A stretch of DNA of 64,000 nt, taken from the NCBI RefSeq assembly GCF_029626155.1, contig NZ_JARUBL010000001.1, forward strand, positions 868,001 to 932,000. Direction: 5' to 3'. The number at the start of each line of letters is the position of its first letter. Positions within the stretch are counted from its first letter, which is position 1. A model generated the notes under the pieces. The model was not told where the DNA came from. It was given only the letters and a program-made list of their open reading frames with translations, and searched no databases. Made by a program: the position numbers and the translations under genes. Source of the DNA: Solwaraspora sp. WMMD1047 (GTDB lineage: Bacteria; Actinomycetota; Actinomycetes; Mycobacteriales; Micromonosporaceae). Below, piece after piece: positions 1 through 64,000 of this stretch.

Positions 1-307
1 CCTCGGTCGCCCCGGCCGTGATCAGCACCTCTCGCTCCGGGTCGTAGTCCAGACCCCAGAACCGACGCTGGTGGGCGGCCACCGCGGCCCGCAACGCCGG
101 GATCCCCGGTCCGGGCGGATACTGGTTCTGCCCGCTCATCAGCGCCTCGGCGGCGGACGCCAGCATCTCCGGTGGTCCGTCGGTGTCCGGGAAGCCCTGC
201 CCCAGGTTGACCGCGCCGGTGCGGACCGCCAACGCCGACATCTCGGCGAAGATGGTGGTGCCGAACGGGCGCATCCGGCGTACCAGCGGATCGGCCTCGA
301 TGTCCAT
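1..307 (-). CDS. PLP-dependent class I/II aminotransferase, N-terminal part
   Basis: Runs off the left edge, so only about the first 102 residues are visible, beginning with ATG at 307. The start MDIEADPLVRRMRPFGTTIF and the stretch NLGQGFPDTDGPPEML are typical of the N-terminal arm of fold-type I aminotransferases of the kynurenine/methionine/succinyl-diaminopimelate group, and QYPPGPGIPALRAA continues that pattern. The PLP lysine lies outside the window, so the substrate cannot be assigned. It begins 6 bases after the stop of the MmpS-like gene on the same strand, which suggests co-transcription. Confidence 0.8.
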   Translation of the reverse strand, partial: MDIEADPLVRRMRPFGTTIFAEMSALAVRTGAVNLGQGFPDTDGPPEMLASAAEALMSGQNQYPPGPGIPALRAAVAAHQRRFWGLDYDPEREVLITAGATE

Positions 308-313
308 CCGGGC

Positions 314-1165
314 TCAGTTTCCGCCGATGCTGGTGCAGTCGACCGTGGCGAACCCGCCGCTGGCGTCCGTCTTGGCGACCTCGCGACCGTCGACGGTGAG
401 CCGGCAGCCGATCGAACCGTCGCCGGCCTCGGTGCGCAGCGCGATCAGCATGATCAGGGCCTGGTTCTGCATGGTCACCTCGGTCCGCCACGGCAACTCG
501 ACGTTGAGGGCCTGCTTGGGCAGCCCGGAATCGTCCACATAGGTGACCGAGGCTGGGCCGTCGCCGGTCACCTCGTAGACCACGGTCACCGGCCCGCCGG
601 AGCCCGGCGGCAGCAGCGGTTGGCGACCCGACGGTGACGGCTCGGTGGCCCGTGGCGGGCTGGTCGGGGAGCTGGTCGCCTCGGCGACGGCCCGCTCGAC
701 CGACTCGGCGGTGTCGCGCAGGAAGGCGTAACCGGCCACGCAGGCGCCGGCGCAGAGCAGCAGCACCAGAACCACGCCGAGCACGATGAACAGCACCGCC
801 CGGTTTGCGCCGCCCGACCCGGACGGCTTGGACCCGCCGGGCGCCGGCTGGCCGGGCTGGTACGGCGGATAGCCGGGCGGCGGCGGGTAGCCGGGTGGTG
901 GTGGATAACCGGGCGGTGGTGGATAACCGGGCGGTGGCGGATAACCGGGTTGTGGCGGGTAGCCGGATGGCGGGTAGCCGGCGTCGCCCGGGGGCGGGTA
1001 TCCCGGTTGGTAGGCGGGACCCGCCTCATAGGGAACGGTCGGCGGCTCGTACGACGGGGTGGGTGCCGACGGCTCGTACGACGGGCCCGGCGGCGGCGGC
1101 TCGTACGACGGGCCGGGTCCGGAGGCGGGCGGCTCGGACGGTGGCGGGGGTGACGAGTCGCTCAT
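314..1165 (-). CDS. Proline-rich single-pass membrane protein with MmpS-like domain
   Basis: Predicted 283 residues from ATG 1165. The sequence GGAG lies six bases upstream, so I prefer this over the in-frame codon at 1231. Residues 1-125 are Pro/Gly/Tyr-rich with tandem PGYPPP units. One transmembrane helix (about 130-155, starting AVLFIVLGVVLVLLL) follows, then an outer linker and a C-terminal domain starting VTVVYEVTGDGPASVTYVDD. That domain matches the immunoglobulin-like fold of MmpS transport-accessory proteins. No MmpL partner is next to it. The repeat tail may pack against peptidoglycan or partner proteins, but that is inference. The downstream aminotransferase gene is 6 bases away. 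Confidence 0.75.
   Translation of the reverse strand: MSDSSPPPPSEPPASGPGPSYEPPPPGPSYEPSAPTPSYEPPTVPYEAGPAYQPGYPPPGDAGYPPSGYPPQPGYPPPPGYPPPPGYPPPPGYPPPPGYPPYQPGQPAPGGSKPSGSGGANRAVLFIVLGVVLVLLLCAGACVAGYAFLRDTAESVERAVAEATSSPTSPPRATEPSPSGRQPLLPPGSGGPVTVVYEVTGDGPASVTYVDDSGLPKQALNVELPWRTEVTMQNQALIMLIALRTEAGDGSIGCRLTVDGREVAKTDASGGFATVDCTSIGGN
870..959 (-). repeat. 18-nt tandem repeat encoding PGYPPP units
   Basis: Five consecutive 18-base units, with a shortened sixth at 960-974, lie in frame in the MmpS-like gene. Most differences between units are synonymous or conservative. The period is a multiple of three, so copy-number change would alter only the length of the proline-rich tail. Confidence 0.85.
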
Positions 1166-1409
1166 CGAGTGCTCCAGGGGCGACGGCGGTGGCCGGGTGC
1201 CGGGACGGCGTACGGGTCTGTGCGGGGTCACGGTACCGCGCCCGGCCCGGGCCGGCCGGTTTCGTACCCCGCCGGGTGCCCCGGACGCCGGTGCGTCGTT
1301 CGCCGGACCGGTGTGCGGGCGGCCGATCGGTCCCGAGAAGGGCGATATCGCGCAGGGAGAGTGATTGAATCAGCTACTTTCAAGCAGGAGTAATGAGCGA
1401 AAGCTGGGA

Positions 1410-1415
1410 TACGCT
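1410..1415 (+). promoter_or_regulatory. Possible -10 element for leaderless glmS
   Basis: TACGCT sits 7 bases before the glmS ATG at 1423, the spacing expected if transcription starts at the initiation codon. No convincing ribosome-binding site lies directly before that ATG, and no clear -35 box is visible. Confidence 0.35.
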
Positions 1416-1422
1416 GCGGACC

Positions 1423-3336
1423 ATGTGTGGAATCGTGGGTTACGCCGGCGCTCGCCCGGCACTGGACATCGTCGTCGACGGGCTCCGGCGGTTGGAGTAC
1501 CGCGGCTACGACTCGGCCGGCGTCGCCATCGTCTGCGACGACGAGCTGCTCACCGAGAAGAAGGCCGGCAAGCTGGCCAACCTCGAGAAGACGTTGGCCG
1601 AGCGGGCCGGCGGCGGCACGGCCGATCCGGGCGCCGGTCCGCTCGGCATCGCGGCCGGTAGCACCGGCATCGGGCACACCCGGTGGGCCACCCACGGCGG
1701 TCCGACCGACCGCAACGCCCACCCGCACCGGTCCGTCGACGGCCGGGTGGCCGTGATCCACAACGGGATCATCGAGAACTTCGCCAAGCTCCGCGCGGAA
1801 CTGGAGGACGGCGGGATCGAGTTCGGCAGCGACACCGACACCGAGTGCGTCGCGCACCTGCTCGCCGCCGAGTTGGACCGGATGCGTGCCGACGGGCAGC
1901 CGGCCGGTCCGCCGCTGCTGGCCGCCGCGATGCGGGCCGTCTGCCGACGGTTGGAGGGCGCGTTCACCCTGCTCGCGGTCGACGCGGCGCTGCCCGGCGT
2001 GGTGGTCGGGGCGCGCCGCAACTCGCCGCTCGTGGTCGGCCGGGGCACCGGGGAGAACTTCCTGGCCAGCGACGTTTCCGCGTTCATCGAGCACACCCGG
2101 GAGGCGGTGGAGCTGGGGCAGGACCAGGTCGTGCTGATCACCGCCGACGAGGTGTCGATCACCGACTTCGACGGAGCGCCGGCGGCCGGCAAGGACTTCC
2201 ACATCGACTGGGACGCCTCGGCCGCCGAGAAGGGCGGCTACGACTGGTTCATGCTCAAGGAGATCGCCGAGCAGCCGCAGGCCATCGCCGACACCCTGCT
2301 CGGCCGGCTGACCGACAGCGGCGAGATCATGCTCGACGAGGTCCGCCTCACCGACCAGGATCTGCGTGACGTCGACAAGGTCTTCATCGTCGCCTGCGGC
2401 ACCGCCTACCACTCCGGCCTGGTCGCCAAGTACGCCATCGAACACTGGACCCGGATTCCGTGCGAGGTGGAGCTGGCCAGCGAGTTCCGGTACCGGGATC
2501 CGGTGCTGGACCGGTCCACCCTGATCGTGGTCATCTCGCAGTCCGGCGAGACCATGGACACCCTGATGGCGCTGCGGCACGCCAAGGAGCAGAAGGCCCG
2601 GGTGCTGGCGATCTGCAACACCAACGGCTCGACCATCCCGCGCGAGTCGGACGCCGTTCTCTACACCCACGGCGGCCCCGAGGTCGCGGTCGCCTCCACG
2701 AAGGCGTTCCTGACCCAGTTGGTGGCGTGCTACCTGATCGGTCTGCATCTGGCTCAGGTCCGCGGGATCAAGTACGCCGACGAGGTGGCCGCCGTCGTCG
2801 CCCAACTGCAGGAGATGCCCGACAAGCTGCGTACCCTGCTGACCGCGATGGAGCCGGTCCGGCAGCTGGCCCAGGATCTCCGGTCCGCGCCGACCGTGCT
2901 CTTCATCGGCCGGCACGTCGGCTACCCGGTCGCCCTGGAGGGCGCCCTCAAGCTCAAGGAACTCGCGTACATGCACGCGGAGGGGTTCGCCGCCGGTGAG
3001 CTGAAGCACGGCCCGATCGCGCTTATCGAGCAGGGCACGCCGGTGGTCTGCGTGGTGCCGTCGCCGGCCGGCCGCGGCATGCTGCACGACAAGATCGTGT
3101 CGAACATCCAGGAGGTACGCGCCCGGGGCGCCCGGACGATCGTGATCGCCGAGGAGGGGGACCGGGCGGTGCTGCCGTACGCCGACCACCTGATCGCCGT
3201 GCCCCGTACGCCGACCCTGCTGGCGCCGCTGGTGACCACCATCCCGCTGCAGGTCCTGGCGGCCGAGATCTCGGCGGCCCGGGGCTATGACGTGGACCAG
3301 CCGCGCAACCTGGCCAAGTCGGTCACGGTCGAATAG
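1423..3336 (+). CDS. glmS: Glutamine-fructose-6-phosphate aminotransferase (isomerizing)
   Basis: Makes glucosamine-6-phosphate from fructose-6-phosphate and glutamine, the entry step to peptidoglycan amino sugars. The chosen start gives MCGIVGYAG, so Cys2 becomes the N-terminal nucleophile after Met removal, as the family requires; the upstream ATG at 1393 would bury it. The 637 residues comprise an N-terminal glutaminase domain (YRGYDSAG, HTRWATHG, HNGIIENF), then two SIS sugar-isomerase domains (SQSGETMDTL, ALKLKELAYMHAEGF) and the C-terminal AKSVTVE. A short glycine-rich insertion (GGTADPGAGPLG) sits in the glutaminase part. It is convergent with the DUF1023 gene. Confidence 0.97.
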   Translation: MCGIVGYAGARPALDIVVDGLRRLEYRGYDSAGVAIVCDDELLTEKKAGKLANLEKTLAERAGGGTADPGAGPLGIAAGSTGIGHTRWATHGGPTDRNAHPHRSVDGRVAVIHNGIIENFAKLRAELEDGGIEFGSDTDTECVAHLLAAELDRMRADGQPAGPPLLAAAMRAVCRRLEGAFTLLAVDAALPGVVVGARRNSPLVVGRGTGENFLASDVSAFIEHTREAVELGQDQVVLITADEVSITDFDGAPAAGKDFHIDWDASAAEKGGYDWFMLKEIAEQPQAIADTLLGRLTDSGEIMLDEVRLTDQDLRDVDKVFIVACGTAYHSGLVAKYAIEHWTRIPCEVELASEFRYRDPVLDRSTLIVVISQSGETMDTLMALRHAKEQKARVLAICNTNGSTIPRESDAVLYTHGGPEVAVASTKAFLTQLVACYLIGLHLAQVRGIKYADEVAAVVAQLQEMPDKLRTLLTAMEPVRQLAQDLRSAPTVLFIGRHVGYPVALEGALKLKELAYMHAEGFAAGELKHGPIALIEQGTPVVCVVPSPAGRGMLHDKIVSNIQEVRARGARTIVIAEEGDRAVLPYADHLIAVPRTPTLLAPLVTTIPLQVLAAEISAARGYDVDQPRNLAKSVTVE

Positions 3337-3363
3337 CCACCACGGTCACGGTCGAGTAGCCAC
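3321..3363. repeat. 20-bp direct repeat at a convergent gene junction
   Basis: The 20-base sequence at 3321-3340 recurs at 3344-3363 with one mismatch (period 23). The first copy contains the glmS stop codon, and the second contains the last codons and stop of the opposing DUF1023 gene. It looks like a local tandem duplication that set both gene ends. Confidence 0.7.
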
Positions 3364-5097
3364 CTCGGCCACGCCGGCCAGGGCCGGGCCGCCGGGTGTC
3401 CAGTAGCCGGCGTGGCCACCCGGTCCGGTCGGAATCCGCCCGGCACCGAACGCCGCATCGGCCGGGTTGCGGCCGAACCAGAGGTCCTCGGCCGGCTGGC
3501 CGAAGGCCAGCGGGCCGGCCAGCGGGGCGAACACCCCGACGGCGAGCCGCTCCAGCAGCTCACCCGGGGCCAGCGCGGCGTACTGGATCGGGTCGTCGCG
3601 GGCGGTACCGGCCCAGACCTGCCCGGCCGGCAGGCCCAACCCGTCGGCCCGGTCCACGCCGACCCCGGGGGCGCCGAGCAGCACCACCTGGTCGGCAGCG
3701 AGACCGTGGTCGCGGGCGGCGGTCCCGACCACCAGCGCGCCGTAGCTGTAGCCGACCACCGTCTGCCCGGCCGGCGGCCCGTCGTTGCTGGCCCGCAGCC
3801 CTTCCTGGAACCGGTGCAGGGCCGGCCCGGCGTCGCGGGCACGGGAGTCGCTGGCCGCCTCGTCGACAAAGTCCGGAGCGTCGTAGTCGAGCCAGAGCAC
3901 GGCGGCGCTCGCGCGCCCCGGCGCCTCGACGGCGCACTGCTCGGCCAGCCGGTCGACGCGGATCAGCTCGGCCCCGATGCCGGGCAGGTCGGCCTGCATG
4001 CCAGGCACATAGCTGACCACATGGTCGGCCCGGTCCGGGTTGCCGATCGCCAGGACCGCCCGGCCGTCCCCGGCCTGGTCGAGGGCGAGCAGGTAGGCGC
4101 GCTGCCCGGAGTCGCTGCCGAGCCGGTCGGCCAGCGCGGCTCCCCGCTCGGCCAACGCACCAGGCCCCCGCTCGGCCAACAGCAGCCGGTTGGCCTGGTC
4201 ACGCGCGTCGGCCGGGACGCCGTCGGTCCGCCCGACAAGCGTCGGCTCGTGCGCCACCAGCCACCGGCGCTGCGCCGCCGTCAGCCCGTCCCACCAGCGC
4301 CGCACGTCGGCGGGCTCGGCGCCGCCCGGCGGCCGCAGCGATCCGGCACCGCCCGGGGCGGCGGGACCGCCGGCCGGGTCCGCGTCGCCACCCGGGCGAC
4401 CAGCGCGACCGGCGTGCTCCGTCCAGCCTGCCCGTGCGGCTGCGGCCAGGACGGTCAACCGGCCGGCGGCCGTCCGGTCGGCGGTCTCGGCCAGCGTCAA
4501 CGCCGCCGCGATTCGAGCCGCGACCGCCCGCACCGCGTGGCCGGCGTCCGGCCCGGCGTCGCGGGCCACCGGCCCGGCCGTCGGTGCCCGGGACACCCGG
4601 CCGTGCCGGTCCACCAGCACCCCCGCCGCGTCGGCCGCCTCGACCGCCGCGGCCAGCAGGGCTCGCGCCCTGGTCAGGGCTGCCGCGAACTCGGCCAGCA
4701 CCTGGTCGATCTCGATGAACGCCGGACGGCCGAGTGCCAGCACGGCGGTGGGGCCGGCCAACCGGGCGCCGGCGGCCCGCCCGGCCGGGCCGGACCAGCC
4801 AGCGAGCAACCGCGCACCGGCGGCACGCAGCTCCGCGCGCCGCCGGTCGACCACCTCCAGCACCGCCCGCCAGGCCGACCCCGCCGCCCGCCACGAGCCC
4901 GGGTCGGCGGCCCAGAGCCGCTGGTACGGACCGACCTGCTGCCCGCCGCCGACCAAGGGCTGCCCGCCGCCGACCAAGGGCTGCCCGCCGCCGACCAAGG
5001 GCTGCCCGCCGCCGGCCACGGGCGATCGGGTGCCGGTCACCGGCGGCCCGGCCCCGACTACCGGCGCTCGGGTGCCGGACCACCGCGGCGGGTTCAC
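3346..5097 (-). CDS. Alpha/beta hydrolase of the DUF1023 family with WXG-like N-terminal region
   Basis: Predicted 583 residues starting with GTG 5097, which overlaps the stop of the EspC-like gene as GTGA. After a low-complexity head with PLVGGGQ repeats there is a helical region with spaced Trp residues and a WSGPAG motif (about 65-180), reminiscent of ESX/WXG100 substrates. The C-terminal DUF1023 domain carries the nucleophile elbow GYSYG (Ser451), DYDAPDF and a late GGHAGYW likely to hold the catalytic His. Family members are serine esterase/lipase-like proteins common in actinobacteria. Pairing with an EspC-like protein suggests type VII export, but no ESX core genes are in the window. 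Confidence 0.75.
   Translation of the reverse strand: MNPPRWSGTRAPVVGAGPPVTGTRSPVAGGGQPLVGGGQPLVGGGQPLVGGGQQVGPYQRLWAADPGSWRAAGSAWRAVLEVVDRRRAELRAAGARLLAGWSGPAGRAAGARLAGPTAVLALGRPAFIEIDQVLAEFAAALTRARALLAAAVEAADAAGVLVDRHGRVSRAPTAGPVARDAGPDAGHAVRAVAARIAAALTLAETADRTAAGRLTVLAAAARAGWTEHAGRAGRPGGDADPAGGPAAPGGAGSLRPPGGAEPADVRRWWDGLTAAQRRWLVAHEPTLVGRTDGVPADARDQANRLLLAERGPGALAERGAALADRLGSDSGQRAYLLALDQAGDGRAVLAIGNPDRADHVVSYVPGMQADLPGIGAELIRVDRLAEQCAVEAPGRASAAVLWLDYDAPDFVDEAASDSRARDAGPALHRFQEGLRASNDGPPAGQTVVGYSYGALVVGTAARDHGLAADQVVLLGAPGVGVDRADGLGLPAGQVWAGTARDDPIQYAALAPGELLERLAVGVFAPLAGPLAFGQPAEDLWFGRNPADAAFGAGRIPTGPGGHAGYWTPGGPALAGVAEVATRP
4939..5022 (-). repeat. 21-nt tandem repeat encoding PLVGGGQ
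   Basis: Three identical 21-base units (4939-4959, 4960-4980, 4981-5001) and one diverged unit (5002-5022) lie near the 5' end of the DUF1023 gene. Identical units imply recent expansion. The period preserves the frame. Confidence 0.9.
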
Positions 5098-5387
5098 CGG
5101 GCGGCCCCGGAGAGCCGTCGGGCGGCCCGTTGGTCCGCGTCGTCGTACTCGTCGGCGGCGGTCCGCGCGGCGGTGGCCAGCTCAGCCAGGTCGCCGCCGA
5201 CCTCGCCGAGCCAGCCGTGCACTGCGGACTCGACCGTGGCCAACGCCTCGGCCGTGGCCCAGCCCGGCGTCGGCACGGTCAGGCCGGGCACCCCGGCCAG
5301 GCCGTGGCCGAGCCGGTAGGCGATGCCGGTCAGCTCACCGGCGGCCCGGCGCAGCACATCGGTGCTTACCACGAGATCGTCCCGCAT
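5094..5387 (-). CDS. Small helical ESX/EspC-like protein
   Basis: Predicted 97 residues from ATG 5387, which has a perfect AGGAGG five bases upstream. The protein begins MRDDLVVSTDVLRRAAGELT, has a Pro-Gly-Trp turn (TPGWATAEAL) between two helical halves and ends in a polar C-terminal helix. This is the layout of EspC/WXG100-type secreted proteins, which form helical hairpins and pair with larger partners. It is translationally coupled by GTGA to the DUF1023 hydrolase gene, so the two probably act together. Assignment is by architecture only. Confidence 0.65.
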   Translation of the reverse strand: MRDDLVVSTDVLRRAAGELTGIAYRLGHGLAGVPGLTVPTPGWATAEALATVESAVHGWLGEVGGDLAELATAARTAADEYDDADQRAARRLSGAAR

Positions 5388-5620
5388 CGGAGCCTCCTCA
5401 CGGGCGTCGGCGGCCCCCGCCGACATCCCGACGCTACGAGCTCCGGCCCACCGTGACCTGCCCCTGTGGACAACCGGCGGCGGGGCACCGCAACCGTCGT
5501 CCACAGCCCTTGTCCCGCCTACCGGAGGCCGTTAATCTGCCGGCTTCCTGGTGCGCGGGTGGGTGGGGGATTACTCGTCTAGGGTGAGGTGATGATCGGC
5601 TCGGTGATGGTGGTGCAGCG

Positions 5621-7090
5621 ATGAGGCCGGCCTGGCGCGTCGCCGACGTCCGCGCGGCGGAACGGGAGCTGATGGCCACCCTGCCGCCCGACACGCTGAT
5701 GCAGCGGGCCGCCGCCGGCCTGGCCCGTCGCTGCGCGCTGCTGCTGACCGGGACCGGCGGCGTCTACGGGGCCAGCGTCCTGCTCCTCGTCGGCTCCGGC
5801 GACAACGGCGGGGACGCGCTCTACGCCGGCGCCCGACTCGCCGACCGGGGCGCCGCGGTCACCGCCCTGCTGCTGGCGCCGGACCGGGCGCACCGGGCCG
5901 GGCTGGCGGCGCTGACCGCCGCCGGTGGCCGGGTCGTGGACCGGCAGCCGGCCCGGGTGGACCTGGTGATGGACGGCATCGTCGGGATCGGCGGCACGGG
6001 TGGGCTGCGTGAGCCGGCCGCCCGGGTGGTCGCCGGCCTGACCGAGCTGTGCGACCGGAGCGGCGGGCGACCGCCGGTGGTGGCGGTGGACGTACCCAGC
6101 GGTGTCGAGGTGGACACCGGTGACGTGCCGGACGCGAACGGCGCCGGGCCGAGCGCGGTCACCGCCGACCTGACCGTCACCTTCGGCTGCCTCAAGCCGG
6201 CGCTGGCGGTCGGCCCGGCCGCCGCCCTGGCCGGCGAGGTGGAGCTGGTCGACATCGGTCTGCGCCCGTGGCTGCGCGGCACGCCTGCGTTGCGGGTGAC
6301 CGAATGGGACGACGTGGCGAGCTGGTGGCCCCGCCCCGGCGCGGCATCCGAGAAGTACAGCCGAGGGGTGCTCGGCATCGCCACCGGCTCGGCCACCTAC
6401 CCCGGGGCGGCGGTGCTGTCGGTGGGCGGCGCGGCGGCCGGCCCCGCCGGCCTGCTCCGCTATGCCGGCGGCGCCCGGGCCGAGGTGCTGCACCACCATC
6501 CGTCGGTGATCGCCACCGACCGGGCCGCCGACGCCGGCCGGGTACAGGCCTGGGTCTGCGGCTCCGGAATCGGCACCGACGACGCCGCGGCGGCCGAGCT
6601 GCGCCGGGTGCTGGCCGCGCCGGTACCGGTCGTCCTCGACGCCGACGCGCTGACCCTGCTGGTCGACGGCCGGATGGCCGAGCAGCTGCGGGGAAGGGCC
6701 GCGCCGATCGTGATCACCCCGCACGACCGGGAGTTCAACCGGCTCTGCGGAGAGCCGCCGGGCACCGACCGGGCCGCCTCCGCGCTCCGGCTGGCCGCCT
6801 GGATGAACGCGGTGGTCCTGCTCAAGGGGGACCGGACAGTGATCGCCACCCCGGACGGCCGGGTCACCGTCAACCCGACCGGTACCCCGGCCCTGGCCAC
6901 CGGCGGCACCGGCGACGTGCTGGCCGGCCTGCTCGGCTCGCTGCTCGCCGCCGGCCTGGCACCGGACCGGGCGGCCGCCGCGGCGGCGTACCTGCACGGC
7001 CTGGCCGGCCGGGAGGCGGCCCGGCACGGCCCGGTGACCTCGGCCGACGTGGCGGCCGCGCTGCGCCCGGTGATCGCCCAGCTGGGCTGA
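5621..7090 (+). CDS. nnr: Bifunctional NAD(P)HX epimerase and dehydratase
   Basis: Repairs hydrated nicotinamide cofactors. The N-terminal YjeF-type half epimerises R/S NAD(P)HX, and the C-terminal ribokinase-like half dehydrates it with ADP or ATP. Visible marks are GSGDNGGDALYAGARL near residue 50, VDVPSGVEVDTGDVP in the epimerase half, CGSGIGTDDAAA near 310, and ALATGGTGDVLAGLLGSL near 425 for the nucleotide/catalytic site. The 489 residues match fused Nnr proteins. It lies 81 bases upstream of alr, the usual actinobacterial neighbour. Confidence 0.93.
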   Translation: MRPAWRVADVRAAERELMATLPPDTLMQRAAAGLARRCALLLTGTGGVYGASVLLLVGSGDNGGDALYAGARLADRGAAVTALLLAPDRAHRAGLAALTAAGGRVVDRQPARVDLVMDGIVGIGGTGGLREPAARVVAGLTELCDRSGGRPPVVAVDVPSGVEVDTGDVPDANGAGPSAVTADLTVTFGCLKPALAVGPAAALAGEVELVDIGLRPWLRGTPALRVTEWDDVASWWPRPGAASEKYSRGVLGIATGSATYPGAAVLSVGGAAAGPAGLLRYAGGARAEVLHHHPSVIATDRAADAGRVQAWVCGSGIGTDDAAAAELRRVLAAPVPVVLDADALTLLVDGRMAEQLRGRAAPIVITPHDREFNRLCGEPPGTDRAASALRLAAWMNAVVLLKGDRTVIATPDGRVTVNPTGTPALATGGTGDVLAGLLGSLLAAGLAPDRAAAAAAYLHGLAGREAARHGPVTSADVAAALRPVIAQLG

Positions 7091-7159
7091 TCCAGGCCGG
7101 GGAGGTCGCCCGGCTGGGCTGATCGGACGGGGAGCCCGGAGGAGACGATTACCGGAAAG

Positions 7160-7165
7160 TAGGCT
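7160..7165 (+). promoter_or_regulatory. -10 element for a probably leaderless alr transcript
   Basis: TAGGCT ends 6 bases before the alr ATG at 7172, and no Shine-Dalgarno sequence precedes that ATG. The same hexamer at similar spacing precedes guaA. No good -35 box is seen. Confidence 0.45.
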
Positions 7166-7171
7166 GGTCAC

Positions 7172-8308
7172 ATGTGGCAGGCCGAGGTGCGGATCGATCT
7201 CGACGCGATCCGGGAGAACGTCAGCCGGCTGCGGTCCGGCACGAGCGCCGAGCTGATGGCGGTGGTCAAGGGCGACGGTTACGGCCACGGCATGCTGCCG
7301 GTCGCCCGGGCCGCGCTGGAGGCCGGCGCGAGCTGGCTCGGTGTCTGCACCCTGGACGAGGCGCTGACCCTGCGCCGGGCCGGGATCACCGCGCCGGTGC
7401 TGGCCTGGCTGCTCGTGCCCGGCCTGCCGCTGCACGAGGGAGTCGCCGCCGGGGTCGACCTGAGTGCGGCGAGCGTGGCCCAGGTCGCCGAGATGGTGGC
7501 CGCGGGCGAGACCGCCGGCCGGCCGGCCGCCGTCCACCTGAAAATCGACACCGGGTTGTCCCGGGGCGGCGCCACTGCCGCCGACTGGCCCGAGCTGGTC
7601 GAGGCCGCCGCGAAGGCCCAGGCCGACGGACTGGTCGAGGTGGTCGGCGTGTGGAGCCATTTCGTGTACGCCGACGCGCCCGGCCACCCCACCATCGACC
7701 GCCAACTCGCCGCCTTCCAGGAGGGGGTGGCGGTGGCCGAGCGGGCCGGGCTGCGGCCCCGGCTGCGGCACCTGGCCAACTCGGCCGCCACCCTGACCCG
7801 CCCCGACACCCACTTCGACCTGGTCCGGGCGGGCATCGCCGTCTACGGGCTGTCGCCGGTGCCGGGGCAGCAGCACGGGCTGCGTCCGGCGATGACCGCG
7901 CGGGCCCGGGTGATGCTCACCAAGCGGGTGCCGGCCGGCACCGGTGTCTCGTACGGGCACACCTACACCACCGACCGGGAGACCACGCTGGCCGTGGTGC
8001 CGCTCGGCTACGCCGACGGGGTGCCCCGGCACGCCTCCGGCACCGGACCGGTCCGGCTGGCCGGCCGCACCCGCACCATCGCCGGCCGGGTCTGCATGGA
8101 CCAGATCGTGCTCGACTGCGGGGACGACCCGGTCGCCGCCGGCGAGGTCGCCACCCTCTTCGGCGACGGCGCGGACGGCGGGCCGACCGCCGACGACTGG
8201 GCGGCCGCGGTGGGCACGATCAACTACGAGATCGTCACCCGGTTCGGCGGCCCCCGGGTGCCCCGGGTCTACGACGGGGAGACCCGGGACCACGGGGAGG
8301 CGGCGTGA
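7172..8308 (+). CDS. alr: Alanine racemase
   Basis: Interconverts L- and D-alanine with PLP, supplying D-Ala for peptidoglycan. The 378-residue fold-type III enzyme shows the PLP lysine in AVVKGDGYGHG (Lys33) and the second catalytic base in GVSYGHTYTT (Tyr261). IDTGLSRGG, VPLGYADGVPR and RVCMDQIVLDCG are also family motifs. Length and motifs are complete. The stop overlaps the GTG of the next gene (GTGA), so it heads an alr-hydrolase-tsaE-ung run of overlapping genes. Confidence 0.96.
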   Translation: MWQAEVRIDLDAIRENVSRLRSGTSAELMAVVKGDGYGHGMLPVARAALEAGASWLGVCTLDEALTLRRAGITAPVLAWLLVPGLPLHEGVAAGVDLSAASVAQVAEMVAAGETAGRPAAVHLKIDTGLSRGGATAADWPELVEAAAKAQADGLVEVVGVWSHFVYADAPGHPTIDRQLAAFQEGVAVAERAGLRPRLRHLANSAATLTRPDTHFDLVRAGIAVYGLSPVPGQQHGLRPAMTARARVMLTKRVPAGTGVSYGHTYTTDRETTLAVVPLGYADGVPRHASGTGPVRLAGRTRTIAGRVCMDQIVLDCGDDPVAAGEVATLFGDGADGGPTADDWAAAVGTINYEIVTRFGGPRVPRVYDGETRDHGEAA

Positions 8309-9474
8309 GTTCCGCCGTGCCGCGTCCCCGCCGGCCCGCCGGCTCGGCGCTGGTCCGGCAGACCCGGTCGTGGTCGCCGACCGCCCGCGCCGCCGGCATC
8401 TTCGGCGCGGTCGCCGGGGTGGCGGCGGCCGGGGTGGCCGCCGCGCTGGCGGCGGAGCGAGCCCTGGTCCGGCACTCGAAGAAGGCGGTCGGTGATCCGT
8501 ACGTCGACGAGATCTTCGGCGACCAGCCGTACGACGAGTCGTACCTGGTCGAGACGGCGGACGGCACCGACATCCACGTCGAGGTGGTGCACCCGGCCGG
8601 GCCGGCCGATTCGGCGCGGCCCACCATCGTCTTCGTGCACGGTTTCTGCCTCGACATGGGCACCTTCCACTTCCAGCGCAAGGTGCTCGCCGAGCGCGGC
8701 GCGGACCGGCTGGTCCTCTACGACCAGCCGGGGCACGGCCGGTCCGGCCGGCTGGAGTCCGGCGAGTACGAGTTGCGCGCGCTCGGCGAGACGCTGCGGG
8801 CGGTGATCGACCGGACGGTGCCGGCCGGGCCGCTGATCCTGGTCGGCCACTCGATGGGCGGGATGACCATCATGGCGCTGGCCGAGCAGTACCCGGAACT
8901 GTTCACCGACCGGGTGGCCGGGGCGGTGCTGATGGCCACCTCGGGCGGGATGCTCGGAGAGACCAAGTTCGGGCTGCCGGCGATCATCGCCCGGGCCGGC
9001 ACCCCGCTGCTGCCGGTGGTCAACAGCGCCACCAAGCTTTCCGGCGGTGTGATCGACCGGGCCCGTCGGGCCTCGGCGAACCTGGCCTGGCTGTTGACCC
9101 GCCGGTACGGCTTCGGGGAGGGCAACCCCAGTCCGGCGCTGGTCTCCTATGTGGAGGAGATGAACTCGCGCACCTCCACCGAGACGGTGGCCCGCTATCT
9201 GCGTACCCTCTACACGCACGCCCGTTACCCGGCGCTGGCCGCGCTCCGGGAGACCCCGACGCTTGTCGTCGTCGGCGACCGGGACCTGATCACACCGGTC
9301 AGCCACTCCGAGGAGATCGTCCGCCGGCTGCCGGGCGCCGAGTTCGTCAAGGTGGCCAACAGTGGACATGTGGTGATGCTGGAACACGCCGACCAGGTGA
9401 ACGCCGCGCTGCTCGACTTCCTGGACAGACTCACCCCGCCCTCGCCACACTCGTCGGGTGAATCCGATGCGTGA
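8305..9474 (+). CDS. Alpha/beta-fold hydrolase, membrane-anchored
   Basis: Predicted 389 residues. The GTG start at 8305 overlaps the alr stop by four bases. A hydrophobic Ala-rich segment (about 30-52) near the N-terminus is a probable anchor. The catalytic domain has the oxyanion region VFVHGFCLD, the nucleophile elbow GHSMGG (Ser183), an acid in VVGDRDLITP and the histidine in NSGHVVMLEH. An alpha/beta hydrolase between alr and tsaE is a conserved actinobacterial arrangement. The substrate is unknown. Confidence 0.88.
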   Translation: MSSAVPRPRRPAGSALVRQTRSWSPTARAAGIFGAVAGVAAAGVAAALAAERALVRHSKKAVGDPYVDEIFGDQPYDESYLVETADGTDIHVEVVHPAGPADSARPTIVFVHGFCLDMGTFHFQRKVLAERGADRLVLYDQPGHGRSGRLESGEYELRALGETLRAVIDRTVPAGPLILVGHSMGGMTIMALAEQYPELFTDRVAGAVLMATSGGMLGETKFGLPAIIARAGTPLLPVVNSATKLSGGVIDRARRASANLAWLLTRRYGFGEGNPSPALVSYVEEMNSRTSTETVARYLRTLYTHARYPALAALRETPTLVVVGDRDLITPVSHSEEIVRRLPGAEFVKVANSGHVVMLEHADQVNAALLDFLDRLTPPSPHSSGESDA

Positions 9475-9943
9475 ACTGTCCACGGTGGAGCAGACCCGGG
9501 ACTTCGGTGAACGGTTGGCCGGCCTGCTGCGCGGCGGTGACCTGCTGGTGCTGACCGGCCCGCTGGGCGCGGGGAAGACCGCCCTGACCCAGGGGATCGG
9601 GGCCGGGCTCGGTGTGCTCGGCGCGGTCACCTCGCCCACCTTCGTGATCGCCCGGGTGCACCGCCCGGACGGGGCACGGGGCGGGCGGGTGCCGCTGGTG
9701 CACGCGGACGCGTACCGGCTGGGAGGGGCCGCCGACCCGCGGGCCGAGATCGACGACCTCGACCTGGACGCCTCGATCGAGGAGGCGGTCACCGTCGTCG
9801 AGTGGGGCGAGGGGATGGTGGAGCAGTTGGCCGACGCACACCTGCGGATCCGGATCGACCGTCGGGACGACGATACGAGAGTGGTCGAGTTGGTGCCGGT
9901 GGGCGGCGATTGGTCAGACCGGCTCGCTAGTTTCTCCGCATGA
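9467..9943 (+). CDS. tsaE: tRNA threonylcarbamoyladenosine biosynthesis ATPase
   Basis: P-loop ATPase that drives the TsaB-TsaD t6A machinery, which modifies A37 of ANN-decoding tRNAs. The Walker A GPLGAGKT appears early, followed by TSPTFVIARVH, HADAYRL, and VEWGEGM with the C-terminal beta-rich end, all typical of TsaE. ATG 9467 is preferred because GGGTGA lies five bases upstream; GTG 9458 in the same frame is an alternative. It overlaps the end of the hydrolase gene and its own stop overlaps the ung ATG. Confidence 0.93.
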   Translation: MRELSTVEQTRDFGERLAGLLRGGDLLVLTGPLGAGKTALTQGIGAGLGVLGAVTSPTFVIARVHRPDGARGGRVPLVHADAYRLGGAADPRAEIDDLDLDASIEEAVTVVEWGEGMVEQLADAHLRIRIDRRDDDTRVVELVPVGGDWSDRLASFSA

Positions 9944-10626
9944 CTCTCGACCTGCCCGCCCTGCTGCCCGAATCGTGGCGTGCCGTGCTGCGGCCGCACC
10001 TGGACCCGGTCGGCACCGCCGAACTCGGCGCCTTCGTGGCCGACGAGTACGCCACCCACCCGGTGTTTCCACCGGTCGAGGACCTGTTCACGGCGTATCG
10101 GCTGTGCCCGCCCGAGGACTGCCGGGTGCTGATCCTGGGCCAGGATCCGTACCACAAGGCCGGCCAGGCGCACGGGCTCAGCTTCAGCGTCCGGGACGGG
10201 GTGGCGGTGCCCCCCTCGCTGCGCAACGTCTTCAAGGAGCTGGCCGCCGACGTCGGTGTGCCGGTGGCGCGCAGCGGCGACCTGACCCGCTGGGCGCGGC
10301 AGGGAGTGCTGCTGCTCAACGCCGTGCTGACGGTCCGGCAGGCCACTCCGAACTCGCACGCCGGCAAAGGCTGGGAGGCGTTCACCGACGCGACGATCAA
10401 GGCGCTCGACGCGCGCCGCGAACGGGTGGTGTTCCTGCTCTGGGGCGGCTACGCCCGGCGCAAGCGGGAGCTGATCACCAATCCGGACCACGTCGTGCTG
10501 GAGGCCGGGCACCCCAGCCCGATGAACCCCCGCGGCTTCCTGGGCAGCCGCCCGTTCAGTGCTGCCAACAAGGCCCTCGCCGACGCCGGCCGGCCCACGG
10601 TCGACTGGGATCTCTCAACGCACTGA
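9940..10626 (+). CDS. ung: Uracil-DNA glycosylase, family 1
   Basis: Excises uracil from DNA in base-excision repair. The 228-residue protein has the water-activating motif GQDPYH (Asp69), the downstream GLSFSV, the LLLNAVLTV strand and the C-terminal HPSPMNPRGF loop with the second catalytic His. ATG 9940 overlaps the tsaE stop (ATGA). Its placement between tsaE and tsaB may be lineage specific. Confidence 0.96.
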   Translation: MTLDLPALLPESWRAVLRPHLDPVGTAELGAFVADEYATHPVFPPVEDLFTAYRLCPPEDCRVLILGQDPYHKAGQAHGLSFSVRDGVAVPPSLRNVFKELAADVGVPVARSGDLTRWARQGVLLLNAVLTVRQATPNSHAGKGWEAFTDATIKALDARRERVVFLLWGGYARRKRELITNPDHVVLEAGHPSPMNPRGFLGSRPFSAANKALADAGRPTVDWDLSTH

Positions 10627-10659
10627 CCCGTCCGTCCGACCCGTCCGACCGCGGGCGGG

Positions 10660-11394
10660 TCAGCCTGGTGCCGGGGTGGCGACCGGACGGGAGCCGGGGT
10701 CGGCCGCCAGCCGGAGGCGGTGCCGGCGTAGCAGGTCGGCGGCGACCGGGTCGGCGAGTTCGATCAGCGGCAACGGGACGACCGGATAGGTCCGGTCGCC
10801 GTGGCGGACCTGGATCGCGGCTGGGAGCTGCTCGTACATGGTGGCGGTGAGCTCGCCGACCGTGGTCCGCCACCGGTGCTCGCCCGGCTCACGGGGATCA
10901 ATTGGCAGCCCGCCGAAGTCCTCCCACCGGGGATTCCAGCGGTACGCGAAGACCTCGGTGAGCCAGCCGGTGAAACGGTCGGCATCGGCCCACCGGATGG
11001 CGATGTCGGTGGCCTCGGCCGGCAGTGGCACGCCCTGCAGCACGGCGGCGGTGGCGCCGGTCAGCAGATAGGGCAGTTCGGCCAGGCGCTTCATCGCCGA
11101 GTGCAGGTCACTGGCGGCCAGGCGTTCCTCGAGAGGTTGGCTGGCCAGCCTGGCGAGTGCCGCATCAAGGTGCGCGTCCAGGGGCTCCAGGCTGATCGCG
11201 AGTTGGGTGTCCAACGCGGCGAACAGCCGCTCCAGCAGCGGCACGCTGGCTGACCGGCCGCCGCGCTCGACCCGGGCGACGGCCGCCTGGCTCACCCCGG
11301 CCAGCTCGGCGAGCTGCTGCTGGGTCAACTCGCGCAGCTCACGCTGAAATTTCAGTTTCTCGCCGAGAATGGCGAGCAGGCGACTCTCAGTCAC
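10660..11394 (-). CDS. XRE-type HTH protein fused to a nucleotidyltransferase-like domain
   Basis: About 244 residues. GTG 11394 is chosen, with TTG 11400 as an alternative; neither has a clear ribosome site. Residues 1-60 form a Cro/C1 helix-turn-helix (LTQQQLAELAGVSQAAVARVERGG). From about 100 on, LLTGATAAVLQGVPLP then TDIAIRW resembles the nucleotide-binding strand-turn of AbiEii/MNT-type transferases (usually GG-A-x-L then T-x-DID). The second acidic residue of that motif appears to be Ala, so catalysis is doubtful. It opposes ung and interrupts the usual tsaE-tsaB neighbourhood. A DNA-binding antitoxin-like role is a guess. Confidence 0.6.
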   Translation of the reverse strand: MTESRLLAILGEKLKFQRELRELTQQQLAELAGVSQAAVARVERGGRSASVPLLERLFAALDTQLAISLEPLDAHLDAALARLASQPLEERLAASDLHSAMKRLAELPYLLTGATAAVLQGVPLPAEATDIAIRWADADRFTGWLTEVFAYRWNPRWEDFGGLPIDPREPGEHRWRTTVGELTATMYEQLPAAIQVRHGDRTYPVVPLPLIELADPVAADLLRRHRLRLAADPGSRPVATPAPG

Positions 11395-11952
11395 CCACAA
11401 AATTTTGAAGTATCCGGTTGTGCGATATGCCTGAGCGTCATAATTATGACTCGGTTGTATATTGCCATCCGGTTATATTTCTTGGCTGAGAAACTTTGGT
11501 GACAAATGTCCTTTTCGTCGCGTCGGTGGCCTGGTGCGCTCCGATGAATGAGACCAGGTGGAGCTAGGGAGACCTGTGGCGGCTTCTTCGTGCATGGGCG
11601 GGACGACGGCTGAACCAGGTCTGATCGTAGGTCGGGCTTGATCGTCGGCCGGGCTTGGCCATGGGCCGGGTTGGGCCCTGGTTGGGCTTGGACGTGGGCC
11701 TGGCTGGGTCGTTAGACGTGGGCCGGGTTGAGACGTGGGCCTGGCTGGTGGTGGGTTGGGCTTGGACGTGGGTCGGGCTTGGACGTGGGTCGGGCTTGGA
11801 CGTGGGTCGGGCTGGGTGGTGGCCGGGCTGCGGGAGAGGGCGGGCGGAGGCTGGGGTCCGGGCACGGGCGGGTTGCGGGGGTGCAAGCCGGGACGCCGTC
11901 CGGCCGGAAGGGTGACGGTGGGTGCGCGGGCTCGTCCGGTTAGGGTTCAGGC
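11395..11952. other. Non-coding stretch with AT-rich promoter zone and G-rich repeats
   Basis: No convincing gene is seen. Bases 11395-11510 are strikingly AT-rich for this genome and probably hold the promoter of the leftward HTH gene. Bases 11632-11830 are a degenerate G/T-rich repeat array. TAGGGT at 11941-11946 lies 6 bases before the tsaB GTG and may be its -10 box. A leftward proline-rich frame (11473-11886) is compositional. Confidence 0.6.
11632..11830. repeat. 17-nt minisatellite upstream of tsaB
   Basis: Three perfect 17-base units, GGGCTTGGACGTGGGTC, run at 11758-11774, 11775-11791 and 11792-11808. Diverged copies of the same motif extend to both sides. The period is not a multiple of three, which fits non-coding DNA. 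It lies about 150-320 bases before tsaB. Confidence 0.85.
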
Positions 11953-12834
11953 GTGCTCGTACTCGTGGTTGATTCGTCGACCCCGGCGGTGGCGGCCGCG
12001 CTGGCGGAGGTCACCGCCGAGGGCGTCGCGCTGCGCGCCGAACGCGGCAAGGTTGACGCCCGGGCGCACGGCGAACTTCTCGCCCCGCAGGTCGACGCGG
12101 TGCTCGCCGAACTGGGCGCGCGACCCCGCGACCTGGCGGCCATCGTCGCAGGTACCGGCCCCGGGCCCTTCACCGGGCTACGGGTCGGGCTGGTGACCGC
12201 GGCCAGCATGGGACAGGCGCTGGGCATACCGGCCTACGGGGTCTGCTCCCTTGACGCGATCGGCTGGACGGCGACGGCGGACCTGGGCGCCGCGCACCTG
12301 GGCGCCGTGGACCCGGGGGCCGTGGACCCGGGCGCCGTGGACCCGGGGGCCGTGGACCCGGGCGCCGGGGACATGGGCGCCGTGGACAGGGGCGTCCTGG
12401 ACAGGGGCGGCAGAGGCTTGGGCGCCGTGGAGATGGGCGGCGGAGGCATGAGGTCTGAGGACTCGGGGGCTGGCCGGTCGGGTCCCGGGGCGGTGCTGGT
12501 GGCGACCGATGCCCGGCGGCGCGAGATCTACTGGGCGGTCTACCTGTCCAGCGGCGAGCGGATCGTCGGGCCGGAGGTCGGTGTCCCGGCCGCCGTGGGG
12601 GACCGGGCCCGGGAACTGGGCGTCGGCGCCGCGGTCGGGGAGGGCGCCCAGCGGTACGCAGAACAACTCGGGCTGCCGCTGCTGGCCGGCCCGGCGCACC
12701 CGCCGCCGTACGCGCTGGCGGTGCTGGCCGCGGACCGGATCCGAGCCGCCGCCCCGGCCGAGCCGCTGACCCCGCTCTACCTGCGCCGCCCCGACGCGGT
12801 CGCGGCGACCACCCGCAAGCCGGTGCTGCCGTGA
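11953..12834 (+). CDS. tsaB: t6A complex scaffold subunit TsaB with repeat insertion
   Basis: Partner of TsaD and TsaE in tRNA t6A37 synthesis; an ASKHA-fold protein that scaffolds rather than catalyses. The N-terminal fold is clear (LVVDSSTPAV, the GTGPGPFTGLRVGL loop at about 64-77) and the C-terminal half resumes at VATDARRREIYWAVY. Between them, about residues 112-166 are a low-complexity insert rich in GAVDP units. This makes the protein 293 residues, while TsaB is usually 210-230. The start is GTG 11953. The stop overlaps the GTG of a repeat-derived frame. The insert falls between the two subdomains, where a loop could tolerate it. Confidence 0.92.
   Translation: MLVLVVDSSTPAVAAALAEVTAEGVALRAERGKVDARAHGELLAPQVDAVLAELGARPRDLAAIVAGTGPGPFTGLRVGLVTAASMGQALGIPAYGVCSLDAIGWTATADLGAAHLGAVDPGAVDPGAVDPGAVDPGAGDMGAVDRGVLDRGGRGLGAVEMGGGGMRSEDSGAGRSGPGAVLVATDARRREIYWAVYLSSGERIVGPEVGVPAAVGDRARELGVGAAVGEGAQRYAEQLGLPLLAGPAHPPPYALAVLAADRIRAAAPAEPLTPLYLRRPDAVAATTRKPVLP
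12286..12450 (+). repeat. 15-nt tandem repeat inside tsaB
   Basis: Eleven consecutive 15-base units; the best conserved is GGCGCCGTGGACCCG, at 12301-12315 and 12331-12345, with one-base variants at 12316 and 12346. Outer units are more diverged, consistent with expansion from the centre. Frame is preserved. Confidence 0.9.
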
Positions 12835-12992
12835 CCGAAGGTGCCGAGGCGACCGGCGGTGTTGGCGTGACCGGCGGTGCGGAGGCGACGGGCGGTGTTG
12901 GCGTGACCGGCGGTGCGGAGGCGACCGGCGGTGTTGGCGTGACTGGCGGTGCTGGCGTGACCGGTGGTGCCGAGGTGACCGGCGGTGCTGGC
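12831..12992 (+). repeat. 18-nt tandem repeat at the tsaB-rimI junction
   Basis: Nine units of 18 bases, many paired as 36-base supra-units; a typical unit is GTGACCGGCGGTGCGGAG. A diverged 35-base segment then leads to the rimI start, whose first bases GTGACCGGCG match the unit. Confidence 0.9.
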
Positions 12993-13031
12993 GTGACGGC
13001 GGTGCCATCGCGCCTGGCGGTGCTGAGGTGA
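12831..13031 (+). CDS. Repeat-derived 66-codon frame between tsaB and rimI
   Basis: No family is recognised. The frame starts with GTG 12831 inside the tsaB stop (GTGA) and ends with a TGA inside the GTG start of rimI (GTGA again). It is therefore positioned as a translationally coupled gene. The product would be almost entirely Val-Thr-Gly-Gly-Ala/Glu repeats, from nine 18-base units that each begin with a GTGAC-like start region or its GCGAC variant. The simplest reading is that the original tsaB/rimI overlap was duplicated many times. Whether it is translated is unknown. Confidence 0.4.
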   Translation: MTEGAEATGGVGVTGGAEATGGVGVTGGAEATGGVGVTGGAGVTGGAEVTGGAGVTAVPSRLAVLR

Positions 13032-13531
13032 CCGGCGCGATCCGGCTGGCCCGGTTCCGCTGGTGGCAGATCACCGACGCGGTGCGGATCGAGGCCGACC
13101 TGTTCGGCGCGGAGCAGTGGTCCCCGGCGATGTTCTGGAACGAACTGGCCAGCGGCCACTTCTACCTGGTTGCGCAGGACCCGCAGGGCGAAGTGTTCGG
13201 CTACGCCGGACTCGCCGTGACGCCACCGGACGAGGCGTGGGTGCAGAACATCGCGGTCCGCCGCGACATGCAGCGGGCCGGTCTCGGCCGTTCGCTGCTC
13301 ACCGCGCTGCTGGCCGAGGCGACCCGCCGGGGGACCCGGACCACCCTGCTGGAGGTCGCCGTGGACAACGCGCCGGCCCAGCGGCTCTACGCCAGCTACG
13401 GATTCGAGCCGGTCGGCATCCGGCGGGGCTACTACCAGCCCAGCAACACCGACGCGCTGGTGATGCGCCTGGACATGAAAGGGCCCGAGACGGTGGAGCG
13501 CGAGACGACGGGACCGGCCCGGCATGGCTGA
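13028..13531 (+). CDS. rimI: Ribosomal-protein-alanine N-acetyltransferase-like GNAT enzyme
   Basis: GNAT-fold acetyltransferase; the family acetylates N-terminal residues such as Ala1 of ribosomal protein S18. In 167 residues it shows the acetyl-CoA loop of motif A ([17 protein letters not shown]), [20 protein letters not shown] and the terminal [17 protein letters not shown] pattern of RimI. GTG 13028 is chosen because the RimI-like opening [11 protein letters not shown] follows directly. Its end overlaps tsaD by 8 bases, preserving the actinobacterial tsaB-rimI-tsaD order. Confidence 0.92.
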
Positions 13532-14570
13532 CGAACCGCTGGTGCTGGGGATCGAGACGTCCTGCGACGAGACCGGGGTCGGCATCGTCCGGGGGCACAC
13601 CCTGCTCGCCGACGCGCTCGCCTCCAGCGTGGACGAGCACGCCCGGTTCGGGGGCGTGGTGCCGGAGGTGGCCAGCCGGGCGCACCTGGAGGCGATCGTA
13701 CCGACCATGCGCCGGGCGCTGACCGACGCGGGCGTCACCCTCGCCGACATCGACGCGATCGCGGTCACCGCCGGCCCGGGGCTGGCCGGCGCGCTGCTGG
13801 TCGGGGTGGCCGCCGCCAAGGGCTACGCGCTCGCCGCCGAGAAGCCCGTCTACGGGGTCAACCACCTGGCGGCGCACGTCGCCGTCGACACCCTTGAACA
13901 CGGGCCGCTGCCGGAGCCGGCGATCGCCATGCTGGTCTCCGGCGGGCACTCCTCCCTGCTGCTCGTCGACGACCTGGCCGCCGGGGTGACCCCGCTCGGC
14001 GCGACCATCGACGACGCGGCCGGGGAGGCGTTCGACAAGGTCGCCCGGCTGCTCGGCCTGCCGTTCCCCGGCGGACCGCCGATCGACCGGGAGGCGCGGG
14101 CCGGCGACCCGGCCGCCATCGGCTTCCCGCGCGGGTTGACCGCCCCGAAGGACCAGGCCGCGCACCGGTTCGACTTCTCCTTCTCCGGGCTCAAGACCGC
14201 CGTGGCCCGCTGGGTCGAGGCGCGGGAGCGGTCCGGTGAGCCGGTGCCGGTCGCCGACGTCGCCGCCTCCTTCCAGGAGGCGGTCTGCGACGTGCTCACC
14301 GCCAAGGCGATCGACGCCTGCCGTACCAACGGCATCTCGACGCTGGTCATCGGCGGCGGGGTGGCCGCCAACTCCCGGCTGCGGGCGCTCGCCGAGCAGC
14401 GCGCCGAGAAGCACGGCATCGAAGTCCGGGTGCCCCGGCCGAAGCTCTGCACCGACAACGGGGCGATGGTCGCCGCGCTCGGCTCCCACCTGGTCGCCGC
14501 CGGGGTGGCACCCAGCAGACTGGACCTGCCGGCCGACTCCGCGATGCCGCTGACCGTGGTCAGCGTGTAG
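13524..14570 (+). CDS. tsaD: tRNA N6-adenosine threonylcarbamoyltransferase
   Basis: Transfers threonylcarbamoyl from its AMP adduct to A37 of tRNA. The 348-residue ASKHA metalloenzyme shows [15 protein letters not shown], the metal-binding histidines in NHLAAHVAV (His114 and His118), [12 protein letters not shown], and [10 protein letters not shown] near the end. It is complete. The start at 13524 overlaps rimI. With tsaB and tsaE nearby, only the tsaC step is missing from this window. Confidence 0.96.
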
Positions 14571-14594
14571 CGTCCAGCGGCGGAGGCAAGGGAG

Positions 14595-14858
14595 ATGAGC
14601 GACGTGATCGTGCGGATGTGGGAGGCCAAGGCGGAGCCGAAGGGGTTCGCCGAACTGATCTCCTGGGTCTGCGAGAAGGCGCTGCCGGAGATCGAGCACA
14701 ACCCGCTGCACGTGTCCAGTGAGGTCTTCTCCTCAACGGACAACCGGGTCGTGGTGATCTCCAAGTGGCGCAGCAACCCGGTCAGCCTGCCCGAGCCGCC
14801 GGTGCTGCTGGTCGCCCGCCCACCCCACAGCTGGGACTTCGCCCAGGTCGACCGCTGA
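14595..14858 (+). CDS. Conserved-looking small protein of unknown function
   Basis: Predicted 87 residues, no family recognised with certainty. The sequence is charged and compact (VIVRMWEAKAEPKGFAEL early, RVVVISKWRSNPVSLPEPP late). Its size and pattern of beta strands with one helix would fit a ferredoxin-like alpha+beta barrel such as the ABM monooxygenase-type dimers, but no active-site residue supports that. The gene begins 24 bases after tsaD in the same direction, so it is probably read with the tsa operon; GCAAGGGAG lies just before the ATG as ribosome site. Confidence 0.65.
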   Translation: MSDVIVRMWEAKAEPKGFAELISWVCEKALPEIEHNPLHVSSEVFSSTDNRVVVISKWRSNPVSLPEPPVLLVARPPHSWDFAQVDR

Positions 14859-14916
14859 CGGTATGTGGTAATTCGGTGGCTCCCCGCCAGGGTGAGCCCG
14901 TAGTTTCCGTACCGCT

Positions 14917-16620
14917 ATGCGGCCGCTACCCGAGGCTGATCCCGGTAGTCCCGACCGGCGGTCGGCCACCAGGTTCCTGCTGTGGATGGCGGCCCGGATC
15001 TGGCCGGCACTCACCGCGTCGGTGCTGTTCGCCATCGTCTGGATGGTCAGCCAGGCGCTGATGCCGGCCGCGATCGGCAGAGCCATCGACGACGGACTCA
15101 CCGACCGTGACCGGGACGCCCTCCTCGCCTGGGGACTCGTCCTGCTCGGCCTCGGCGCCACCCAGGCGGTCAGCGGGATCATGCGGCACCGGTTCGCGGT
15201 CTTCTGCTGGCTGTCCAGCGCGTACCGGACCATGCAGGTCTCCGTCGACCAGGCCAACCGGCTCGGCGCCACCCTGCCCAAGCGGCTCGCCACCGGCGAG
15301 GTGGTGAGCATCGGCACCTCCGACGTGGAGCGGATCGGTAGCGCCCTGGACATCACGGCCCGGGGCGTCGGGTCGGTGGTCGGGATCGTGGTGATCGCGG
15401 CCGTCCTGCTCGACACCTCGGCGCAACTCGGCCTGGTCGTCCTGCTCGGGGTGCCGGTGTTGATGGCGGTGGTCGCCCTGCTGATCCGGCCGCTGCACCG
15501 GCGGCAACGTTCCTACCGCGACCAGGAAGGGAACCTGGCCACCCAGGCCGGCGACATCGTCACCGGGCTGCGGGTGCTGCGCGGCGTCGGTGGCGAGCGC
15601 CTCTTCTCCACCAGGTACCGGACCGAGTCGCAGCAGCTGCGGGCCGCCGGGGTGCGGGTGGCCCGGGTCGACGCGCTGCTGGAGTCGGCGCAGGTGCTGC
15701 TGCCCGGCCTGTTCGTGGCACTGGTGACCTGGCTCGGGGCCCGCTACGCGCTGGCCGGCGAGATCACCGCGGGGCAGCTGGTCGCCAGCTACGGCTACAC
15801 CGCGTTCCTGATCACGCCACTGCGGACACTCACCGAGTTGGTCGACAAGTACACCAAGGGACACGTCGCCGCCCGCCGGGTGGTGAATCTGCTCAACCTC
15901 GAACCGGAGCTGCGCGACCCGGACCAGCCGGCGACCATCCCCGAACGCGGCGGCGAACTCGTCGACGTCACCTCCGGGCTGGTGCTGCGACCGGGACGAC
16001 TGACCGCCATCGCCGCCGCCGACCCGGCCGACGCGACCGCGCTGGCCGACCGGCTGGGGCGGTACACCGACGCGGAGGTGACGCTGCACGGCGTACCCCT
16101 GGAAGAGCTGGCGCTGGCGACGGTGCGGGAGCGGATTCTGGTGGCCGACAACGACGCGCGTCTCTTCTCCGGGCCGCTCCGCGCGGAGCTTGACCCGCGC
16201 GACGCGGCCGGGGACGCGGAGATCGCGGCGGCGTTGGCCGCCGCCAGCGCCACCGACATCGTCGCGGCGCTGCCCGACGGGCTGGACAGTCACGTCGCCG
16301 AGCGGGGGCGGGAGTTCTCCGGCGGGCAGCAGCAGCGGTTGCGGCTGGTCCGGGCGCTTGTCGCCGACCCGGAGATCCTGATCCTGGTCGAGCCGACGAG
16401 CGCCGTCGACGCGCACACCGAGGCGCGGATCGCGGCCCGGCTGCGCGCCGCCCGACGGGGCCGTACCACCCTGATCTGCAGCACCAGCCCGCTGGTGCTG
16501 GACCGGGCCGAACACGTCATCTTCGTCGACGACGGCAAGGTGGTCGCCGAGGGCACCCACCGGGAACTGCTCGACAGCCAGCCCCGGTACGCCGCCACCG
16601 TGACCCGGGCGGAGGACTGA
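14917..16620 (+). CDS. ABC exporter subunit with degenerate ATP site (subunit A)
   Basis: Predicted 567 residues: six transmembrane helices (about 25-320), then an ATPase domain. The expected Walker A loop is replaced by IAAADPADATALAD (about 364-377), with no GxxGxGKS. The signature FSGGQQQR (from 467) is intact. Walker B reads ILILVEPTSAVD, with Val491 in place of Asp and Glu492 kept. The switch His is replaced in ICSTSPLVL. This subunit cannot form its own Walker site but can supply the signature to the partner. It overlaps the partner gene by one base (TGATG), so a heterodimeric exporter is strongly implied. Cargo is unknown. Confidence 0.88.
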   Translation: MRPLPEADPGSPDRRSATRFLLWMAARIWPALTASVLFAIVWMVSQALMPAAIGRAIDDGLTDRDRDALLAWGLVLLGLGATQAVSGIMRHRFAVFCWLSSAYRTMQVSVDQANRLGATLPKRLATGEVVSIGTSDVERIGSALDITARGVGSVVGIVVIAAVLLDTSAQLGLVVLLGVPVLMAVVALLIRPLHRRQRSYRDQEGNLATQAGDIVTGLRVLRGVGGERLFSTRYRTESQQLRAAGVRVARVDALLESAQVLLPGLFVALVTWLGARYALAGEITAGQLVASYGYTAFLITPLRTLTELVDKYTKGHVAARRVVNLLNLEPELRDPDQPATIPERGGELVDVTSGLVLRPGRLTAIAAADPADATALADRLGRYTDAEVTLHGVPLEELALATVRERILVADNDARLFSGPLRAELDPRDAAGDAEIAAALAAASATDIVAALPDGLDSHVAERGREFSGGQQQRLRLVRALVADPEILILVEPTSAVDAHTEARIAARLRAARRGRTTLICSTSPLVLDRAEHVIFVDDGKVVAEGTHRELLDSQPRYAATVTRAED

Positions 16621-18374
16621 TGACAGTGGACCGGGCGCTGCCCGTCGCCGACGCGCGGCAGGTCCGCCGGTACGCCCGCACCCTGCTGCGGCGGCACCCG
16701 CGCGCCCTGGCCGGGGTGCTGGGCCTGCACGCGCTGGCCGCGATCGCCGGGCTGGCCGCCCCCCGGCTGCTCGGCGAGCTGGTGGAGGGCATCGCCGCCG
16801 GCACCAGCCGGGTGAGCGTGGACCGGATCGCATTGGCCATCGCCGGGTTCGTGGTCGGGCAGGCGGTGCTGGTGCGGTTCGCGCACTTCGCCTCCGCCCG
16901 GCTCGGCGAACGGGTCCTCGCCGAACTGCGGGAGGACTTCGTCGACCGGATCCTCGCCATCCCGCTGGCCACCGTCGAACGGGCCGGCACCGGTGACCTG
17001 CTCACCCGCACCTCCCGGGACGTCGCCGCGCTGTCGCGCACCGTCCGGTACGCCGTGCCGGACACCCTGATCGCGGCGGTCACCCTGGTCCTGATGGGCG
17101 GCGCGCTGCTGCTGGTCGGGCCGCTGCTGGCGGTGCCCTGCCTGATCGCGGTGCCGATCCTCTGGGCGATCACCCGGTGGTACCTGCGCCGGGCGCCGGC
17201 CGGGTACCTGCGGGAGAACGCCGCCTGGTCGGACATCACCGACGGACTCAGCGAGACCGTCGAAGGCTCCCGGACCACCGATGCACTCGGCCAGCGCGCC
17301 CGCCGCCGGGCCCGCACCGACGCCGACATCCGCCGGTCGTACGCGGCCGAGCGGTACACCATGTGGCTGCGCACGATCTCCTGGCCGGTGCTGGAGTTCA
17401 GCTATGTGCTGCCGGTGGGCGCAACCCTGGTGATCGGTGGCTTCTTCTATCTGGAGGGCTGGGTCACCCTCGGGCAGGTCACCGCCGCCACCCTCTACGT
17501 GCAACTGCTCATCGAACCGCTCGACCGGCTGCTCTCCTGGCTGGACGAGCTGCAGGTCGGCGGCGCGTCGCTGGCCCGGCTGCTCGGTATCGCTCAGACC
17601 GACGACGAGCGGCCTGACGCGGGTGTGGCCAGTCCGGACGGGCGGGAGCTGGTCGCGCGGGACGTGCGGTACGCCTACCGGGACGGGCGGGACGTGCTGC
17701 ACGGGATCACGCTCACCCCGCGGCCCGGCGAGCGGCTGGCGATGGTCGGTCCGTCCGGTGCCGGCAAGTCCACCCTCGGCCGGCTGCTCGCCGGCATCCA
17801 CCGGCCGCGGGCCGGGGTGGTGACCGTGGGCGGGGTGCCGCTTGCCGATCTGCCGTTGGCCGAGCTGCGTACCCGGGTCGCGCTGGTCACCCAGGAGCAT
17901 CACGTCTTCGTCGGCAGCGTGCGGGACAACATCCGGATGGTGCGGCCGGACGCCGATGACGGGCGGATCCGCGCGGCGCTGGCGGCGGTGGACGCGTTGG
18001 ACTGGGTCGAGGCGCTGCCGGCCGGGCTGGACACCGTGGTCGGGGCCAAGGGCCACCCGGTGCCGGCCGCGCAGGCGCAGCAGCTCGCGCTGGCCCGGCT
18101 GGTGCTTGCCGACCCGCACACGTTGGTGCTGGACGAGGCCACCTCGCTCATCGACCCGCGCGCGGCCCGGCACCTGGAACGGTCGCTGGCCGGTGCGCTG
18201 CGCGGCCGTACGGTGATCGCGATCGCACACCGGCTCTTCTCGGCACACGACGCGGACCGGGTGGCGGTGGTCGAGGACGGCCGGATCACCGAGCTGGGCT
18301 CCCACGCCGAGCTGGTCGCCGCCGACGGCTCGTACGCGGCCCTCTGGCGCTCCTGGCACGGCACCACAACCTAG
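16620..18374 (+). CDS. ABC exporter subunit with intact Walker motifs (subunit B)
   Basis: Predicted 584 residues with six transmembrane helices, then an ATPase domain. Walker A GPSGAGKST is at 377-385, the Q-loop is in LVTQEHHVF, Walker B is LVLDEATSLID (Asp505, Glu506) and the switch is IAHRL (His537). The signature is replaced by VPAAQAQQ from 481. This is the mirror image of subunit A: one composite ATP site (Walker of B plus signature of A) stays consensus and the other is dead on both faces. Such asymmetry is known in heterodimeric type IV exporters. The last codons are duplicated at 20086-20160. Confidence 0.9.
   Translation: MTVDRALPVADARQVRRYARTLLRRHPRALAGVLGLHALAAIAGLAAPRLLGELVEGIAAGTSRVSVDRIALAIAGFVVGQAVLVRFAHFASARLGERVLAELREDFVDRILAIPLATVERAGTGDLLTRTSRDVAALSRTVRYAVPDTLIAAVTLVLMGGALLLVGPLLAVPCLIAVPILWAITRWYLRRAPAGYLRENAAWSDITDGLSETVEGSRTTDALGQRARRRARTDADIRRSYAAERYTMWLRTISWPVLEFSYVLPVGATLVIGGFFYLEGWVTLGQVTAATLYVQLLIEPLDRLLSWLDELQVGGASLARLLGIAQTDDERPDAGVASPDGRELVARDVRYAYRDGRDVLHGITLTPRPGERLAMVGPSGAGKSTLGRLLAGIHRPRAGVVTVGGVPLADLPLAELRTRVALVTQEHHVFVGSVRDNIRMVRPDADDGRIRAALAAVDALDWVEALPAGLDTVVGAKGHPVPAAQAQQLALARLVLADPHTLVLDEATSLIDPRAARHLERSLAGALRGRTVIAIAHRLFSAHDADRVAVVEDGRITELGSHAELVAADGSYAALWRSWHGTTT
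18294..18363 (+). repeat. Left copy of a duplicated ABC-transporter gene end
   Basis: About 70 bases encoding the C-terminal GSHAELVAADGSYAALWRSW of subunit B recur at 20086-20160 at roughly 85 percent identity, including the reading frame and a stop codon. The two copies bracket the peptide/regulator genes and transposase scars. Confidence 0.8.
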
Positions 18375-18410
18375 GTATGACAGGACCACTCAAACCCGGT
18401 CTTTGCGGCG

Positions 18411-18416
18411 TACGGT
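18411..18416 (+). promoter_or_regulatory. Possible -10 element before the secreted-peptide gene
   Basis: TACGGT lies 7 bases before an in-frame ATG at 18424. The surrounding bases resemble those around TACAGT (18822-18827) before the regulator gene, and both are followed by a frame beginning (M/V)VSDRS. No clear -35 box is visible. Confidence 0.35.
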
Positions 18417-18480
18417 CAACGACATGGTGAGTGATCGCTCTCGATTCGCGACTTGGGGTAAGACCGAGAAAGGAATGTTC

Positions 18481-18645
18481 ATGTCGAAGCGTTTGATGCG
18501 CGTCAGGCTGATTGGGGTCAGCTCGGCGGCGATCGTGGCCACTGCACTCCTGCTGGCCGTCGGCCCGGCAAGTTCCGCGTCTGCCAGCGGCTCCACCGAC
18601 CCGAACTCCACCTACTACTCCGCACCGCAGGACCTACACCCGTAG
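18481..18645 (+). CDS. Short secreted peptide precursor
   Basis: Predicted 54 residues with a classic Sec signal peptide: basic start MSKRLMRVR, hydrophobic core IVATALLLAV and Ala-rich cleavage region PASSASA. That would leave a mature tail of about 19 residues ending YYSAPQDLHP. AGGA lies six bases before ATG 18481, so this start is chosen; a longer in-frame start at 18424 would add 19 residues, opening MVSDRSRFATWG. It has no cysteines and no family was recognised. It sits between an ABC exporter and an XRE/MmyB-type regulator, so a signalling role is possible but unproven. Confidence 0.6.
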   Translation: MSKRLMRVRLIGVSSAAIVATALLLAVGPASSASASGSTDPNSTYYSAPQDLHP

Positions 18646-18679
18646 GCGGGCAAGGCGGCTCGGCGCGCCGGACTTCACG

Positions 18680-18724
18680 AGATGGCCCTGGGGCCAGTTT
18701 GGAGCTGGTACCAGGGCGCCATCT
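18680..18724 (+). terminator. Long imperfect hairpin after the peptide gene
   Basis: AGATGGCCCTGG (18680-18691) pairs with CCAGGG plus CCATCT (18711-18724) apart from a two-base bulge. An inner CCAG/CTGG pair extends the stem. No U-run follows, so it could be a terminator or an RNA-stabilising structure between peptide and regulator. Confidence 0.4.
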
Positions 18725-18833
18725 TCACCTCGAGACTTAACCATGATCACGAGTGGCGGCTGCCGTACCAGGTGGCACTGCCTGGGTACGACGGAACGAT
18801 CCAAACTGGATGATCCTCGCGTACAGTCGCGTT

Positions 18834-19688
18834 GTGGTCAGTGATCGGTCTCAGCTTGCTGCGTTCCTTCGCTCCCGGCGTGACCGGCTTACGCCACGGC
18901 AGGCCGGCATCGCGCCGCTGCCGGGCGAACGCCGGGTACCGGGACTGCGCCGCGAGGAGCTGGCTCTGCTCGCTGGGATCAGCGCCGACTACTACAGCCG
19001 CCTTGAGCAGGGGCGCCAGGCGAACATCTCTCGCGAGGTACTCGACGCGTTGGCCCGGGCTCTGCGTCTCAGTGACGTGGAGCGCGGCCATTTGTACGAC
19101 CTTGCCACGCCCCGCTCGCCCCGCAGCCGGGTGCCTGTCGACCGCACCCAGCGGCCGGATCCGGGGATGCTGCGGGTGCTCAGCACGCTCGATCATGTCC
19201 CGGCCGTGCTCATCGGCCGGCGCGGGATCGTGCTGGCCCGCAACGCGCTGTTCAGCGCCGTGTACGGGCACAGCATGGACCCGGGCACGTCGTGGGCGCA
19301 CTTCCTTTTCCTCCACCCGGAGGCTCGGGCGCGGATCGACGACTGGGAAGGCTGCGCCAGGGCCGCCGTCGCAGGGCTGCGGCGTGAGGCCGCCCGCCAT
19401 CCGCAAGACCGCCGACTGAAGCGCGACATCGACGAGCTGCGCCGGGCCGACCCGGACGTCGAGCGTTGGTGGGACGAGCACCGGGTCGGCGAGTACTCCT
19501 CGGGTTACCGACGCATCCGGCACCCGGTCGCCGGCAACTTGGATTTCGACGTCGAGCTGGTCGTCGCCCCGCAGGAGGCCGGCCAGCACCTCGTCATCTA
19601 CACCGTCGAGGCGCACTCGCGGACGGCACGCGCCCTACCGCTGCTCGCCGCCTTGCGCTCCGACCAGGTGGAGATGCAACCCATTTGA
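18834..19688 (+). CDS. XRE family regulator with MmyB-like ligand-binding domain
   Basis: About 284 residues from GTG 18834, probably leaderless because TACAGT lies 6 bases upstream. Residues 1-75 form a Cro/C1-type HTH (LAAFLRSRRDRLTP, LRREELALLAGISADYYSRL). From about 110 to the end is an MmyB-like effector domain: LDHVPAVLIGRRGIVLARN, then WAHFLFLHPEARARIDDWE, and a C-terminal DVELVVAPQEAG sheet. In other actinobacteria such domains are thought to bind small ligands. It follows a secreted peptide gene, a suggestive arrangement. The frame is complete, with no defect seen. Confidence 0.85.
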   Translation: MVSDRSQLAAFLRSRRDRLTPRQAGIAPLPGERRVPGLRREELALLAGISADYYSRLEQGRQANISREVLDALARALRLSDVERGHLYDLATPRSPRSRVPVDRTQRPDPGMLRVLSTLDHVPAVLIGRRGIVLARNALFSAVYGHSMDPGTSWAHFLFLHPEARARIDDWEGCARAAVAGLRREAARHPQDRRLKRDIDELRRADPDVERWWDEHRVGEYSSGYRRIRHPVAGNLDFDVELVVAPQEAGQHLVIYTVEAHSRTARALPLLAALRSDQVEMQPI

Positions 19689-19699
19689 ATGGGATATTG

Positions 19700-19765
19700 T
19701 GCCAACGCCGCGCTCTACGCGGGCACTGGGCCATCGAAGCCCTGCACTACATCACTACCTTGCCG
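19700..19765 (+). pseudogene. ISAs1-type transposase fragment
   Basis: The translated stretch RALRGHWAIEALHYI matches the conserved RGHW-IE region of ISAs1-family DDE transposases; nothing else of the protein is present. It follows directly after the regulator stop. The fragment is very short, so the family assignment rests on this one motif. Confidence 0.55.
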
Positions 19766-19889
19766 AACCCTGCGGCCCGCCGCCCTTCGGGTTGCTACTA
19801 CGAATTGTTGCTGGGAGCCGCGCCGGGTCCCGCGCTGACCTGGAACTCATAGTTCCATGCCGGCGAGAAGGATCCGTCGAGGAAGCGTG

Positions 19890-20085
19890 TCCGCACCGAC
19901 AATGTATTGCTGCCAGACAATCTTCGACTGGATCGAGGGCTGGTACAACACCCGCCGCCGCCACTTCACCCTAGAACTACCTGAGCCCGGCCGAGTACGA
20001 AGCAGCCGCCTATCCCAGCAGGCCCGTCAGCAGGGTAGCGTGAGATCAACTTACTGACCCTGTCCGTGAAACCGGGTCAAGCCCA
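19890..20085 (+). pseudogene. IS3-family transposase C-terminal remnant, frameshifted
   Basis: IFDWIEGWYNTRRRHFTLEL (from 19920) is the hallmark end of IS3-family OrfB transposases, normally followed by SPAEYE. Those residues are present about 40 bases later but in another frame, showing an indel. The sequence at 20055-20085 looks like the terminal inverted-repeat end of such an element. No left end is visible. Confidence 0.75.
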
Positions 20086-20160
20086 CTGGGCTCCCACACC
20101 GAACTGGTCGCCGCGGGCGGCTCGTACGCGTCCCTGTGGCGCTCCTGGCGCGGCGACTGA
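20086..20160 (+). pseudogene. Right copy of the ABC-transporter C-terminus
   Basis: Encodes LGSHTELVAAGGSYASLWRS, then RGD and a TGA, nearly the same as the end of subunit B at 18294-18363. It is the 3' scrap of a second ABC exporter gene or a duplication from the intact one, left next to the IS3 end. Confidence 0.75.
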
Positions 20161-20231
20161 TCGTCCACTCGTACCACCTGAACCCCTTATGGAGCAAGGG
20201 TTAACGAGATTCTGCGAATTCCGCTCGGGTA

Positions 20232-20261
20232 TTGACGAACGTCTCACATGATCGCTAGCGT
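20232..20261 (+). promoter_or_regulatory. Promoter of the LamG/RHS locus
   Basis: TTGACG (20232-20237), an 18-base spacer and TAGCGT (20256-20261) fit the vegetative sigma consensus. It lies 58 bases before the LamG gene start, in locally AT-richer DNA. Confidence 0.55.
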
Positions 20262-20318
20262 GACCGGGTCATAGCTGTCCGTGGGCGGGGGTTTGATGGT
20301 CGACAGCGATGTCCGACG

Positions 20319-23300
20319 ATGCTCCTTCCCACCCAGCGGCGACGTGTAGAGCGCCGATTCTCGTTAAGGTCCGGGCTCGCTGCGGCGATGGTCGGGGGAC
20401 TGCTCGCGGTACCTGTGGAGACCCCGGCGGCGCTGGCCGCCGAACCGGCGCGTCTGCCGGCCGAGACGGCGGCGGCCGCTGCCTCCCGGGCCGCCGCGCA
20501 AAGCAACGAGCGGGTCGAGGTCGCACCGGCGCGCACCGAGCTGAGCCAGGTGTTCGCGTTGCCGGACGGCGGGTTCCAGCTGGAGTCGGCAGTGGTGCCG
20601 CAGCGCACCAAGCGGACTGACGGCTCGTGGGCCGACATCAACCTCGACCTGGTGCCCGATGGCGCCGGCGGATGGCGGCCGACCGCGTCCACGGCCGACG
20701 TTCGGTTCTCCGGCGGCGGGACCGGCCCGATGGCTACCCTCACCAGGCCCGGCGGCACGTTCACCCTCACCTGGCCGTCGGCGTTGACACCGCCCACCGT
20801 GTCGGACGACTCCGCGCGGTACCTCAACGTGCTGGACGGTGTCGACCTGGTGCTACGGGCCACCCCCACTGGGTTCACCCATGTGCTGGTCCTGAACACC
20901 CCCGAGGCCGCCGCCGATCCCAGGGTCCGCCAGCTGGCCTTGCAGGTCGGCGGGGCGCAGATGCGGCGGCTCCCCGACGGCGGACTGCGTGCGATGAGCC
21001 CAACCGGTGAGCTGCTGGCGGCGGCTCCGGAGCCGGCCATGTGGGATTCCACTCCGTCGACGGCCGGAGCGCCGGCTGCTCCTGGCGACGCGGGCAGGAT
21101 CAGCACCTCCTCTGACTCCTCGCCGGTCGGGCCGGGCGACGCCGCGACGATCGCGCCCGTCGACACCGATGTGGACGCCGATGGACGGCTGCTGCTGCGA
21201 CCCGATCCGGAGCTGTTGGACTCCGATACCGCGGTCTATCCGCTCTACATCGACCCGGCCTGGGACACCGGACGCCGCCGCTGGGCGTACGCGACGAGCA
21301 ACAACTCGAACAACACCGACACCTCGGTGGCCCGGGTCGGCAGCAACCCCGAAGACGGGGTGCGCTACCGGTCCTACTTCGAGTTCGCCACCGCCAGTCT
21401 GGCGAGCAAGCACATCCGCTCGGCGTACGTGCAGATGAAACTCGACCACTCCTCATCCTGCGGCGACACCTGGACGCACCTATACCACACCAAGGGGATC
21501 GCCAAGACCCCACGCAACAAATGGGCGATCGCCCACAACTCGTGGATCGCGGCGGCGGCCTCGCACGCCAACGAGGCAGGTGGATGCGGCACCATCCAGC
21601 CGGACATGACGGTGAACTTCATCAACGACGCCGTATCCGAACTCATGCAGCGGGCCGCCGACAACAAGGCGGGTTCGGTCACCGTCGGCTTCTGTGCCTG
21701 CAATGCGGACGGCGACTACGAGTCCGAGGTCGAACGGTGGAAGAAGTTCTTCCCGGCCGACGCGAAGCTGGTTGTCGACTACAGCTCGTACCCGGGCAAG
21801 CCCAGCTCCCAGCAGGTCTCCGGGGTGGCCTGTCCGACGTCGGGCCGGGCGATGATCGGTACGACGACGCCTACCCTGTCGGCGCACTACTCCGACGCGG
21901 ATACCACCCAGGCGCTGCGGGCCTCGTTCGAGTGGCTGGAGATCCCGCCGTCCGGCACCTACAACGACTCGACTCCCCGCAAGCCGGCGCCGCCGACCGT
22001 CTCGATCGCCGCCAACAGCCGAGGCACGAGCGCAGCCCTGAGCGGCCTGGTCAACGGCAAGTCGTACGCCTTCCGGACCCGCTCGAAGGATCCAGAGCCC
22101 TACAACCTGGACAGCCTCTGGTCGGCCTGGTGCGAGTTCACTGTCGACACGGAGGGACCGCCGGTGTCGGTCGTGATCGAATCCGCACCGGCGGGGCCCG
22201 GGAAGCCGGGCACCTTCCGGATCGTGTCCCCGGACACCAGCGTGACCAGTTTCCGGTACGGCTGGACCGACCCGGGGACGACGGAGGTGGCGGCCACCGG
22301 CACCGGTCCTCGGACCGCGACCGTCACCCTCACCGCGCCGAATTACGGGGTGAACATCCTGCACGTCTCGGCCGCCGACAGCACCGGGAACCGGGGCTAC
22401 GGATCGTTGCAGTTCACCGTCGCCCGGCCCAGCCCGGCGGTCGCGCACTGGGGTTTGGAGACCTGGCCGGGCCGCAACGTCTCCGCGGCGTTGGCCGACC
22501 AGCGTCCGGAACTGGCCGGAAATACACCGTTGACCAGTGCCAGTCCGGCCTGGGAGGCGGAGGCCCGATTCATCGGAGCGAGCACGGCCGACTTCGGGAC
22601 CAGCGCGATGGCATACACCGCCCCCGGTCCCATCATCGACACTAGGTCGAACTATTCCGTGTCCGCCCTGGTGCGGCTCGACTCGACGAGTTGCGCGGGC
22701 AACCAGACCGCCGTTTCGGTGGACGGCGGGCAGAACAGCGCCTTCTTCCTGAGCTACTCGTGCGAGGCCAACCGCTGGCGGTTCCGGGTCGCTGACGTGG
22801 ACGGGCCGGCGGTGACCTTCGTCAACGCTACGGCCCCAACGGCGCCGATGGCCGGGCAGTGGACGCGGGTCGCCGGGAGTTGGAACGCGACCGAGCGGAA
22901 GGCGCTGCTGTTCGTTGATGGCGCGGTTGTGGCCGAGACGACGGCGTCGGCCGACTGGCGGAGCCGCTACGGCGCGGGCTGGCAGGCGACCGGTCCGTTG
23001 ACCGTCGGCCGGGATCGGTGGGCTGGCGGATCCGGCGGCCAGTTCGGCGGCCAGATCGCCGACGTACAGGTCTTCGACCGAGTCCTGGTAGGCCATGACT
23101 TCACGGGGTTGACCGCAGAGGAACAGGATGACTCTGGCGGCTTCGACGAACCGGGCGTCGTCACTCCGATCGAAGTCGGCCGGTGGGCGTTCAACGACGC
23201 GTTTCCCTGCTACGAGGAAGGGATCCCGTCCACCTGTGAGGCGGAGGACGCGTCGCCATGGCGTCGACGGCTCGCGGTGACGACCGGTACTGGTGCCGGC

Positions 23301-23975
23301 GAAGGGCGCCGAGGTGTGGCCTTGGCGTTTGACCGCAGCCACTGGATCGATGACCCGTTCGATCCGCACTACGGCACCACGACCACCGAGTACGGCCGCA
23401 GTCAGCGAAACACCGCGCTCTCGGGACCGCCAACCTGGCAGAACGCGCCGGTCTTGCGAACCGACCAGTCCTTCACGGTCTCGGTCTGGGTCCGCCCCAC
23501 CGACCTGGTGATGCACACCGCCACCGCCGTCGCCCAGCGCGCAGGCCAGGTCTCGGCCTTCTACCTCTCAGCCCGGTTGCTCAACATCAACGGGAATCTC
23601 CAGCACAGTTGGGGATTCACCGTCTACCAGGCTGACCAGGACGGCGCGGGAGTCACCGCGGCGCAGCGAACCAAGGCGCTGGACACCGACGACATGAGCA
23701 CCTGGACCCACCTGGTAGGCGTCTACGACGCCGGCGCCCGCCAGATCCGGCTCTACGTCAACGGCAGCCTCGCGGAAGCTCAGCCCGTCTCCCAGGCGAT
23801 CGCCGCCACCGGTCCGATGACCGTGGGCGCGGGCTGGTTCACCCCGGCCGGTGGGACCGGCTCCTGGGCCGACCTGTGGCCCGGCGAGATCGACGACCTC
23901 GCCACCTACCAGGGAGCGATGACCGACGCGGCGGTCAAGCTCCTCTTCGCCGAAGAATCCGCCGCACTCGACTGA
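20319..23975 (+). CDS. Large secreted protein with DNRLRE-like and two LamG-type domains
   Basis: Predicted 1218 residues with an N-terminal signal region (SGLAAAMVGGLLAVPVETPA). The first third is beta-rich, then DPAWDTGRRRWAYATSNNSN opens a DNRLRE-type repeat domain. A fibronectin-like section follows (ASFEWLEIPPSG onward), then two concanavalin/LamG jelly-roll domains: one around FRVADVDGPAVTF and LFVDGAVVAETTAS, another at the C-terminus around WTHLVGVYDAGARQIRLYVNG. Proteins of this build commonly sit immediately upstream of giant actinobacterial RHS proteins, as here (38-base gap), and probably act at the cell surface with them. The start ATG 20319 has only a weak ribosome site. Confidence 0.8.
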   Translation: MLLPTQRRRVERRFSLRSGLAAAMVGGLLAVPVETPAALAAEPARLPAETAAAAASRAAAQSNERVEVAPARTELSQVFALPDGGFQLESAVVPQRTKRTDGSWADINLDLVPDGAGGWRPTASTADVRFSGGGTGPMATLTRPGGTFTLTWPSALTPPTVSDDSARYLNVLDGVDLVLRATPTGFTHVLVLNTPEAAADPRVRQLALQVGGAQMRRLPDGGLRAMSPTGELLAAAPEPAMWDSTPSTAGAPAAPGDAGRISTSSDSSPVGPGDAATIAPVDTDVDADGRLLLRPDPELLDSDTAVYPLYIDPAWDTGRRRWAYATSNNSNNTDTSVARVGSNPEDGVRYRSYFEFATASLASKHIRSAYVQMKLDHSSSCGDTWTHLYHTKGIAKTPRNKWAIAHNSWIAAAASHANEAGGCGTIQPDMTVNFINDAVSELMQRAADNKAGSVTVGFCACNADGDYESEVERWKKFFPADAKLVVDYSSYPGKPSSQQVSGVACPTSGRAMIGTTTPTLSAHYSDADTTQALRASFEWLEIPPSGTYNDSTPRKPAPPTVSIAANSRGTSAALSGLVNGKSYAFRTRSKDPEPYNLDSLWSAWCEFTVDTEGPPVSVVIESAPAGPGKPGTFRIVSPDTSVTSFRYGWTDPGTTEVAATGTGPRTATVTLTAPNYGVNILHVSAADSTGNRGYGSLQFTVARPSPAVAHWGLETWPGRNVSAALADQRPELAGNTPLTSASPAWEAEARFIGASTADFGTSAMAYTAPGPIIDTRSNYSVSALVRLDSTSCAGNQTAVSVDGGQNSAFFLSYSCEANRWRFRVADVDGPAVTFVNATAPTAPMAGQWTRVAGSWNATERKALLFVDGAVVAETTASADWRSRYGAGWQATGPLTVGRDRWAGGSGGQFGGQIADVQVFDRVLVGHDFTGLTAEEQDDSGGFDEPGVVTPIEVGRWAFNDAFPCYEEGIPSTCEAEDASPWRRRLAVTTGTGAGEGRRGVALAFDRSHWIDDPFDPHYGTTTTEYGRSQRNTALSGPPTWQNAPVLRTDQSFTVSVWVRPTDLVMHTATAVAQRAGQVSAFYLSARLLNINGNLQHSWGFTVYQADQDGAGVTAAQRTKALDTDDMSTWTHLVGVYDAGARQIRLYVNGSLAEAQPVSQAIAATGPMTVGAGWFTPAGGTGSWADLWPGEIDDLATYQGAMTDAAVKLLFAEESAALD

Positions 23976-24013
23976 CCCGTCGATCCTCGAACCCTTGAGC
24001 CGGGAGGCGACCT

Positions 24014-27000
24014 GTGAGCAAGCGATCTCGTCGAGGATTGGCCGCTGGGCTAACCATGGTCATGGTGCTGTCCGGCATGCTGGCGGTACCGCCCGCTGCC
24101 GCGCAGCCGGCCAAGCCGGAACAGCGCGGCGCCCCAGCCGAGGAGTTCGACTCACATGGCGGGGAGGTGGCCAAGGCGCCGCCTCGGAAGCAGGCGGCCC
24201 CGCCTGACGTGGATCTGCCGGATGTGGTGTGGCCGGAGGCCGGCACCGCCCGGGTGGTTGTGCCGACATCGGAGACGGGACAAGGCATTGTCCAGGCAAA
24301 GGGCCTCCCGGTGTCGGTGGCCGCCGTCACCGAGTCCGCCAACCGAGGTCCGACGGAGACCGCCGCCGCCGTACCCGGGGGCTCGGAACTAACCGTTCAG
24401 GTGCTCGACCGACAGGCGGTGCCGGCCCAGTGGCGAGACGGAGTCCTGCTCAAACTGACTGCTTCCGCCGGCAACCCGGGCGGCCGGGTCCGGCTCTCGG
24501 TCAACTATGGCGACTTCCGGTGGGCTTACGGCGGAGACTGGTCATCCCGGCTGCAGTTGTGGCAGGTGCCGCCCTGTGCGCTGACCAGCCCGGACCAGGA
24601 GGGGTGCGGGGCAACGCCGCTGCCCGGCCACAACGACACCGCAACCCTGACGGTGAGCGCCGAGACGTCCGTGGCTACTGGCGCGACGCGCAACGCCGGA
24701 CCGTTCGCCGGCGAGGCCAGCGCCTCGACCGGTCACCTCGTCGCCTTGGCCGCCGGGTCCTCGGGGCCATCCGGTGACTTCGGTGCCACCTCGATGCTTC
24801 CGTCGTCCACCTGGAGCGTTGGCGGATCCACCGGCGGTTTCACCTGGTCGTACCCGCTGCGGGTGCCGCCGGGCACGGGCGGGCCGAAGCCGGACATCGC
24901 CTTGGCCTACTCCTCGGCTAGCGTTGACGGACGGTCCGAAGTCACGAACAACCAGCCCTCGTGGATCGGCGAGGGCTTCGAGTACTCCCCGGGCTACATC
25001 GAACGTCGCTACGTGCCCTGCTCCGAGGACATGGAGGGCTCGGCGAACAACTCCGAGAAGACTGGTGACCTCTGCTGGCGGTCGAACAACGCTGTTGCCA
25101 GCTTCAACGGCGGCGGCTCCGATCTGGTCTGGAAGGCCGGAAGCGTCTGGCGGCAACGCAACGACGACGGATCGAAGATTGACCGGCTCACCGGCGCGGA
25201 CAACGGTGACGACGACGGCGAGTACTGGCGGATCACCACCACCGACGGCACCCGGTACTACTTCGGGGTCAACCGACCGGAGGGGCACACCGGCACCACC
25301 GACTCGACCTGGACCGTCCCGGTGTACGGCAACCACAACAACGAACCGTGCAACAAGAGCACCTTCACCACCTCAGCCTGCAACCAGGCCTGGCGGTGGA
25401 ACCTCGACTACGTCATCGACGCGCGCGGCAACAGCATGTCGTACTGGTACAACCGGGAGTTCAACAACTACGCCGCCGAGGTCACGTCGAGCAAGGTGAA
25501 GCGCTATGTGCGGGGCGGCACCCTGCGCCTGATCGACTACGGCACCTGGGACCGGGGCGCCACTGACCGGTCCATCCACCCGACCGGCCAGATCCTCTTC
25601 GACACCGGTGACCGGTGCCGCGAAGACTGCGGTAGCAAGACCGCCGAGTACTGGCCGGACGTGCCCTGGGACCAGGAGTGCGCCGACGGGTCGACAAGCT
25701 GCCAGCAGAAACACGCCCCCACCTTCTGGTCCACCAAGCGCCTCACCAAGGTCACTACCAGGGTCTGGGACACCGCGAAGGCGACCCCTGGCTGGCAACA
25801 GGTCGACTCCTGGAAACTCGAACATTCCTTCCCATCGGGGGGAGATGGCAGCACCTATCGAGGACTGTGGCTGAAGTCGATCCAGAACACGGGCGAGGTC
25901 GGCATCGCCCCGGCCGGCGCACCTGCAGGCGAGACGGCCCCGATTACGCTACCGCCGGTCACCTTCGAACCGGTCTCTCTCCCCAACCGGGTACTGACCC
26001 GGACCAACACCAGCAACAACTGGCAGCGGATGGGCAACGTCCACCTGGAGACCGGTGCGCGCATTCAGGTGACCTACAGCCTGCCGGACTGCACAAGTTC
26101 CAGCCTGCCCTCGGCCCCGCACACCAACACCCGGCTCTGCTATCCGGTGATCGGCCCGAATCCGGCCAACCCCGATGGCCCCGACATCACCGAGTACTGG
26201 CACAAGTACGTCGTCGATCAGGTCTCCCAGACTGACGTGCAGGTGCCCGGCGGACATCAGTCACCAACGGTCAACACCCACTACGACTACATCGGCAACC
26301 CGGCCTGGCACTACGCCGACGACGACGGCCTGATCCGGCCGAAACGCAAGACCTGGAACCAGTTCCGGGGGTACGCGACGGTCGAGCAGCGGGTCGGCGA
26401 GTCGTCCGCGGAGCAGACTCTCACCAGGACCACGTACTTGCGCGGCATGCACGGCGACCGGGCCGCCCCGTCCGGCGGGACCAGGACCGTCACCGTTGCG
26501 GCCTCGGTCGGGACGGAGGCCGTGTACGACGAGGACACGTTCGCCGGGATGGTCCGGGAGGAGGTGGTCTACAACGGCACCACCAACCGGCCGGTCAGCC
26601 GCAAGGTCAACGTGCCGTGGCAGTCGCCCCCGACCGCCAGCCGGACCATCAACGACGACCAGGTCCACGCCCGGCATACCGGGACGCGGGTGGTCTACGA
26701 CTCCACCGCGCTCGGCGTGGACGGCACGGCCGGCTGGCGGACCACCCGCACCACCACGACCTTCGACGACACCTACGCGTCGGTGACCCAGACCTTGGAC
26801 GACGGCGACATTGCTGTCACCGGAGATGAGAAGTGCACCACCTTCACGTACAACCGGAACCTCGACAAGAATCTCACCGGGCTGCTCAAGCGGACCACGT
26901 CCGTGGCGCTGCCCTGCGGTACCGCGCCGACCGCTCCCGCGCACGTGCTCGGGGACGTTCGCAACACCTACGACGGCGCCACCAGCCCGGACACCGCGCC

Positions 27001-29053
27001 GACCGTCGGCGGCATCACTCGGGTCGAGCAGCTCGCGGATTGGACCCCGAGCGGCGGCACCATCTGGCAGGTGGCCAGCGCCTCGACGATCGACAGGTTC
27101 GGACGGACGACCAGCGAGACCGATATCAAGGGGAACGTCACCACCATCACCTACACGCCGGAGAACGGCGGTCCGGTCACCCGGCAGGTGCGACGGCTGA
27201 CGGACCCGTACGGCTGGATCACCACCACCGACATTTCGCCGTACTGGGGGAATCCGGTAAAGCAGACCGACCCGAACGGCAGGATCAACGAGGCGACCTA
27301 TGACGCGCTCGGCCGGACGAGCCGGGTCTGGGAGGTCGGCTGGAGCCGAGCGAGTCACGGCAACAACCCGTCGGCCCGGTTCAACTACCACTACGCCGCC
27401 GACCGCAACGCCTACCCCTACATCCACACCGAGGCCCTGCACGCCGGCGGCGCATACCGTTCCGGGTACGAGATCGTCGATGGCTTCCTGCGGTCCCGGC
27501 AGACCCAGGCGGCGGCCGTCGGTGGCGGCCGGGTGGTCACCGACACCAAGTACGACCCGTTGGGGCGGGCGGTCACCAGCTATGGCGCTCACGCCGAACC
27601 GGGCGATCCGTCGGGCACCCTCTGGTGGGAGCCGGAGTGGTCGGTGCCGGCGGTGGGCCGGACGGTGTACGACCGGGCGTCCCGGCCCACCGCCCAGATC
27701 TTCCTCTCCGGGAACGACGTCGAAAGCGTGGTGGAGAAGTGGCGAACGACCACCCGTTATGCGGGGGACACCGTCTCGGTCACTCCGCCGAGCGGTGGCG
27801 TGCCGACGACCACCATCACCGACGTGCAAGGCCGGGCCGTTCAGGTCCGGCAGCACACCACCCAATCGGGTGTGGACGGCGCCTATCAGACCACCCAATA
27901 TGCCTACGACCACCGCGACAAACTCGTCCGAGTGACTGACCCTGCCGGCAACGAATGGACCTACCAGTACGACGTACGGGGCCGCCAGGTCGGGTCCAAG
28001 GACCCGGACAGCGGCGTCACCTCCATGACATACAACAGCCATAACGAGTTGGTCAGCACCACGAACGCGCTTGGCGAGACCCTGGTCAATACCTACGACC
28101 AGCTCGGCCGCAAGATCGGACGTTATGCGGGGAGCGTGGCTCCGGAGAACCGCCTTGCCGAATGGAAGTACGACCGGAACTACGGCATGGTGCCGATCCG
28201 TGGCCATCTAACCGAGACGATTCGCTACGAGGATGGCGAGCAATACAAGTGGCAGTTGGGCGGCTTCAATCAGCGCTACCAGCCCACGTCGATGAACTTC
28301 GTCATCCCGAGTTCGGAGCCCGGGTTCGCCGGAACATGGAAAATGATCTACGGCTACTCCGACTACGACGGTTCAGTTACGAAAGTGCAGTATCCGCCCG
28401 TCGGCGGACTCGCCAACGAGGCGGTCACCACCACGTACAACTCGACGACCGGCCTTCCCGCCACCCTGAAAACCAGCGCGGACCTCGGGGACACCTATGT
28501 AGCAGGCCAGACGTACACGGCGTACGGCGAGCCGTCCATCACCACGCGCAAACGAAGCGCAGGCACCTACACCGAGGAGATCCTCTCCTACGAGCGAGAC
28601 ACCCGCCGGGTGGCTCGCCAGCAAATCAAGTCGGAGGTCATCGACAGCACCGTTGCTGACACGAGGTATACCTACGACGCGGCCGGCAACATCGAGTCGA
28701 TCTTTGACGAGCCGCAGGTTGGGGAGGTCGATCGGCAGTGCTTCGAGTACGACGCGCTGCGCCGGCTGCGGGAGGCATGGACGCCGAAGGTCGGCGTCGG
28801 TTGTGGCACCGCGGCGAGCGTGGCCAACCTTGGCGGGGCGGCTCCGTACTGGACCGAGTGGACGATCGACGCGATCGGCAACCGGACCGAGGAGCGGTCG
28901 CACGGCACCGCGGGTGACACGGTCCGCACATACCAGGTTCCCGCATCTGGTCAGAACGCGATCCGTCCGCACGCTGTCACTTCGGTAACCACGACTGCCC
29001 CTGGCCAGGCGCCGACGGCTCAGTCCTACGCGTACGACGCGGCCGGGACATGA
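24014..29053 (+). CDS. RHS/YD-repeat polymorphic toxin carrier, N-terminal part (frameshift at end)
   Basis: Predicted 1679 residues from GTG 24014 (GGGAGG upstream). A signal peptide (LAAGLTMVMVLSGMLAVPPA) and beta-rich linker lead to a SpvB-like segment, KPDIALAYSSASVDGRSE. Then come many YD repeats such as TYDALGRTSRV, VTDPAGNEWTYQYDVRGR and NTYDQLGRKIGRY, which build the RHS shell. It ends abruptly at AYDAAGT. The next frame continues the same repeat as NMTSRPGADG if one A is restored at about 29047-29049 (GGGACATG versus expected GGGAACATG). It is therefore the front of one gene of about 2300 codons broken by a single-base deletion. Confidence 0.88.
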   Translation: MSKRSRRGLAAGLTMVMVLSGMLAVPPAAAQPAKPEQRGAPAEEFDSHGGEVAKAPPRKQAAPPDVDLPDVVWPEAGTARVVVPTSETGQGIVQAKGLPVSVAAVTESANRGPTETAAAVPGGSELTVQVLDRQAVPAQWRDGVLLKLTASAGNPGGRVRLSVNYGDFRWAYGGDWSSRLQLWQVPPCALTSPDQEGCGATPLPGHNDTATLTVSAETSVATGATRNAGPFAGEASASTGHLVALAAGSSGPSGDFGATSMLPSSTWSVGGSTGGFTWSYPLRVPPGTGGPKPDIALAYSSASVDGRSEVTNNQPSWIGEGFEYSPGYIERRYVPCSEDMEGSANNSEKTGDLCWRSNNAVASFNGGGSDLVWKAGSVWRQRNDDGSKIDRLTGADNGDDDGEYWRITTTDGTRYYFGVNRPEGHTGTTDSTWTVPVYGNHNNEPCNKSTFTTSACNQAWRWNLDYVIDARGNSMSYWYNREFNNYAAEVTSSKVKRYVRGGTLRLIDYGTWDRGATDRSIHPTGQILFDTGDRCREDCGSKTAEYWPDVPWDQECADGSTSCQQKHAPTFWSTKRLTKVTTRVWDTAKATPGWQQVDSWKLEHSFPSGGDGSTYRGLWLKSIQNTGEVGIAPAGAPAGETAPITLPPVTFEPVSLPNRVLTRTNTSNNWQRMGNVHLETGARIQVTYSLPDCTSSSLPSAPHTNTRLCYPVIGPNPANPDGPDITEYWHKYVVDQVSQTDVQVPGGHQSPTVNTHYDYIGNPAWHYADDDGLIRPKRKTWNQFRGYATVEQRVGESSAEQTLTRTTYLRGMHGDRAAPSGGTRTVTVAASVGTEAVYDEDTFAGMVREEVVYNGTTNRPVSRKVNVPWQSPPTASRTINDDQVHARHTGTRVVYDSTALGVDGTAGWRTTRTTTTFDDTYASVTQTLDDGDIAVTGDEKCTTFTYNRNLDKNLTGLLKRTTSVALPCGTAPTAPAHVLGDVRNTYDGATSPDTAPTVGGITRVEQLADWTPSGGTIWQVASASTIDRFGRTTSETDIKGNVTTITYTPENGGPVTRQVRRLTDPYGWITTTDISPYWGNPVKQTDPNGRINEATYDALGRTSRVWEVGWSRASHGNNPSARFNYHYAADRNAYPYIHTEALHAGGAYRSGYEIVDGFLRSRQTQAAAVGGGRVVTDTKYDPLGRAVTSYGAHAEPGDPSGTLWWEPEWSVPAVGRTVYDRASRPTAQIFLSGNDVESVVEKWRTTTRYAGDTVSVTPPSGGVPTTTITDVQGRAVQVRQHTTQSGVDGAYQTTQYAYDHRDKLVRVTDPAGNEWTYQYDVRGRQVGSKDPDSGVTSMTYNSHNELVSTTNALGETLVNTYDQLGRKIGRYAGSVAPENRLAEWKYDRNYGMVPIRGHLTETIRYEDGEQYKWQLGGFNQRYQPTSMNFVIPSSEPGFAGTWKMIYGYSDYDGSVTKVQYPPVGGLANEAVTTTYNSTTGLPATLKTSADLGDTYVAGQTYTAYGEPSITTRKRSAGTYTEEILSYERDTRRVARQQIKSEVIDSTVADTRYTYDAAGNIESIFDEPQVGEVDRQCFEYDALRRLREAWTPKVGVGCGTAASVANLGGAAPYWTEWTIDAIGNRTEERSHGTAGDTVRTYQVPASGQNAIRPHAVTSVTTTAPGQAPTAQSYAYDAAGT

Positions 29054-30909
29054 CCAGCCGGCCGGGAGCGGATGGTGTTACGCAGGGCTTGGACTGGGAC
29101 ATCGAGGGTCGACCGGCTGAGATAGCTGAGGAAATCGAGGGCGGCGAGACGGTCACGAACGTCTACGACGTGGACGGCAACCGCCTGATTCGTCGGGACG
29201 CCACCGGCGCCACTCTCTACCTACCGGGAATGGAGGTGCGGCGCGACGGTCACGGGTCGGACGCCACGCTGACGGCGACCCGTCATTACAGCTTCGGTGG
29301 TCGGGTTGTGGCCTCGCGGGTGGCTGGCATCTACGGGGTAAGTTGGATCTTCGGTGACCATCAGGGCACCGAGCGGGTGTCGGTGAACTCGTCGACTCAG
29401 CAGGTAGCGGTGCGCCGGCAGACCCCGTACGGCTCTCCTCGTGGTACCCAGCCGGTGTGGCCCACCCCGAAGGGTTTCGTCGGCGGAGCGATCGAGCCCA
29501 CCGGTCTGACCCACATCGGTGCCCGGCAGTACGACCCCGGGTTGGGCCGGTTCATCTCCGTCGATCCGATCATGGATCTGTCCGATCCGCAGCAGTGGCA
29601 TGCGTACGCGTACGCGAACAACAACCCGATCACGTTCTCCGATCCGACCGGGCTGGTGGTGACCGGGGACAACGAGGGTAAGCACACGGCACGTAAGAAG
29701 AAGAAGGGCCGTGGCTACGACATCCGTGACGAGCGGTTGAGCTACTGGCCGAAGGCGCGGAACATCGCGGCCGCTGATCGTGCCATCGCGGCTGGGGAGG
29801 TCTCCAACCCGTTGGAGCTGGCCAAGAAGGCTTTCCTGGCCACGTTCACGCCTGACTCCTACGCCTGCCAGGCATACGCGGCTGGCAACTGCGAATTGCT
29901 GCGTGACCAGGTCAGCAACGGCTCCATGCACCCGGATGATGCGACCATCTGGGCGCTCTGTGGCGGCGATTCGCATTGTTACGAGAGGTACTACTCCGAC
30001 GGTGGGGACATCGAGACCTTCCTTACCCTCATGGGTTTCGTCCCAGGCGTGGGCGAGGTCGCGGACCTGATGAGTATGGGGATCGCGCTGTACAACGAGG
30101 ATTACGAGGGAGCGGCCCTGTCTGCCGCTGCGATGGTTCCGCTCGTGGGCAACGCCGCCGGAGCCAGGCGGCTGGCGGGCCTCAGCCGCGCCTGTAGTTT
30201 CAGCGCTGACACCCCGGTCCTAATGGCTGACGGGTCCACCAAGCCGATCGGTGAGTTGGCGGTCGGGGATGTCGTCTTGGCCGCCGACCCCGAAACCGGC
30301 GAACGCGGCCCTCGCCAGATCACCCACGTCTGGGTCCACCAAGACGACCTCGTCAACCTCGACCTAGCCAACGGCAGCTCGGTCACCACGACCGAGGACC
30401 ACCCCTTCTGGAACGCCACCGACCGCCAATGGCAACAAGCCCAACACCTCACCCCCGGCGACCATCTCCTCACCTCTAACGGCACCCGCCTTGCCGTCGC
30501 CGGCATAGACTGGAATACCACCGAACGCGCCGCCGCGTACAACCTCACCGTCACCGACATCCACACGTACTATGTGCTAGCGGGCAATACCCCGGTTCTT
30601 GTTCATAACAGTAACTGCCCCAAGGGGAAGTTGTCGGACCCATTGCCTAGGGGGATGAACAACAAAATTGCCTCGGCATACGATGATGTGAAGGCAGGAA
30701 GGATCGCATCACACGACACCTATCGCGGGAGAGAGCACCCGTGGTGGGCAGGCGCAAAGGAATACCGTGTACCTGGCCGACCCGACAGTGACAGGATTCT
30801 TGAAAAAACACTTCCTGGTGGAGAGAAGGTGTATGGCTGGACATCAACGCACTATCAGAAGATCCAGCGGTTCAGTGCGCCTCACTTTCCTGATTCGGGG
30901 TGGAACTAA
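29050..30909 (+). CDS. RHS core, HINT domain and barnase-like RNase tip
   Basis: 619 codons counted from ATG 29050, which overlaps the previous TGA as ATGA, so re-initiation is conceivable. It begins with the last YD repeat, then the RHS core (GLTHIGARQYDPGLGRFISV, then DPTGL). A pretoxin HINT autoprotease follows at about 382-520, from CSFSADTPVLMADGS to TPVLVHN. The C-terminal 99 residues resemble guanyl-specific RNases: KEYRVPGRPDSDRIL and THYQKIQRF align with barnase and RNase Sa, suggesting Glu571, Arg577, Arg582 and His601 as catalytic residues. Predicted role: RNA cleavage in competitor cells after release by HINT. The base composition drops sharply in GC after the HINT end. Confidence 0.85.
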   Translation: MTSRPGADGVTQGLDWDIEGRPAEIAEEIEGGETVTNVYDVDGNRLIRRDATGATLYLPGMEVRRDGHGSDATLTATRHYSFGGRVVASRVAGIYGVSWIFGDHQGTERVSVNSSTQQVAVRRQTPYGSPRGTQPVWPTPKGFVGGAIEPTGLTHIGARQYDPGLGRFISVDPIMDLSDPQQWHAYAYANNNPITFSDPTGLVVTGDNEGKHTARKKKKGRGYDIRDERLSYWPKARNIAAADRAIAAGEVSNPLELAKKAFLATFTPDSYACQAYAAGNCELLRDQVSNGSMHPDDATIWALCGGDSHCYERYYSDGGDIETFLTLMGFVPGVGEVADLMSMGIALYNEDYEGAALSAAAMVPLVGNAAGARRLAGLSRACSFSADTPVLMADGSTKPIGELAVGDVVLAADPETGERGPRQITHVWVHQDDLVNLDLANGSSVTTTEDHPFWNATDRQWQQAQHLTPGDHLLTSNGTRLAVAGIDWNTTERAAAYNLTVTDIHTYYVLAGNTPVLVHNSNCPKGKLSDPLPRGMNNKIASAYDDVKAGRIASHDTYRGREHPWWAGAKEYRVPGRPDSDRILEKTLPGGEKVYGWTSTHYQKIQRFSAPHFPDSGWN

Positions 30910-30972
30910 CCGAAATCAATTGATGTGTCTCAATGAGCCTCCAAAGACCATAGTTTTGTTCGGGAGAACGAT

Positions 30973-31707
30973 GTGAGCTTTCCGCGGTACGTGCTGGTGG
31001 AGGAGGGATCCCGAGATATTCTCGTTTCGGCCGGGGGCGTATCGGGTTTCTTTGTGGCCTTGGAGGATCCTTCGTCGGAAGTTGTATTCCTCGACGTGCA
31101 TGACATCAACGCGCGCGAAATCAGAACTGATAACGCCGTCCTTGAAATCCGAGACTCCAGCGGCCAAAGGATTGGCGAGTATTTCATCGGTCGGGTCGCG
31201 TCCGGCAGTTTAGAGAACGACTCGAAGGAGGGTGTAGCTTCAAAGCTGTCGTTTCGTGTGTTCGATGGACGCTGTGAATACGCTGATGCTGCGAGAGTTT
31301 GGGCTCGGTGGACTTCCGGCACTGCCCTCCATGCTGGTGAATGGCTCCGGTGGCCAAACGGGTGCCATGATGACTGGCTGCATGTAGTCCAGAACTCTTG
31401 GTTTTCGACTGGACGTCGAGCGGGCCGATATGGGCATGAAGAAGAGGTTGAAATACACGGTTCGAGGATGGCGACGGTATCGGGTTTCTACTGTGAGCTA
31501 GGGGAGGCGGTTAATGGTCCTGGTGGATACTTCGGGTCGAACCTCGACGCCCTAGCTGACTGTGTGTCCTCGAACTACGGCGGGGGCCGCCTTGTACGGG
31601 TTAATTGGCGAGGTGCCGATACTTCCCGGCAAATTCTAGGCGTTTCCTTCGTTAATTCTGTTGCTGATCTTATGGGCGAGTTCCAAGTCGATCTCGTTCT
31701 CGATTAA
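30973..31707 (+). CDS. Barstar-like immunity protein with N-terminal extension
   Basis: Predicted 244 residues from GTG 30973, with GGGAGAA just upstream. The last 95 residues carry YFGSNLDALADCV (186-198), the barstar core helix. Asp192 and Asp196 fall where barstar uses Asp35 and Asp39 to plug the barnase active site; barstar Trp38 is Ala here. The first 150 residues (opening MSFPRYVLVEEGSRDILV) form a separate domain of unknown role, also seen in other actinobacterial barstar-family proteins. It is 63 bases downstream of the RNase tip and probably protects the producer. Its GC content is low relative to the backbone. Confidence 0.88.
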   Translation: MSFPRYVLVEEGSRDILVSAGGVSGFFVALEDPSSEVVFLDVHDINAREIRTDNAVLEIRDSSGQRIGEYFIGRVASGSLENDSKEGVASKLSFRVFDGRCEYADAARVWARWTSGTALHAGEWLRWPNGCHDDWLHVVQNSWFSTGRRAGRYGHEEEVEIHGSRMATVSGFYCELGEAVNGPGGYFGSNLDALADCVSSNYGGGRLVRVNWRGADTSRQILGVSFVNSVADLMGEFQVDLVLD

Positions 31708-31826
31708 TGGTCTGCCGATTCGGGAGGTTCGTGAGGGGCGGATCCGGGGCGGTCGAAGCATTTGCCCGCTACAATCTCGGCGAGATTTCAGCCAGCTGCG
31801 GATTCGTGTCATAACGGGCTTCCCGA

Positions 31827-32096
31827 TTGGCTAATGGAGTGAATTCGCGTCAGGCAAAAGCGGACATTTTGGTCCTACTGGACGACTCTCCCATGACGTC
31901 CACTGATGTTCAGAACGACGTTCGTGAGTTGGTGCAAGTTGGAGAGATTGGGCTAGCATTTGATACTCTTTGTTCCTGGATCTATGAGGATTCTCTTGCT
32001 GTATCGCGAGCATTTTATGAACGAGTCGAAGCGCTTGCGGATCGCCTAGATGGGCAATCCGCTGTTGGTCGCCTCGACGAACTTATCGTTGACTGA
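31827..32096 (+). CDS. MafI-like small immunity protein
   Basis: Up to 89 residues from TTG 31827; GTG 31839 (85 residues) is an equally possible start. The alpha-helical sequence VRELVQVGEIGLAFDTLC, then WIYEDSLAVSRAFYERVEAL resembles MafI-family immunity proteins that accompany polymorphic and contact-dependent toxins. Its own toxin is not present: the adjacent tip is RNase-like and already has the barstar-like partner. It therefore looks like an orphan immunity gene left from an earlier tip or kept against competitors. Base composition matches the low-GC cassette. Confidence 0.65.
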   Translation: MANGVNSRQAKADILVLLDDSPMTSTDVQNDVRELVQVGEIGLAFDTLCSWIYEDSLAVSRAFYERVEALADRLDGQSAVGRLDELIVD

Positions 32097-32229
32097 GTGC
32101 CTTCCTCTCGGCAGGTAGCCGATTGGATTTGGTGGTTGCTCGCACCTTTCGATCGGTACCGGAGGCAATCCGGGCAGCGATGTCGTCGGCGATCTGCCGC
32201 GAGCTGAGTCGGCGGGGCATGGGGTGCAT
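32083..32229 (-). pseudogene. Possible GntR-type regulator N-terminal remnant
   Basis: A 48-codon leftward frame opening MHPMPRRLSSRQIADDIAAR and ending NRLPAERKALSQR recalls the first helix and the LP-ER-L segment of GntR-family DNA-binding domains. The middle and everything downstream are missing. It overlaps the 3' end of the MafI-like gene by 14 bases. It could equally be a short unrelated frame. Confidence 0.35.
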
Positions 32230-32305
32230 TCCAGAATTTGCGGTCGCAGCGAAGGGGCACTCGTCGGCGGGAGCGAGCTGCGCGGCGGGTGCCCCTCCGG
32301 AGTGG

Positions 32306-32509
32306 TCAGACGGTGAGTGACCCGTTCTTCACCGCGTCCGTGAATGCGGCCCACTGGGTCGGAGTGAAGGCGATCATCCCGCCGGCTGGGTCCTTGCTGT
32401 CCCGGACGAGGCGGTCTCCGCCGTCAACGGCGGCAACCTCGACGCAGTTGTTCTGGCCGTTGCTGCGGCTGCTCTTGCGCCAGGCGGGTCGGGGGTGGTG
32501 TCGGTTCAT
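32306..32509 (-). CDS. DUF397 family small protein
   Basis: Predicted 67 residues with the family hallmarks WRKSSRSNGQNNCVEVA early, VRDSKDPAG in the middle and FTPTQWAAFTDAVKNG at the end. DUF397 proteins are abundant in actinobacteria, nearly always next to an XRE/DUF5753 regulator, and several such pairs affect development or antibiotic production. Here the ATG overlaps the stop of the upstream regulator gene (ATGA), so the two are co-translated and likely form an antitoxin-like or regulatory pair. Confidence 0.93.
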   Translation of the reverse strand: MNRHHPRPAWRKSSRSNGQNNCVEVAAVDGGDRLVRDSKDPAGGMIAFTPTQWAAFTDAVKNGSLTV

Positions 32510-33393
32510 GATTTCCTCAGCTCCCGTGCTGCTTTCGTGATCATCTTCTGGGATTCCGCCTCGTCGAGGGAGGCGGTCCAGATCTCCTTGAACGCTTTGT
32601 CGTAGAGGTCGATCTCGTGAGGCTTGTCGAGAAAGAGCGCGCCGGTGAAGCTGTCTACGTAGACCGTGGAGGGTTCGCTCGGCTGGTTGTTGGAGTTGAG
32701 TGGGAATTCCAGCGTAACGAACGGACCGGACATGACGCCGTAGTGAAGCCCGGCGGCGAAGGGCATCACCCGTACGGCGACGTTCGGGAGGTCGCCAACT
32801 TCGGCGATCCGGTCAAGCTGGTCGGCCATCACCTGGCGCCCGCCGACTGGACGGCGTAGGACCGCCTCGTTGAGGACGATGTCGAGCTGTGGGGCGGCGG
32901 TTACCCGGGTGAGGAGTGACTGGCGCTCGATGCGGAGTTGGACGCGCCGTTCGATCTCGCTGTCGGGGACGCCGGGATTGTCAGACTCGATCATCGTGCG
33001 GGCGTAGTCGGCGGTCTGGAAGAGTCCGGGTGCGAGCTCCGACTCGTACCAGTAGAAGCGGGACGCCGCCTCCTCAAGGCCGATGTAGACGTCGAAGCCC
33101 TCGTTGATGACGTCGGCGTAGCTGAGCCACCAGCCACGCGCCTTGGTCTCCTTGGCCAGCGCCATCAGGGAAGCGGTGGTGTCGGTGGGTGCGCCGTAGA
33201 TGCGGCACATCTGCTCGACGTCGAGGCTGCGCATCGACGTCTGGCCGGTCTCGATGCGCCAGATCTTGGCCTCGGACCACTCCAGCGCGGCGCCCGCCGC
33301 GCGGACGGTCAGTCGGGCTCGGCCCCGCAGATCTCGCAGGCGCCGGCCGAGTTGCCGGCGGGGAACGGTTGAACCGGTTGCCTGGTCGGGCAT
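32506..33393 (-). CDS. XRE family regulator with DUF5753 domain
   Basis: Predicted 295 residues. ATG 33393 is chosen because GGAG sits six bases before it; an upstream ATG at 33405 is in frame. The N-terminal HTH (LGRRLRDLRGRARLTVRAAG and IWRIETGQTSMRSLDV) is followed by the DUF5753 effector domain (GLEEAASRFYWYESELAPGL, QTADYARTMI, GDLPNVAVRVMPF). Partner of the coupled DUF397 gene. In Streptomyces, members such as WhiJ-type proteins repress developmental genes together with their DUF397 mates; the target here is unknown. Confidence 0.92.
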   Translation of the reverse strand: MPDQATGSTVPRRQLGRRLRDLRGRARLTVRAAGAALEWSEAKIWRIETGQTSMRSLDVEQMCRIYGAPTDTTASLMALAKETKARGWWLSYADVINEGFDVYIGLEEAASRFYWYESELAPGLFQTADYARTMIESDNPGVPDSEIERRVQLRIERQSLLTRVTAAPQLDIVLNEAVLRRPVGGRQVMADQLDRIAEVGDLPNVAVRVMPFAAGLHYGVMSGPFVTLEFPLNSNNQPSEPSTVYVDSFTGALFLDKPHEIDLYDKAFKEIWTASLDEAESQKMITKAARELRKS

Positions 33394-33750
33394 CGCGCAC
33401 TCCATCGGGGTGAGGACATGCTGCCACCCGAAATGAAAGCACCTCCGAACACGCTCCGCAACGACTGACACACTCCGAACCATCGATCCCGAAACGGACA
33501 AATGAAATCTTGTACGCAGCCCGACAGACTGCTTAACTGCTGCTCAGAAGTAGTTTCGACCGTCCGAACAGGACTCTCGCGTCCGCCACTGTGGCCGGGG
33601 AAATGCAAGGCAGTCATCTTGAGCGAGTGAGCCAGCGGACCCCTGATCCGACTGCTCCTCGCCGTCCTGAGACGCCGGGCGGGTCGCGGCAACGACCTGC
33701 CCGGCACAGCGATCCGCACAACGCATCGGACAACGAGGGGAGGCGGACAC
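33394..33750. other. Divergent intergenic region
   Basis: Lies between the leftward XRE gene and the rightward 45-residue gene. No frame in it has support. It must hold promoters for both directions; the AT-richer part at 33430-33560 is the likely place, though no consensus boxes stand out. Confidence 0.5.
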
Positions 33751-33888
33751 ATGGTCGCGCTCGGTGCGCTGGTCGGAGTGGCCCTGCTGGGCTTCGCCGC
33801 CGGCCTGTTCAGCTTCAAGGTGAAGTCCCGATGGTGCCCGTACTGCGGTCAGTTGACCGTCCCCCGAATCGAACGGCGCGACCAGTGA
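33751..33888 (+). CDS. Tiny membrane protein with CxxC knuckle
   Basis: Predicted 45 residues, no family recognised. A hydrophobic helix (about 2-21, LGALVGVALLGFAAGLF) is followed by a basic stretch and WCPYCGQLTV, a single CxxC pair that could bind metal as a dimer. ATG 33751 has a strong GGGGAGG ribosome site. The stop overlaps the GTG of the next gene (GTGA). The strong initiation signals and coupling argue that it is real. Confidence 0.6.
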   Translation: MVALGALVGVALLGFAAGLFSFKVKSRWCPYCGQLTVPRIERRDQ

Positions 33889-34082
33889 CATCCGACCAGG
33901 ACCCCGCCGACCACGAGCCGGACGCCCTCACCGTACTCACCGAGGAGGTCCGCTTCTACGCCGCGATGCACGAGCTCAGCGTGCGGGCCTGGCAGGGCCA
34001 CCTGACCGCAGAGGCGATGCTCGCCCTCCTCGACGTGGTGGACGGACCACTCGACGGCCCGCCGGGGGGCGGAACCAGATAG
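33885..34082 (+). CDS. Small acidic helical protein coupled to the 45-residue gene
   Basis: Predicted 65 residues from GTG 33885, no family recognised. An acidic, disordered-looking head (TSDQDPADHEPDALTVL) precedes a helix with EEVRFYAAMHELSVRAWQGH and a glycine-rich end. It overlaps the tiny membrane-protein gene by four bases and may be a cytoplasmic partner. The neighbouring XRE/DUF397 pair is divergent and could regulate them. Confidence 0.55.
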   Translation: MTSDQDPADHEPDALTVLTEEVRFYAAMHELSVRAWQGHLTAEAMLALLDVVDGPLDGPPGGGTR

Positions 34083-34143
34083 GTGAGCGGCCCAGCGCCT
34101 CGGGCAGATTATTCAGCGGCTCGCTGGTTGGAAGGGACACGAT

Positions 34144-34902
34144 TCACAGCGCGGCAGCCATGCGCCCAGCGGTGGTATTTCGGGTTCCGGCTGCTGACCA
34201 ACAGTAGGCGCAGGAACTACCCGCCGGGGTGTTGACGTCGATGCCCTCTGCCCGCAGTTCGGCTGCCCATCGGTCGAAGTCACCGGTAAGCCGGGCGATG
34301 TCGTCATGGGTGAGTCCGTAGGCGTGGTAGTCCTCGGGGTCCTGGCTGCCTGCGGCGGCGAGGTCAGCGGCGAACTCTGCGGCGGTGATGATCGGACGCA
34401 GGTTGTCGCGCAGTGCCGTGAAGAGTTTGGCAGGAGTCCAGATTCCGCGGCTGAGCAGGGCATGGATGTCGAGGTAGTCGCGGGCGGCCCGGCGGTCGTT
34501 GAGGGCTCGAGCCTTGCTGGCGGCGGCGTCGGGCAGGTCGATGATGACAGGGCCGAGACCGGTGATGACGATTGGCGGATTCTGCCGGTAGTCCTGTCCG
34601 AGGTCAAGTACGACCTGCTCAGCAGTGGCGGGTTGGGTGACGAGGAGCTGGCGTAGCCAGGTGTCGGAGTGGCCAACCTGGGCGGTGTACCCGTGCGCGC
34701 GCAGCGTTGTCAGGGTGGCGATCTCGGCGCGATCGAACAGATCCTGATCGAACTTTGTGACCTAGAAGTCGAGGTCGAGGGAGAGGCGGTCTCCGTATCC
34801 GTGGGCGTGCAGGGCCTGGCCGCCGCCGAGTGCGAACCCGAGATCGGCGATCGCTTCCAGGGTGAGCTGGGCGACGAGATGCTGGAACGGGGTAAAGGAC
34901 AC
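34144..34902 (-). pseudogene. AbiEii/AbiGii-type nucleotidyltransferase with internal amber codon
   Basis: One open frame of 252 sense codons from GTG 34902 to TGA 34144, except for a TAG at 34762-34764 (codon 47). The stop lies directly after the catalytic signature GGGQALHAHGYGDRLSLDLD-F. After it the family sequence continues uninterrupted: FDQDLFDRAEIATLTTLRAHG, then VVLDLGQDY, DLPDAAASKARALNDRRAARDYLDIHALL and the tail. The family contains type IV toxins of abortive-infection systems. The single nonsense change and otherwise clean frame suggest very recent inactivation, a sequencing error, or readthrough. Confidence 0.85.
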
Positions 34903-34916
34903 GAGCAGGTCGCAGC

Positions 34917-35252
34917 TCAGGCGGCCAGCATCGAGTGCCGGGCTTCCCAGAAGTCGCGGACAGATCGGGGGAGGGTGAGTGAGTTCCACAGCCGTCGCAA
35001 CAGGTCAGCGTTCAAGTAGGTCTCGATCTCGTCCTCGGTGTGCGCCTCACGCAGCACGACCTGATAGAGGGACCTTTGGGCGACCTCGGTGGACAGGTCG
35101 TAGCGGGTTCGCGGCGTCCAGTTAAGGGTGATCGGGAGGGTGACCACGCCAGCGGCAGGCCCGTGCAGGCGGGCGAGGTCGTCCACGACGACCACCGGCC
35201 GGCTCACCGTACGGTCCAGCACCGGTGCGTTTGTGACGTAGTGACGCGACAT
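34917..35252 (-). CDS. Partner protein of the AbiEii-type gene, function unknown
   Basis: Predicted 111 residues from ATG 35252, which has GGAGGGAGG upstream. The protein opens MSRHYVTNAPVLDRTVSRPV and contains LPITLNWTPRTRYDLST, VLREAHTEDEIETYLNADLL and a terminal RSVRDFWEARHSML. No winged-helix antitoxin motif typical of AbiEi is apparent. The short gap (14 bases) and common orientation with the nucleotidyltransferase make a toxin-antitoxin-like pair plausible, with this as the protective half; that is inference from position only. Confidence 0.6.
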   Translation of the reverse strand: MSRHYVTNAPVLDRTVSRPVVVVDDLARLHGPAAGVVTLPITLNWTPRTRYDLSTEVAQRSLYQVVLREAHTEDEIETYLNADLLRRLWNSLTLPRSVRDFWEARHSMLAA

Positions 35253-35322
35253 GATCGACGACCTCCCTCCGTCAGGAAGTCTACCGGTCACGGCCGTGCT
35301 GCGAGGCGCTAGACAACCGCTC

Positions 35323-36519
35323 TCAGGTGCCCGCGTCCAACGGGTCGGCGAGGAGGTGTTCGAAGGCCAGCTCCGCGGCGCCGAGCAGGGCGGCGTCGTC
35401 ACCGAGTTCCGGGGTACGCAGCCGCACCTGCTCCCGCGCGGCCGGCAACGCCATCGAGTTGAGCCGGCTGCGCACCCGGGCCGCCGCCGCCAGATAAACG
35501 TCCCGCAGCGTGCCGCCGAAGATGACCACACCCGGGTTGAAGACGTTCACCAGATTCGCCACCCCGAAGCCGAGCCAGTCGCCGACCTGGCGGACCGCCG
35601 CCTGGGCGCCCGCGTCGCCCCGGGCCGCCGCCTCGACCAGCGCCAACGCGGCCTCCCGACCCGACGGCCCGCCCGCCCGGCCGGCGGCCTCCATCATCGC
35701 CTGCTCACCGATCTCGGTCTCCCAGCAGCCGCACGACCCGCAGCCGCACGGCCGCCCGCCGGGGCGGACCACCATGTGGCCGACCTCGCCACCGAAGCCG
35801 CCCTGGCCGGACAGCCGCCGCCCGCCGACGATGATGCCGGCGTCCACGCCGACGTCCCGGTGCAGATAGATGACGTTGTCGTAGCCGACCGCCGCACCCC
35901 GGGCGTGCTCCGCGACAGCGCAGACGTCGGCGGCGTTGCCGACCAGGACCGGCCGGTCCGCGCCGAAGTCGGCGGTCAGCGCCTCGCCCAACGGGCCGTC
36001 CACCCAGCCCGTCTCCGGCCGGACGTGTACCGGCCCGTCGTCGCCGAGCAGCATCCCGCAGACCGCCAGCCCGGCCCCGACGTACACCGATCGGGCCGGC
36101 ACCGCGTGGTGCATCTCCTTCATGAGGGCGGCCAGCAGCGGCAGGGCGTCCTCGGGCAGCAGGCCGGGTGGTCGGGCGGCCTCCCGACGGTCCAGCACCG
36201 CGCCGCCCAGACCGATCCGCGCGGCCCGCAGCCGGTCCACCTCGATGCTGTACGCGTACGCGTACACCCGGTCCGACTCGGGCCGGACGACAAGTGACGG
36301 TCGTCCGGCCCGGCCGGCGCGGGCGGTCTCCCGGGGCGTCCGCTCGGTGACCAGGCCGGCGTTGGCCAGGTCGGCGGTGAGCGCCCCGATGGTGCTGCGG
36401 TTGAGTCCCAGCTCGTTGGTCAGCTCGGCGCGGGAGGTCGCACCGTGGATGTGTACGTACCGCAGCAGCGCGCCCAGGTTCTGCCGACGAATCTCCTCCT
36501 GACTCGGCCCCGCGCGCAT
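35323..36519 (-). CDS. ROK family transcriptional repressor of the xyl-type operon
   Basis: Predicted 398 residues: an N-terminal MarR-like winged helix (LLRYVHIHGATSRAELTNEL, LNRSTIGALTADLANAGLV) followed by the ROK sugar-kinase fold. The latter has GAGLAVCGML, HRDVGVDAGIIVGGRRL and the zinc-binding CGCGSCGCWE cluster. Such proteins repress sugar uptake genes until the sugar binds. It is the last gene of a four-gene leftward run, 8 bases after the permease, and so probably regulates the operon it belongs to. Repeated sequences upstream of the binding-protein gene are candidate operators. Confidence 0.9.
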   Translation of the reverse strand: MRAGPSQEEIRRQNLGALLRYVHIHGATSRAELTNELGLNRSTIGALTADLANAGLVTERTPRETARAGRAGRPSLVVRPESDRVYAYAYSIEVDRLRAARIGLGGAVLDRREAARPPGLLPEDALPLLAALMKEMHHAVPARSVYVGAGLAVCGMLLGDDGPVHVRPETGWVDGPLGEALTADFGADRPVLVGNAADVCAVAEHARGAAVGYDNVIYLHRDVGVDAGIIVGGRRLSGQGGFGGEVGHMVVRPGGRPCGCGSCGCWETEIGEQAMMEAAGRAGGPSGREAALALVEAAARGDAGAQAAVRQVGDWLGFGVANLVNVFNPGVVIFGGTLRDVYLAAAARVRSRLNSMALPAAREQVRLRTPELGDDAALLGAAELAFEHLLADPLDAGT

Positions 36520-36527
36520 CGTGCGGC

Positions 36528-37787
36528 TCAGCGACTACCGGTGGCGGTCGCGCGACGCCGGGACAGCGCGTCGACGCTCGCGGCGAGCAGCAGCACCGCG
36601 CCGGTCAGCACGAACCTGACGCCCGAGCTGGCGTTCAGCAGGCCCATGCCGTTGTCGATCACGGCGACCACGGCGCCGCCGAGCACCGCGTCGAGCACCC
36701 GGCCCTTGCCGCCGAAGAGGCTGGTACCGCCGATGACCGCGGCGCCGACCGCGTAGAGCAGCACGTTGCTGCCGCCGGTGTTGGCGTCGACCGAGCTGAA
36801 CCGGCTGGCGGCCACGATTCCGCCGACGGCCGCCATCGAGGAGCAGATCACGAAGACCGAGATGCGGATCCGGTCGACGTTGATGCCGGCCCGGCGGGCC
36901 GCCTCCTTGTTACCTCCGACGGCGTAGATGTGCCGGCCGTACGCGGTGCGCTGCAGCACGAAGGTCCAGACGACCAGCAGGATCACGATGATCGGGACCA
37001 CGATCGGGATGCCCTTGAGCGACACCACCAGCGCGTTGCGGCTGCGCTCCAGGTTGAGGATGTAGACGGCGGTGCCGACGATCAGGGCGAGGAAACCGAT
37101 CCGGGCCAGCACGACGGCCATCGGGTCGGTGGTCAGGCCGCGGGCGCTCCGGCGCCGGTAGCGCATCAGTTGGATGGCGGCGTACGCGGCGACGCCGAGC
37201 GCGGCTAGCAGCCAGCCGAGCCACGGTGGGATGTTCCGGTTGGCGATCGCGACGATCACGCTGTCCCGTACGGCGACGATGGTGCCGCCCTTGATGAGCA
37301 GCAGCACCACGCCCTGGAAGGCGAGGAAGGCGGCGAGGGTGACCACGAAGGACGGGATGCCGATCTTGGCGACCAGTAGGCCGAGGGTCAGGCCGATCAC
37401 CACGCCGGTGACGATCGCGGCGAGCACCGCCACGTACCACGGCCAGCCCCGCTCGGTGAGGAGATGGGCCAGCACCGCGGCGCAGACGCCGCTGGCGAAG
37501 CCGGCGGAGAGATCGATCTCGCCGAGCAGCAGGACGAAGATCAGGCCCATCGCGATGAGCGTGACGGCCGCGCCCTGGGTGAACAGGTTGGCGAAGTTGC
37601 CGGCTGACAGGAAGCTCGGCCGCAGGATCGAGAAGACCGTGCAGAGCACGATCAGACCGAGTACGGCCGGCAGGGCGCCCATGTCGCCGCCGCGTACCCG
37701 GGAGAGGTAGTTGCGGGCGTGCTCGCCGACCGACGGCTGCGGCAGGGCTACCTTCTCGTCGCCGACGGTGGTGGTCTGGGTGCTCAT
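36528..37787 (-). CDS. xylH: Sugar ABC transporter permease (XylH type)
   Basis: Predicted 419 residues with ten or more hydrophobic helices and the family motifs LLGEIDLSAGFASGVCAAVL and GTSLFGGKGRVLDAVLGG of ribose/xylose-class permeases. YGRHIYAVGGNKEAARRAGI is the coupling loop that contacts the ATPase. It starts at ATG 37787, overlapping the ATPase stop (ATGA). It forms the inner-membrane channel of the uptake system with the adjacent ATPase and binding protein. Confidence 0.92.
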   Translation of the reverse strand: MSTQTTTVGDEKVALPQPSVGEHARNYLSRVRGGDMGALPAVLGLIVLCTVFSILRPSFLSAGNFANLFTQGAAVTLIAMGLIFVLLLGEIDLSAGFASGVCAAVLAHLLTERGWPWYVAVLAAIVTGVVIGLTLGLLVAKIGIPSFVVTLAAFLAFQGVVLLLIKGGTIVAVRDSVIVAIANRNIPPWLGWLLAALGVAAYAAIQLMRYRRRSARGLTTDPMAVVLARIGFLALIVGTAVYILNLERSRNALVVSLKGIPIVVPIIVILLVVWTFVLQRTAYGRHIYAVGGNKEAARRAGINVDRIRISVFVICSSMAAVGGIVAASRFSSVDANTGGSNVLLYAVGAAVIGGTSLFGGKGRVLDAVLGGAVVAVIDNGMGLLNASSGVRFVLTGAVLLLAASVDALSRRRATATGSR

Positions 37788-38587
37788 GCGTCGGCTCCCG
37801 AGGTGGTGGTGTCCGCGTACTCGCTGCCGTTGCCGTTGGTGACGCCGAGGTCGCCGCTGCGGCCGGCGGTGATCAGCTCGACGATCTGGGCGTGGGTGAT
37901 GTCGCTTGTCTTGACCTGGGCGACCATCTGGCCGAGGTAGAGCGCGGCGATCCGGTCGGAGACGGCGAAGACGTCGTTCATGTTGTGCGAGATGAGGACG
38001 ACGGCCAGGCCCTTGTCGGCCAGCCGGCGGACCAGCTCCAGCACCTGGGCGGTCTGCGCGACGCCGAGCGCGGCGGTCGGCTCGTCGAGGATGACCAGCT
38101 TGCTGTTCCAGAGCACCGCCTTGGCGATGGCGACGGTCTGCCGCTGGCCGCCGGAGAGGCTGGAGACGTGCTGGCGGACCGACTTGACGGTGCGGACCGA
38201 GAGGCCGGCGAGGGTCTCGGCGGCCATCTGCTCCATGGTCGGCTCGTCGAGGATGATGCCGCTCTTCTTCTCCCGGCCGAGGAACATGTTCTGCACGATG
38301 TCGAGGTTGTCGCAGAGCGCCAGGTCCTGGTAGACGACCTCGATGCCGAGCGCGGCGGCATCGCGCGGGCTGTGGATGCTGACCGGCTGCCCCTCGAAGA
38401 AGAACTCGCCGCCATCGGTGCTGTAGATGCCGCTGATGCACTTGACCAGCGTGGACTTGCCGGCGCCGTTGTCGCCGACGAGCGCGGTCACCTCGCCCGG
38501 GTGGGCGGAGAAGGCGACCTCGCGGAGGACCTGGACGGGACCGAAGCTCTTGTCGATCCCGCGCAGCTCCAGCAGAGGTGCGGACAC
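37784..38587 (-). CDS. xylG: Sugar ABC transporter ATP-binding protein (XylG type, single domain)
   Basis: Predicted 267 residues from GTG 38587, with AAAGGAG upstream. It contains one complete ATPase domain: Walker A GDNGAGKST, signature LSGGQRQT, Walker B LVILDEPTAAL, and ISHNM as the switch. E. coli XylG and RbsA are tandem fused ATPases of about 500 residues; this half-length, homodimer-forming version is the common actinobacterial form. It powers the XylH-type permease encoded next. Confidence 0.92.
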   Translation of the reverse strand: MSAPLLELRGIDKSFGPVQVLREVAFSAHPGEVTALVGDNGAGKSTLVKCISGIYSTDGGEFFFEGQPVSIHSPRDAAALGIEVVYQDLALCDNLDIVQNMFLGREKKSGIILDEPTMEQMAAETLAGLSVRTVKSVRQHVSSLSGGQRQTVAIAKAVLWNSKLVILDEPTAALGVAQTAQVLELVRRLADKGLAVVLISHNMNDVFAVSDRIAALYLGQMVAQVKTSDITHAQIVELITAGRSGDLGVTNGNGSEYADTTTSGADA

Positions 38588-38625
38588 GAGTGTCTCCTTT
38601 TGGGGCGGGTGGGTTCCCCGTCGCC

Positions 38626-38670
38626 GGGGGCGCCGACCGGCAGCGGTGCTGCGTGCCGGTCGGCGCCCCC
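38626..38670 (-). terminator. Perfect 17-bp hairpin between xylF and xylG
   Basis: 38626-38642 and 38654-38670 are perfect reverse complements (GGGGGCGCCGACCGGCA) with an 11-base loop, in the gap after xylF. There is no U-run. Such processing or attenuation hairpins typically let the binding-protein gene be expressed more strongly than the ATPase and permease. Confidence 0.75.
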
Positions 38671-38726
38671 GGATGGTGACGGCAGTTTGCCTGTTCAGGC
38701 TGCCGGGGGCCAGCCCCCGAGCAGGG

Positions 38727-39818
38727 TCAGCTGATGCCGGCCTCGGTGCAGAGCGCCGCGAACTCGCCCCCGCACAGGTCTTCCTTGGTGACGAAGCCGT
38801 CGTCGACGACGTCCTTCACGTTGTCCTTGTAGATGGCGACCGGCTCCAGCAGGACCGACGGCACCTCGCGGTTGCCCTCCGGGTCGGTGACGGTGGTGCC
38901 GGTGTCCTTGCGCTCACCCTTGGCCAGCGCGATGGCCAGCTCGGCGGCCGCGTCGGCTTCCTTCTTGATCGCCTTGTAGACGGTCATGCACTGGTCGCCC
39001 TTGAGGATGTTCTGCAGGCCCTGGACGGTGGCGTCCTGCCCGGTCACCGGCACCTTGCCGTTGAGGTTGTTCTTGGCCAGGATCGAGATCGCCGCGTTGC
39101 CGAGGCCGTCGTTGGCGGCGAGCACGCCGTCGATCTTGCCGCCGGTCTGGGTCAGCATCTGCTCGAAGATCGTGCCGGCCTGGGTGTTGTCCCACTCCGG
39201 AACCCACTGGTCCGGACCCTTGACGTACTCGTTGGCGTCGTACTTGGGCTTCAGTACGCTCTCGTACCCGTTCTTGAACAGGGTGGCGTTGTTGTCGGTC
39301 TCGGAGCCGTTCAGGGTGGCGATCACCGGCTTCTGCGCGTTGGCATCCGAGAGGCACTTGACCAGGCCCTCGCCCTGCAGTTTGCCGACGGCCTCGTTGT
39401 CGAAGCTGACGTAGTACTCGGCGGAGCCGCCGAGGGTCAGCCGGTCGTAGTCGATGGTGGCGACGCCCTGCGACTTGGCCTTGTCCAGCACGGCCTTGCC
39501 GGTGCCGGAGTCCAGGTTGACGATCATCAGGGCGGTCACGCCGGAGGTGATCATCTGGTCGGCGATGGTCTGGAACTGGGCCTTGTCGCCCTGCGCGTTC
39601 TGGATGATCGACTCGACGCCGGCGGCGTCGAACGCGGCCTGGAGGTACTTGCGGTCCGCGGTCTCCCAGCGGTCGGACGAGGCGCTGTCCGGCAGGATCA
39701 CGCCGATCTTCGGGGTGGCGGCCGAACCGCCGGGCTCGTCGGAGTCCTCGCCGCAGGCGGCGAGGCCGCCGGTGGCCACGAGGCCGATGGCGGCGATGGT
39801 GAGGATCCCTCTGCGCAT
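38727..39818 (-). CDS. xylF: Sugar-binding lipoprotein (XylF type)
   Basis: Predicted 363 residues. The lipobox LAAC near residue 21 gives a lipid-anchored extracellular receptor. The mature part is a type I periplasmic-binding fold close to XylF: KIGVILPDSASSDRWETAD, MIVNLDSGTG, DRLTLGGSAEYYVSFDN, GDQ-like KGPDQWVPEW and VTGQDATVQGLQNIL. The likely ligand is D-xylose or a related aldopentose, inferred from family resemblance only. It is first in the xylFGH-ROK operon and is followed by a strong hairpin. Confidence 0.9.
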   Translation of the reverse strand: MRRGILTIAAIGLVATGGLAACGEDSDEPGGSAATPKIGVILPDSASSDRWETADRKYLQAAFDAAGVESIIQNAQGDKAQFQTIADQMITSGVTALMIVNLDSGTGKAVLDKAKSQGVATIDYDRLTLGGSAEYYVSFDNEAVGKLQGEGLVKCLSDANAQKPVIATLNGSETDNNATLFKNGYESVLKPKYDANEYVKGPDQWVPEWDNTQAGTIFEQMLTQTGGKIDGVLAANDGLGNAAISILAKNNLNGKVPVTGQDATVQGLQNILKGDQCMTVYKAIKKEADAAAELAIALAKGERKDTGTTVTDPEGNREVPSVLLEPVAIYKDNVKDVVDDGFVTKEDLCGGEFAALCTEAGIS

Positions 39819-40078
39819 TGCACGGGTCCTTTCGGTGGGTGAGGGGTTCGGGGCACGGACCTTGATCGATCCGGATGGAGCGGTCCGTGGAGGTCAGGCC
39901 GCCACGGCAAGAGGTTGGGACCGGTCCTTCGTATGTTTGTTGTGTCCGGCAACGTATTTCGCGGGCCGGCCGGGCACAAGGCACCCGGGGACATGAGTTT
40001 GTTGTGGGCAATAACAATTCGGCAACGTGGCGGACATCGCGGCGTCATGCCGCCGGAATGACGGGTTTGCCGGTCGGG
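39819..40078 (-). promoter_or_regulatory. Promoter and candidate operator region of the xyl operon
   Basis: The 10-base sequence GTTTGTTGTG occurs at 39935-39944 and 39997-40006, 62 bases apart (near six helical turns). Each is followed at a similar distance by an AAC half, giving imperfect dyads GTTG-N7-CAAC and GTTG-N7-TAAC. They are the natural candidates for ROK repressor sites. No confident -10 or -35 could be placed. Confidence 0.45.
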
Positions 40079-41377
40079 TCAGGCGGCCGGCGCCGGCCGG
40101 CAGACCAGCACCGTCGGCGCCCCGCCGACCCGGGTCAGCACCAGGCTGGCCGGGGCATCGCCGGTCAACCGCAGGTCACGACGCAGTCGCTCCGGGTCAA
40201 CCGCCGACCCGCGCTTGAGGATCTCCACCCGCCCCACGCCGCGCTCGCGCAGCAGGGCACGCAGCCGCTTCAACGAGAACGGCAGCGTCTCCACCACCTC
40301 CAGGCACCGCCCGAACGGCGTTGCCACGGCGGCGTCGGCGTAGACATAGGCGATCTCCGGATCGGCCAGGTTCCCGCCGACCAGGCCGGCGAACTCGGCC
40401 ACCAGGTGCGCCCGCACCACCGCCCCGTCCGGGTCGTAGAGATACCGCCGAACCGCCCCGACGCCCGCCTCGACCGCCCCACTCCCGACCAACTCCGCGC
40501 CAGCCGAGCCAACCGTCCTAGCTGTGCTGGCTGGGCCGGCCGCGCTGGCCGAACCGACCGCGCGGAGCGCTCCGGCCGGGCCGGCTGCGCCGGCCGGCAG
40601 GACAGTCGCCCGGCGGGGGACCTCGGCGAGCGGGCCGCACCAGATCGTCGCCTCGACCAGGTCTCCGCCGACGCTCACCCACTCCGCCTCGGCGCCCCGG
40701 GGCAACAGCGCGTGGTCGATGCCCGGGGCCACCTTCAACACCGTGCGCGGCACCCGCTCGGCCAGCGCCGACACGAAGTCCCACGGCGGCGAGTAGGCGG
40801 CCGGGTCGAACACCCGCCGGCCGGTGCCGGCCCGCCGCCGGGCCGGATCGCAGAACACCGCGTCCACCCCGGTGCCGCCCAGCCGGTCCAGGTCCACCAC
40901 CGTCGCGTCGGCGCACTCCACCGTCACCAACCCGGCCAGCCCGGCCGCCTCGGCGTTCGCGGCGGCCAGCTCGGCGGTCAACGGATCGGCCTCCACGGCG
41001 TACACGGTGATGCCGGCACGGGCGGCGGCGAGCGCGTCCGCGCCGAGACCGCAACCCAGGTCGGCGAGGGTGCGCACCCCGGCGGCGCGCAACCGGGCGG
41101 CCCGACGGTCCGCGACCACGGCCCGGGTCGCCTGCTCCAACCCGGCCCTGGTGAAGAACATCCCGTCGGCCGCCGTACCGAACTTCGACTGGGCCCGGCG
41201 GCGCAGCTCGGCCTGGGTCAGCGCCGCCGCCGCGAGGTCCCCGGGCACCCCGGCGGAGCGCAGCGCGGCCGCCGCCGCCAGCGGGTCGCCGCCGGCAAGC
41301 CCGCCCGCCGCGGCGAGTGCGGCCGACCCCTCGGGGGTACGCAGGGCAGCCAGCCGGTCGAGATCCACCGGCCCCAT
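40079..41377 (-). CDS. SAM-dependent methyltransferase with THUMP-like C-terminus
   Basis: Predicted 432 residues from ATG 41377. A helical N-terminal part (AALTQAELRRRAQSKFG) precedes a Rossmann methyltransferase core with LADLGCGLGADALAAARAG as the SAM loop, VEADPLTAELAAANA and VFCDPARRRAG. A Gly/Ala-rich low-complexity stretch near 300 separates it from a C-terminal THUMP-like domain (LKRLRALLRERG, VEILKRGSAVDPE). Proteins with this order are annotated as possible RNA methyltransferases; the substrate is unknown. It is divergent from groES. Confidence 0.82.
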   Translation of the reverse strand: MGPVDLDRLAALRTPEGSAALAAAGGLAGGDPLAAAAALRSAGVPGDLAAAALTQAELRRRAQSKFGTAADGMFFTRAGLEQATRAVVADRRAARLRAAGVRTLADLGCGLGADALAAARAGITVYAVEADPLTAELAAANAEAAGLAGLVTVECADATVVDLDRLGGTGVDAVFCDPARRRAGTGRRVFDPAAYSPPWDFVSALAERVPRTVLKVAPGIDHALLPRGAEAEWVSVGGDLVEATIWCGPLAEVPRRATVLPAGAAGPAGALRAVGSASAAGPASTARTVGSAGAELVGSGAVEAGVGAVRRYLYDPDGAVVRAHLVAEFAGLVGGNLADPEIAYVYADAAVATPFGRCLEVVETLPFSLKRLRALLRERGVGRVEILKRGSAVDPERLRRDLRLTGDAPASLVLTRVGGAPTVLVCRPAPAA

Positions 41378-41448
41378 TGTGCCGGCCCCGCACCGGGTCG
41401 ATCCCGTCGCCGGCGGGTCCCGCCGAGGAGACTCGATGGTGTGTCTGA

Positions 41449-41475
41449 TTGGCACTCTCCTTGACGGAGTGCTAG
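41449..41475 (+). promoter_or_regulatory. CIRCE element 1 (HrcA operator)
   Basis: TTGGCACTC, 9 bases, GAGTGCTAG: the canonical TTAGCACTC-N9-GAGTGCTAA palindrome with two mismatches. It overlaps the -35 region of the groESL promoter. Confidence 0.92.
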
Positions 41476-41489
41476 CTACGGCATAACCT
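41461..41489 (+). promoter_or_regulatory. groESL promoter
   Basis: TTGACG (41461-41466), a 17-base spacer and TAACCT (41484-41489). The -35 box is embedded in the first CIRCE element, and the second CIRCE starts 4 bases after the -10 box, so HrcA binding would block both polymerase entry and escape. Confidence 0.8.
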
Positions 41490-41493
41490 GCGG

Positions 41494-41520
41494 TTAGCAC
41501 TCTCAACCCGAGGGTGCCAG
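41494..41520 (+). promoter_or_regulatory. CIRCE element 2 (HrcA operator)
   Basis: TTAGCACTC, 9 bases, then GGGTGCCAG: left half perfect, right half weaker. The pairing of two CIRCE sites around groES promoters is known in actinobacteria. Confidence 0.85.
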
Positions 41521-41656
41521 CTTCCGGGCCCCGGCCCGGTGGCTGAACGCCAGGCGGACCGGCACCCGCGACGACGGCCCCGCCCGGTGGACATGAGGCA
41601 GATTGTCGCTGGTCGGTGCGCCGGCCAGCGCGTGAAACCAAGTACCCCAGGAGGGT

Positions 41657-41971
41657 ATGCCCGTGACTACCGCGACCAAGGTTGCGATCAAGCCGCTCGA
41701 GGACCGGATCCTGGTCCAGGCGAACGAGGCTGAGACCACCACGGCGTCGGGCATCGTGATCCCCGACACCGCCAAGGAGAAGCCGCAGGAGGGCACCGTC
41801 CTCGCTGTCGGCCCTGGCCGCATCGACGACAACGGCAACCGGGTTCCGGTCGACGTGAGCGTCGGTGACACCGTCATCTACTCGAAGTACGGCGGCACCG
41901 AGGTCAAGTACGCCGGCGAGGAGTACCTGGTGCTCTCCGCCCGCGACGTCCTCGCGGTCATCGAGAAGTGA
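41657..41971 (+). CDS. groES: Co-chaperonin GroES
   Basis: Heptameric lid of the GroEL folding chamber. The 104 residues include the usual [20 protein letters not shown] start, mobile loop [19 protein letters not shown] and [22 protein letters not shown] 41657 is preceded by GGAGGG. A nearby GTG two codons in is unlikely. It is first in a heat-shock operon under CIRCE control, with groL starting 81 bases later. Confidence 0.98.
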
Positions 41972-42049
41972 TCTGACTGATTCAGTGACGCTGCCCCGGA
42001 CCGGCCCGTGCCGGGCCGGGGCAGTGCTCCGTTGAAGGGACCAAGGTAA

Positions 42050-43693
<1,644 letters not shown>

Positions 43694-43709
43694 CCCGACC
43701 CCATCGAAT

Positions 43710-43748
43710 CGATCCGCGTGACCGGGCACCACCCGGTCACGCGGATCG
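43710..43748 (+). terminator. Terminator of groESL
   Basis: A 17-base perfect stem (43710-43726 with 43732-43748, arms GATCCGCGTGACCGGG and its complement) with a 5-base loop, followed by a pyrimidine-rich run. It lies 17 bases after the groL stop. Confidence 0.85.
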
Positions 43749-43930
43749 TTTCCGTTTCCGACCCGCTCGTTCCTTGATCTGGCGCACTGTGTCGTTGGAT
43801 TCGGGCGCTTGTGACGGCTGGGTGCGCCAGGATCTTGGGGGTCGGGGCTGGGGGCGGCCGATTCTTACGTGGTTCTTTCCGGATCGGCTGGTTGTGGCGG
43901 TCAGCAGACCGGCTGGCCACACTGGTGGGC

Positions 43931-45511
43931 GTGACGACTAGTCCAGACCTGCTCCGGGCCGCCGGCCCGACCGGCCCGACCCGCGGTGTTGCCGGCCTTG
44001 CCGGGGTGGCCGCCGCGGCGGTCGCGCTCGGCTTGGCCGAGCTGGTGGCGGTGCTCACCGGCTCCCGGTCGGCCCCGCTGGTGGCGGTCGGCGGAGTGGT
44101 CGTGGACGTGGTGCCTGCCCCGCTCAAGCAGTTCGCCATCGATGTTTTCGGCCGCTACGACAAGATCGCCCTTCTGATCGGCACGGCCGTCCTGCTCGCC
44201 GCGTTCGCCGCGCTGATCGGCATAGTCGCGGTCCGGTCGTTGGCCACCGGGTTCGCCGGCATCGCCGTCTTCGGTGCGATCGGGGTGCTGGCCGCGCTGA
44301 CCCGCCCCGGCGCCGGGCCGGCCGCCGCATTGCCGTCGCTGCTCGGCGCCGGGTTCGCCGGCTGGCTGCTCTGGCTACTGCTGCGCGGCCCGTTGCAGAT
44401 CGACACCGACGCGGTGCCCGCCAACCAGGTCGGCGGCGGTGCGGCGGAGGGGCGGCGGCGGTTCCTTACCGGGGTGGGGGTGGCGCTCGGCGGGGCGGCG
44501 GTGGCCGGGCTCGGTGGTCGGTGGTTGTCCACCCGGCGTGGGGTTTCGGCGGCCCGGTCCGCGGTGGTGCTGCCGACCCCGGCCAGCGCGGCCACGGCGG
44601 TGCCGGCCGGGGCCGACCTGTCGCTGCCGCAGCTCGCCCCCTACGTCACGCCGAACTTCGCCTTCTACCGGATCGACACCGCCCTGGTCGTGCCGCAGGT
44701 CGATCCGGAGACCTGGCGGCTGCGGATCCACGGCCGGGTCCGCAACCCGATCACCCTGAGCTTCGCCGACCTGCTCGCCCGGCCGATGGTCGAGCGGCAC
44801 ATCACCCTCGCCTGCGTCTCCAACGAGGTGGGTGGCGACCTGATCGGCAACGCCCGCTGGCTCGGCGTACGGATCGCCGACCTGCTCGACGAGGCGCAGC
44901 CGCTGGACGGTGCCGACCAGGTGGTCGGCCGCTCCGCCGACGGCTGGACCTGCGGCACCCCCACCGCCGTCCTACGCGACGGGCGGGACGCGCTGCTGGC
45001 CGTCGGGATGAACGGCGAGCCGCTGCCGGTCCAGCACGGGTTCCCGGTCCGGGTCGTGGTGCCGGGCCTGTACGGCTATGTTTCCGCGTGCAAGTGGGTC
45101 GTCGAACTGGAGTTGACCAGCTTCGCCGACTTCGACGCGTACTGGGTGCCTCGGGGTTGGTCGGCCGAGGGGCCGATCAAGACGCAGTCCCGGATCGACA
45201 CCCCCCGGGGGCGCAACAATCTGACCGCCGGACCGGTCCCGGTGGCCGGCGTGGCCTGGGCCCAGCACCGCGGCATCCAGCGGGTCGAGGTACGGGTCGA
45301 CGAGGGTCCCTGGCAGGAGGCGACCCTGGCCGAAACCGTCTCGATCGACACCTGGGTGCAGTGGTCCTGGCGCTGGGAGGCCACCCCCGGCGAGCACACC
45401 CTGCAGGTGCGCGCGACCGACGCCACCGGCGAGGTGCAGACCGAGCAGCGCCGCCCGGTGGAACCGGACGGCGCGACGGGGTGGCACTCGGTGAACGTCA
45501 CTGTTCGGTGA
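43931..45511 (+). CDS. Membrane-bound molybdopterin-dependent oxidoreductase (sulfite-oxidase fold)
   Basis: About 526 residues from GTG 43931; an upstream in-frame ATG at 43811 would add unconserved residues. Four or five transmembrane helices (about 18-40, 75-175, 180-205) anchor a periplasm-facing catalytic domain. It carries the cofactor cysteine in HITLACVSNEVGG (Cys295), RWLGVRIADLLDEAQ and DGWTCGTPTAVL. The C-terminal Ig-like dimerisation domain (GVAWAQHRGIQRVEVRVDEG) is of the sulfite oxidase type. The electron acceptor and substrate are not predictable. It sits between groEL and the whiB gene, convergent with the latter. Confidence 0.87.
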   Translation: MTTSPDLLRAAGPTGPTRGVAGLAGVAAAAVALGLAELVAVLTGSRSAPLVAVGGVVVDVVPAPLKQFAIDVFGRYDKIALLIGTAVLLAAFAALIGIVAVRSLATGFAGIAVFGAIGVLAALTRPGAGPAAALPSLLGAGFAGWLLWLLLRGPLQIDTDAVPANQVGGGAAEGRRRFLTGVGVALGGAAVAGLGGRWLSTRRGVSAARSAVVLPTPASAATAVPAGADLSLPQLAPYVTPNFAFYRIDTALVVPQVDPETWRLRIHGRVRNPITLSFADLLARPMVERHITLACVSNEVGGDLIGNARWLGVRIADLLDEAQPLDGADQVVGRSADGWTCGTPTAVLRDGRDALLAVGMNGEPLPVQHGFPVRVVVPGLYGYVSACKWVVELELTSFADFDAYWVPRGWSAEGPIKTQSRIDTPRGRNNLTAGPVPVAGVAWAQHRGIQRVEVRVDEGPWQEATLAETVSIDTWVQWSWRWEATPGEHTLQVRATDATGEVQTEQRRPVEPDGATGWHSVNVTVR

Positions 45512-45533
45512 CGGCGCCCGGTGCCCCAACTGA

Positions 45534-45929
45534 TCAGCGTTGACCGGCCGGGACCGGGCGCTGGGCGGGCACGGTCGACTTGTGCGGGCGGCCCAGCCGG
45601 GCCTCCAGCCGGGTGAGGTCCACCCGGCTGCGCTGCCGGTCGGCGAGGTCCTCCCAGCCGACCGCGAGCAGCCGCAGCCGCTCCGACTCGCTGAACCCAC
45701 CCCAGACGCCGTACGGCTCCCGCACGCTGAGGGCGTGTGCCGCGCACTCGGCCCGCACCGGGCAGGTTCCGCAGACCGCCTTGGCCTGGGTTTCCCGCCG
45801 GTTGCGCGACGAGCCGCGCTCGCCGTCCGGGTGGAAGAACTGGGCGCTGTCCCGACCGCGGCAGGCGCCGAGTCGCTGCCAGTCCCACAGATCGACAATG
45901 GGTCCCGGAAGCCTGCGTACGTTCGACAT
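45534..45929 (-). CDS. WhiB-family iron-sulfur regulator, WhiB3/WhiD-like
   Basis: Predicted 131 residues from ATG 45929 (GGAGGG upstream; the in-frame codon at 45953 is rejected). The four [4Fe-4S] cysteines are Cys23, Cys53, Cys56 and Cys62 (GACRGRD, CGTCPVRAEC), followed by the GVWGG turn and a basic tail. LPGPIVDLWDWQ and FFHPDGERG closely resemble M. tuberculosis WhiB3 and S. coelicolor WhiD. Gene order (groEL, whiB3-like, DUF5319, guaB) matches that seen around these orthologues. Likely a redox-sensing partner of the primary sigma factor controlling development. Confidence 0.9.
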   Translation of the reverse strand: MSNVRRLPGPIVDLWDWQRLGACRGRDSAQFFHPDGERGSSRNRRETQAKAVCGTCPVRAECAAHALSVREPYGVWGGFSESERLRLLAVGWEDLADRQRSRVDLTRLEARLGRPHKSTVPAQRPVPAGQR

Positions 45930-46220
45930 CAGCACCCTCCCTCCGCGCGGCACCGCGAAAACACGTCAATCCGGTCGGGTCCGGGGCGGCGGGCCGCTCA
46001 AGTCGCGCCGTTCCGACCTGTCGACACCGATACCCCGTGCGCGGCGAACTCACACGTGTCCGCGTCTCTCGTCACCATCCGTCCGTTTTTGGACCCGTCG
46101 GCGCTGCCGCCATGTCGGGCAGGACGCCTCGCAACGGCTAAAATCACCGCCGCTCATCGGCGGGAAAGCCCTCGTGACCGGTCCCTGCCGTGGTCTCCTC
46201 ATTCAAGAGAGGAGATCAGC

Positions 46221-47279
46221 GTGCGTACCGTTCTGGTCTGTGTGCGGACCCCGATCGCCGCGCAGAGTGTCGCGGCCGTCGCCGCTCGTCTCGGGTTGTC
46301 CGGCGCCGTCCGGACCGCGGTCTCCGAGCCGGAGGCGATGGCCCGGCTCGGCGAGCGGGCGGCGGATGTGGTGCTCGCCGACACCGGGGTGACCCGGCCC
46401 GACACCGTCGGCTTCACCCGCCGGGTGCTGGCCCGTTCGCCGGGCGCGGCGGTGCTGCTGATCGGCACCGAGGACCCCGGGGTGGCCAACGCGGCGGTCG
46501 CGGCCGGGGCGCGTGGCCTCGTCCAGAGCGGCGAACGCGACCTGGTCGGGGCGATCGCCAAGGCGATCATGCTGTTGTCCGTGCCGCGCCGGCCGTCGAC
46601 CGGCCCGTCGCCGGGCGCGACCAGGCAGCCGCCCCCGGCTGGCCGGACCAGCCCGGCGACCGGGCGGACCCCGCTGGGGGCCGGATCACCCGGGACGCCC
46701 GGATCGCCCGGACCTGCCGGTGGGCCGGTCGGGGCCACCCCCGGCGCCGGAGCCGGCCGGATCGGCCCGGCCGGGGCCGACGGCGGTGACCCGCCGAGCG
46801 TCGTGCCCGTCCAGCGTGGGGACGACGCCCCGGCCGGTGAGCCGGCCGCCGAGACCCGGGGTAGGCCGGCGAACGAACCGGCGCCGGTGAACCGGGGCCC
46901 CGAACCGCGGTCGACCAGACCGCCGCTCTCGCCGCCCGGGTCCGCCGCCGGCTACCCGACCTCGCTGGACCCGCGCGCCAACGTGGCCGCCGACGCCCGG
47001 TTCGGCGGACCCCGTCGGGGCGTGCCGGCAAAGCCCGGCGGGTATGCGCTGCCGGCGCCGGCCGGCGCCGGCCCGACCCGCCGGGTCACCCTCACCGAGC
47101 GGGAGATGCAGGTGCTTGTCGGGATGGCCGAGGGCAAGAGCAACGCCGAGATCGGTCGCGAGCTGTTCGTCTCCGAGGACACCGTCAAGACGCACGCCCG
47201 CCGGCTGTTCCGCAAGCTCGGGGCGCGGGACCGGGCGCACGCGGTGGCCGCCGGCTTCCGAGCCGGACTGGTCGCCTGA
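46221..47279 (+). CDS. BldM-like atypical response regulator with long disordered linker
   Basis: Predicted 352 residues from GTG 46221 (GAGGAG upstream). The N-terminal 120 residues form a receiver-like fold (RTVLVCVRTPIAAQSVA) with an incomplete acidic pocket, so phosphorylation is doubtful. The C-terminal 65 residues are a LuxR/NarL helix-turn-helix, LTEREMQVLVGMAEGKSNAE then SEDTVKTHARRLFRKLG, nearly the same as Streptomyces BldM. Between them lies about 160 residues of Pro/Gly/Arg linker; BldM itself is only about 200 residues. The position beside the whiB3/whiD-like gene repeats the whiD-bldM neighbourhood. Confidence 0.8.
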   Translation: MRTVLVCVRTPIAAQSVAAVAARLGLSGAVRTAVSEPEAMARLGERAADVVLADTGVTRPDTVGFTRRVLARSPGAAVLLIGTEDPGVANAAVAAGARGLVQSGERDLVGAIAKAIMLLSVPRRPSTGPSPGATRQPPPAGRTSPATGRTPLGAGSPGTPGSPGPAGGPVGATPGAGAGRIGPAGADGGDPPSVVPVQRGDDAPAGEPAAETRGRPANEPAPVNRGPEPRSTRPPLSPPGSAAGYPTSLDPRANVAADARFGGPRRGVPAKPGGYALPAPAGAGPTRRVTLTEREMQVLVGMAEGKSNAEIGRELFVSEDTVKTHARRLFRKLGARDRAHAVAAGFRAGLVA

Positions 47280-47329
47280 GTCCGGTCAGCCGCCCGACGG
47301 TCCGCCAGGAGCGCCGGGACTCGGGCGGA

Positions 47330-49416
<2,087 letters not shown>

Positions 49417-49473
49417 CCTACCGGCCGGCCCCTCCGTCGAGCCGCGGCACCACTATTCGTTGAGGAGCACCCC

Positions 49474-50592
49474 ATGCGTGACGTGGTCGAGATCGGGCTG
49501 GGCAAGACCGCGCAGCGCGGCTACCACCTGGACGACATCGCGATCGTGCCGAGCCGCCGCACCCGGGACGTGGACGACGTCTCGACGAGCTGGCAGCTGG
49601 ACGCGTACCAGTTCCAGATCCCGTGCGTCGGGCACCCGTCCGACGCGACGATGAGCCCGGCGTCGGCGCGGCGGCTGGGTGAGCTGGGCGGTCTCGGTGT
49701 GCTCAACGTGGAGGGTCTCTGGACCCGGTACGAGGATCCGACGAAGGTGCTGGAGGAGCTGGCGAGCCTGGACGAGGAGGCGCACGCCACCCGCCGGCTG
49801 CAGGAGGTCTACGCCGAGCCGATCCGGCCCGAGCTGATCGCCGAGCGGGTCCGTGAGATGCGCGAGGGCGGGCAGACCGTGGCGGTGCGGGTCTCCCCGC
49901 AGCACACCCTCACGCTGGCTCCGGTGATCCTCGACGCGGGCGTCGACATCCTGGTCATCCAGGGCACCCTGGTCTCGGCCGAGCACGTCTCGACCACCGA
50001 CGAGCCGCTGAACCTCAAGGAGTTCATCGCCGACCTGGATCTACCGGTGGTGGCCGGCGGCTGCACCGACTACAAGACCGCGCTGCACCTGATGCGGACC
50101 GGGGCGGCCGGCGTGATCGTCGGGCTCGGCGGTGACGAGTGGTCGACCACCGAGTCGGTGCTCGGCATCCGGGTGCCGATGGCGACCGCGATCGCCGACG
50201 CGGCGGCGGCCCGCCGGGACTACCTGGACGAGACCGGCGGCCGGTACGTGCACCTGATCGCCGACGGCGACCTGCAGACCTCCGGCGACATCGCGAAGGC
50301 GCTCGGCTGCGGCGCGGACGCGGTGATGCTCGGCGAGCCGCTGTCGCTCTGCGAGGAGGCACCGGCCTCCGGCGCGTGGTGGCACCCGGCCGCCAGCCAC
50401 CCGAAACTGCCCCGCGGGGCGTTCGGGGTGGCCGGCGAGCCGCTGGGCTCGATGGAGAAGCTGCTGCACGGCCCGGCCGACGAGCCGGACGGCCAGCTCA
50501 ACCTCTTCGGTGGGCTGCGCCGGGCGATGGCCAAGTGCGGCTACCGCGACCTGAAGGAGTTCCAGAAGGTCGGCCTGGTCCTCGACCGCTGA
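49474..50592 (+). CDS. guaB3: IMP dehydrogenase-like protein GuaB3
   Basis: Predicted 372 residues, lacking CBS domains. It has a TIM barrel with YHLDDIAIVPSRRTRDVDDV and the phosphate loop [20 protein letters not shown]. The segment corresponding to the IMPDH cysteine loop reads GLGGDEWSTTES with no Cys, so ordinary IMPDH chemistry is not expected. Always adjacent to guaB in actinobacteria (here a 57-base gap). Its physiological reaction is still unsettled; regulatory or reductase-like roles have been considered. Confidence 0.92.
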   Translation: MRDVVEIGLGKTAQRGYHLDDIAIVPSRRTRDVDDVSTSWQLDAYQFQIPCVGHPSDATMSPASARRLGELGGLGVLNVEGLWTRYEDPTKVLEELASLDEEAHATRRLQEVYAEPIRPELIAERVREMREGGQTVAVRVSPQHTLTLAPVILDAGVDILVIQGTLVSAEHVSTTDEPLNLKEFIADLDLPVVAGGCTDYKTALHLMRTGAAGVIVGLGGDEWSTTESVLGIRVPMATAIADAAAARRDYLDETGGRYVHLIADGDLQTSGDIAKALGCGADAVMLGEPLSLCEEAPASGAWWHPAASHPKLPRGAFGVAGEPLGSMEKLLHGPADEPDGQLNLFGGLRRAMAKCGYRDLKEFQKVGLVLDR

Positions 50593-50596
50593 CCGG

Positions 50597-51352
50597 CTAG
50601 CTGGTGGCGACCAGTTCGGCGAGCACCGAGTCGAGGCGGTCGGCGGTCGAGCGGTCGAACTCCGGGCGGGACAGCGCGACCGGAGTGCCACGCCGGAGCG
50701 CGGTCAGCGGGGCGGACGGTGGGTCGGCCAGCAGCGTGGCCAGCCGGGTCGCGGTCGCGCCGACCGTGGATCCGAACACCGCCGCCGTCGCGCCGACCAC
50801 CGCCCGGGTGGGCTGTCGGAAGTAGCGGTGCATCCCACTGTTGACCAGGAGCGGGTTGTAGAGGACGTACCGGATGCGGCTGTCCGGGTCGCGGGCGGCG
50901 AAGCTCACCCCGATCAGGTCGTTGGCGCGGGCGCCCTGCATGGTGGCGGTGAACAGGCTGTAGCCGCGGGTGAGCTGCAGGTCGTCCCAGTGGATCCGGC
51001 CGGCCCGGATGCCGCCGGTGCCGCAGAGGTTGAGCAGGACCGGTGCGTCGGCCCGCTCCAGCGCCGGGCGGAGCCGCTCCGCGAGCAGGTAGCGGCTCAG
51101 CACGCCGATGGCGAAGGTCTGCTCGAAGCCCTCGGCGGTCACGACACGCCGCTGGTCGAAGCGGCCGGCCGCGAGCACCAGCACGTCGATCCGGTCGGGC
51201 AGCCGGGCGGCGAGCTCGGCGGTCTGCCGGACGGAGGTGAGGTCGGCGTGGGCGCTGCCGATGGCGATCACCCGGTCACCGCCGGCCCGGAGCCGATCGG
51301 CGAGGGCGCCACCGATGCCCCGCGTGCCGCCGGTTATCACGACTGTGCGCAT
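50597..51352 (-). CDS. Short-chain dehydrogenase/reductase
   Basis: Predicted 251 residues from ATG 51352. Rossmann cofactor motif TGGTRGIGGALADRL; Arg/Ser pattern RAGGDRVIAIGSAHADL suggests NADP. The usual catalytic Tyr-x-x-x-Lys is not obvious (GYSLFTATMQGARAND, where Lys is replaced), so it belongs to an atypical or reductase-inactive branch. Divergent, 47 bases apart, from an HxlR regulator that probably controls it. Confidence 0.82.
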   Translation of the reverse strand: MRTVVITGGTRGIGGALADRLRAGGDRVIAIGSAHADLTSVRQTAELAARLPDRIDVLVLAAGRFDQRRVVTAEGFEQTFAIGVLSRYLLAERLRPALERADAPVLLNLCGTGGIRAGRIHWDDLQLTRGYSLFTATMQGARANDLIGVSFAARDPDSRIRYVLYNPLLVNSGMHRYFRQPTRAVVGATAAVFGSTVGATATRLATLLADPPSAPLTALRRGTPVALSRPEFDRSTADRLDSVLAELVATS

Positions 51353-51399
51353 ACGCTGATCCTGCGTACCGATCGAGCCGGCCGAAAGAAGGCACATTG

Positions 51400-51771
51400 A
51401 TGTCACCGGTGATACCGCTGCCGGTCACCCCGGCCGATCGCGCCGCCTGTGTGGCGACCGAGGTGCTGCGTCGGGTCGGTGAGAAGTGGAGCGTGCTGGT
51501 CCTGGCGCTGTTGAGTGAGCGGCCCCACGGGTTCAACGAACTCGACCGGGCCATCGGCGGGCTGAGCCGGCGGATTCTGACCCGTACGCTGCGGACCCTG
51601 GAGAGTGACGGCCTGGTGAGCCGCCGCGAGACGCCACAACGGGTCGAGTACGCCCTGACCGGTTTGGGACGTTCGCTCCTCCCGCTGATCATCGCGATCG
51701 GCGAGTGGGCCGTCGAGCACGCGTCGGAGCTCGAGGAAGCCCGCCGGAGCGCGGTACGGGGGAGGACCTGA
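51400..51771 (+). CDS. HxlR family transcriptional regulator
   Basis: Predicted 123 residues from ATG 51400 (AAGAAGG upstream). Winged-helix DNA-binding protein with the HxlR hallmarks EVLRRVGEKWSVLVLALL, RPHGFNELDRAIGGLSRRIL and the wing LVSRRETPQRVEYALT. It has no N-terminal cysteine cluster of redox type beyond one Cys in AACVATE. Divergent from the SDR gene, it is its likely regulator. Confidence 0.92.
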   Translation: MSPVIPLPVTPADRAACVATEVLRRVGEKWSVLVLALLSERPHGFNELDRAIGGLSRRILTRTLRTLESDGLVSRRETPQRVEYALTGLGRSLLPLIIAIGEWAVEHASELEEARRSAVRGRT

Positions 51772-51829
51772 TCGCGGCGATCCGCGTACCTGTGGGCGGG
51801 CGGGGTGGTGGTGTGCCTACGCTGCCCGG

Positions 51830-53287
51830 GTGAGATTGTCGGGAACGAGGACGGGTCGAGCAGTCCGGCCAGCGGTGGCGGCGGGGCTGACAGTGGTGTT
51901 GGCGGTGACCGGCTGCACCGGTGGCCCCGGTACGCCGAGGGGCGGCACGTCACAGACCGGGACCACCCCCAGCTTCCAGCCCGGGGCCGAGGGCGTCGGC
52001 GACCCCTACTTCCCGGGCTACGGCAACGGCGGGTACGACGTTTCCAGCTATCACCTGCGGGTGCGCTACGACCCGGCAACCGACCGGCTCACCGGCGACG
52101 CCACCATCACCGCCACCGCCACCGAGGACCTGTCCCGCTTCAATCTGGACCTGACCGGGCTGACCGTCACGTCGGTGCGGGTGGACGGGGTCGACGCCGA
52201 GGAGGAGCACGACGACGCCGAGTTGATCATCACCCCGGCCGACGGACTGGTCCGGGGCGCCGAATTCACCGTGGATGTCGGCTACGAGGGGGTGCCGAGC
52301 CCGGTGACCAGCCCGGATCTCGGCGTGGGTGGGTTCATCGCCACCGACGACGGGGGGATCGCGCTCGGCCAGCCCGAATCGGCGAGTACCTGGTTCCCGG
52401 TCAACGACCACCCGGTGGACAAGGCGACCTACGACATCGAGATCACCGTCCCGGAAGGGCTCACCGCGCTGAGCAACGGGGTGCCCGGCGGCAACCGGAC
52501 GGCCGACGGCTGGACCACCTGGCGCTGGTCGGAGCGGACACCGATGGCCAGCTACCTGACCACTGTGGTGATCGGCGACTATCGGGTGACCACCGGCACG
52601 CACGCCGGAAAGCCGCTGGTGACCGCGATCGCGGCGAGCCTGCCCGAGGGCGGCGGAGCGGAGGCCTCCATCGCCCGCACCGGGGAGATCGCCGACTTCC
52701 TGGCGACCCGCTTCGGGCCGTACCCGTTCGAGGCGTATGGCGGTGTGGTGGTCGCCGAGGAGGAGATCCGGTACGCCCTGGAGACGCAGTCCCGGCCGGT
52801 GTACGGGCCGACGTTCTTCCGGTCCGGCCCGAACGACTGGGTGGTGGCCCACGAGCTGGCGCACCAGTGGTTCGGCAACAGCGTCTCGATCCAGCGGTGG
52901 TCGGACCTCTGGCTCAACGAGGGTTTCGCCAGCTACGCCGAGTGGCTCTGGGAGGAGCACGACGGCGGCAACACCGCGCAACGCAACTTCGAGACCGAGT
53001 ACGCCCGCACGGACTGGTCCAGCCCGACGCTCGACCCGGGCCGGGCCGGCCTGTTCGGCCGGGCGGTCTACAAGCGCGGTGCGCTGACGGTGCACGCGTT
53101 GCGGCTGGCCATGGGCGACGACGTGTTCTTCCGCTTCCTGCGGACCTGGACGGCGGAGAAGCGGGACGGCAACGTCACCACCGCCGACCTGATCACGGTC
53201 GCGGAGCGGGTCTCCGGCAGGCCACTGCGACCGCTCTTCGACGCCTGGCTCTCGGGCACCACGCCGCCGGCCATCCCGGGCGGCTGA
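51830..53287 (+). CDS. Secreted M1-family zinc metallopeptidase, lipoprotein
   Basis: Predicted 485 residues from GTG 51830. Signal with lipobox-like VLAVTGC (Cys near 29). After a Gly/Thr linker there is the beta-sandwich N-domain (YDVSSYHLRVRYDPATDRL) and the catalytic domain with HELAHQW and the distal Glu of NEGFASYAEW, the gluzincin HExxH-18-E arrangement. The long C-terminal helical domain of aminopeptidase N (about 850-900 residues) is missing; compact forms like this are common secreted actinobacterial peptidases. Confidence 0.92.
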   Translation: MRLSGTRTGRAVRPAVAAGLTVVLAVTGCTGGPGTPRGGTSQTGTTPSFQPGAEGVGDPYFPGYGNGGYDVSSYHLRVRYDPATDRLTGDATITATATEDLSRFNLDLTGLTVTSVRVDGVDAEEEHDDAELIITPADGLVRGAEFTVDVGYEGVPSPVTSPDLGVGGFIATDDGGIALGQPESASTWFPVNDHPVDKATYDIEITVPEGLTALSNGVPGGNRTADGWTTWRWSERTPMASYLTTVVIGDYRVTTGTHAGKPLVTAIAASLPEGGGAEASIARTGEIADFLATRFGPYPFEAYGGVVVAEEEIRYALETQSRPVYGPTFFRSGPNDWVVAHELAHQWFGNSVSIQRWSDLWLNEGFASYAEWLWEEHDGGNTAQRNFETEYARTDWSSPTLDPGRAGLFGRAVYKRGALTVHALRLAMGDDVFFRFLRTWTAEKRDGNVTTADLITVAERVSGRPLRPLFDAWLSGTTPPAIPGG

Positions 53288-53332
53288 GCACCGCCGGCCG
53301 GCTCCGGGCCGTCCCTTTCTCCGGGTACGCGG

Positions 53333-54523
53333 TCAGCGCGGCACGACGAGCTTCGGGTTGGCGGCCAGGAACTCGGTCACGTTGCCCTTGCGGACCGCCG
53401 CGATGAACTGGTCGCCGAGCTGGCCCAGCTCCTCGCCCCGGTAGCTGCCGCCGCTGCCGACCGAGTGGCCGGGCAGCGCGACCATGGTGATCGACTCGGC
53501 GGTGAGGCCGCTGAGCGCGAACGCGAAGTCGATCACCCGTTGGCCGCCGCCCTCGAAGACGAGCGTCTTGCCGATCGCCTTCACGACGGCGTTCAGCCGG
53601 TCCGGGTCGGTGGTGACGTCCTGGCTGATCAGGCGCGCCACGATGGCCTTGATGAGCTGCTGGTGGTGGCGCTGCCGGGAGTAGTCGCCGCCGGTGAGGT
53701 AGCGCTGCCGGGCGTAGTCCAGCGCCTGCCAGCCGTTCATCCGGCGCTGGCCCTTCTCGTAGACCATCTGTGGTCCGATGTAGCCGTACCCGTTGCCGTC
53801 GCGGTGTTTGCCGTTGGGTTGCCGGTGCTGGGACACCACCCGCTGGTCGACGTAGAGGTCGATGCCGCCGAGCGAGTCGACCAGGTTGTCCAGGCCGCCG
53901 AAGGTCAGCACCGCGCCGCCGTCGAACTTCTTGATGCCGGTGTAGTCGCTGACCGTGCGGGACAGCAGCTGGTAGCCCTGGGCCGCGCTGGGCGGCTGGT
54001 CACCCGGCCGGCGGCTGCCGTAGCTCATCGCGTGGGTGAGCTTGGTCCGGTCGCCGCGGAAGCGGGCCTTCGGGAAGGCCGGGATGTCGACCACCAGGTC
54101 GCGGGGGAGCGAGAAGAGGTACGCCCGGTCCAGGTTCGCCGTGATGTGCATGATCAGGACGGCGTCCGCGTGCGGTTCCCAGTCGGGTACGCCGACCCGG
54201 GTGTCCACGCCGACCAGCAGCAGGTTCAGCGGCCCGCGGATGTCGGCCCCGGGGGGCGGGGTGGGGCTCGGGGTGGGTGACGGGGTGGGGGTGCCGGTCG
54301 CCCCGGTGGAGGCGTCGGTCGGGCCGTTGCGGCCGGCGGCGCTCACCTGGTTGATCACCACGGCGCCGCCGCCGAGCAGCAGTACCGCCGCGATGCCGGC
54401 CGCCGGCAGCGCGATCCGGCGCCGCCGCCACCAGCTCCGGCGGCGGTCCGCGCCGGCCGCCCGGTCCGCGCGGTCCGCGTCGGCCGGGCCGTCCGCCCGC
54501 CCGTCCTGCCCGTTCTCGGTCAC
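53333..54523 (-). CDS. LytR-CpsA-Psr (LCP) cell-wall polymer ligase
   Basis: Predicted 396 residues from GTG 54523 (GGAGGGAG upstream). A short basic cytoplasmic head, one membrane helix (IALPAAGIAAVLLLGGGAVV), a Thr/Pro linker and an outer LCP domain follow. The domain has LLLVGVDTRVG, SLPRDLVVDIP, DNLVDSLGGIDLYV and ALDYARQRYLTGGDYSRQRH, containing the Arg/Asp residues that bind the polyprenyl pyrophosphate. Such enzymes attach teichoic-acid-like or arabinogalactan-type polymers to peptidoglycan. Confidence 0.9.
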   Translation of the reverse strand: MTENGQDGRADGPADADRADRAAGADRRRSWWRRRRIALPAAGIAAVLLLGGGAVVINQVSAAGRNGPTDASTGATGTPTPSPTPSPTPPPGADIRGPLNLLLVGVDTRVGVPDWEPHADAVLIMHITANLDRAYLFSLPRDLVVDIPAFPKARFRGDRTKLTHAMSYGSRRPGDQPPSAAQGYQLLSRTVSDYTGIKKFDGGAVLTFGGLDNLVDSLGGIDLYVDQRVVSQHRQPNGKHRDGNGYGYIGPQMVYEKGQRRMNGWQALDYARQRYLTGGDYSRQRHHQQLIKAIVARLISQDVTTDPDRLNAVVKAIGKTLVFEGGGQRVIDFAFALSGLTAESITMVALPGHSVGSGGSYRGEELGQLGDQFIAAVRKGNVTEFLAANPKLVVPR

Positions 54524-54724
54524 TGCGCCGACTCCCTCCAGCCGTACCTGGACGACCGGTCCGCCCCCTGGAAAGAACGCGTCGCCGGTCGTCGCGGTTG
54601 CGTGCCGGCGCCGGAAAGTCCGGGCGCCGGGGCGCCGTGGCGGGCCCGCCCAGCACCACCGCCCGTACGACTGCTCGGAAATGATCGCGCACGCTGGCCG
54701 TGGCGCAACAGCTACCGGTCGGTA

Positions 54725-56545
54725 ATGATGGCTGGCGTGGGCTTCGACGTGGTGGTGATCGGCTCCGGCTTCGGCGGCAGCGTCGCCGCGCTGCGACTCG
54801 CCGAGAAGGGCTACTCGGTGGCCGTGCTGGAGGCCGGCCGGCGATTCGCCGATGACGAGTTTCCGCAGACCTCCTGGCGGCTCCGGCGCTTCCTCTGGGC
54901 GCCCCGGCTGGGCTGCCGCGGAATCCAGCGGATCACCCTGCTCCGGCCGGATCGCGGCCGGCCGGGTGCCGGTGGCGCCGGGGTGCTGGTGCTCTCCGGG
55001 GCCGGGGTGGGCGGTGGCTCGCTGGTCTACGCGAACACCCTCTACGAGCCGCCGCCCGTCTTCTTCGACGATCCGCAGTGGCGTGGGATCACCGACTGGC
55101 GAGCCGAGCTGGCACCCCACTACGACCAGGCCGCCCGGATGCTCGGGGTGACCGCGTACCCGGTGTCGACGGCCGCGGACCGGGCGATGCGGGCGGTGGC
55201 CGACCGGATGGGGGTGGCCGGCACCTTCCGTCCGACCCCGGTCGGCGTGCACATCGGCCGGCCCGGCGAGCGGGTGGCCGACCCGTACTTCGGCGGCGCC
55301 GGCCCCGACCGCACCGGCTGCCTGCACTGTGGCTGCTGCCTGACCGGCTGTCGGCACGGGGCCAAGAACACCCTGGTGAAGAACTACCTGTGGCTGGCCG
55401 AGCGGCTCGGGGTCCAGGTCCGGGCGCTGACCACGGTGACGGCGGTGCGCCCCGCGCCGACCGGCACCGGCTACCTGGTGGAGACGGAACGTACCGGCGC
55501 CTGGTGGCGCCGGGACCGGCAGGTCGTCCACGCCGATCAGGTGGTCTTCGCGGCCGGCGCGCTCGGCACCCAGCGGTTGCTGCACCGGATGCGGGCGACC
55601 GGCGAACTGCCGAACATCTCCGACCGGCTCGGGGCGCTGACCCGGACCAACTCGGAGGCGCTGCTGGGCGCTGCGGTGCTGCGGCCCGACGCGCGCCGAC
55701 GCGGACTGGACTTCAGCCGGGGGGTGGCGATCACCAGCTCGTTCCACCCGGACGACCGCACCCACCTGGAGCCGGTGCGGTACGGGCCGGGATCGAACCT
55801 GATGGGGCTGTTGCAGTCCGCGCTCGTCGACGGCGGGTCGCGCCGGGTCCGGCGGTGGTTGGCCACCCTGGCCCGGTCGCCGCTGACCTACCTGCGGATG
55901 CTGTCGGTGCGGGGCTGGTCGCAGCGGTCCGTCATCGCGCTGGTGATGCAGTCGCACGACAACTCGCTCACCACCCACTACCGGCGGGGGCGGCTGGGCG
56001 GGTGGCGGCTGGCGACCAGCCAGGGGCACGGGGCGCCGAACCCGACCTGGATTCCGGCCGGCAACCGGGCGGTCCGGCTGCTGGCCGAGGAGATCGGCGG
56101 GATTCCCGGCGGCGCGGTGACCGAGCCGTTCGACGTGCCGATGACCGCGCACCTGCTGGGTGGCGCGACGATCGGGGCGAGCGCCGCCGACGGGGTCGTC
56201 GACGCGTACCACCGGGTGTTCGGCCATCCCGGCCTGCACGTCGTGGACGGCGCGGCGGTCTCGGCGAACCTGGGGGTGAACCCGGCGCTGACCATCACCG
56301 CCCAGGCGGAGCGGGCGATGGCGGGCTGGCCCAACCCGGGGGGAGCCGGATCCCCGGCCGGCGCTCGGCGAGCCGTACCGGCGACTGCGGCCGGTGTCCC
56401 CGATCCGGCCGGCGGTGCCGGACGGCGCGCCGGGAGCACTCCGGCCCTGACGCCATCTGCTCCTTTGTTCCCTATATCCGGACTTAAAGAACTTTCGCCC
56501 ATTAGTATCCGGTCCGGAATGCCGGGCGAAAGGTGGGCGACGTGA
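54725..56545 (+). CDS. GMC/cholesterol-oxidase-like FAD oxidoreductase
   Basis: About 606 residues from ATG 54725 (54728 also possible). FAD motif VVIGSGFGGSVAALRLAEKG; GAGVGGGSLVYANTL; a cysteine cluster GCLHCGCCLTGCRHGAKNTL; and the C-terminal HVVDGAAVSANLGVNPALTI. This matches the ChoD-type group whose mycobacterial gene lies between guaB3 and guaA, the same place as here. Steroid oxidation is unproven for this group. The last 65 residues are Pro/Ala-rich and unconserved, and overlap a hairpin and the start of the next gene. Confidence 0.88.
   Translation: MMAGVGFDVVVIGSGFGGSVAALRLAEKGYSVAVLEAGRRFADDEFPQTSWRLRRFLWAPRLGCRGIQRITLLRPDRGRPGAGGAGVLVLSGAGVGGGSLVYANTLYEPPPVFFDDPQWRGITDWRAELAPHYDQAARMLGVTAYPVSTAADRAMRAVADRMGVAGTFRPTPVGVHIGRPGERVADPYFGGAGPDRTGCLHCGCCLTGCRHGAKNTLVKNYLWLAERLGVQVRALTTVTAVRPAPTGTGYLVETERTGAWWRRDRQVVHADQVVFAAGALGTQRLLHRMRATGELPNISDRLGALTRTNSEALLGAAVLRPDARRRGLDFSRGVAITSSFHPDDRTHLEPVRYGPGSNLMGLLQSALVDGGSRRVRRWLATLARSPLTYLRMLSVRGWSQRSVIALVMQSHDNSLTTHYRRGRLGGWRLATSQGHGAPNPTWIPAGNRAVRLLAEEIGGIPGGAVTEPFDVPMTAHLLGGATIGASAADGVVDAYHRVFGHPGLHVVDGAAVSANLGVNPALTITAQAERAMAGWPNPGGAGSPAGARRAVPATAAGVPDPAGGAGRRAGSTPALTPSAPLFPISGLKELSPISIRSGMPGERWAT
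56492..56532 (+). promoter_or_regulatory. Hairpin that could mask the acyltransferase ribosome site
   Basis: CTTTCGCCC (56492-56500) is a perfect complement of GGGCGAAAG (56524-56532). The right arm contains the GAAAG of the Shine-Dalgarno sequence for GTG 56542. The hairpin lies within the translated end of the preceding gene, so ribosomes finishing that gene would open it. Confidence 0.5.
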
Positions 56546-58674
56546 CACAGGTGAGCACCCGGACGGAGACCGACGACCGCCAGACCTTCCGCCGGGACGT
56601 GCAGGGCCTGCGCGCCCTCGCGATCACCCTGGTGCTGCTCGGTCACGCCGGATTCGCCTTCGTACCGGGCGGATTCATCGGAGTCGACGTCTTCTTCGTG
56701 ATCTCCGGCTTCCTGATCACCGGACTGCTGCTCGCCGAGGTCGACCGGACCGGGCGGATCTCGCTGGTCGGGTTCCTCGCCCGCCGGGCCCGGCGACTGC
56801 TCCCCGCGGCCGGCGTGGTGCTGGCCGCCACCCTGCTGCTGACCTACCTGTTCCTGCCCCGCGGCCGCTGGTCGCAGACCGGCTGGGACGTGGTGGCCAG
56901 CGGCCTGTACGTGCAGAACTGGCGGCTCGCCGAGGGGCCGGCCGGCTACCTCGCCGCCACCGACGCACCAAGCATCCTGCAACACTTCTGGTCGCTGGGC
57001 GTGGCGGAGCAGTTCTACCTCTGCTGGCCGATCCTGCTGCTGGCGGTCGGCTGGCTCACCCGGCGCCGGGCGGGCCGGCTGCGCCCGGCGCTGCTGATCA
57101 CCCTCGGCCTGGTCGCGGTCGGCTCGTTCGGCTGGTCGGTCCACCTCAGCGCCGCCGAACCCGGCCGGGCGTACTTCGTCACCACCACCCGGCTCTGGGA
57201 ACTCGCCCTCGGCGGACTGCTGGCGATCGCCACCCCGTACCTGGTCAGGTTGGCGCCGTGGATCGCCACTTCGGTGGCGTGGGGCGGGCTGGCGGCGATC
57301 CTGCTGGCCGCTCTCGTGCTGAACCCGGGGCAGCCGTTTCCGAGCTACTCCGCGCTGCTGCCCACCGTCGGCACGGCCGCGCTGATCGCCGGTGGACTCA
57401 CCACCAGCCAGCGCGGTCCGGGCCGGCTGCTCAGCTGGGGACCGCTGGGCGCGGTGGGGGCGGTGTCCTACTCCCTCTACCTGTGGCACTGGCCGGTGCT
57501 CGTCGCGGCGCAGGCCCGGTTCGGCCCGCTGGATCCGCCGGTGGCGCTGGGCGTACTGCTGCTCTCCGCGATCCCGGCCGTGCTCACCTACCGATACCTC
57601 GAACAACCGATCCGCACGGCCCGGACCGTCACCATCAATCCCGGGTACGCGCTGCGCCTCGGCGCGGTCTTCACCACCCTGCCGGTGCTGGCCGGTCTGC
57701 TGTTCCAGCTCACCGTCTGGCCGGCGCGGCAGGCGCCGTTGCCGGTCGCCCAGCTCCCGGCCGCCAGCGACCGCCCGAGCCCCACCGGCAGCCCGGCCGA
57801 CCAGCAGACCGCCCAGGGCGCCGCGCTGCTCGCCGCCGACCCGCGCGACGACCGGCGCGGCGCCCCGACCGACAAGGTGGCGTCGATCACCCCGGACCCG
57901 ATGCTGGCCCGCGACGACGTACCCGACGTCTACCAGCACAAGTGCATCACGCGGGTGCCGGACTTCGAGGTGCTGCGGTGCGTCTACGGCGACCGGGAAT
58001 CCGAGGTCACGGTCGCCCTCGCCGGCGACCCGAACGCCGCCACCTGGCTCCCGGCGCTGCAGGTCCTCGCCCAGGAACGCGGGTGGCGGTTGGTCACCTA
58101 CCTCAAGACCGGCTGCCCCTTCGCCCACTACCGGATCTCCCTGAACGGTGTGCCGCAGCCCAGATGCAGCGCCTGGGTCGACCAGGTCACCGAGGAACTC
58201 ACCGGCGACGACCGACCGGACCTGCTGGTGACGAGCGGTCTGGCCTACGCGCCGATGCGGGACGGTCTGATCCTGACCGACGAGGAGGCCGACGCCGAAG
58301 CCGTCGCCGGGATGCGGCGTACCTGGGAGGCCATGCGCGCGGCGGGCGTGCCGACCATGGTGATCCGCGACATTCCGCGGATGCCGATGGACGTCGCCGA
58401 GTGCGTCGCCGAGCACCGCCGCCGCCTCACCCGGTGCGCCGCACCCCGGGAGGAGATCTGGGAGACCGGGGGCGGCCCCCGGCAGCAGGCGGCGGCCGAG
58501 GGCCAGCGCGGCGTACGCCTGGTCAACCTCAACGACGCCATCTGCCCGACCGAGCGCTGCGCGCCGGTGATCGGCGGGGTGCTGGTCTACCGGGACAGCA
58601 ACAACCTGACCGCCACCTACGCCCGTACCCTCGCCCCGCGGCTGCGCGCGCACGTCGACGAGGTGCTCAACTGA
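56542..58674 (+). CDS. AT3 acyltransferase with degenerate SGNH domain
   Basis: About 710 residues. GTG 56542 overlaps the previous stop (GTGA); GTG 56533 is in frame too. N-terminal acyltransferase-3 domain with ten or more helices: RDVQGLRALAITLVLLGHAGF, FFVISGFLITGLLL and YSLYLWHWP. It is normally an O-acetyl donor enzyme for surface glycans. The C-terminal SGNH-like domain keeps its fold signs (LAGDPNAATWLPAL, CAPVIGGVLVYRDSNNLTATY), but the expected GDSH is GDPN and the DxxH motif is DSNN, so the usual Ser and His are absent. Confidence 0.88.
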   Translation: MTQVSTRTETDDRQTFRRDVQGLRALAITLVLLGHAGFAFVPGGFIGVDVFFVISGFLITGLLLAEVDRTGRISLVGFLARRARRLLPAAGVVLAATLLLTYLFLPRGRWSQTGWDVVASGLYVQNWRLAEGPAGYLAATDAPSILQHFWSLGVAEQFYLCWPILLLAVGWLTRRRAGRLRPALLITLGLVAVGSFGWSVHLSAAEPGRAYFVTTTRLWELALGGLLAIATPYLVRLAPWIATSVAWGGLAAILLAALVLNPGQPFPSYSALLPTVGTAALIAGGLTTSQRGPGRLLSWGPLGAVGAVSYSLYLWHWPVLVAAQARFGPLDPPVALGVLLLSAIPAVLTYRYLEQPIRTARTVTINPGYALRLGAVFTTLPVLAGLLFQLTVWPARQAPLPVAQLPAASDRPSPTGSPADQQTAQGAALLAADPRDDRRGAPTDKVASITPDPMLARDDVPDVYQHKCITRVPDFEVLRCVYGDRESEVTVALAGDPNAATWLPALQVLAQERGWRLVTYLKTGCPFAHYRISLNGVPQPRCSAWVDQVTEELTGDDRPDLLVTSGLAYAPMRDGLILTDEEADAEAVAGMRRTWEAMRAAGVPTMVIRDIPRMPMDVAECVAEHRRRLTRCAAPREEIWETGGGPRQQAAAEGQRGVRLVNLNDAICPTERCAPVIGGVLVYRDSNNLTATYARTLAPRLRAHVDEVLN

Positions 58675-58691
58675 CCGCCGGCGGTGGTCGG

Positions 58692-58697
58692 TAGGCT
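58692..58697 (+). promoter_or_regulatory. -10 element for a probably leaderless guaA transcript
   Basis: TAGGCT, identical to the hexamer before alr, ends 7 bases before the guaA ATG at 58705, without a Shine-Dalgarno sequence between. The -35 box is not clear. Confidence 0.45.
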
Positions 58698-58704
58698 TCG
58701 CCGC

Positions 58705-60255
58705 ATGAGCACGCCGCGCCCGGTCCTGGTGGTCGACTTCGGAGCCCAGTACGCCCAGCTCATCGCCAGGCGGGTCCGGGAGGCGCGGGTCTACTCGGAG
58801 ATCGTCCCGCACACCATGCCGGTCGCCGAGATGCTGGCCCGGGAGCCGGCCGCGATCATCCTGTCCGGCGGCCCGGCGAGCGTCTACGCCCCCGACGCCC
58901 CGCAGCTCGACGCCGGGCTCTTCGCGGCCGGGGTGCCGACCTTCGGCATCTGCTACGGCTTCCAGGCGATGGCCCAGGCGCTGGGCGGCACCGTGGCGCA
59001 CACCGGCGGTCGGGAGTTCGGCGGCACGCTGCTGCGGTCCAGGTCGGCCGGCGTGCTGCTGCGCGAGCTGCCGGCCGAACTGCCGGTCTGGATGAGCCAC
59101 GGCGACTGCGTCACCGAGGCCCCGGCCGGCTTCGCCGTCACCGCCGAGTCGGCGGGCGCCCCGGTGGCCGCCTTCGAGGACGTCGCCGGCCGCCGGGCCG
59201 GGGTGCAGTTCCACCCGGAGGTCGCGCACACCGCCCACGGGCAGCAGATCCTCACCCGGTTCCTCTACGACATCGCCGGCATCGAGCCGACCTGGACGCC
59301 GGACAACATCATCGACGAGCAGGTGGCCGCGATCCGGGCCCGGGTCGGCGACAAGGAGGTCATCTGCGGCCTCTCCGGCGGGGTCGACTCGGCGGTCGCC
59401 GCCGCGCTGGTGCACCGGGCCATCGGCGACCAGCTCACCTGCGTCTTCGTCGACCACGGCCTGCTGCGCGCCGGCGAGGCCGAGCAGGTCGAGAAGGACT
59501 ATGTGGCGGCGACCGGCATCAAGCTGAAGGTGGTCGACGCCGAGGAGCGGTTCCTGGCCGCGCTGGCCGGGGTGACCGACCCGGAGTCGAAGCGGAAGAT
59601 CATCGGCCGGGAGTTCATCCGGGTGTTCGAGGCGGCGGCCCGTGAGGTGGCCGCCGCCGGGGACGTCGAGTTCCTGGTCCAGGGCACCCTCTATCCCGAC
59701 GTGGTGGAGTCCGGCGGCGGCACCGGCACCGCCAACATCAAGTCCCACCACAACGTCGGCGGGCTGCCGGAGGATCTCCGGTTCGCACTGGTGGAGCCGC
59801 TGCGTACCCTCTTCAAGGACGAGGTCCGCACGATCGGCGCCGCGCTCGGCCTGCCGGAGGCGATGGTCTGGCGGCACCCGTTCCCGGGGCCGGGGCTGGC
59901 GATCCGGATCATCGGGGCGGTCGACCGGCACCGGCTGGACCTGCTCCGCGCGGCGGACCTGATCGCCCGCGAGGAGTTGACCGCCGCCGGGCTGGACCGC
60001 GACGTCTGGCAGTTCCCGGTGGTGCTCCTCGCCGACGTGCGCAGCGTCGGCGTGCAGGGCGACGGCCGCACCTACGGGCATCCGGTGGTGCTGCGACCGG
60101 TCTCCAGCGAGGACGCCATGACCGCCGACTGGTCCCGGTTGCCGCACGACCTGATCGCCCGGATCTCCACCCGCATCACGAACGAGGTGCCCGAGGTCAA
60201 CCGGGTGGTGCTCGACATCACCAGCAAGCCGCCGGGCACCATCGAGTGGGAGTGA
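58705..60255 (+). CDS. guaA: GMP synthase (glutamine-hydrolysing)
   Basis: Aminates XMP to GMP. In 516 residues it contains a class I glutaminase ([17 protein letters not shown], catalytic Cys in [18 protein letters not shown]), an ATP pyrophosphatase with [15 protein letters not shown], and the dimerisation domain ending [21 protein letters not shown] ([16 protein letters not shown]). ATG 58705 is chosen over 58684. Together with guaB it completes IMP to GMP. Confidence 0.97.
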
Positions 60256-60270
60256 CCCAGGCGCCGCCAA

Positions 60271-60657
60271 TCAGCCGGCCGGCGGCGCGGCGGGCGGCGC
60301 CGGCGGCGGGGGTGGGCCGACGTGGCCGGTGGTCGGCCAGGCCGGGGCACCGGCCGGCTCCTCCGGCATCAGAAACCACATGATCGGGTACGCCAGCAGC
60401 GCCACGCCGGCGGTCATCAGCACCGTGACGGCGAAGATCACCCGCACCAGGGTGGGGTCGACGTTGAGGTAGCGGCCCAGGCCGCTGCAGACGCCGGCCA
60501 CCATCCGGTCGGTGACCGGCCGGCGCAGCTGCCGGTACGGCGGCTGGTGCGCCGAGGACTGGTACGGCGGCTGGTGCGGCGACGGCGGCTGGTGGATTGG
60601 CGGTTGGTGGGACGACGGTCCGCTCGCGGCGGTCGGGTAGGTCGGTGTCTGGTTCAT
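60271..60657 (-). CDS. PspC-domain small membrane protein
   Basis: Predicted 128 residues from ATG 60657. A Pro/His/Gln-rich head with HQPPYQ repeats, then the PspC domain (RMVAGVCSGLGRYLNVDPTL and FAVTVLMTAGVALLAYPIMW with one membrane helix), then a Pro-rich tail. PspC domains sense membrane stress or recruit partners. It is convergent with guaA, its stop 15 bases from the guaA stop. Confidence 0.88.
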   Translation of the reverse strand: MNQTPTYPTAASGPSSHQPPIHQPPSPHQPPYQSSAHQPPYRQLRRPVTDRMVAGVCSGLGRYLNVDPTLVRVIFAVTVLMTAGVALLAYPIMWFLMPEEPAGAPAWPTTGHVGPPPPPAPPAAPPAG

Positions 60658-60802
60658 GTCTCCACGGTCCGCCACGAGCCGGTCGCCGACCTCGGTGACC
60701 GCCCGGATAGCGACCCTGACCGCCCCCTGACGACGGACCCTACTGTCAGGAATCCGACTCTTTTCGCTGGTGGCTGCCGCGATCAAGGGAGAATTTGCCC
60801 CT

Positions 60803-61750
60803 GTGACCCCCGCTCTGGAACCCCTCCGCAGGATCGCGGCTTATGCCGTGTGTGCCGATTCCGAGGATCGGGTGCTCCTGGTCCGCGCCTCGCCCCGGTC
60901 CGGGACGCCGGGGGTCTGGTCGCTGCCCGGCGGCGCGGTCGACCACGGTGAGGACCCCAACCACACGGTGGTCCGCGAGACGGCCGCCGAGACCGGTCTC
61001 TCGGTCGCCGTGGTGGGGCTGCAGGACGTCCTCGCCGACATGCGCTCGCTGCCGCACCGCGGCATCACGATCCATACCGACCGGCTGCTCTACAAGGTCT
61101 CCATCCGGGGCGGCACCCTCTGCGACCGCATCGGCCAGCCCACCGACCTGGCCCGCTGGCACAGCCTGGCGGAGGCCCGGTCGCTGCCGTTGCGTCCATT
61201 CACGGCGCGGGCGCTCGGGCTGCCGGCCGGGCCGGTCGACCTGTCACCCGAGGAGACGCCCGAGTTCCCGTCCTTCTACGCGGTGCCCGGCCCGGACGGC
61301 CTGCACCGCGCCCAGCGGTTCGCCGCGTACGCGGTGGCCACCGACCCGGACGGCCGGGTCCTGCTGACCCGGGTCGCCGACGGCTATCCGGGCGCCGGCT
61401 GCTGGCATCTGCCCGGCGGCGGCACCGACTACGGCGAGCAGCCCGGCGCGGCGCTGATCCGGGAACTGGTCGAGGAGACGGGCCAGCGCGGGCGTCTCGT
61501 CGAACTGCTCGGGGTGGCGAGCCACCGGGACGCCGCCTCGCTCGGGCCGGAGGGCTACCCGATCGACTGGCACGGGGTCCGCGCGTTCTACCGGGTGGTG
61601 GTCGATGCGCCGGCCCCGCCGACCGTGGCCGACGTCGGCGGCTCCACCTGCGAGGCCCGCTGGTTCGGCCCGGACGAGCTGGGCGCGCTGCCGGCCGACC
61701 GGCTCACCGAGGTCACCGCGGAGGCGGTGCAGGCGGCCCGACTCACCTGA
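60803..61750 (+). CDS. Tandem double-Nudix hydrolase, copy 1
   Basis: About 315 residues from GTG 60803, preceded by GGGAGAA (GTG 60770 in frame is an alternative). Two Nudix domains: the first box is GGAVDHGEDPNHTVVRETAA, where one of the two catalytic Glu residues of the RExxEE motif is Ala, and the second, GGGTDYGEQPGAALIRELVE, is complete. Nudix enzymes cleave nucleoside diphosphates linked to other groups. Homologous over its length to the next gene. Confidence 0.85.
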   Translation: MTPALEPLRRIAAYAVCADSEDRVLLVRASPRSGTPGVWSLPGGAVDHGEDPNHTVVRETAAETGLSVAVVGLQDVLADMRSLPHRGITIHTDRLLYKVSIRGGTLCDRIGQPTDLARWHSLAEARSLPLRPFTARALGLPAGPVDLSPEETPEFPSFYAVPGPDGLHRAQRFAAYAVATDPDGRVLLTRVADGYPGAGCWHLPGGGTDYGEQPGAALIRELVEETGQRGRLVELLGVASHRDAASLGPEGYPIDWHGVRAFYRVVVDAPAPPTVADVGGSTCEARWFGPDELGALPADRLTEVTAEAVQAARLT

Positions 61751-61918
61751 CCTCGCCGCCCCGGTTAGGGTCGCGGTCGGGCCCGGCGTCGCCGGGCGCC
61801 CGACGGGGACGTGGGCTGCCGCCCGCGGCATTCTCGACCGCCGGGGGGATCGGCGGACGTGGTTGCGGCGCGCGGCATTTCCGACCGCCGGGCCGGTAGG
61901 CGGGGACGGGGGCGCGGC

Positions 61919-62845
61919 ATGCGGCGTAGGCGGCGGATCGGCGGGTACGGGTTGTGCCGCGACGGCGACGCCGTGCTGCTGGTCCGGGCCTCGCCGGGCA
62001 CCCGGGTCGCCGGGGTCTGGCAGCTGCCCGGCGGTGGCGTGGACCAGGGCGAGTCGCCGGCGGCGACGGTGGTCCGCGAGTTCGCCGAGGAGACCGGGCT
62101 GACCGTTCGGGTGACCGGGGTCCACGCGGTCGTCGCGGACGTGATCGCGTCGCCGGTCCTGGACGTCGCCCTGCACACCGACCGGGTCGTCTACGACGTC
62201 ACCGTGGTCGGCGGCGGGCTGCGCGCCGAACCGACCGGGTCCACCGACCGGGCCGAGTGGGTGCCCCGGGCGGCGCTGGCCGAGCGCCGGTTGATGCCGT
62301 TCACGGCGGAACTGCTGGGCCTGCCGGTGACCCCCCTCGCCCTGGATGAGTCCACCGGTTCCGGTCGCCCGGTCGACCATCCGCCCAGACCGGGAACGGG
62401 GCAGCGGTTCGCCGCATACGGCCTGGTGACCGACCCGGCCGGCCGGGTGCTGCTGACCGAGATCGCGGCGGGCTACCCGGGCGCCGGGCGGTGGCATCTG
62501 CCCGGCGGCGGCACCGAGCACGGCGAGCAGCCGGCGACCGGGCTGAGACGTGAGCTGGTCGAGGAGACCGGGCAACGCGGCCGGGTGCGGGAGCTGCTCA
62601 CGGTGTCGAACTGGCACGACCCGGCCGCGCTCGGCCCGGAGGGCGTGCCGATCGACTGGCACGTGGTCCGGGTGCTCTACCGGGTCCTGGTCGAGGCGCC
62701 CACCGAACCGGTCGTGGCGGAGACCGGCGGGTCCACGGCGCGGGCCGGCTGGTTCGATCCCGTGGCAGCGGCCGGGCTGCCGCTTACCGAGGTGGCCGCT
62801 GACCTGCTGCGCCGGCTGGAGTCGGATACTGCGCCGCCCAAATGA
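61919..62845 (+). CDS. Tandem double-Nudix hydrolase, copy 2
   Basis: About 308 residues from ATG 61919; GTG 61859 would extend an unconserved Arg-rich head. Both Nudix boxes are complete: [20 protein letters not shown] and [20 protein letters not shown]. The second half ([46 protein letters not shown]) is nearly parallel to copy 1, showing gene duplication after the two domains had fused. Confidence 0.85.
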
Positions 62846-62876
62846 CCGTTGTGGATGATTCCGGTAGACTGCGGGC

Positions 62877-63005
62877 GTGGAGCCGTGGAGAGCTCGACCG
62901 GGACGTATCCACCAACTTGGTGCTCGCGTCCCTGAATGTCCCTTGTGCCCTTTTCGTGCTACTGGTGACTATCGCCAACGCGTCGCTGTCTGTGCGATGG
63001 TGTAG
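62877..63005 (+). CDS. Possible 42-codon leader-like frame
   Basis: GTG 62877 opens a 42-residue frame (VEPWRARPGRIHQLGARVPE, then CPLCPF, ending VAVCAMV). TAGACT (62864-62869) lies 7 bases upstream, which would make it leaderless. It precedes the phosphatidylserine synthase gene by about 120 bases. No family recognised; it could be chance. Confidence 0.3.
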   Translation: MEPWRARPGRIHQLGARVPECPLCPFRATGDYRQRVAVCAMV

Positions 63006-63126
63006 ACCCCGCATTGATCGGGTGCAGACCCGCAGAAACGGTTGCCGGCAACAACCGAGACCCCGGCACGAAGCCGCCGGGCGGCCGCCAAGGTGGCGGA
63101 CCAGTCGATCCGGTTATGGAGGAGAC

Positions 63127-64000
63127 GTGCCGAGAGCCCCATGGCGTCGGCGTCGCAGTACGGACAGCCCCCGCCCCGGCGGACGCCGGTGGACCGGAGG
63201 GCTACGCCGAGGTGGCGCGTTCGCCAGGCAGGTGCTGCTGGTCCGGGTCGGTCGTCGGGGCAACGAGCCCGGCGGTTCGGCCGCCGTTGTGCTCCCTGAC
63301 CACCGCTACCCGGTCGATACCCCCCGACAGCCCCGGATACCCGGCTGGCGCCGTTCGGCCGGTCGACGACAGGCCGCCGAGCGGTACGCCGTCGGGCGGG
63401 TGACCGACGCCGAGATCCAGGCACTGGTGCCGGTCAGCCCCGCGATCGGCCCCGCCGGCGCGGTCGACGCCGACGAGACCGGGCTGGCCATCCCGCTGCT
63501 GCCCGGCGAGCGCACCCTGGTCCGCCAGGCCAAGTTCGTCGTGGTGAACGCCTGCACGGTCGCCAGCCTGACGCTCGGCCTCTTCGCGATCTTCCTGGCC
63601 ATGCAGGGTGACGTCCGGCTCGCCGCCGGCGCCCTGATCGCCTGCGTGCTCTTCGACGGGCTGGACGGTGCGCTCGCCCGCCGGATGGGCGTGGCCAGCC
63701 CGTTCGGGGCGCAGATGGACTCGCTGGCCGACATGTGCTCGTTCGGGCTGGCCGCCCCGGTGGTGGTCTACGCCTCGCTCGCCGGCTCGGTCTCCACCCC
63801 GGCCGCCGCGGTGGCCTGCGCGCTCGTGGCGGCCTGCGCCGCGATCCGGCTGGCCCGGTTCAACGTCTCGCCGAAGGACGGCCGGTTCTTCTGCGGCGTG
63901 CCGACCACGATGGCCGCCGCCGTGCTCGCCCTCGCCGTACTCATCGGTCTGCCGGTCTCCGGGACCGTCCAGGTCGCCGGCGTCGGCCTGCTGGCGTTCG
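63127..64000 (+). CDS. pssA: CDP-diacylglycerol-serine O-phosphatidyltransferase, partial
   Basis: Runs off the right edge. The probable start is GTG 63127, just after GGAGGAG, though the basic unconserved head leaves later starts possible. The head of about 125 residues ends in AEIQALVPVSPAIGPAG. Then comes a membrane core with the CDP-alcohol phosphotransferase signature (LFDGLDGALARRMG, then FGAQMDSLADMCSFG), matching DG-x2-AR-x8-G-x3-D-x3-D. Likely makes phosphatidylserine, the precursor of phosphatidylethanolamine. The usual psd partner is not upstream. Confidence 0.8.
   Translation, partial: MPRAPWRRRRSTDSPRPGGRRWTGGLRRGGAFARQVLLVRVGRRGNEPGGSAAVVLPDHRYPVDTPRQPRIPGWRRSAGRRQAAERYAVGRVTDAEIQALVPVSPAIGPAGAVDADETGLAIPLLPGERTLVRQAKFVVVNACTVASLTLGLFAIFLAMQGDVRLAAGALIACVLFDGLDGALARRMGVASPFGAQMDSLADMCSFGLAAPVVVYASLAGSVSTPAAAVACALVAACAAIRLARFNVSPKDGRFFCGVPTTMAAAVLALAVLIGLPVSGTVQVAGVGLLAF

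Follow-up and report, generated by a model that had tools for sequence, protein, structure and literature searches.

It is an open question why one impaired ATP site is retained in many ABC transporters; that ATP stays there as glue is presented as a leading idea in the open-access text of two sources (PMC7756269, PMC12038006). Two adjacent genes of Solwaraspora sp. WMMD1047, from here on called subunits A and B, bring this question to a point: do their products share a single ATP site, and is such an arrangement a property of this locus or of a family? Both genes lie in a stretch of DNA of 64,000 nt (the window), to which all coordinates refer; all features are on its plus strand.

Gene pair and distribution of the ATPase motifs

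The open reading frames of subunit A (567 aa; 14917..16620) and subunit B (584 aa; 16620..18374) match these coordinates exactly and overlap by one base within TGATG at 16618-16622. Both proteins are type IV ABC half-transporters, in which Pfam recognized an ABC_membrane (PF00664) TMD followed by an ABC_tran NBD. The latter is degenerate in A, according to Pfam and AlphaFold, and in B has intact cis motifs and a lost signature. The same order of domains was found in 47/47 A and 44/44 B members of two alignments. Two different half-transporter genes next to each other are the arrangement of a heterodimeric exporter, where the label 'exporter' is one that we infer from the fold. The pair is not of the Pdr5 type (PDR), with a single NBD-TMD-NBD-TMD chain, but is made up of two TMD-NBD chains from separate genes, each with a PF00664 TMD.

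The ATPase domain of subunit A starts with GGELVDVTSG (15949..15978), where the A-loop hairpin is missing from the alignment and from the predicted strands. At the former P-loop, AAADPADATALAD (16012..16050), alignment, AlphaFold and pattern search gave no phosphate loop; AADPADAT stands in place of GxxGxGK[ST], in an alignment that is uncertain by one residue, and no register restores the motif. The ABC_tran Pfam match begins at profile position 40 in A versus position 1 in B. The former Q-loop VADNDARLF (16141..16167) has VADND without the Gln, and the former switch (H-loop) TLICSTSPLVL (16468..16500) has CSTSP without the His. In the Walker B region ILILVEPTSAVD (16375..16410), Val replaces the Asp, while Glu492 at the catalytic position and the D-loop SAVD are kept. 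The signature FSGGQ (16315..16329) is intact and would presumably contribute in trans to the working site.

Subunit B has an intact A-loop, ARDVRYAYRDG (17655..17687; alignment and pattern search), Walker A GPSGAGKST (17748..17774), Q-loop VTQEHHVF (17886..17909), Walker B TLVLDEATS with the catalytic Glu506 (18120..18155) and switch His in IAIAHRLF (18216..18239). Its signature is lost, with VPAAQ in place of LSGGQ (18060..18074), and its D-loop has diverged to SLID. The first-pass annotation had described A as lacking Walker A, the Walker B Asp and the switch His with FSGGQ kept, and B as keeping Walker A, Walker B and His with a VPAAQ signature. The residues read at these places bear out both descriptions (AADPADAT, Val for Asp and CSTSP in A; GPSGAGKST, LVLDEATS and AHR in B). 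Its list is extended here by the losses of the A-loop and the Q-loop Gln in A and by the kept Glu at the catalytic position. Judged by sequence, one composite site has all consensus motifs, namely the cis motifs of B together with the signature and D-loop that A has kept and that have drifted in B; the other site is lost on both faces. Neither A nor B would be able to form a complete site with itself.

A P-loop elsewhere in subunit A, named beforehand as an observation that would speak against this reading, did not appear: GxxGxGK[ST], [AG]xxxxGK[ST] and GK[ST] are absent from the whole chain of the target A in the pattern search. A hidden P-loop was likewise rejected for the A proteins at large, with GxxGxGK[ST] in 0/102. 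The loose pattern [AG]xxxxGK[ST] was found in 3/102 and GK[ST] in 8/102 of them, with the listed matches late in the chain. Hence, the target A lacks the Walker A by which an active ABC ATPase subunit is recognized, and the motif is absent from 102/102 A proteins.

Conservation within Actinomycetota

Motifs were counted in 102 A and 99 B proteins, the target included in each set. The B of locus L136, broken by a frameshift, was dropped, which left 99 B against 102 A; 8/197 profile matches were discarded for length, and the B of L082 was retained despite its short alignment. At two further loci (L110 and L111) no B was present in the first stretch, and a B match was located ~4.5 kb off in each genome. 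An extra 20 A and 18 B had been chosen by motif and were excluded from the counts. One of these A, from Actinomyces (L168), has Ser at the catalytic position.

The Walker A Lys was found in 0/102 A versus 99/99 B, with the complete GxxGxGK[ST] in 99/99 aligned B, the switch His in 0/102 versus 99/99 and the Q-loop Gln in 2/102 versus 99/99. The SGGQ signature occurs in 100/102 A versus 0/99 B and the D-loop pattern [ST]AxD in 99/102 versus 0/99, the D-loop Asp being present in 102/102 A and 97/99 B. An A-loop aromatic residue is present in 0/102 A, and the 99 B have Tyr (98) or His (1) there. The Walker B Asp remains in 11/102 A, and both this Asp and the catalytic Glu are present in 99/99 B; an acid (Glu or Asp) occupies the catalytic position in 102/102 A. 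In the switch of A, the replacement Ser-Pro is conserved (Ser in 101/102, Pro in 99/102). Moreover, Pro stands at Walker A position 4 in 81/102 A, Asp before the Q position in 85/102 A, and Ala in the signature of 82/99 B. The earlier claim that one composite site is consensus and the other lost on both faces agrees with this partition of motifs across the 102 A and 99 B proteins.

The Walker-A-less A proteins form one clade in the tree and the sampled B partners another. The Walker A Lys is present in 0/133 leaves inside the A clade versus 223/223 outside, although these leaves are not independent, as the four pairs of the Solwaraspora genome entered twice and some loci overlap. According to the sampled tree, the loss arose only once; this tree was built without a selection condition on Walker A and after removal of 34/390 aligned rows for gaps or short length. 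No sister group of the A clade was singled out by the tree. A control of 114 other ATPase domains was rejected because Gly at Walker A had been required in it, making its 114/114 Lys partly a matter of construction.

Among the 100 A genes having a B in the fetched stretch, the A-B junction lies within 60 bases in 93, with B starts extrapolated from the alignment. Distances among A and among B proteins agree (r 0.945, 95 pairs; largest of 500 permutations 0.16), a correlation of which shared species history alone would yield a part. The dN/dS values did not exceed 0.51 in 64 comparisons, made on both domains of A and of B in 16 pairs of relatives, nor 0.65 when the target was set against six relatives (24 comparisons). 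All these values are rough, since third positions are ~93% G+C and dS is therefore probably underestimated or saturated. The 750 genomes searched, repeats counted, were all picked by kinship within Actinomycetota, and at least 20 named loci among the best 80 matches listed have the trait, all of them Actinomycetota by title. The loss of one site is a trait of an actinobacterial clade, not of this locus or of local decay.

Many catalytic residues lost at once in the window might suggest a subunit A that is broken or in decay, or an artefact of sequencing or a frameshift. This explanation has next to no probability and was rejected on the grounds of conservation, clade structure and dN/dS: the same losses occur in 102/102 A within one clade, and dN/dS is <1 for the target and its relatives. 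In addition, the frame of A is open over 567 aa with a GC3 of 0.93, and the Solwaraspora genome holds four such A/B pairs.

Predicted structures and the number of ATP sites

The AlphaFold models had a mean pLDDT of 90.7 for A and of 84.5 for B, with residues 509-515 of B below 50. At the start of the ATPase domain, strands are predicted at residues 348-350 and 355-357 in A versus 344-352 and 358-365 in B. In A, a strand (362-367) leads into a helix (370-380) without a phosphate loop, at a pLDDT of ~94-95. The best whole-chain match of A was MsRv1273c/72c, tied with others; TM287/288, TmrAB and BmrCD are all among the matches, canonical exporters lie within ~1 Z unit of the top match and degenerate-site halves are not singled out. 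With canonical exporters nearly tied, the match order was dropped as evidence of descent from degenerate-site halves.

The best structure match of B was chain A of the siderophore importer IrtAB (Z 30.9, rmsd 8.5, 516 aligned), with exporters among the ties within 1 Z. This match would fit an importer, a channel or an ATP-dependent regulator built on an exporter fold, as would the non-pump relatives CFTR and SUR with their degenerate sites (PMC7756269) and the occurrence of some distant relatives in hydroxamate siderophore gene clusters. Through this gene context, the pair may be linked to CchG/CchI of Streptomyces coelicolor; CchGI is the presumed coelichelin exporter (PMC12161575). A literature search for StrV/StrW and RamA/RamB as members yielded nothing useful. 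We consider a function other than export very unlikely, as the ATP site of B is complete and the target pair adjoins rimI and tsaD, outside any iron locus.

A and B are likely to be the obligate partners in a heterodimeric type IV transporter that has only one ATP site, the second site being a nucleotide-free contact. B would give the A-loop, Walker A, Q-loop, Walker B, catalytic Glu and switch His, and A would give the signature and D-loop, which would act in trans on the working ATP site. The former ATP site of A, facing the former signature of B, would probably bind no nucleotide. At this dead interface the two proteins may touch directly, in a contact by which the ATPase domains are held or pivoted, while one ATP per cycle would close the dimer and its hydrolysis would reopen it. 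The motif loss makes ATP binding at the degenerate site appear unlikely, but the altered site of Pdr5 still binds ATP (PMC8421411), so motif loss need not abolish binding. Moreover, the invariant acid at the catalytic position of A is not obviously needed by a purely structural site.

By analogy to Pdr5, the altered site could instead keep a near-permanent ATP as glue, via backbone and non-canonical contacts, with turnover at the other site. The leading proposal on degenerate exporters is ATP-as-glue (PMC7756269), ATP was seen at the degenerate sites of Pdr5 (PMC8421411) and MsRv1273c/72c (PMC12038006), and the acid is kept in every A protein. However, Pdr5 is described with a replaced Walker A Lys (PMC7756269), and MsRv1273c holds ATP through its Walker A and the A-loop Tyr343 (PMC12038006). 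Here, one face lacks the P-loop glycines, Lys, A-loop, Gln, His and mostly the Asp, and the other face lacks the signature. A glue-like ATP in A:B is therefore rather unlikely, if worth serious consideration.

Relation to known degenerate transporters

A probable heterodimer with a single ATP site invites comparison with several known systems. TM287/288, TmrAB and BmrCD, type IV exporters from bacteria, are heterodimers that pair a consensus site with a degenerate one, too, but the residues changed in their degenerate sites make for milder alterations. ABCG5/ABCG8 and TAP1/TAP2, also heterodimers, have a P-loop that is otherwise present. The degenerate site of the bacterial exporters binds nucleotide, as described for TM287/288 and TmrAB, and ABCG5/ABCG8 and TAP1/TAP2 have one impaired site plus an altered signature, with Walker A Lys replaced by Arg in ABCG5/G8 and the catalytic Glu and switch altered in TAP (PMC7756269). 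MsRv1273c/72c of Mycobacterium smegmatis is a heterodimeric type IV transporter from an actinobacterium; Asp497 and Gln528 are marked in its one degenerate site, and ATP is found at both sites (PMC12038006). OmrDE of Ornithinimicrobium cerasi, a heterodimeric multidrug ABC transporter of actinobacterial origin in which one site is non-canonical, was rejected as the same kind, since only the catalytic Glu is changed, to Asp, with Walker A and the other motifs conserved in the description given (PMC11109279).

Pdr5, the yeast pleiotropic drug resistance exporter, is termed the most extreme case. At one of its sites no more than a single motif is unaltered, and the signature of the other half is lost (LNVEQ), leaving the other site complete, as in A:B (PMC7756269, PMC8421411). 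It differs from A:B in being a single chain with NBD-TMD order versus separate genes with TMD-NBD order. The Walker A Lys of Pdr5 is replaced by Cys and ATP is present at the altered site, whereas the P-loop and A-loop of A are erased at the sequence level. The asymmetry, which the first-pass annotation had called more complete than in most heterodimeric exporters, is indeed fuller than usual, yet that statement is tempered by the catalytic acid of A and by the near-complete loss in Pdr5 (PMC8421411, PMC7756269). No description of a Walker-A-less exporter subunit was found among the papers listed by searches of open-access PMC text.

A conserved family in which almost all nucleotide-contacting elements of that site are gone from both faces makes the glue idea testable, and two small adjacent bacterial genes are a practical test system. 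Since the arrangement is kept across many actinobacteria, it could serve to test whether such pumps need two ATP. Somewhat more tentatively than for the pair itself, we favor the view that the whole actinobacterial clade works with exactly one ATP per dimer and has a conserved ATP-free hinge as its second site. If so, the clade would be an exception, found in nature, to the view of the degenerate site as held by ATP as glue, and if these pumps run on one nucleotide, a second bound ATP would be unneeded for the type IV cycle.

Division of the ATP-site motifs between two subunits

The neighbouring half-transporter genes of subunits A (14917-16620) and B (16620-18374) lie on the forward strand and share one base, with boundaries exactly as placed by the first-pass annotation. 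Each product carries an ABC_membrane and an ABC_tran domain (Pfam), the latter profile being matched at positions 1-137 in B and at 40-137 only in A. The degenerate subunit A reads AADPADAT at the P-loop position, VADND at the Q-loop, ILILVEPTS at Walker B and CSTSP at the switch, but retains the signature FSGGQ and the D-loop SAVD. B has the full set of cis motifs (A-loop, Walker A, Q-loop, Walker B and switch His), and VPAAQ stands in the place of the signature. Hence, the losses of Walker A, Walker B Asp and switch His in A and of the signature in B, as first annotated, were confirmed; the list for A was incomplete, because the Q-loop Gln and A-loop are lost as well and the catalytic-position Glu is kept. 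A P-loop elsewhere in A, envisaged there as a counter-observation, was looked for and no further P-loop-like stretch was found.

Within the family (E 1e-60 or better), 137 of the 150 genomes searched had A-like matches; within the order (1e-90) there were 52 among 200, and within the phylum (1e-70) 22 among 396. These sets overlap, each contains the window's own genome, and the counts take in paralogues, only some matches being motif-checked. The window's genome has four such A/B pairs; among its 23 ABC_membrane matches the Walker A Lys is absent in four and present in 19. From the listed matches 100 stretches were fetched, picked for diversity and including the four own pairs, and the aligned set comprised 102 A and 99 B proteins.

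In A, the Walker A Lys, the A-loop aromatic residue and the switch His were each found in 0/102, the first Walker A Gly and the Q-loop Gln each in 2/102 and the Walker B Asp in 11/102, with SGGQ in 100/102, the D-loop Asp in 102/102 and the D-loop pattern [ST]AxD in 99/102. In B, Walker A, A-loop, Gln, Asp, Glu and His were each present in 99/99 and SGGQ in 0/99; the D-loop Asp occurred in 97/99, yet [ST]AxD in none. Thus, in each subunit the elements of one composite site are kept and most of the other's are lost: judged from the aligned sequences, B retains the cis and A the trans elements. The main exception is the acid at the catalytic position of A (102/102; Glu 86, Asp 16). The dead-site replacements are themselves conserved, with Ser-Pro at the former switch of A (Ser 101/102, Pro 99/102), Pro in its former P-loop (81/102), Asp adjoining its former Q-loop Gln (85/102), and Ala (82/99) followed by Gln (99/99) in the former signature of B.

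A second, diverged copy (L086, G148:C20) has SSGE instead of SGGQ in A and the Q-loop VSQMHQII in B, so that working-site elements are altered in both subunits. At L136 (G030:C1:2379800-2385900) B is broken into two frames beside an open A gene, either a sequencing error or a pseudogene.

Evolutionary history of the pair

Of the 390 aligned sequences, 356 entered a FastTree tree, in which the 133 leaves lacking the Walker A Lys formed one split (support 1.0), which held with motif columns masked, and the sampled B partners formed another (121 leaves, support 1.0). The Lys is kept in 223/223 leaves outside the A clade; parsimony over the whole tree assigned one change to the Walker A loss and five to the Walker B Asp. 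No half-lost P-loop intermediate was found among the sampled A clade members, and the tree settled no sister group. Distances of A and B were correlated (r 0.945, 95 pairs), a correlation to which common species history would contribute. The dN/dS was below 1 in 64/64 comparisons from 16 pairs of relatives (highest 0.51) and in 24/24 comparisons of the window's pair with six relatives (highest 0.65), values that are rough because third positions are ~93% G+C.

Gene neighbourhood and substrate hints

The gene order is rimI, tsaD, an 87-aa ORF (14595-14858; no Pfam or NCBIfam match), A and B. By tblastn, 29 of the 100 fetched stretches (counting the window's) had tsaD, 29 had the 87-aa ORF and 24 had a rimI-like gene; most of the stretches extend <2 kb upstream and many contain paralogues. 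The rimI-tsaD block is consistent with an old, vertically kept pair and carries no substrate information. Downstream, a regulator with HTH and MLTR_LBD domains (18753-19688) recurred in none of the others among the 100 fetched stretches, most of which extend only a few hundred bases beyond B. Two successive ORFs lie at 20319-29053: the first (1218 aa) has LamG-type (Laminin_G_3) domains, and the second (1679 aa) has repeats that look YD/Rhs-like by eye. In two loci (L250:1423-9362 in G007; L251 in G025) A and B are separated by ~4.5 kb of DNA that includes a MacB/FtsX-type permease gene, joined in L250 by an ABC ATPase gene; L251 has a weak peptidoglycan-binding match just below its cut-off, and the B match in G025 contains one stop.

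In a more distant branch (L066, L170, L172-L174, L177-L179, L182, L202) B also lacks the D-loop Asp (e.g. TAEAG) and A mostly reads HDPTTAVD. Among six of its loci scanned for neighbours, four had siderophore-type or NRPS genes nearby: NRPS and ornithine/lysine monooxygenase genes at L173 (36% identity) and L177 (32%), an NRPS gene at L175 (30%) and a Peripla_BP_2 binding-protein gene at L179 (32%). No such genes were found beside L170 and L178, nor beside L163 and L168, which are nearer the window's pair. These neighbours suggest siderophore transport for part of the distant branch only.

Predicted structure and the second interface

AlphaFold models built with 47 sequences for A and 44 for B had mean pLDDT values of 90.7 and 84.5. 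The P-loop of the B model is formed by strand 372-376, loop 377-382 and helix 383-390; in the A model helix 370-380 starts almost directly after strand 362-367, and the A-loop hairpin is reduced to two three-residue strands. Compared as a whole chain, A matched MsRv1273c/72c chain A best (Z 28.9, rmsd 3.8 over 553 aligned residues), ahead of TmrAB chain B (Z 28.3) and TM287/288 chain A (Z 27.9); since canonical exporters and ATPase domains follow closely at Z 27.8 to 27.0, these show only a normal exporter fold of A. The top matches of B were IrtAB chain A, at Z 30.9, and TmrAB chain A, at Z 30.1, with others tied.

Neither A:A nor B:B would have a complete site, making A:B the expected unit, in which one ATP would sit between the P-loop of B and the signature of A. 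At the second interface the A face has neither the phosphate loop nor the adenine contact, nor the Q-loop and switch residues, and in most members the Walker B Asp is missing too; the B face lacks the signature. From these losses on both faces we infer that this interface binds no ATP and that a structural contact would take its place. The chief alternative is that this interface continues to bind ATP: Pdr5, which has been called the most extreme case, has ATP at its altered site (PMC8421411).

Heterodimeric exporters with one degenerate site are well known already. Among the open-access papers listed, no description was found of a bacterial clade in which both faces of the site have been lost, and the P-loop with them. 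In a review, the ATP bound at a degenerate site is considered likely to act as glue (PMC7756269). Given this view and the ATP in Pdr5, the A/B clade is informative on the ATP-as-glue role of degenerate sites.
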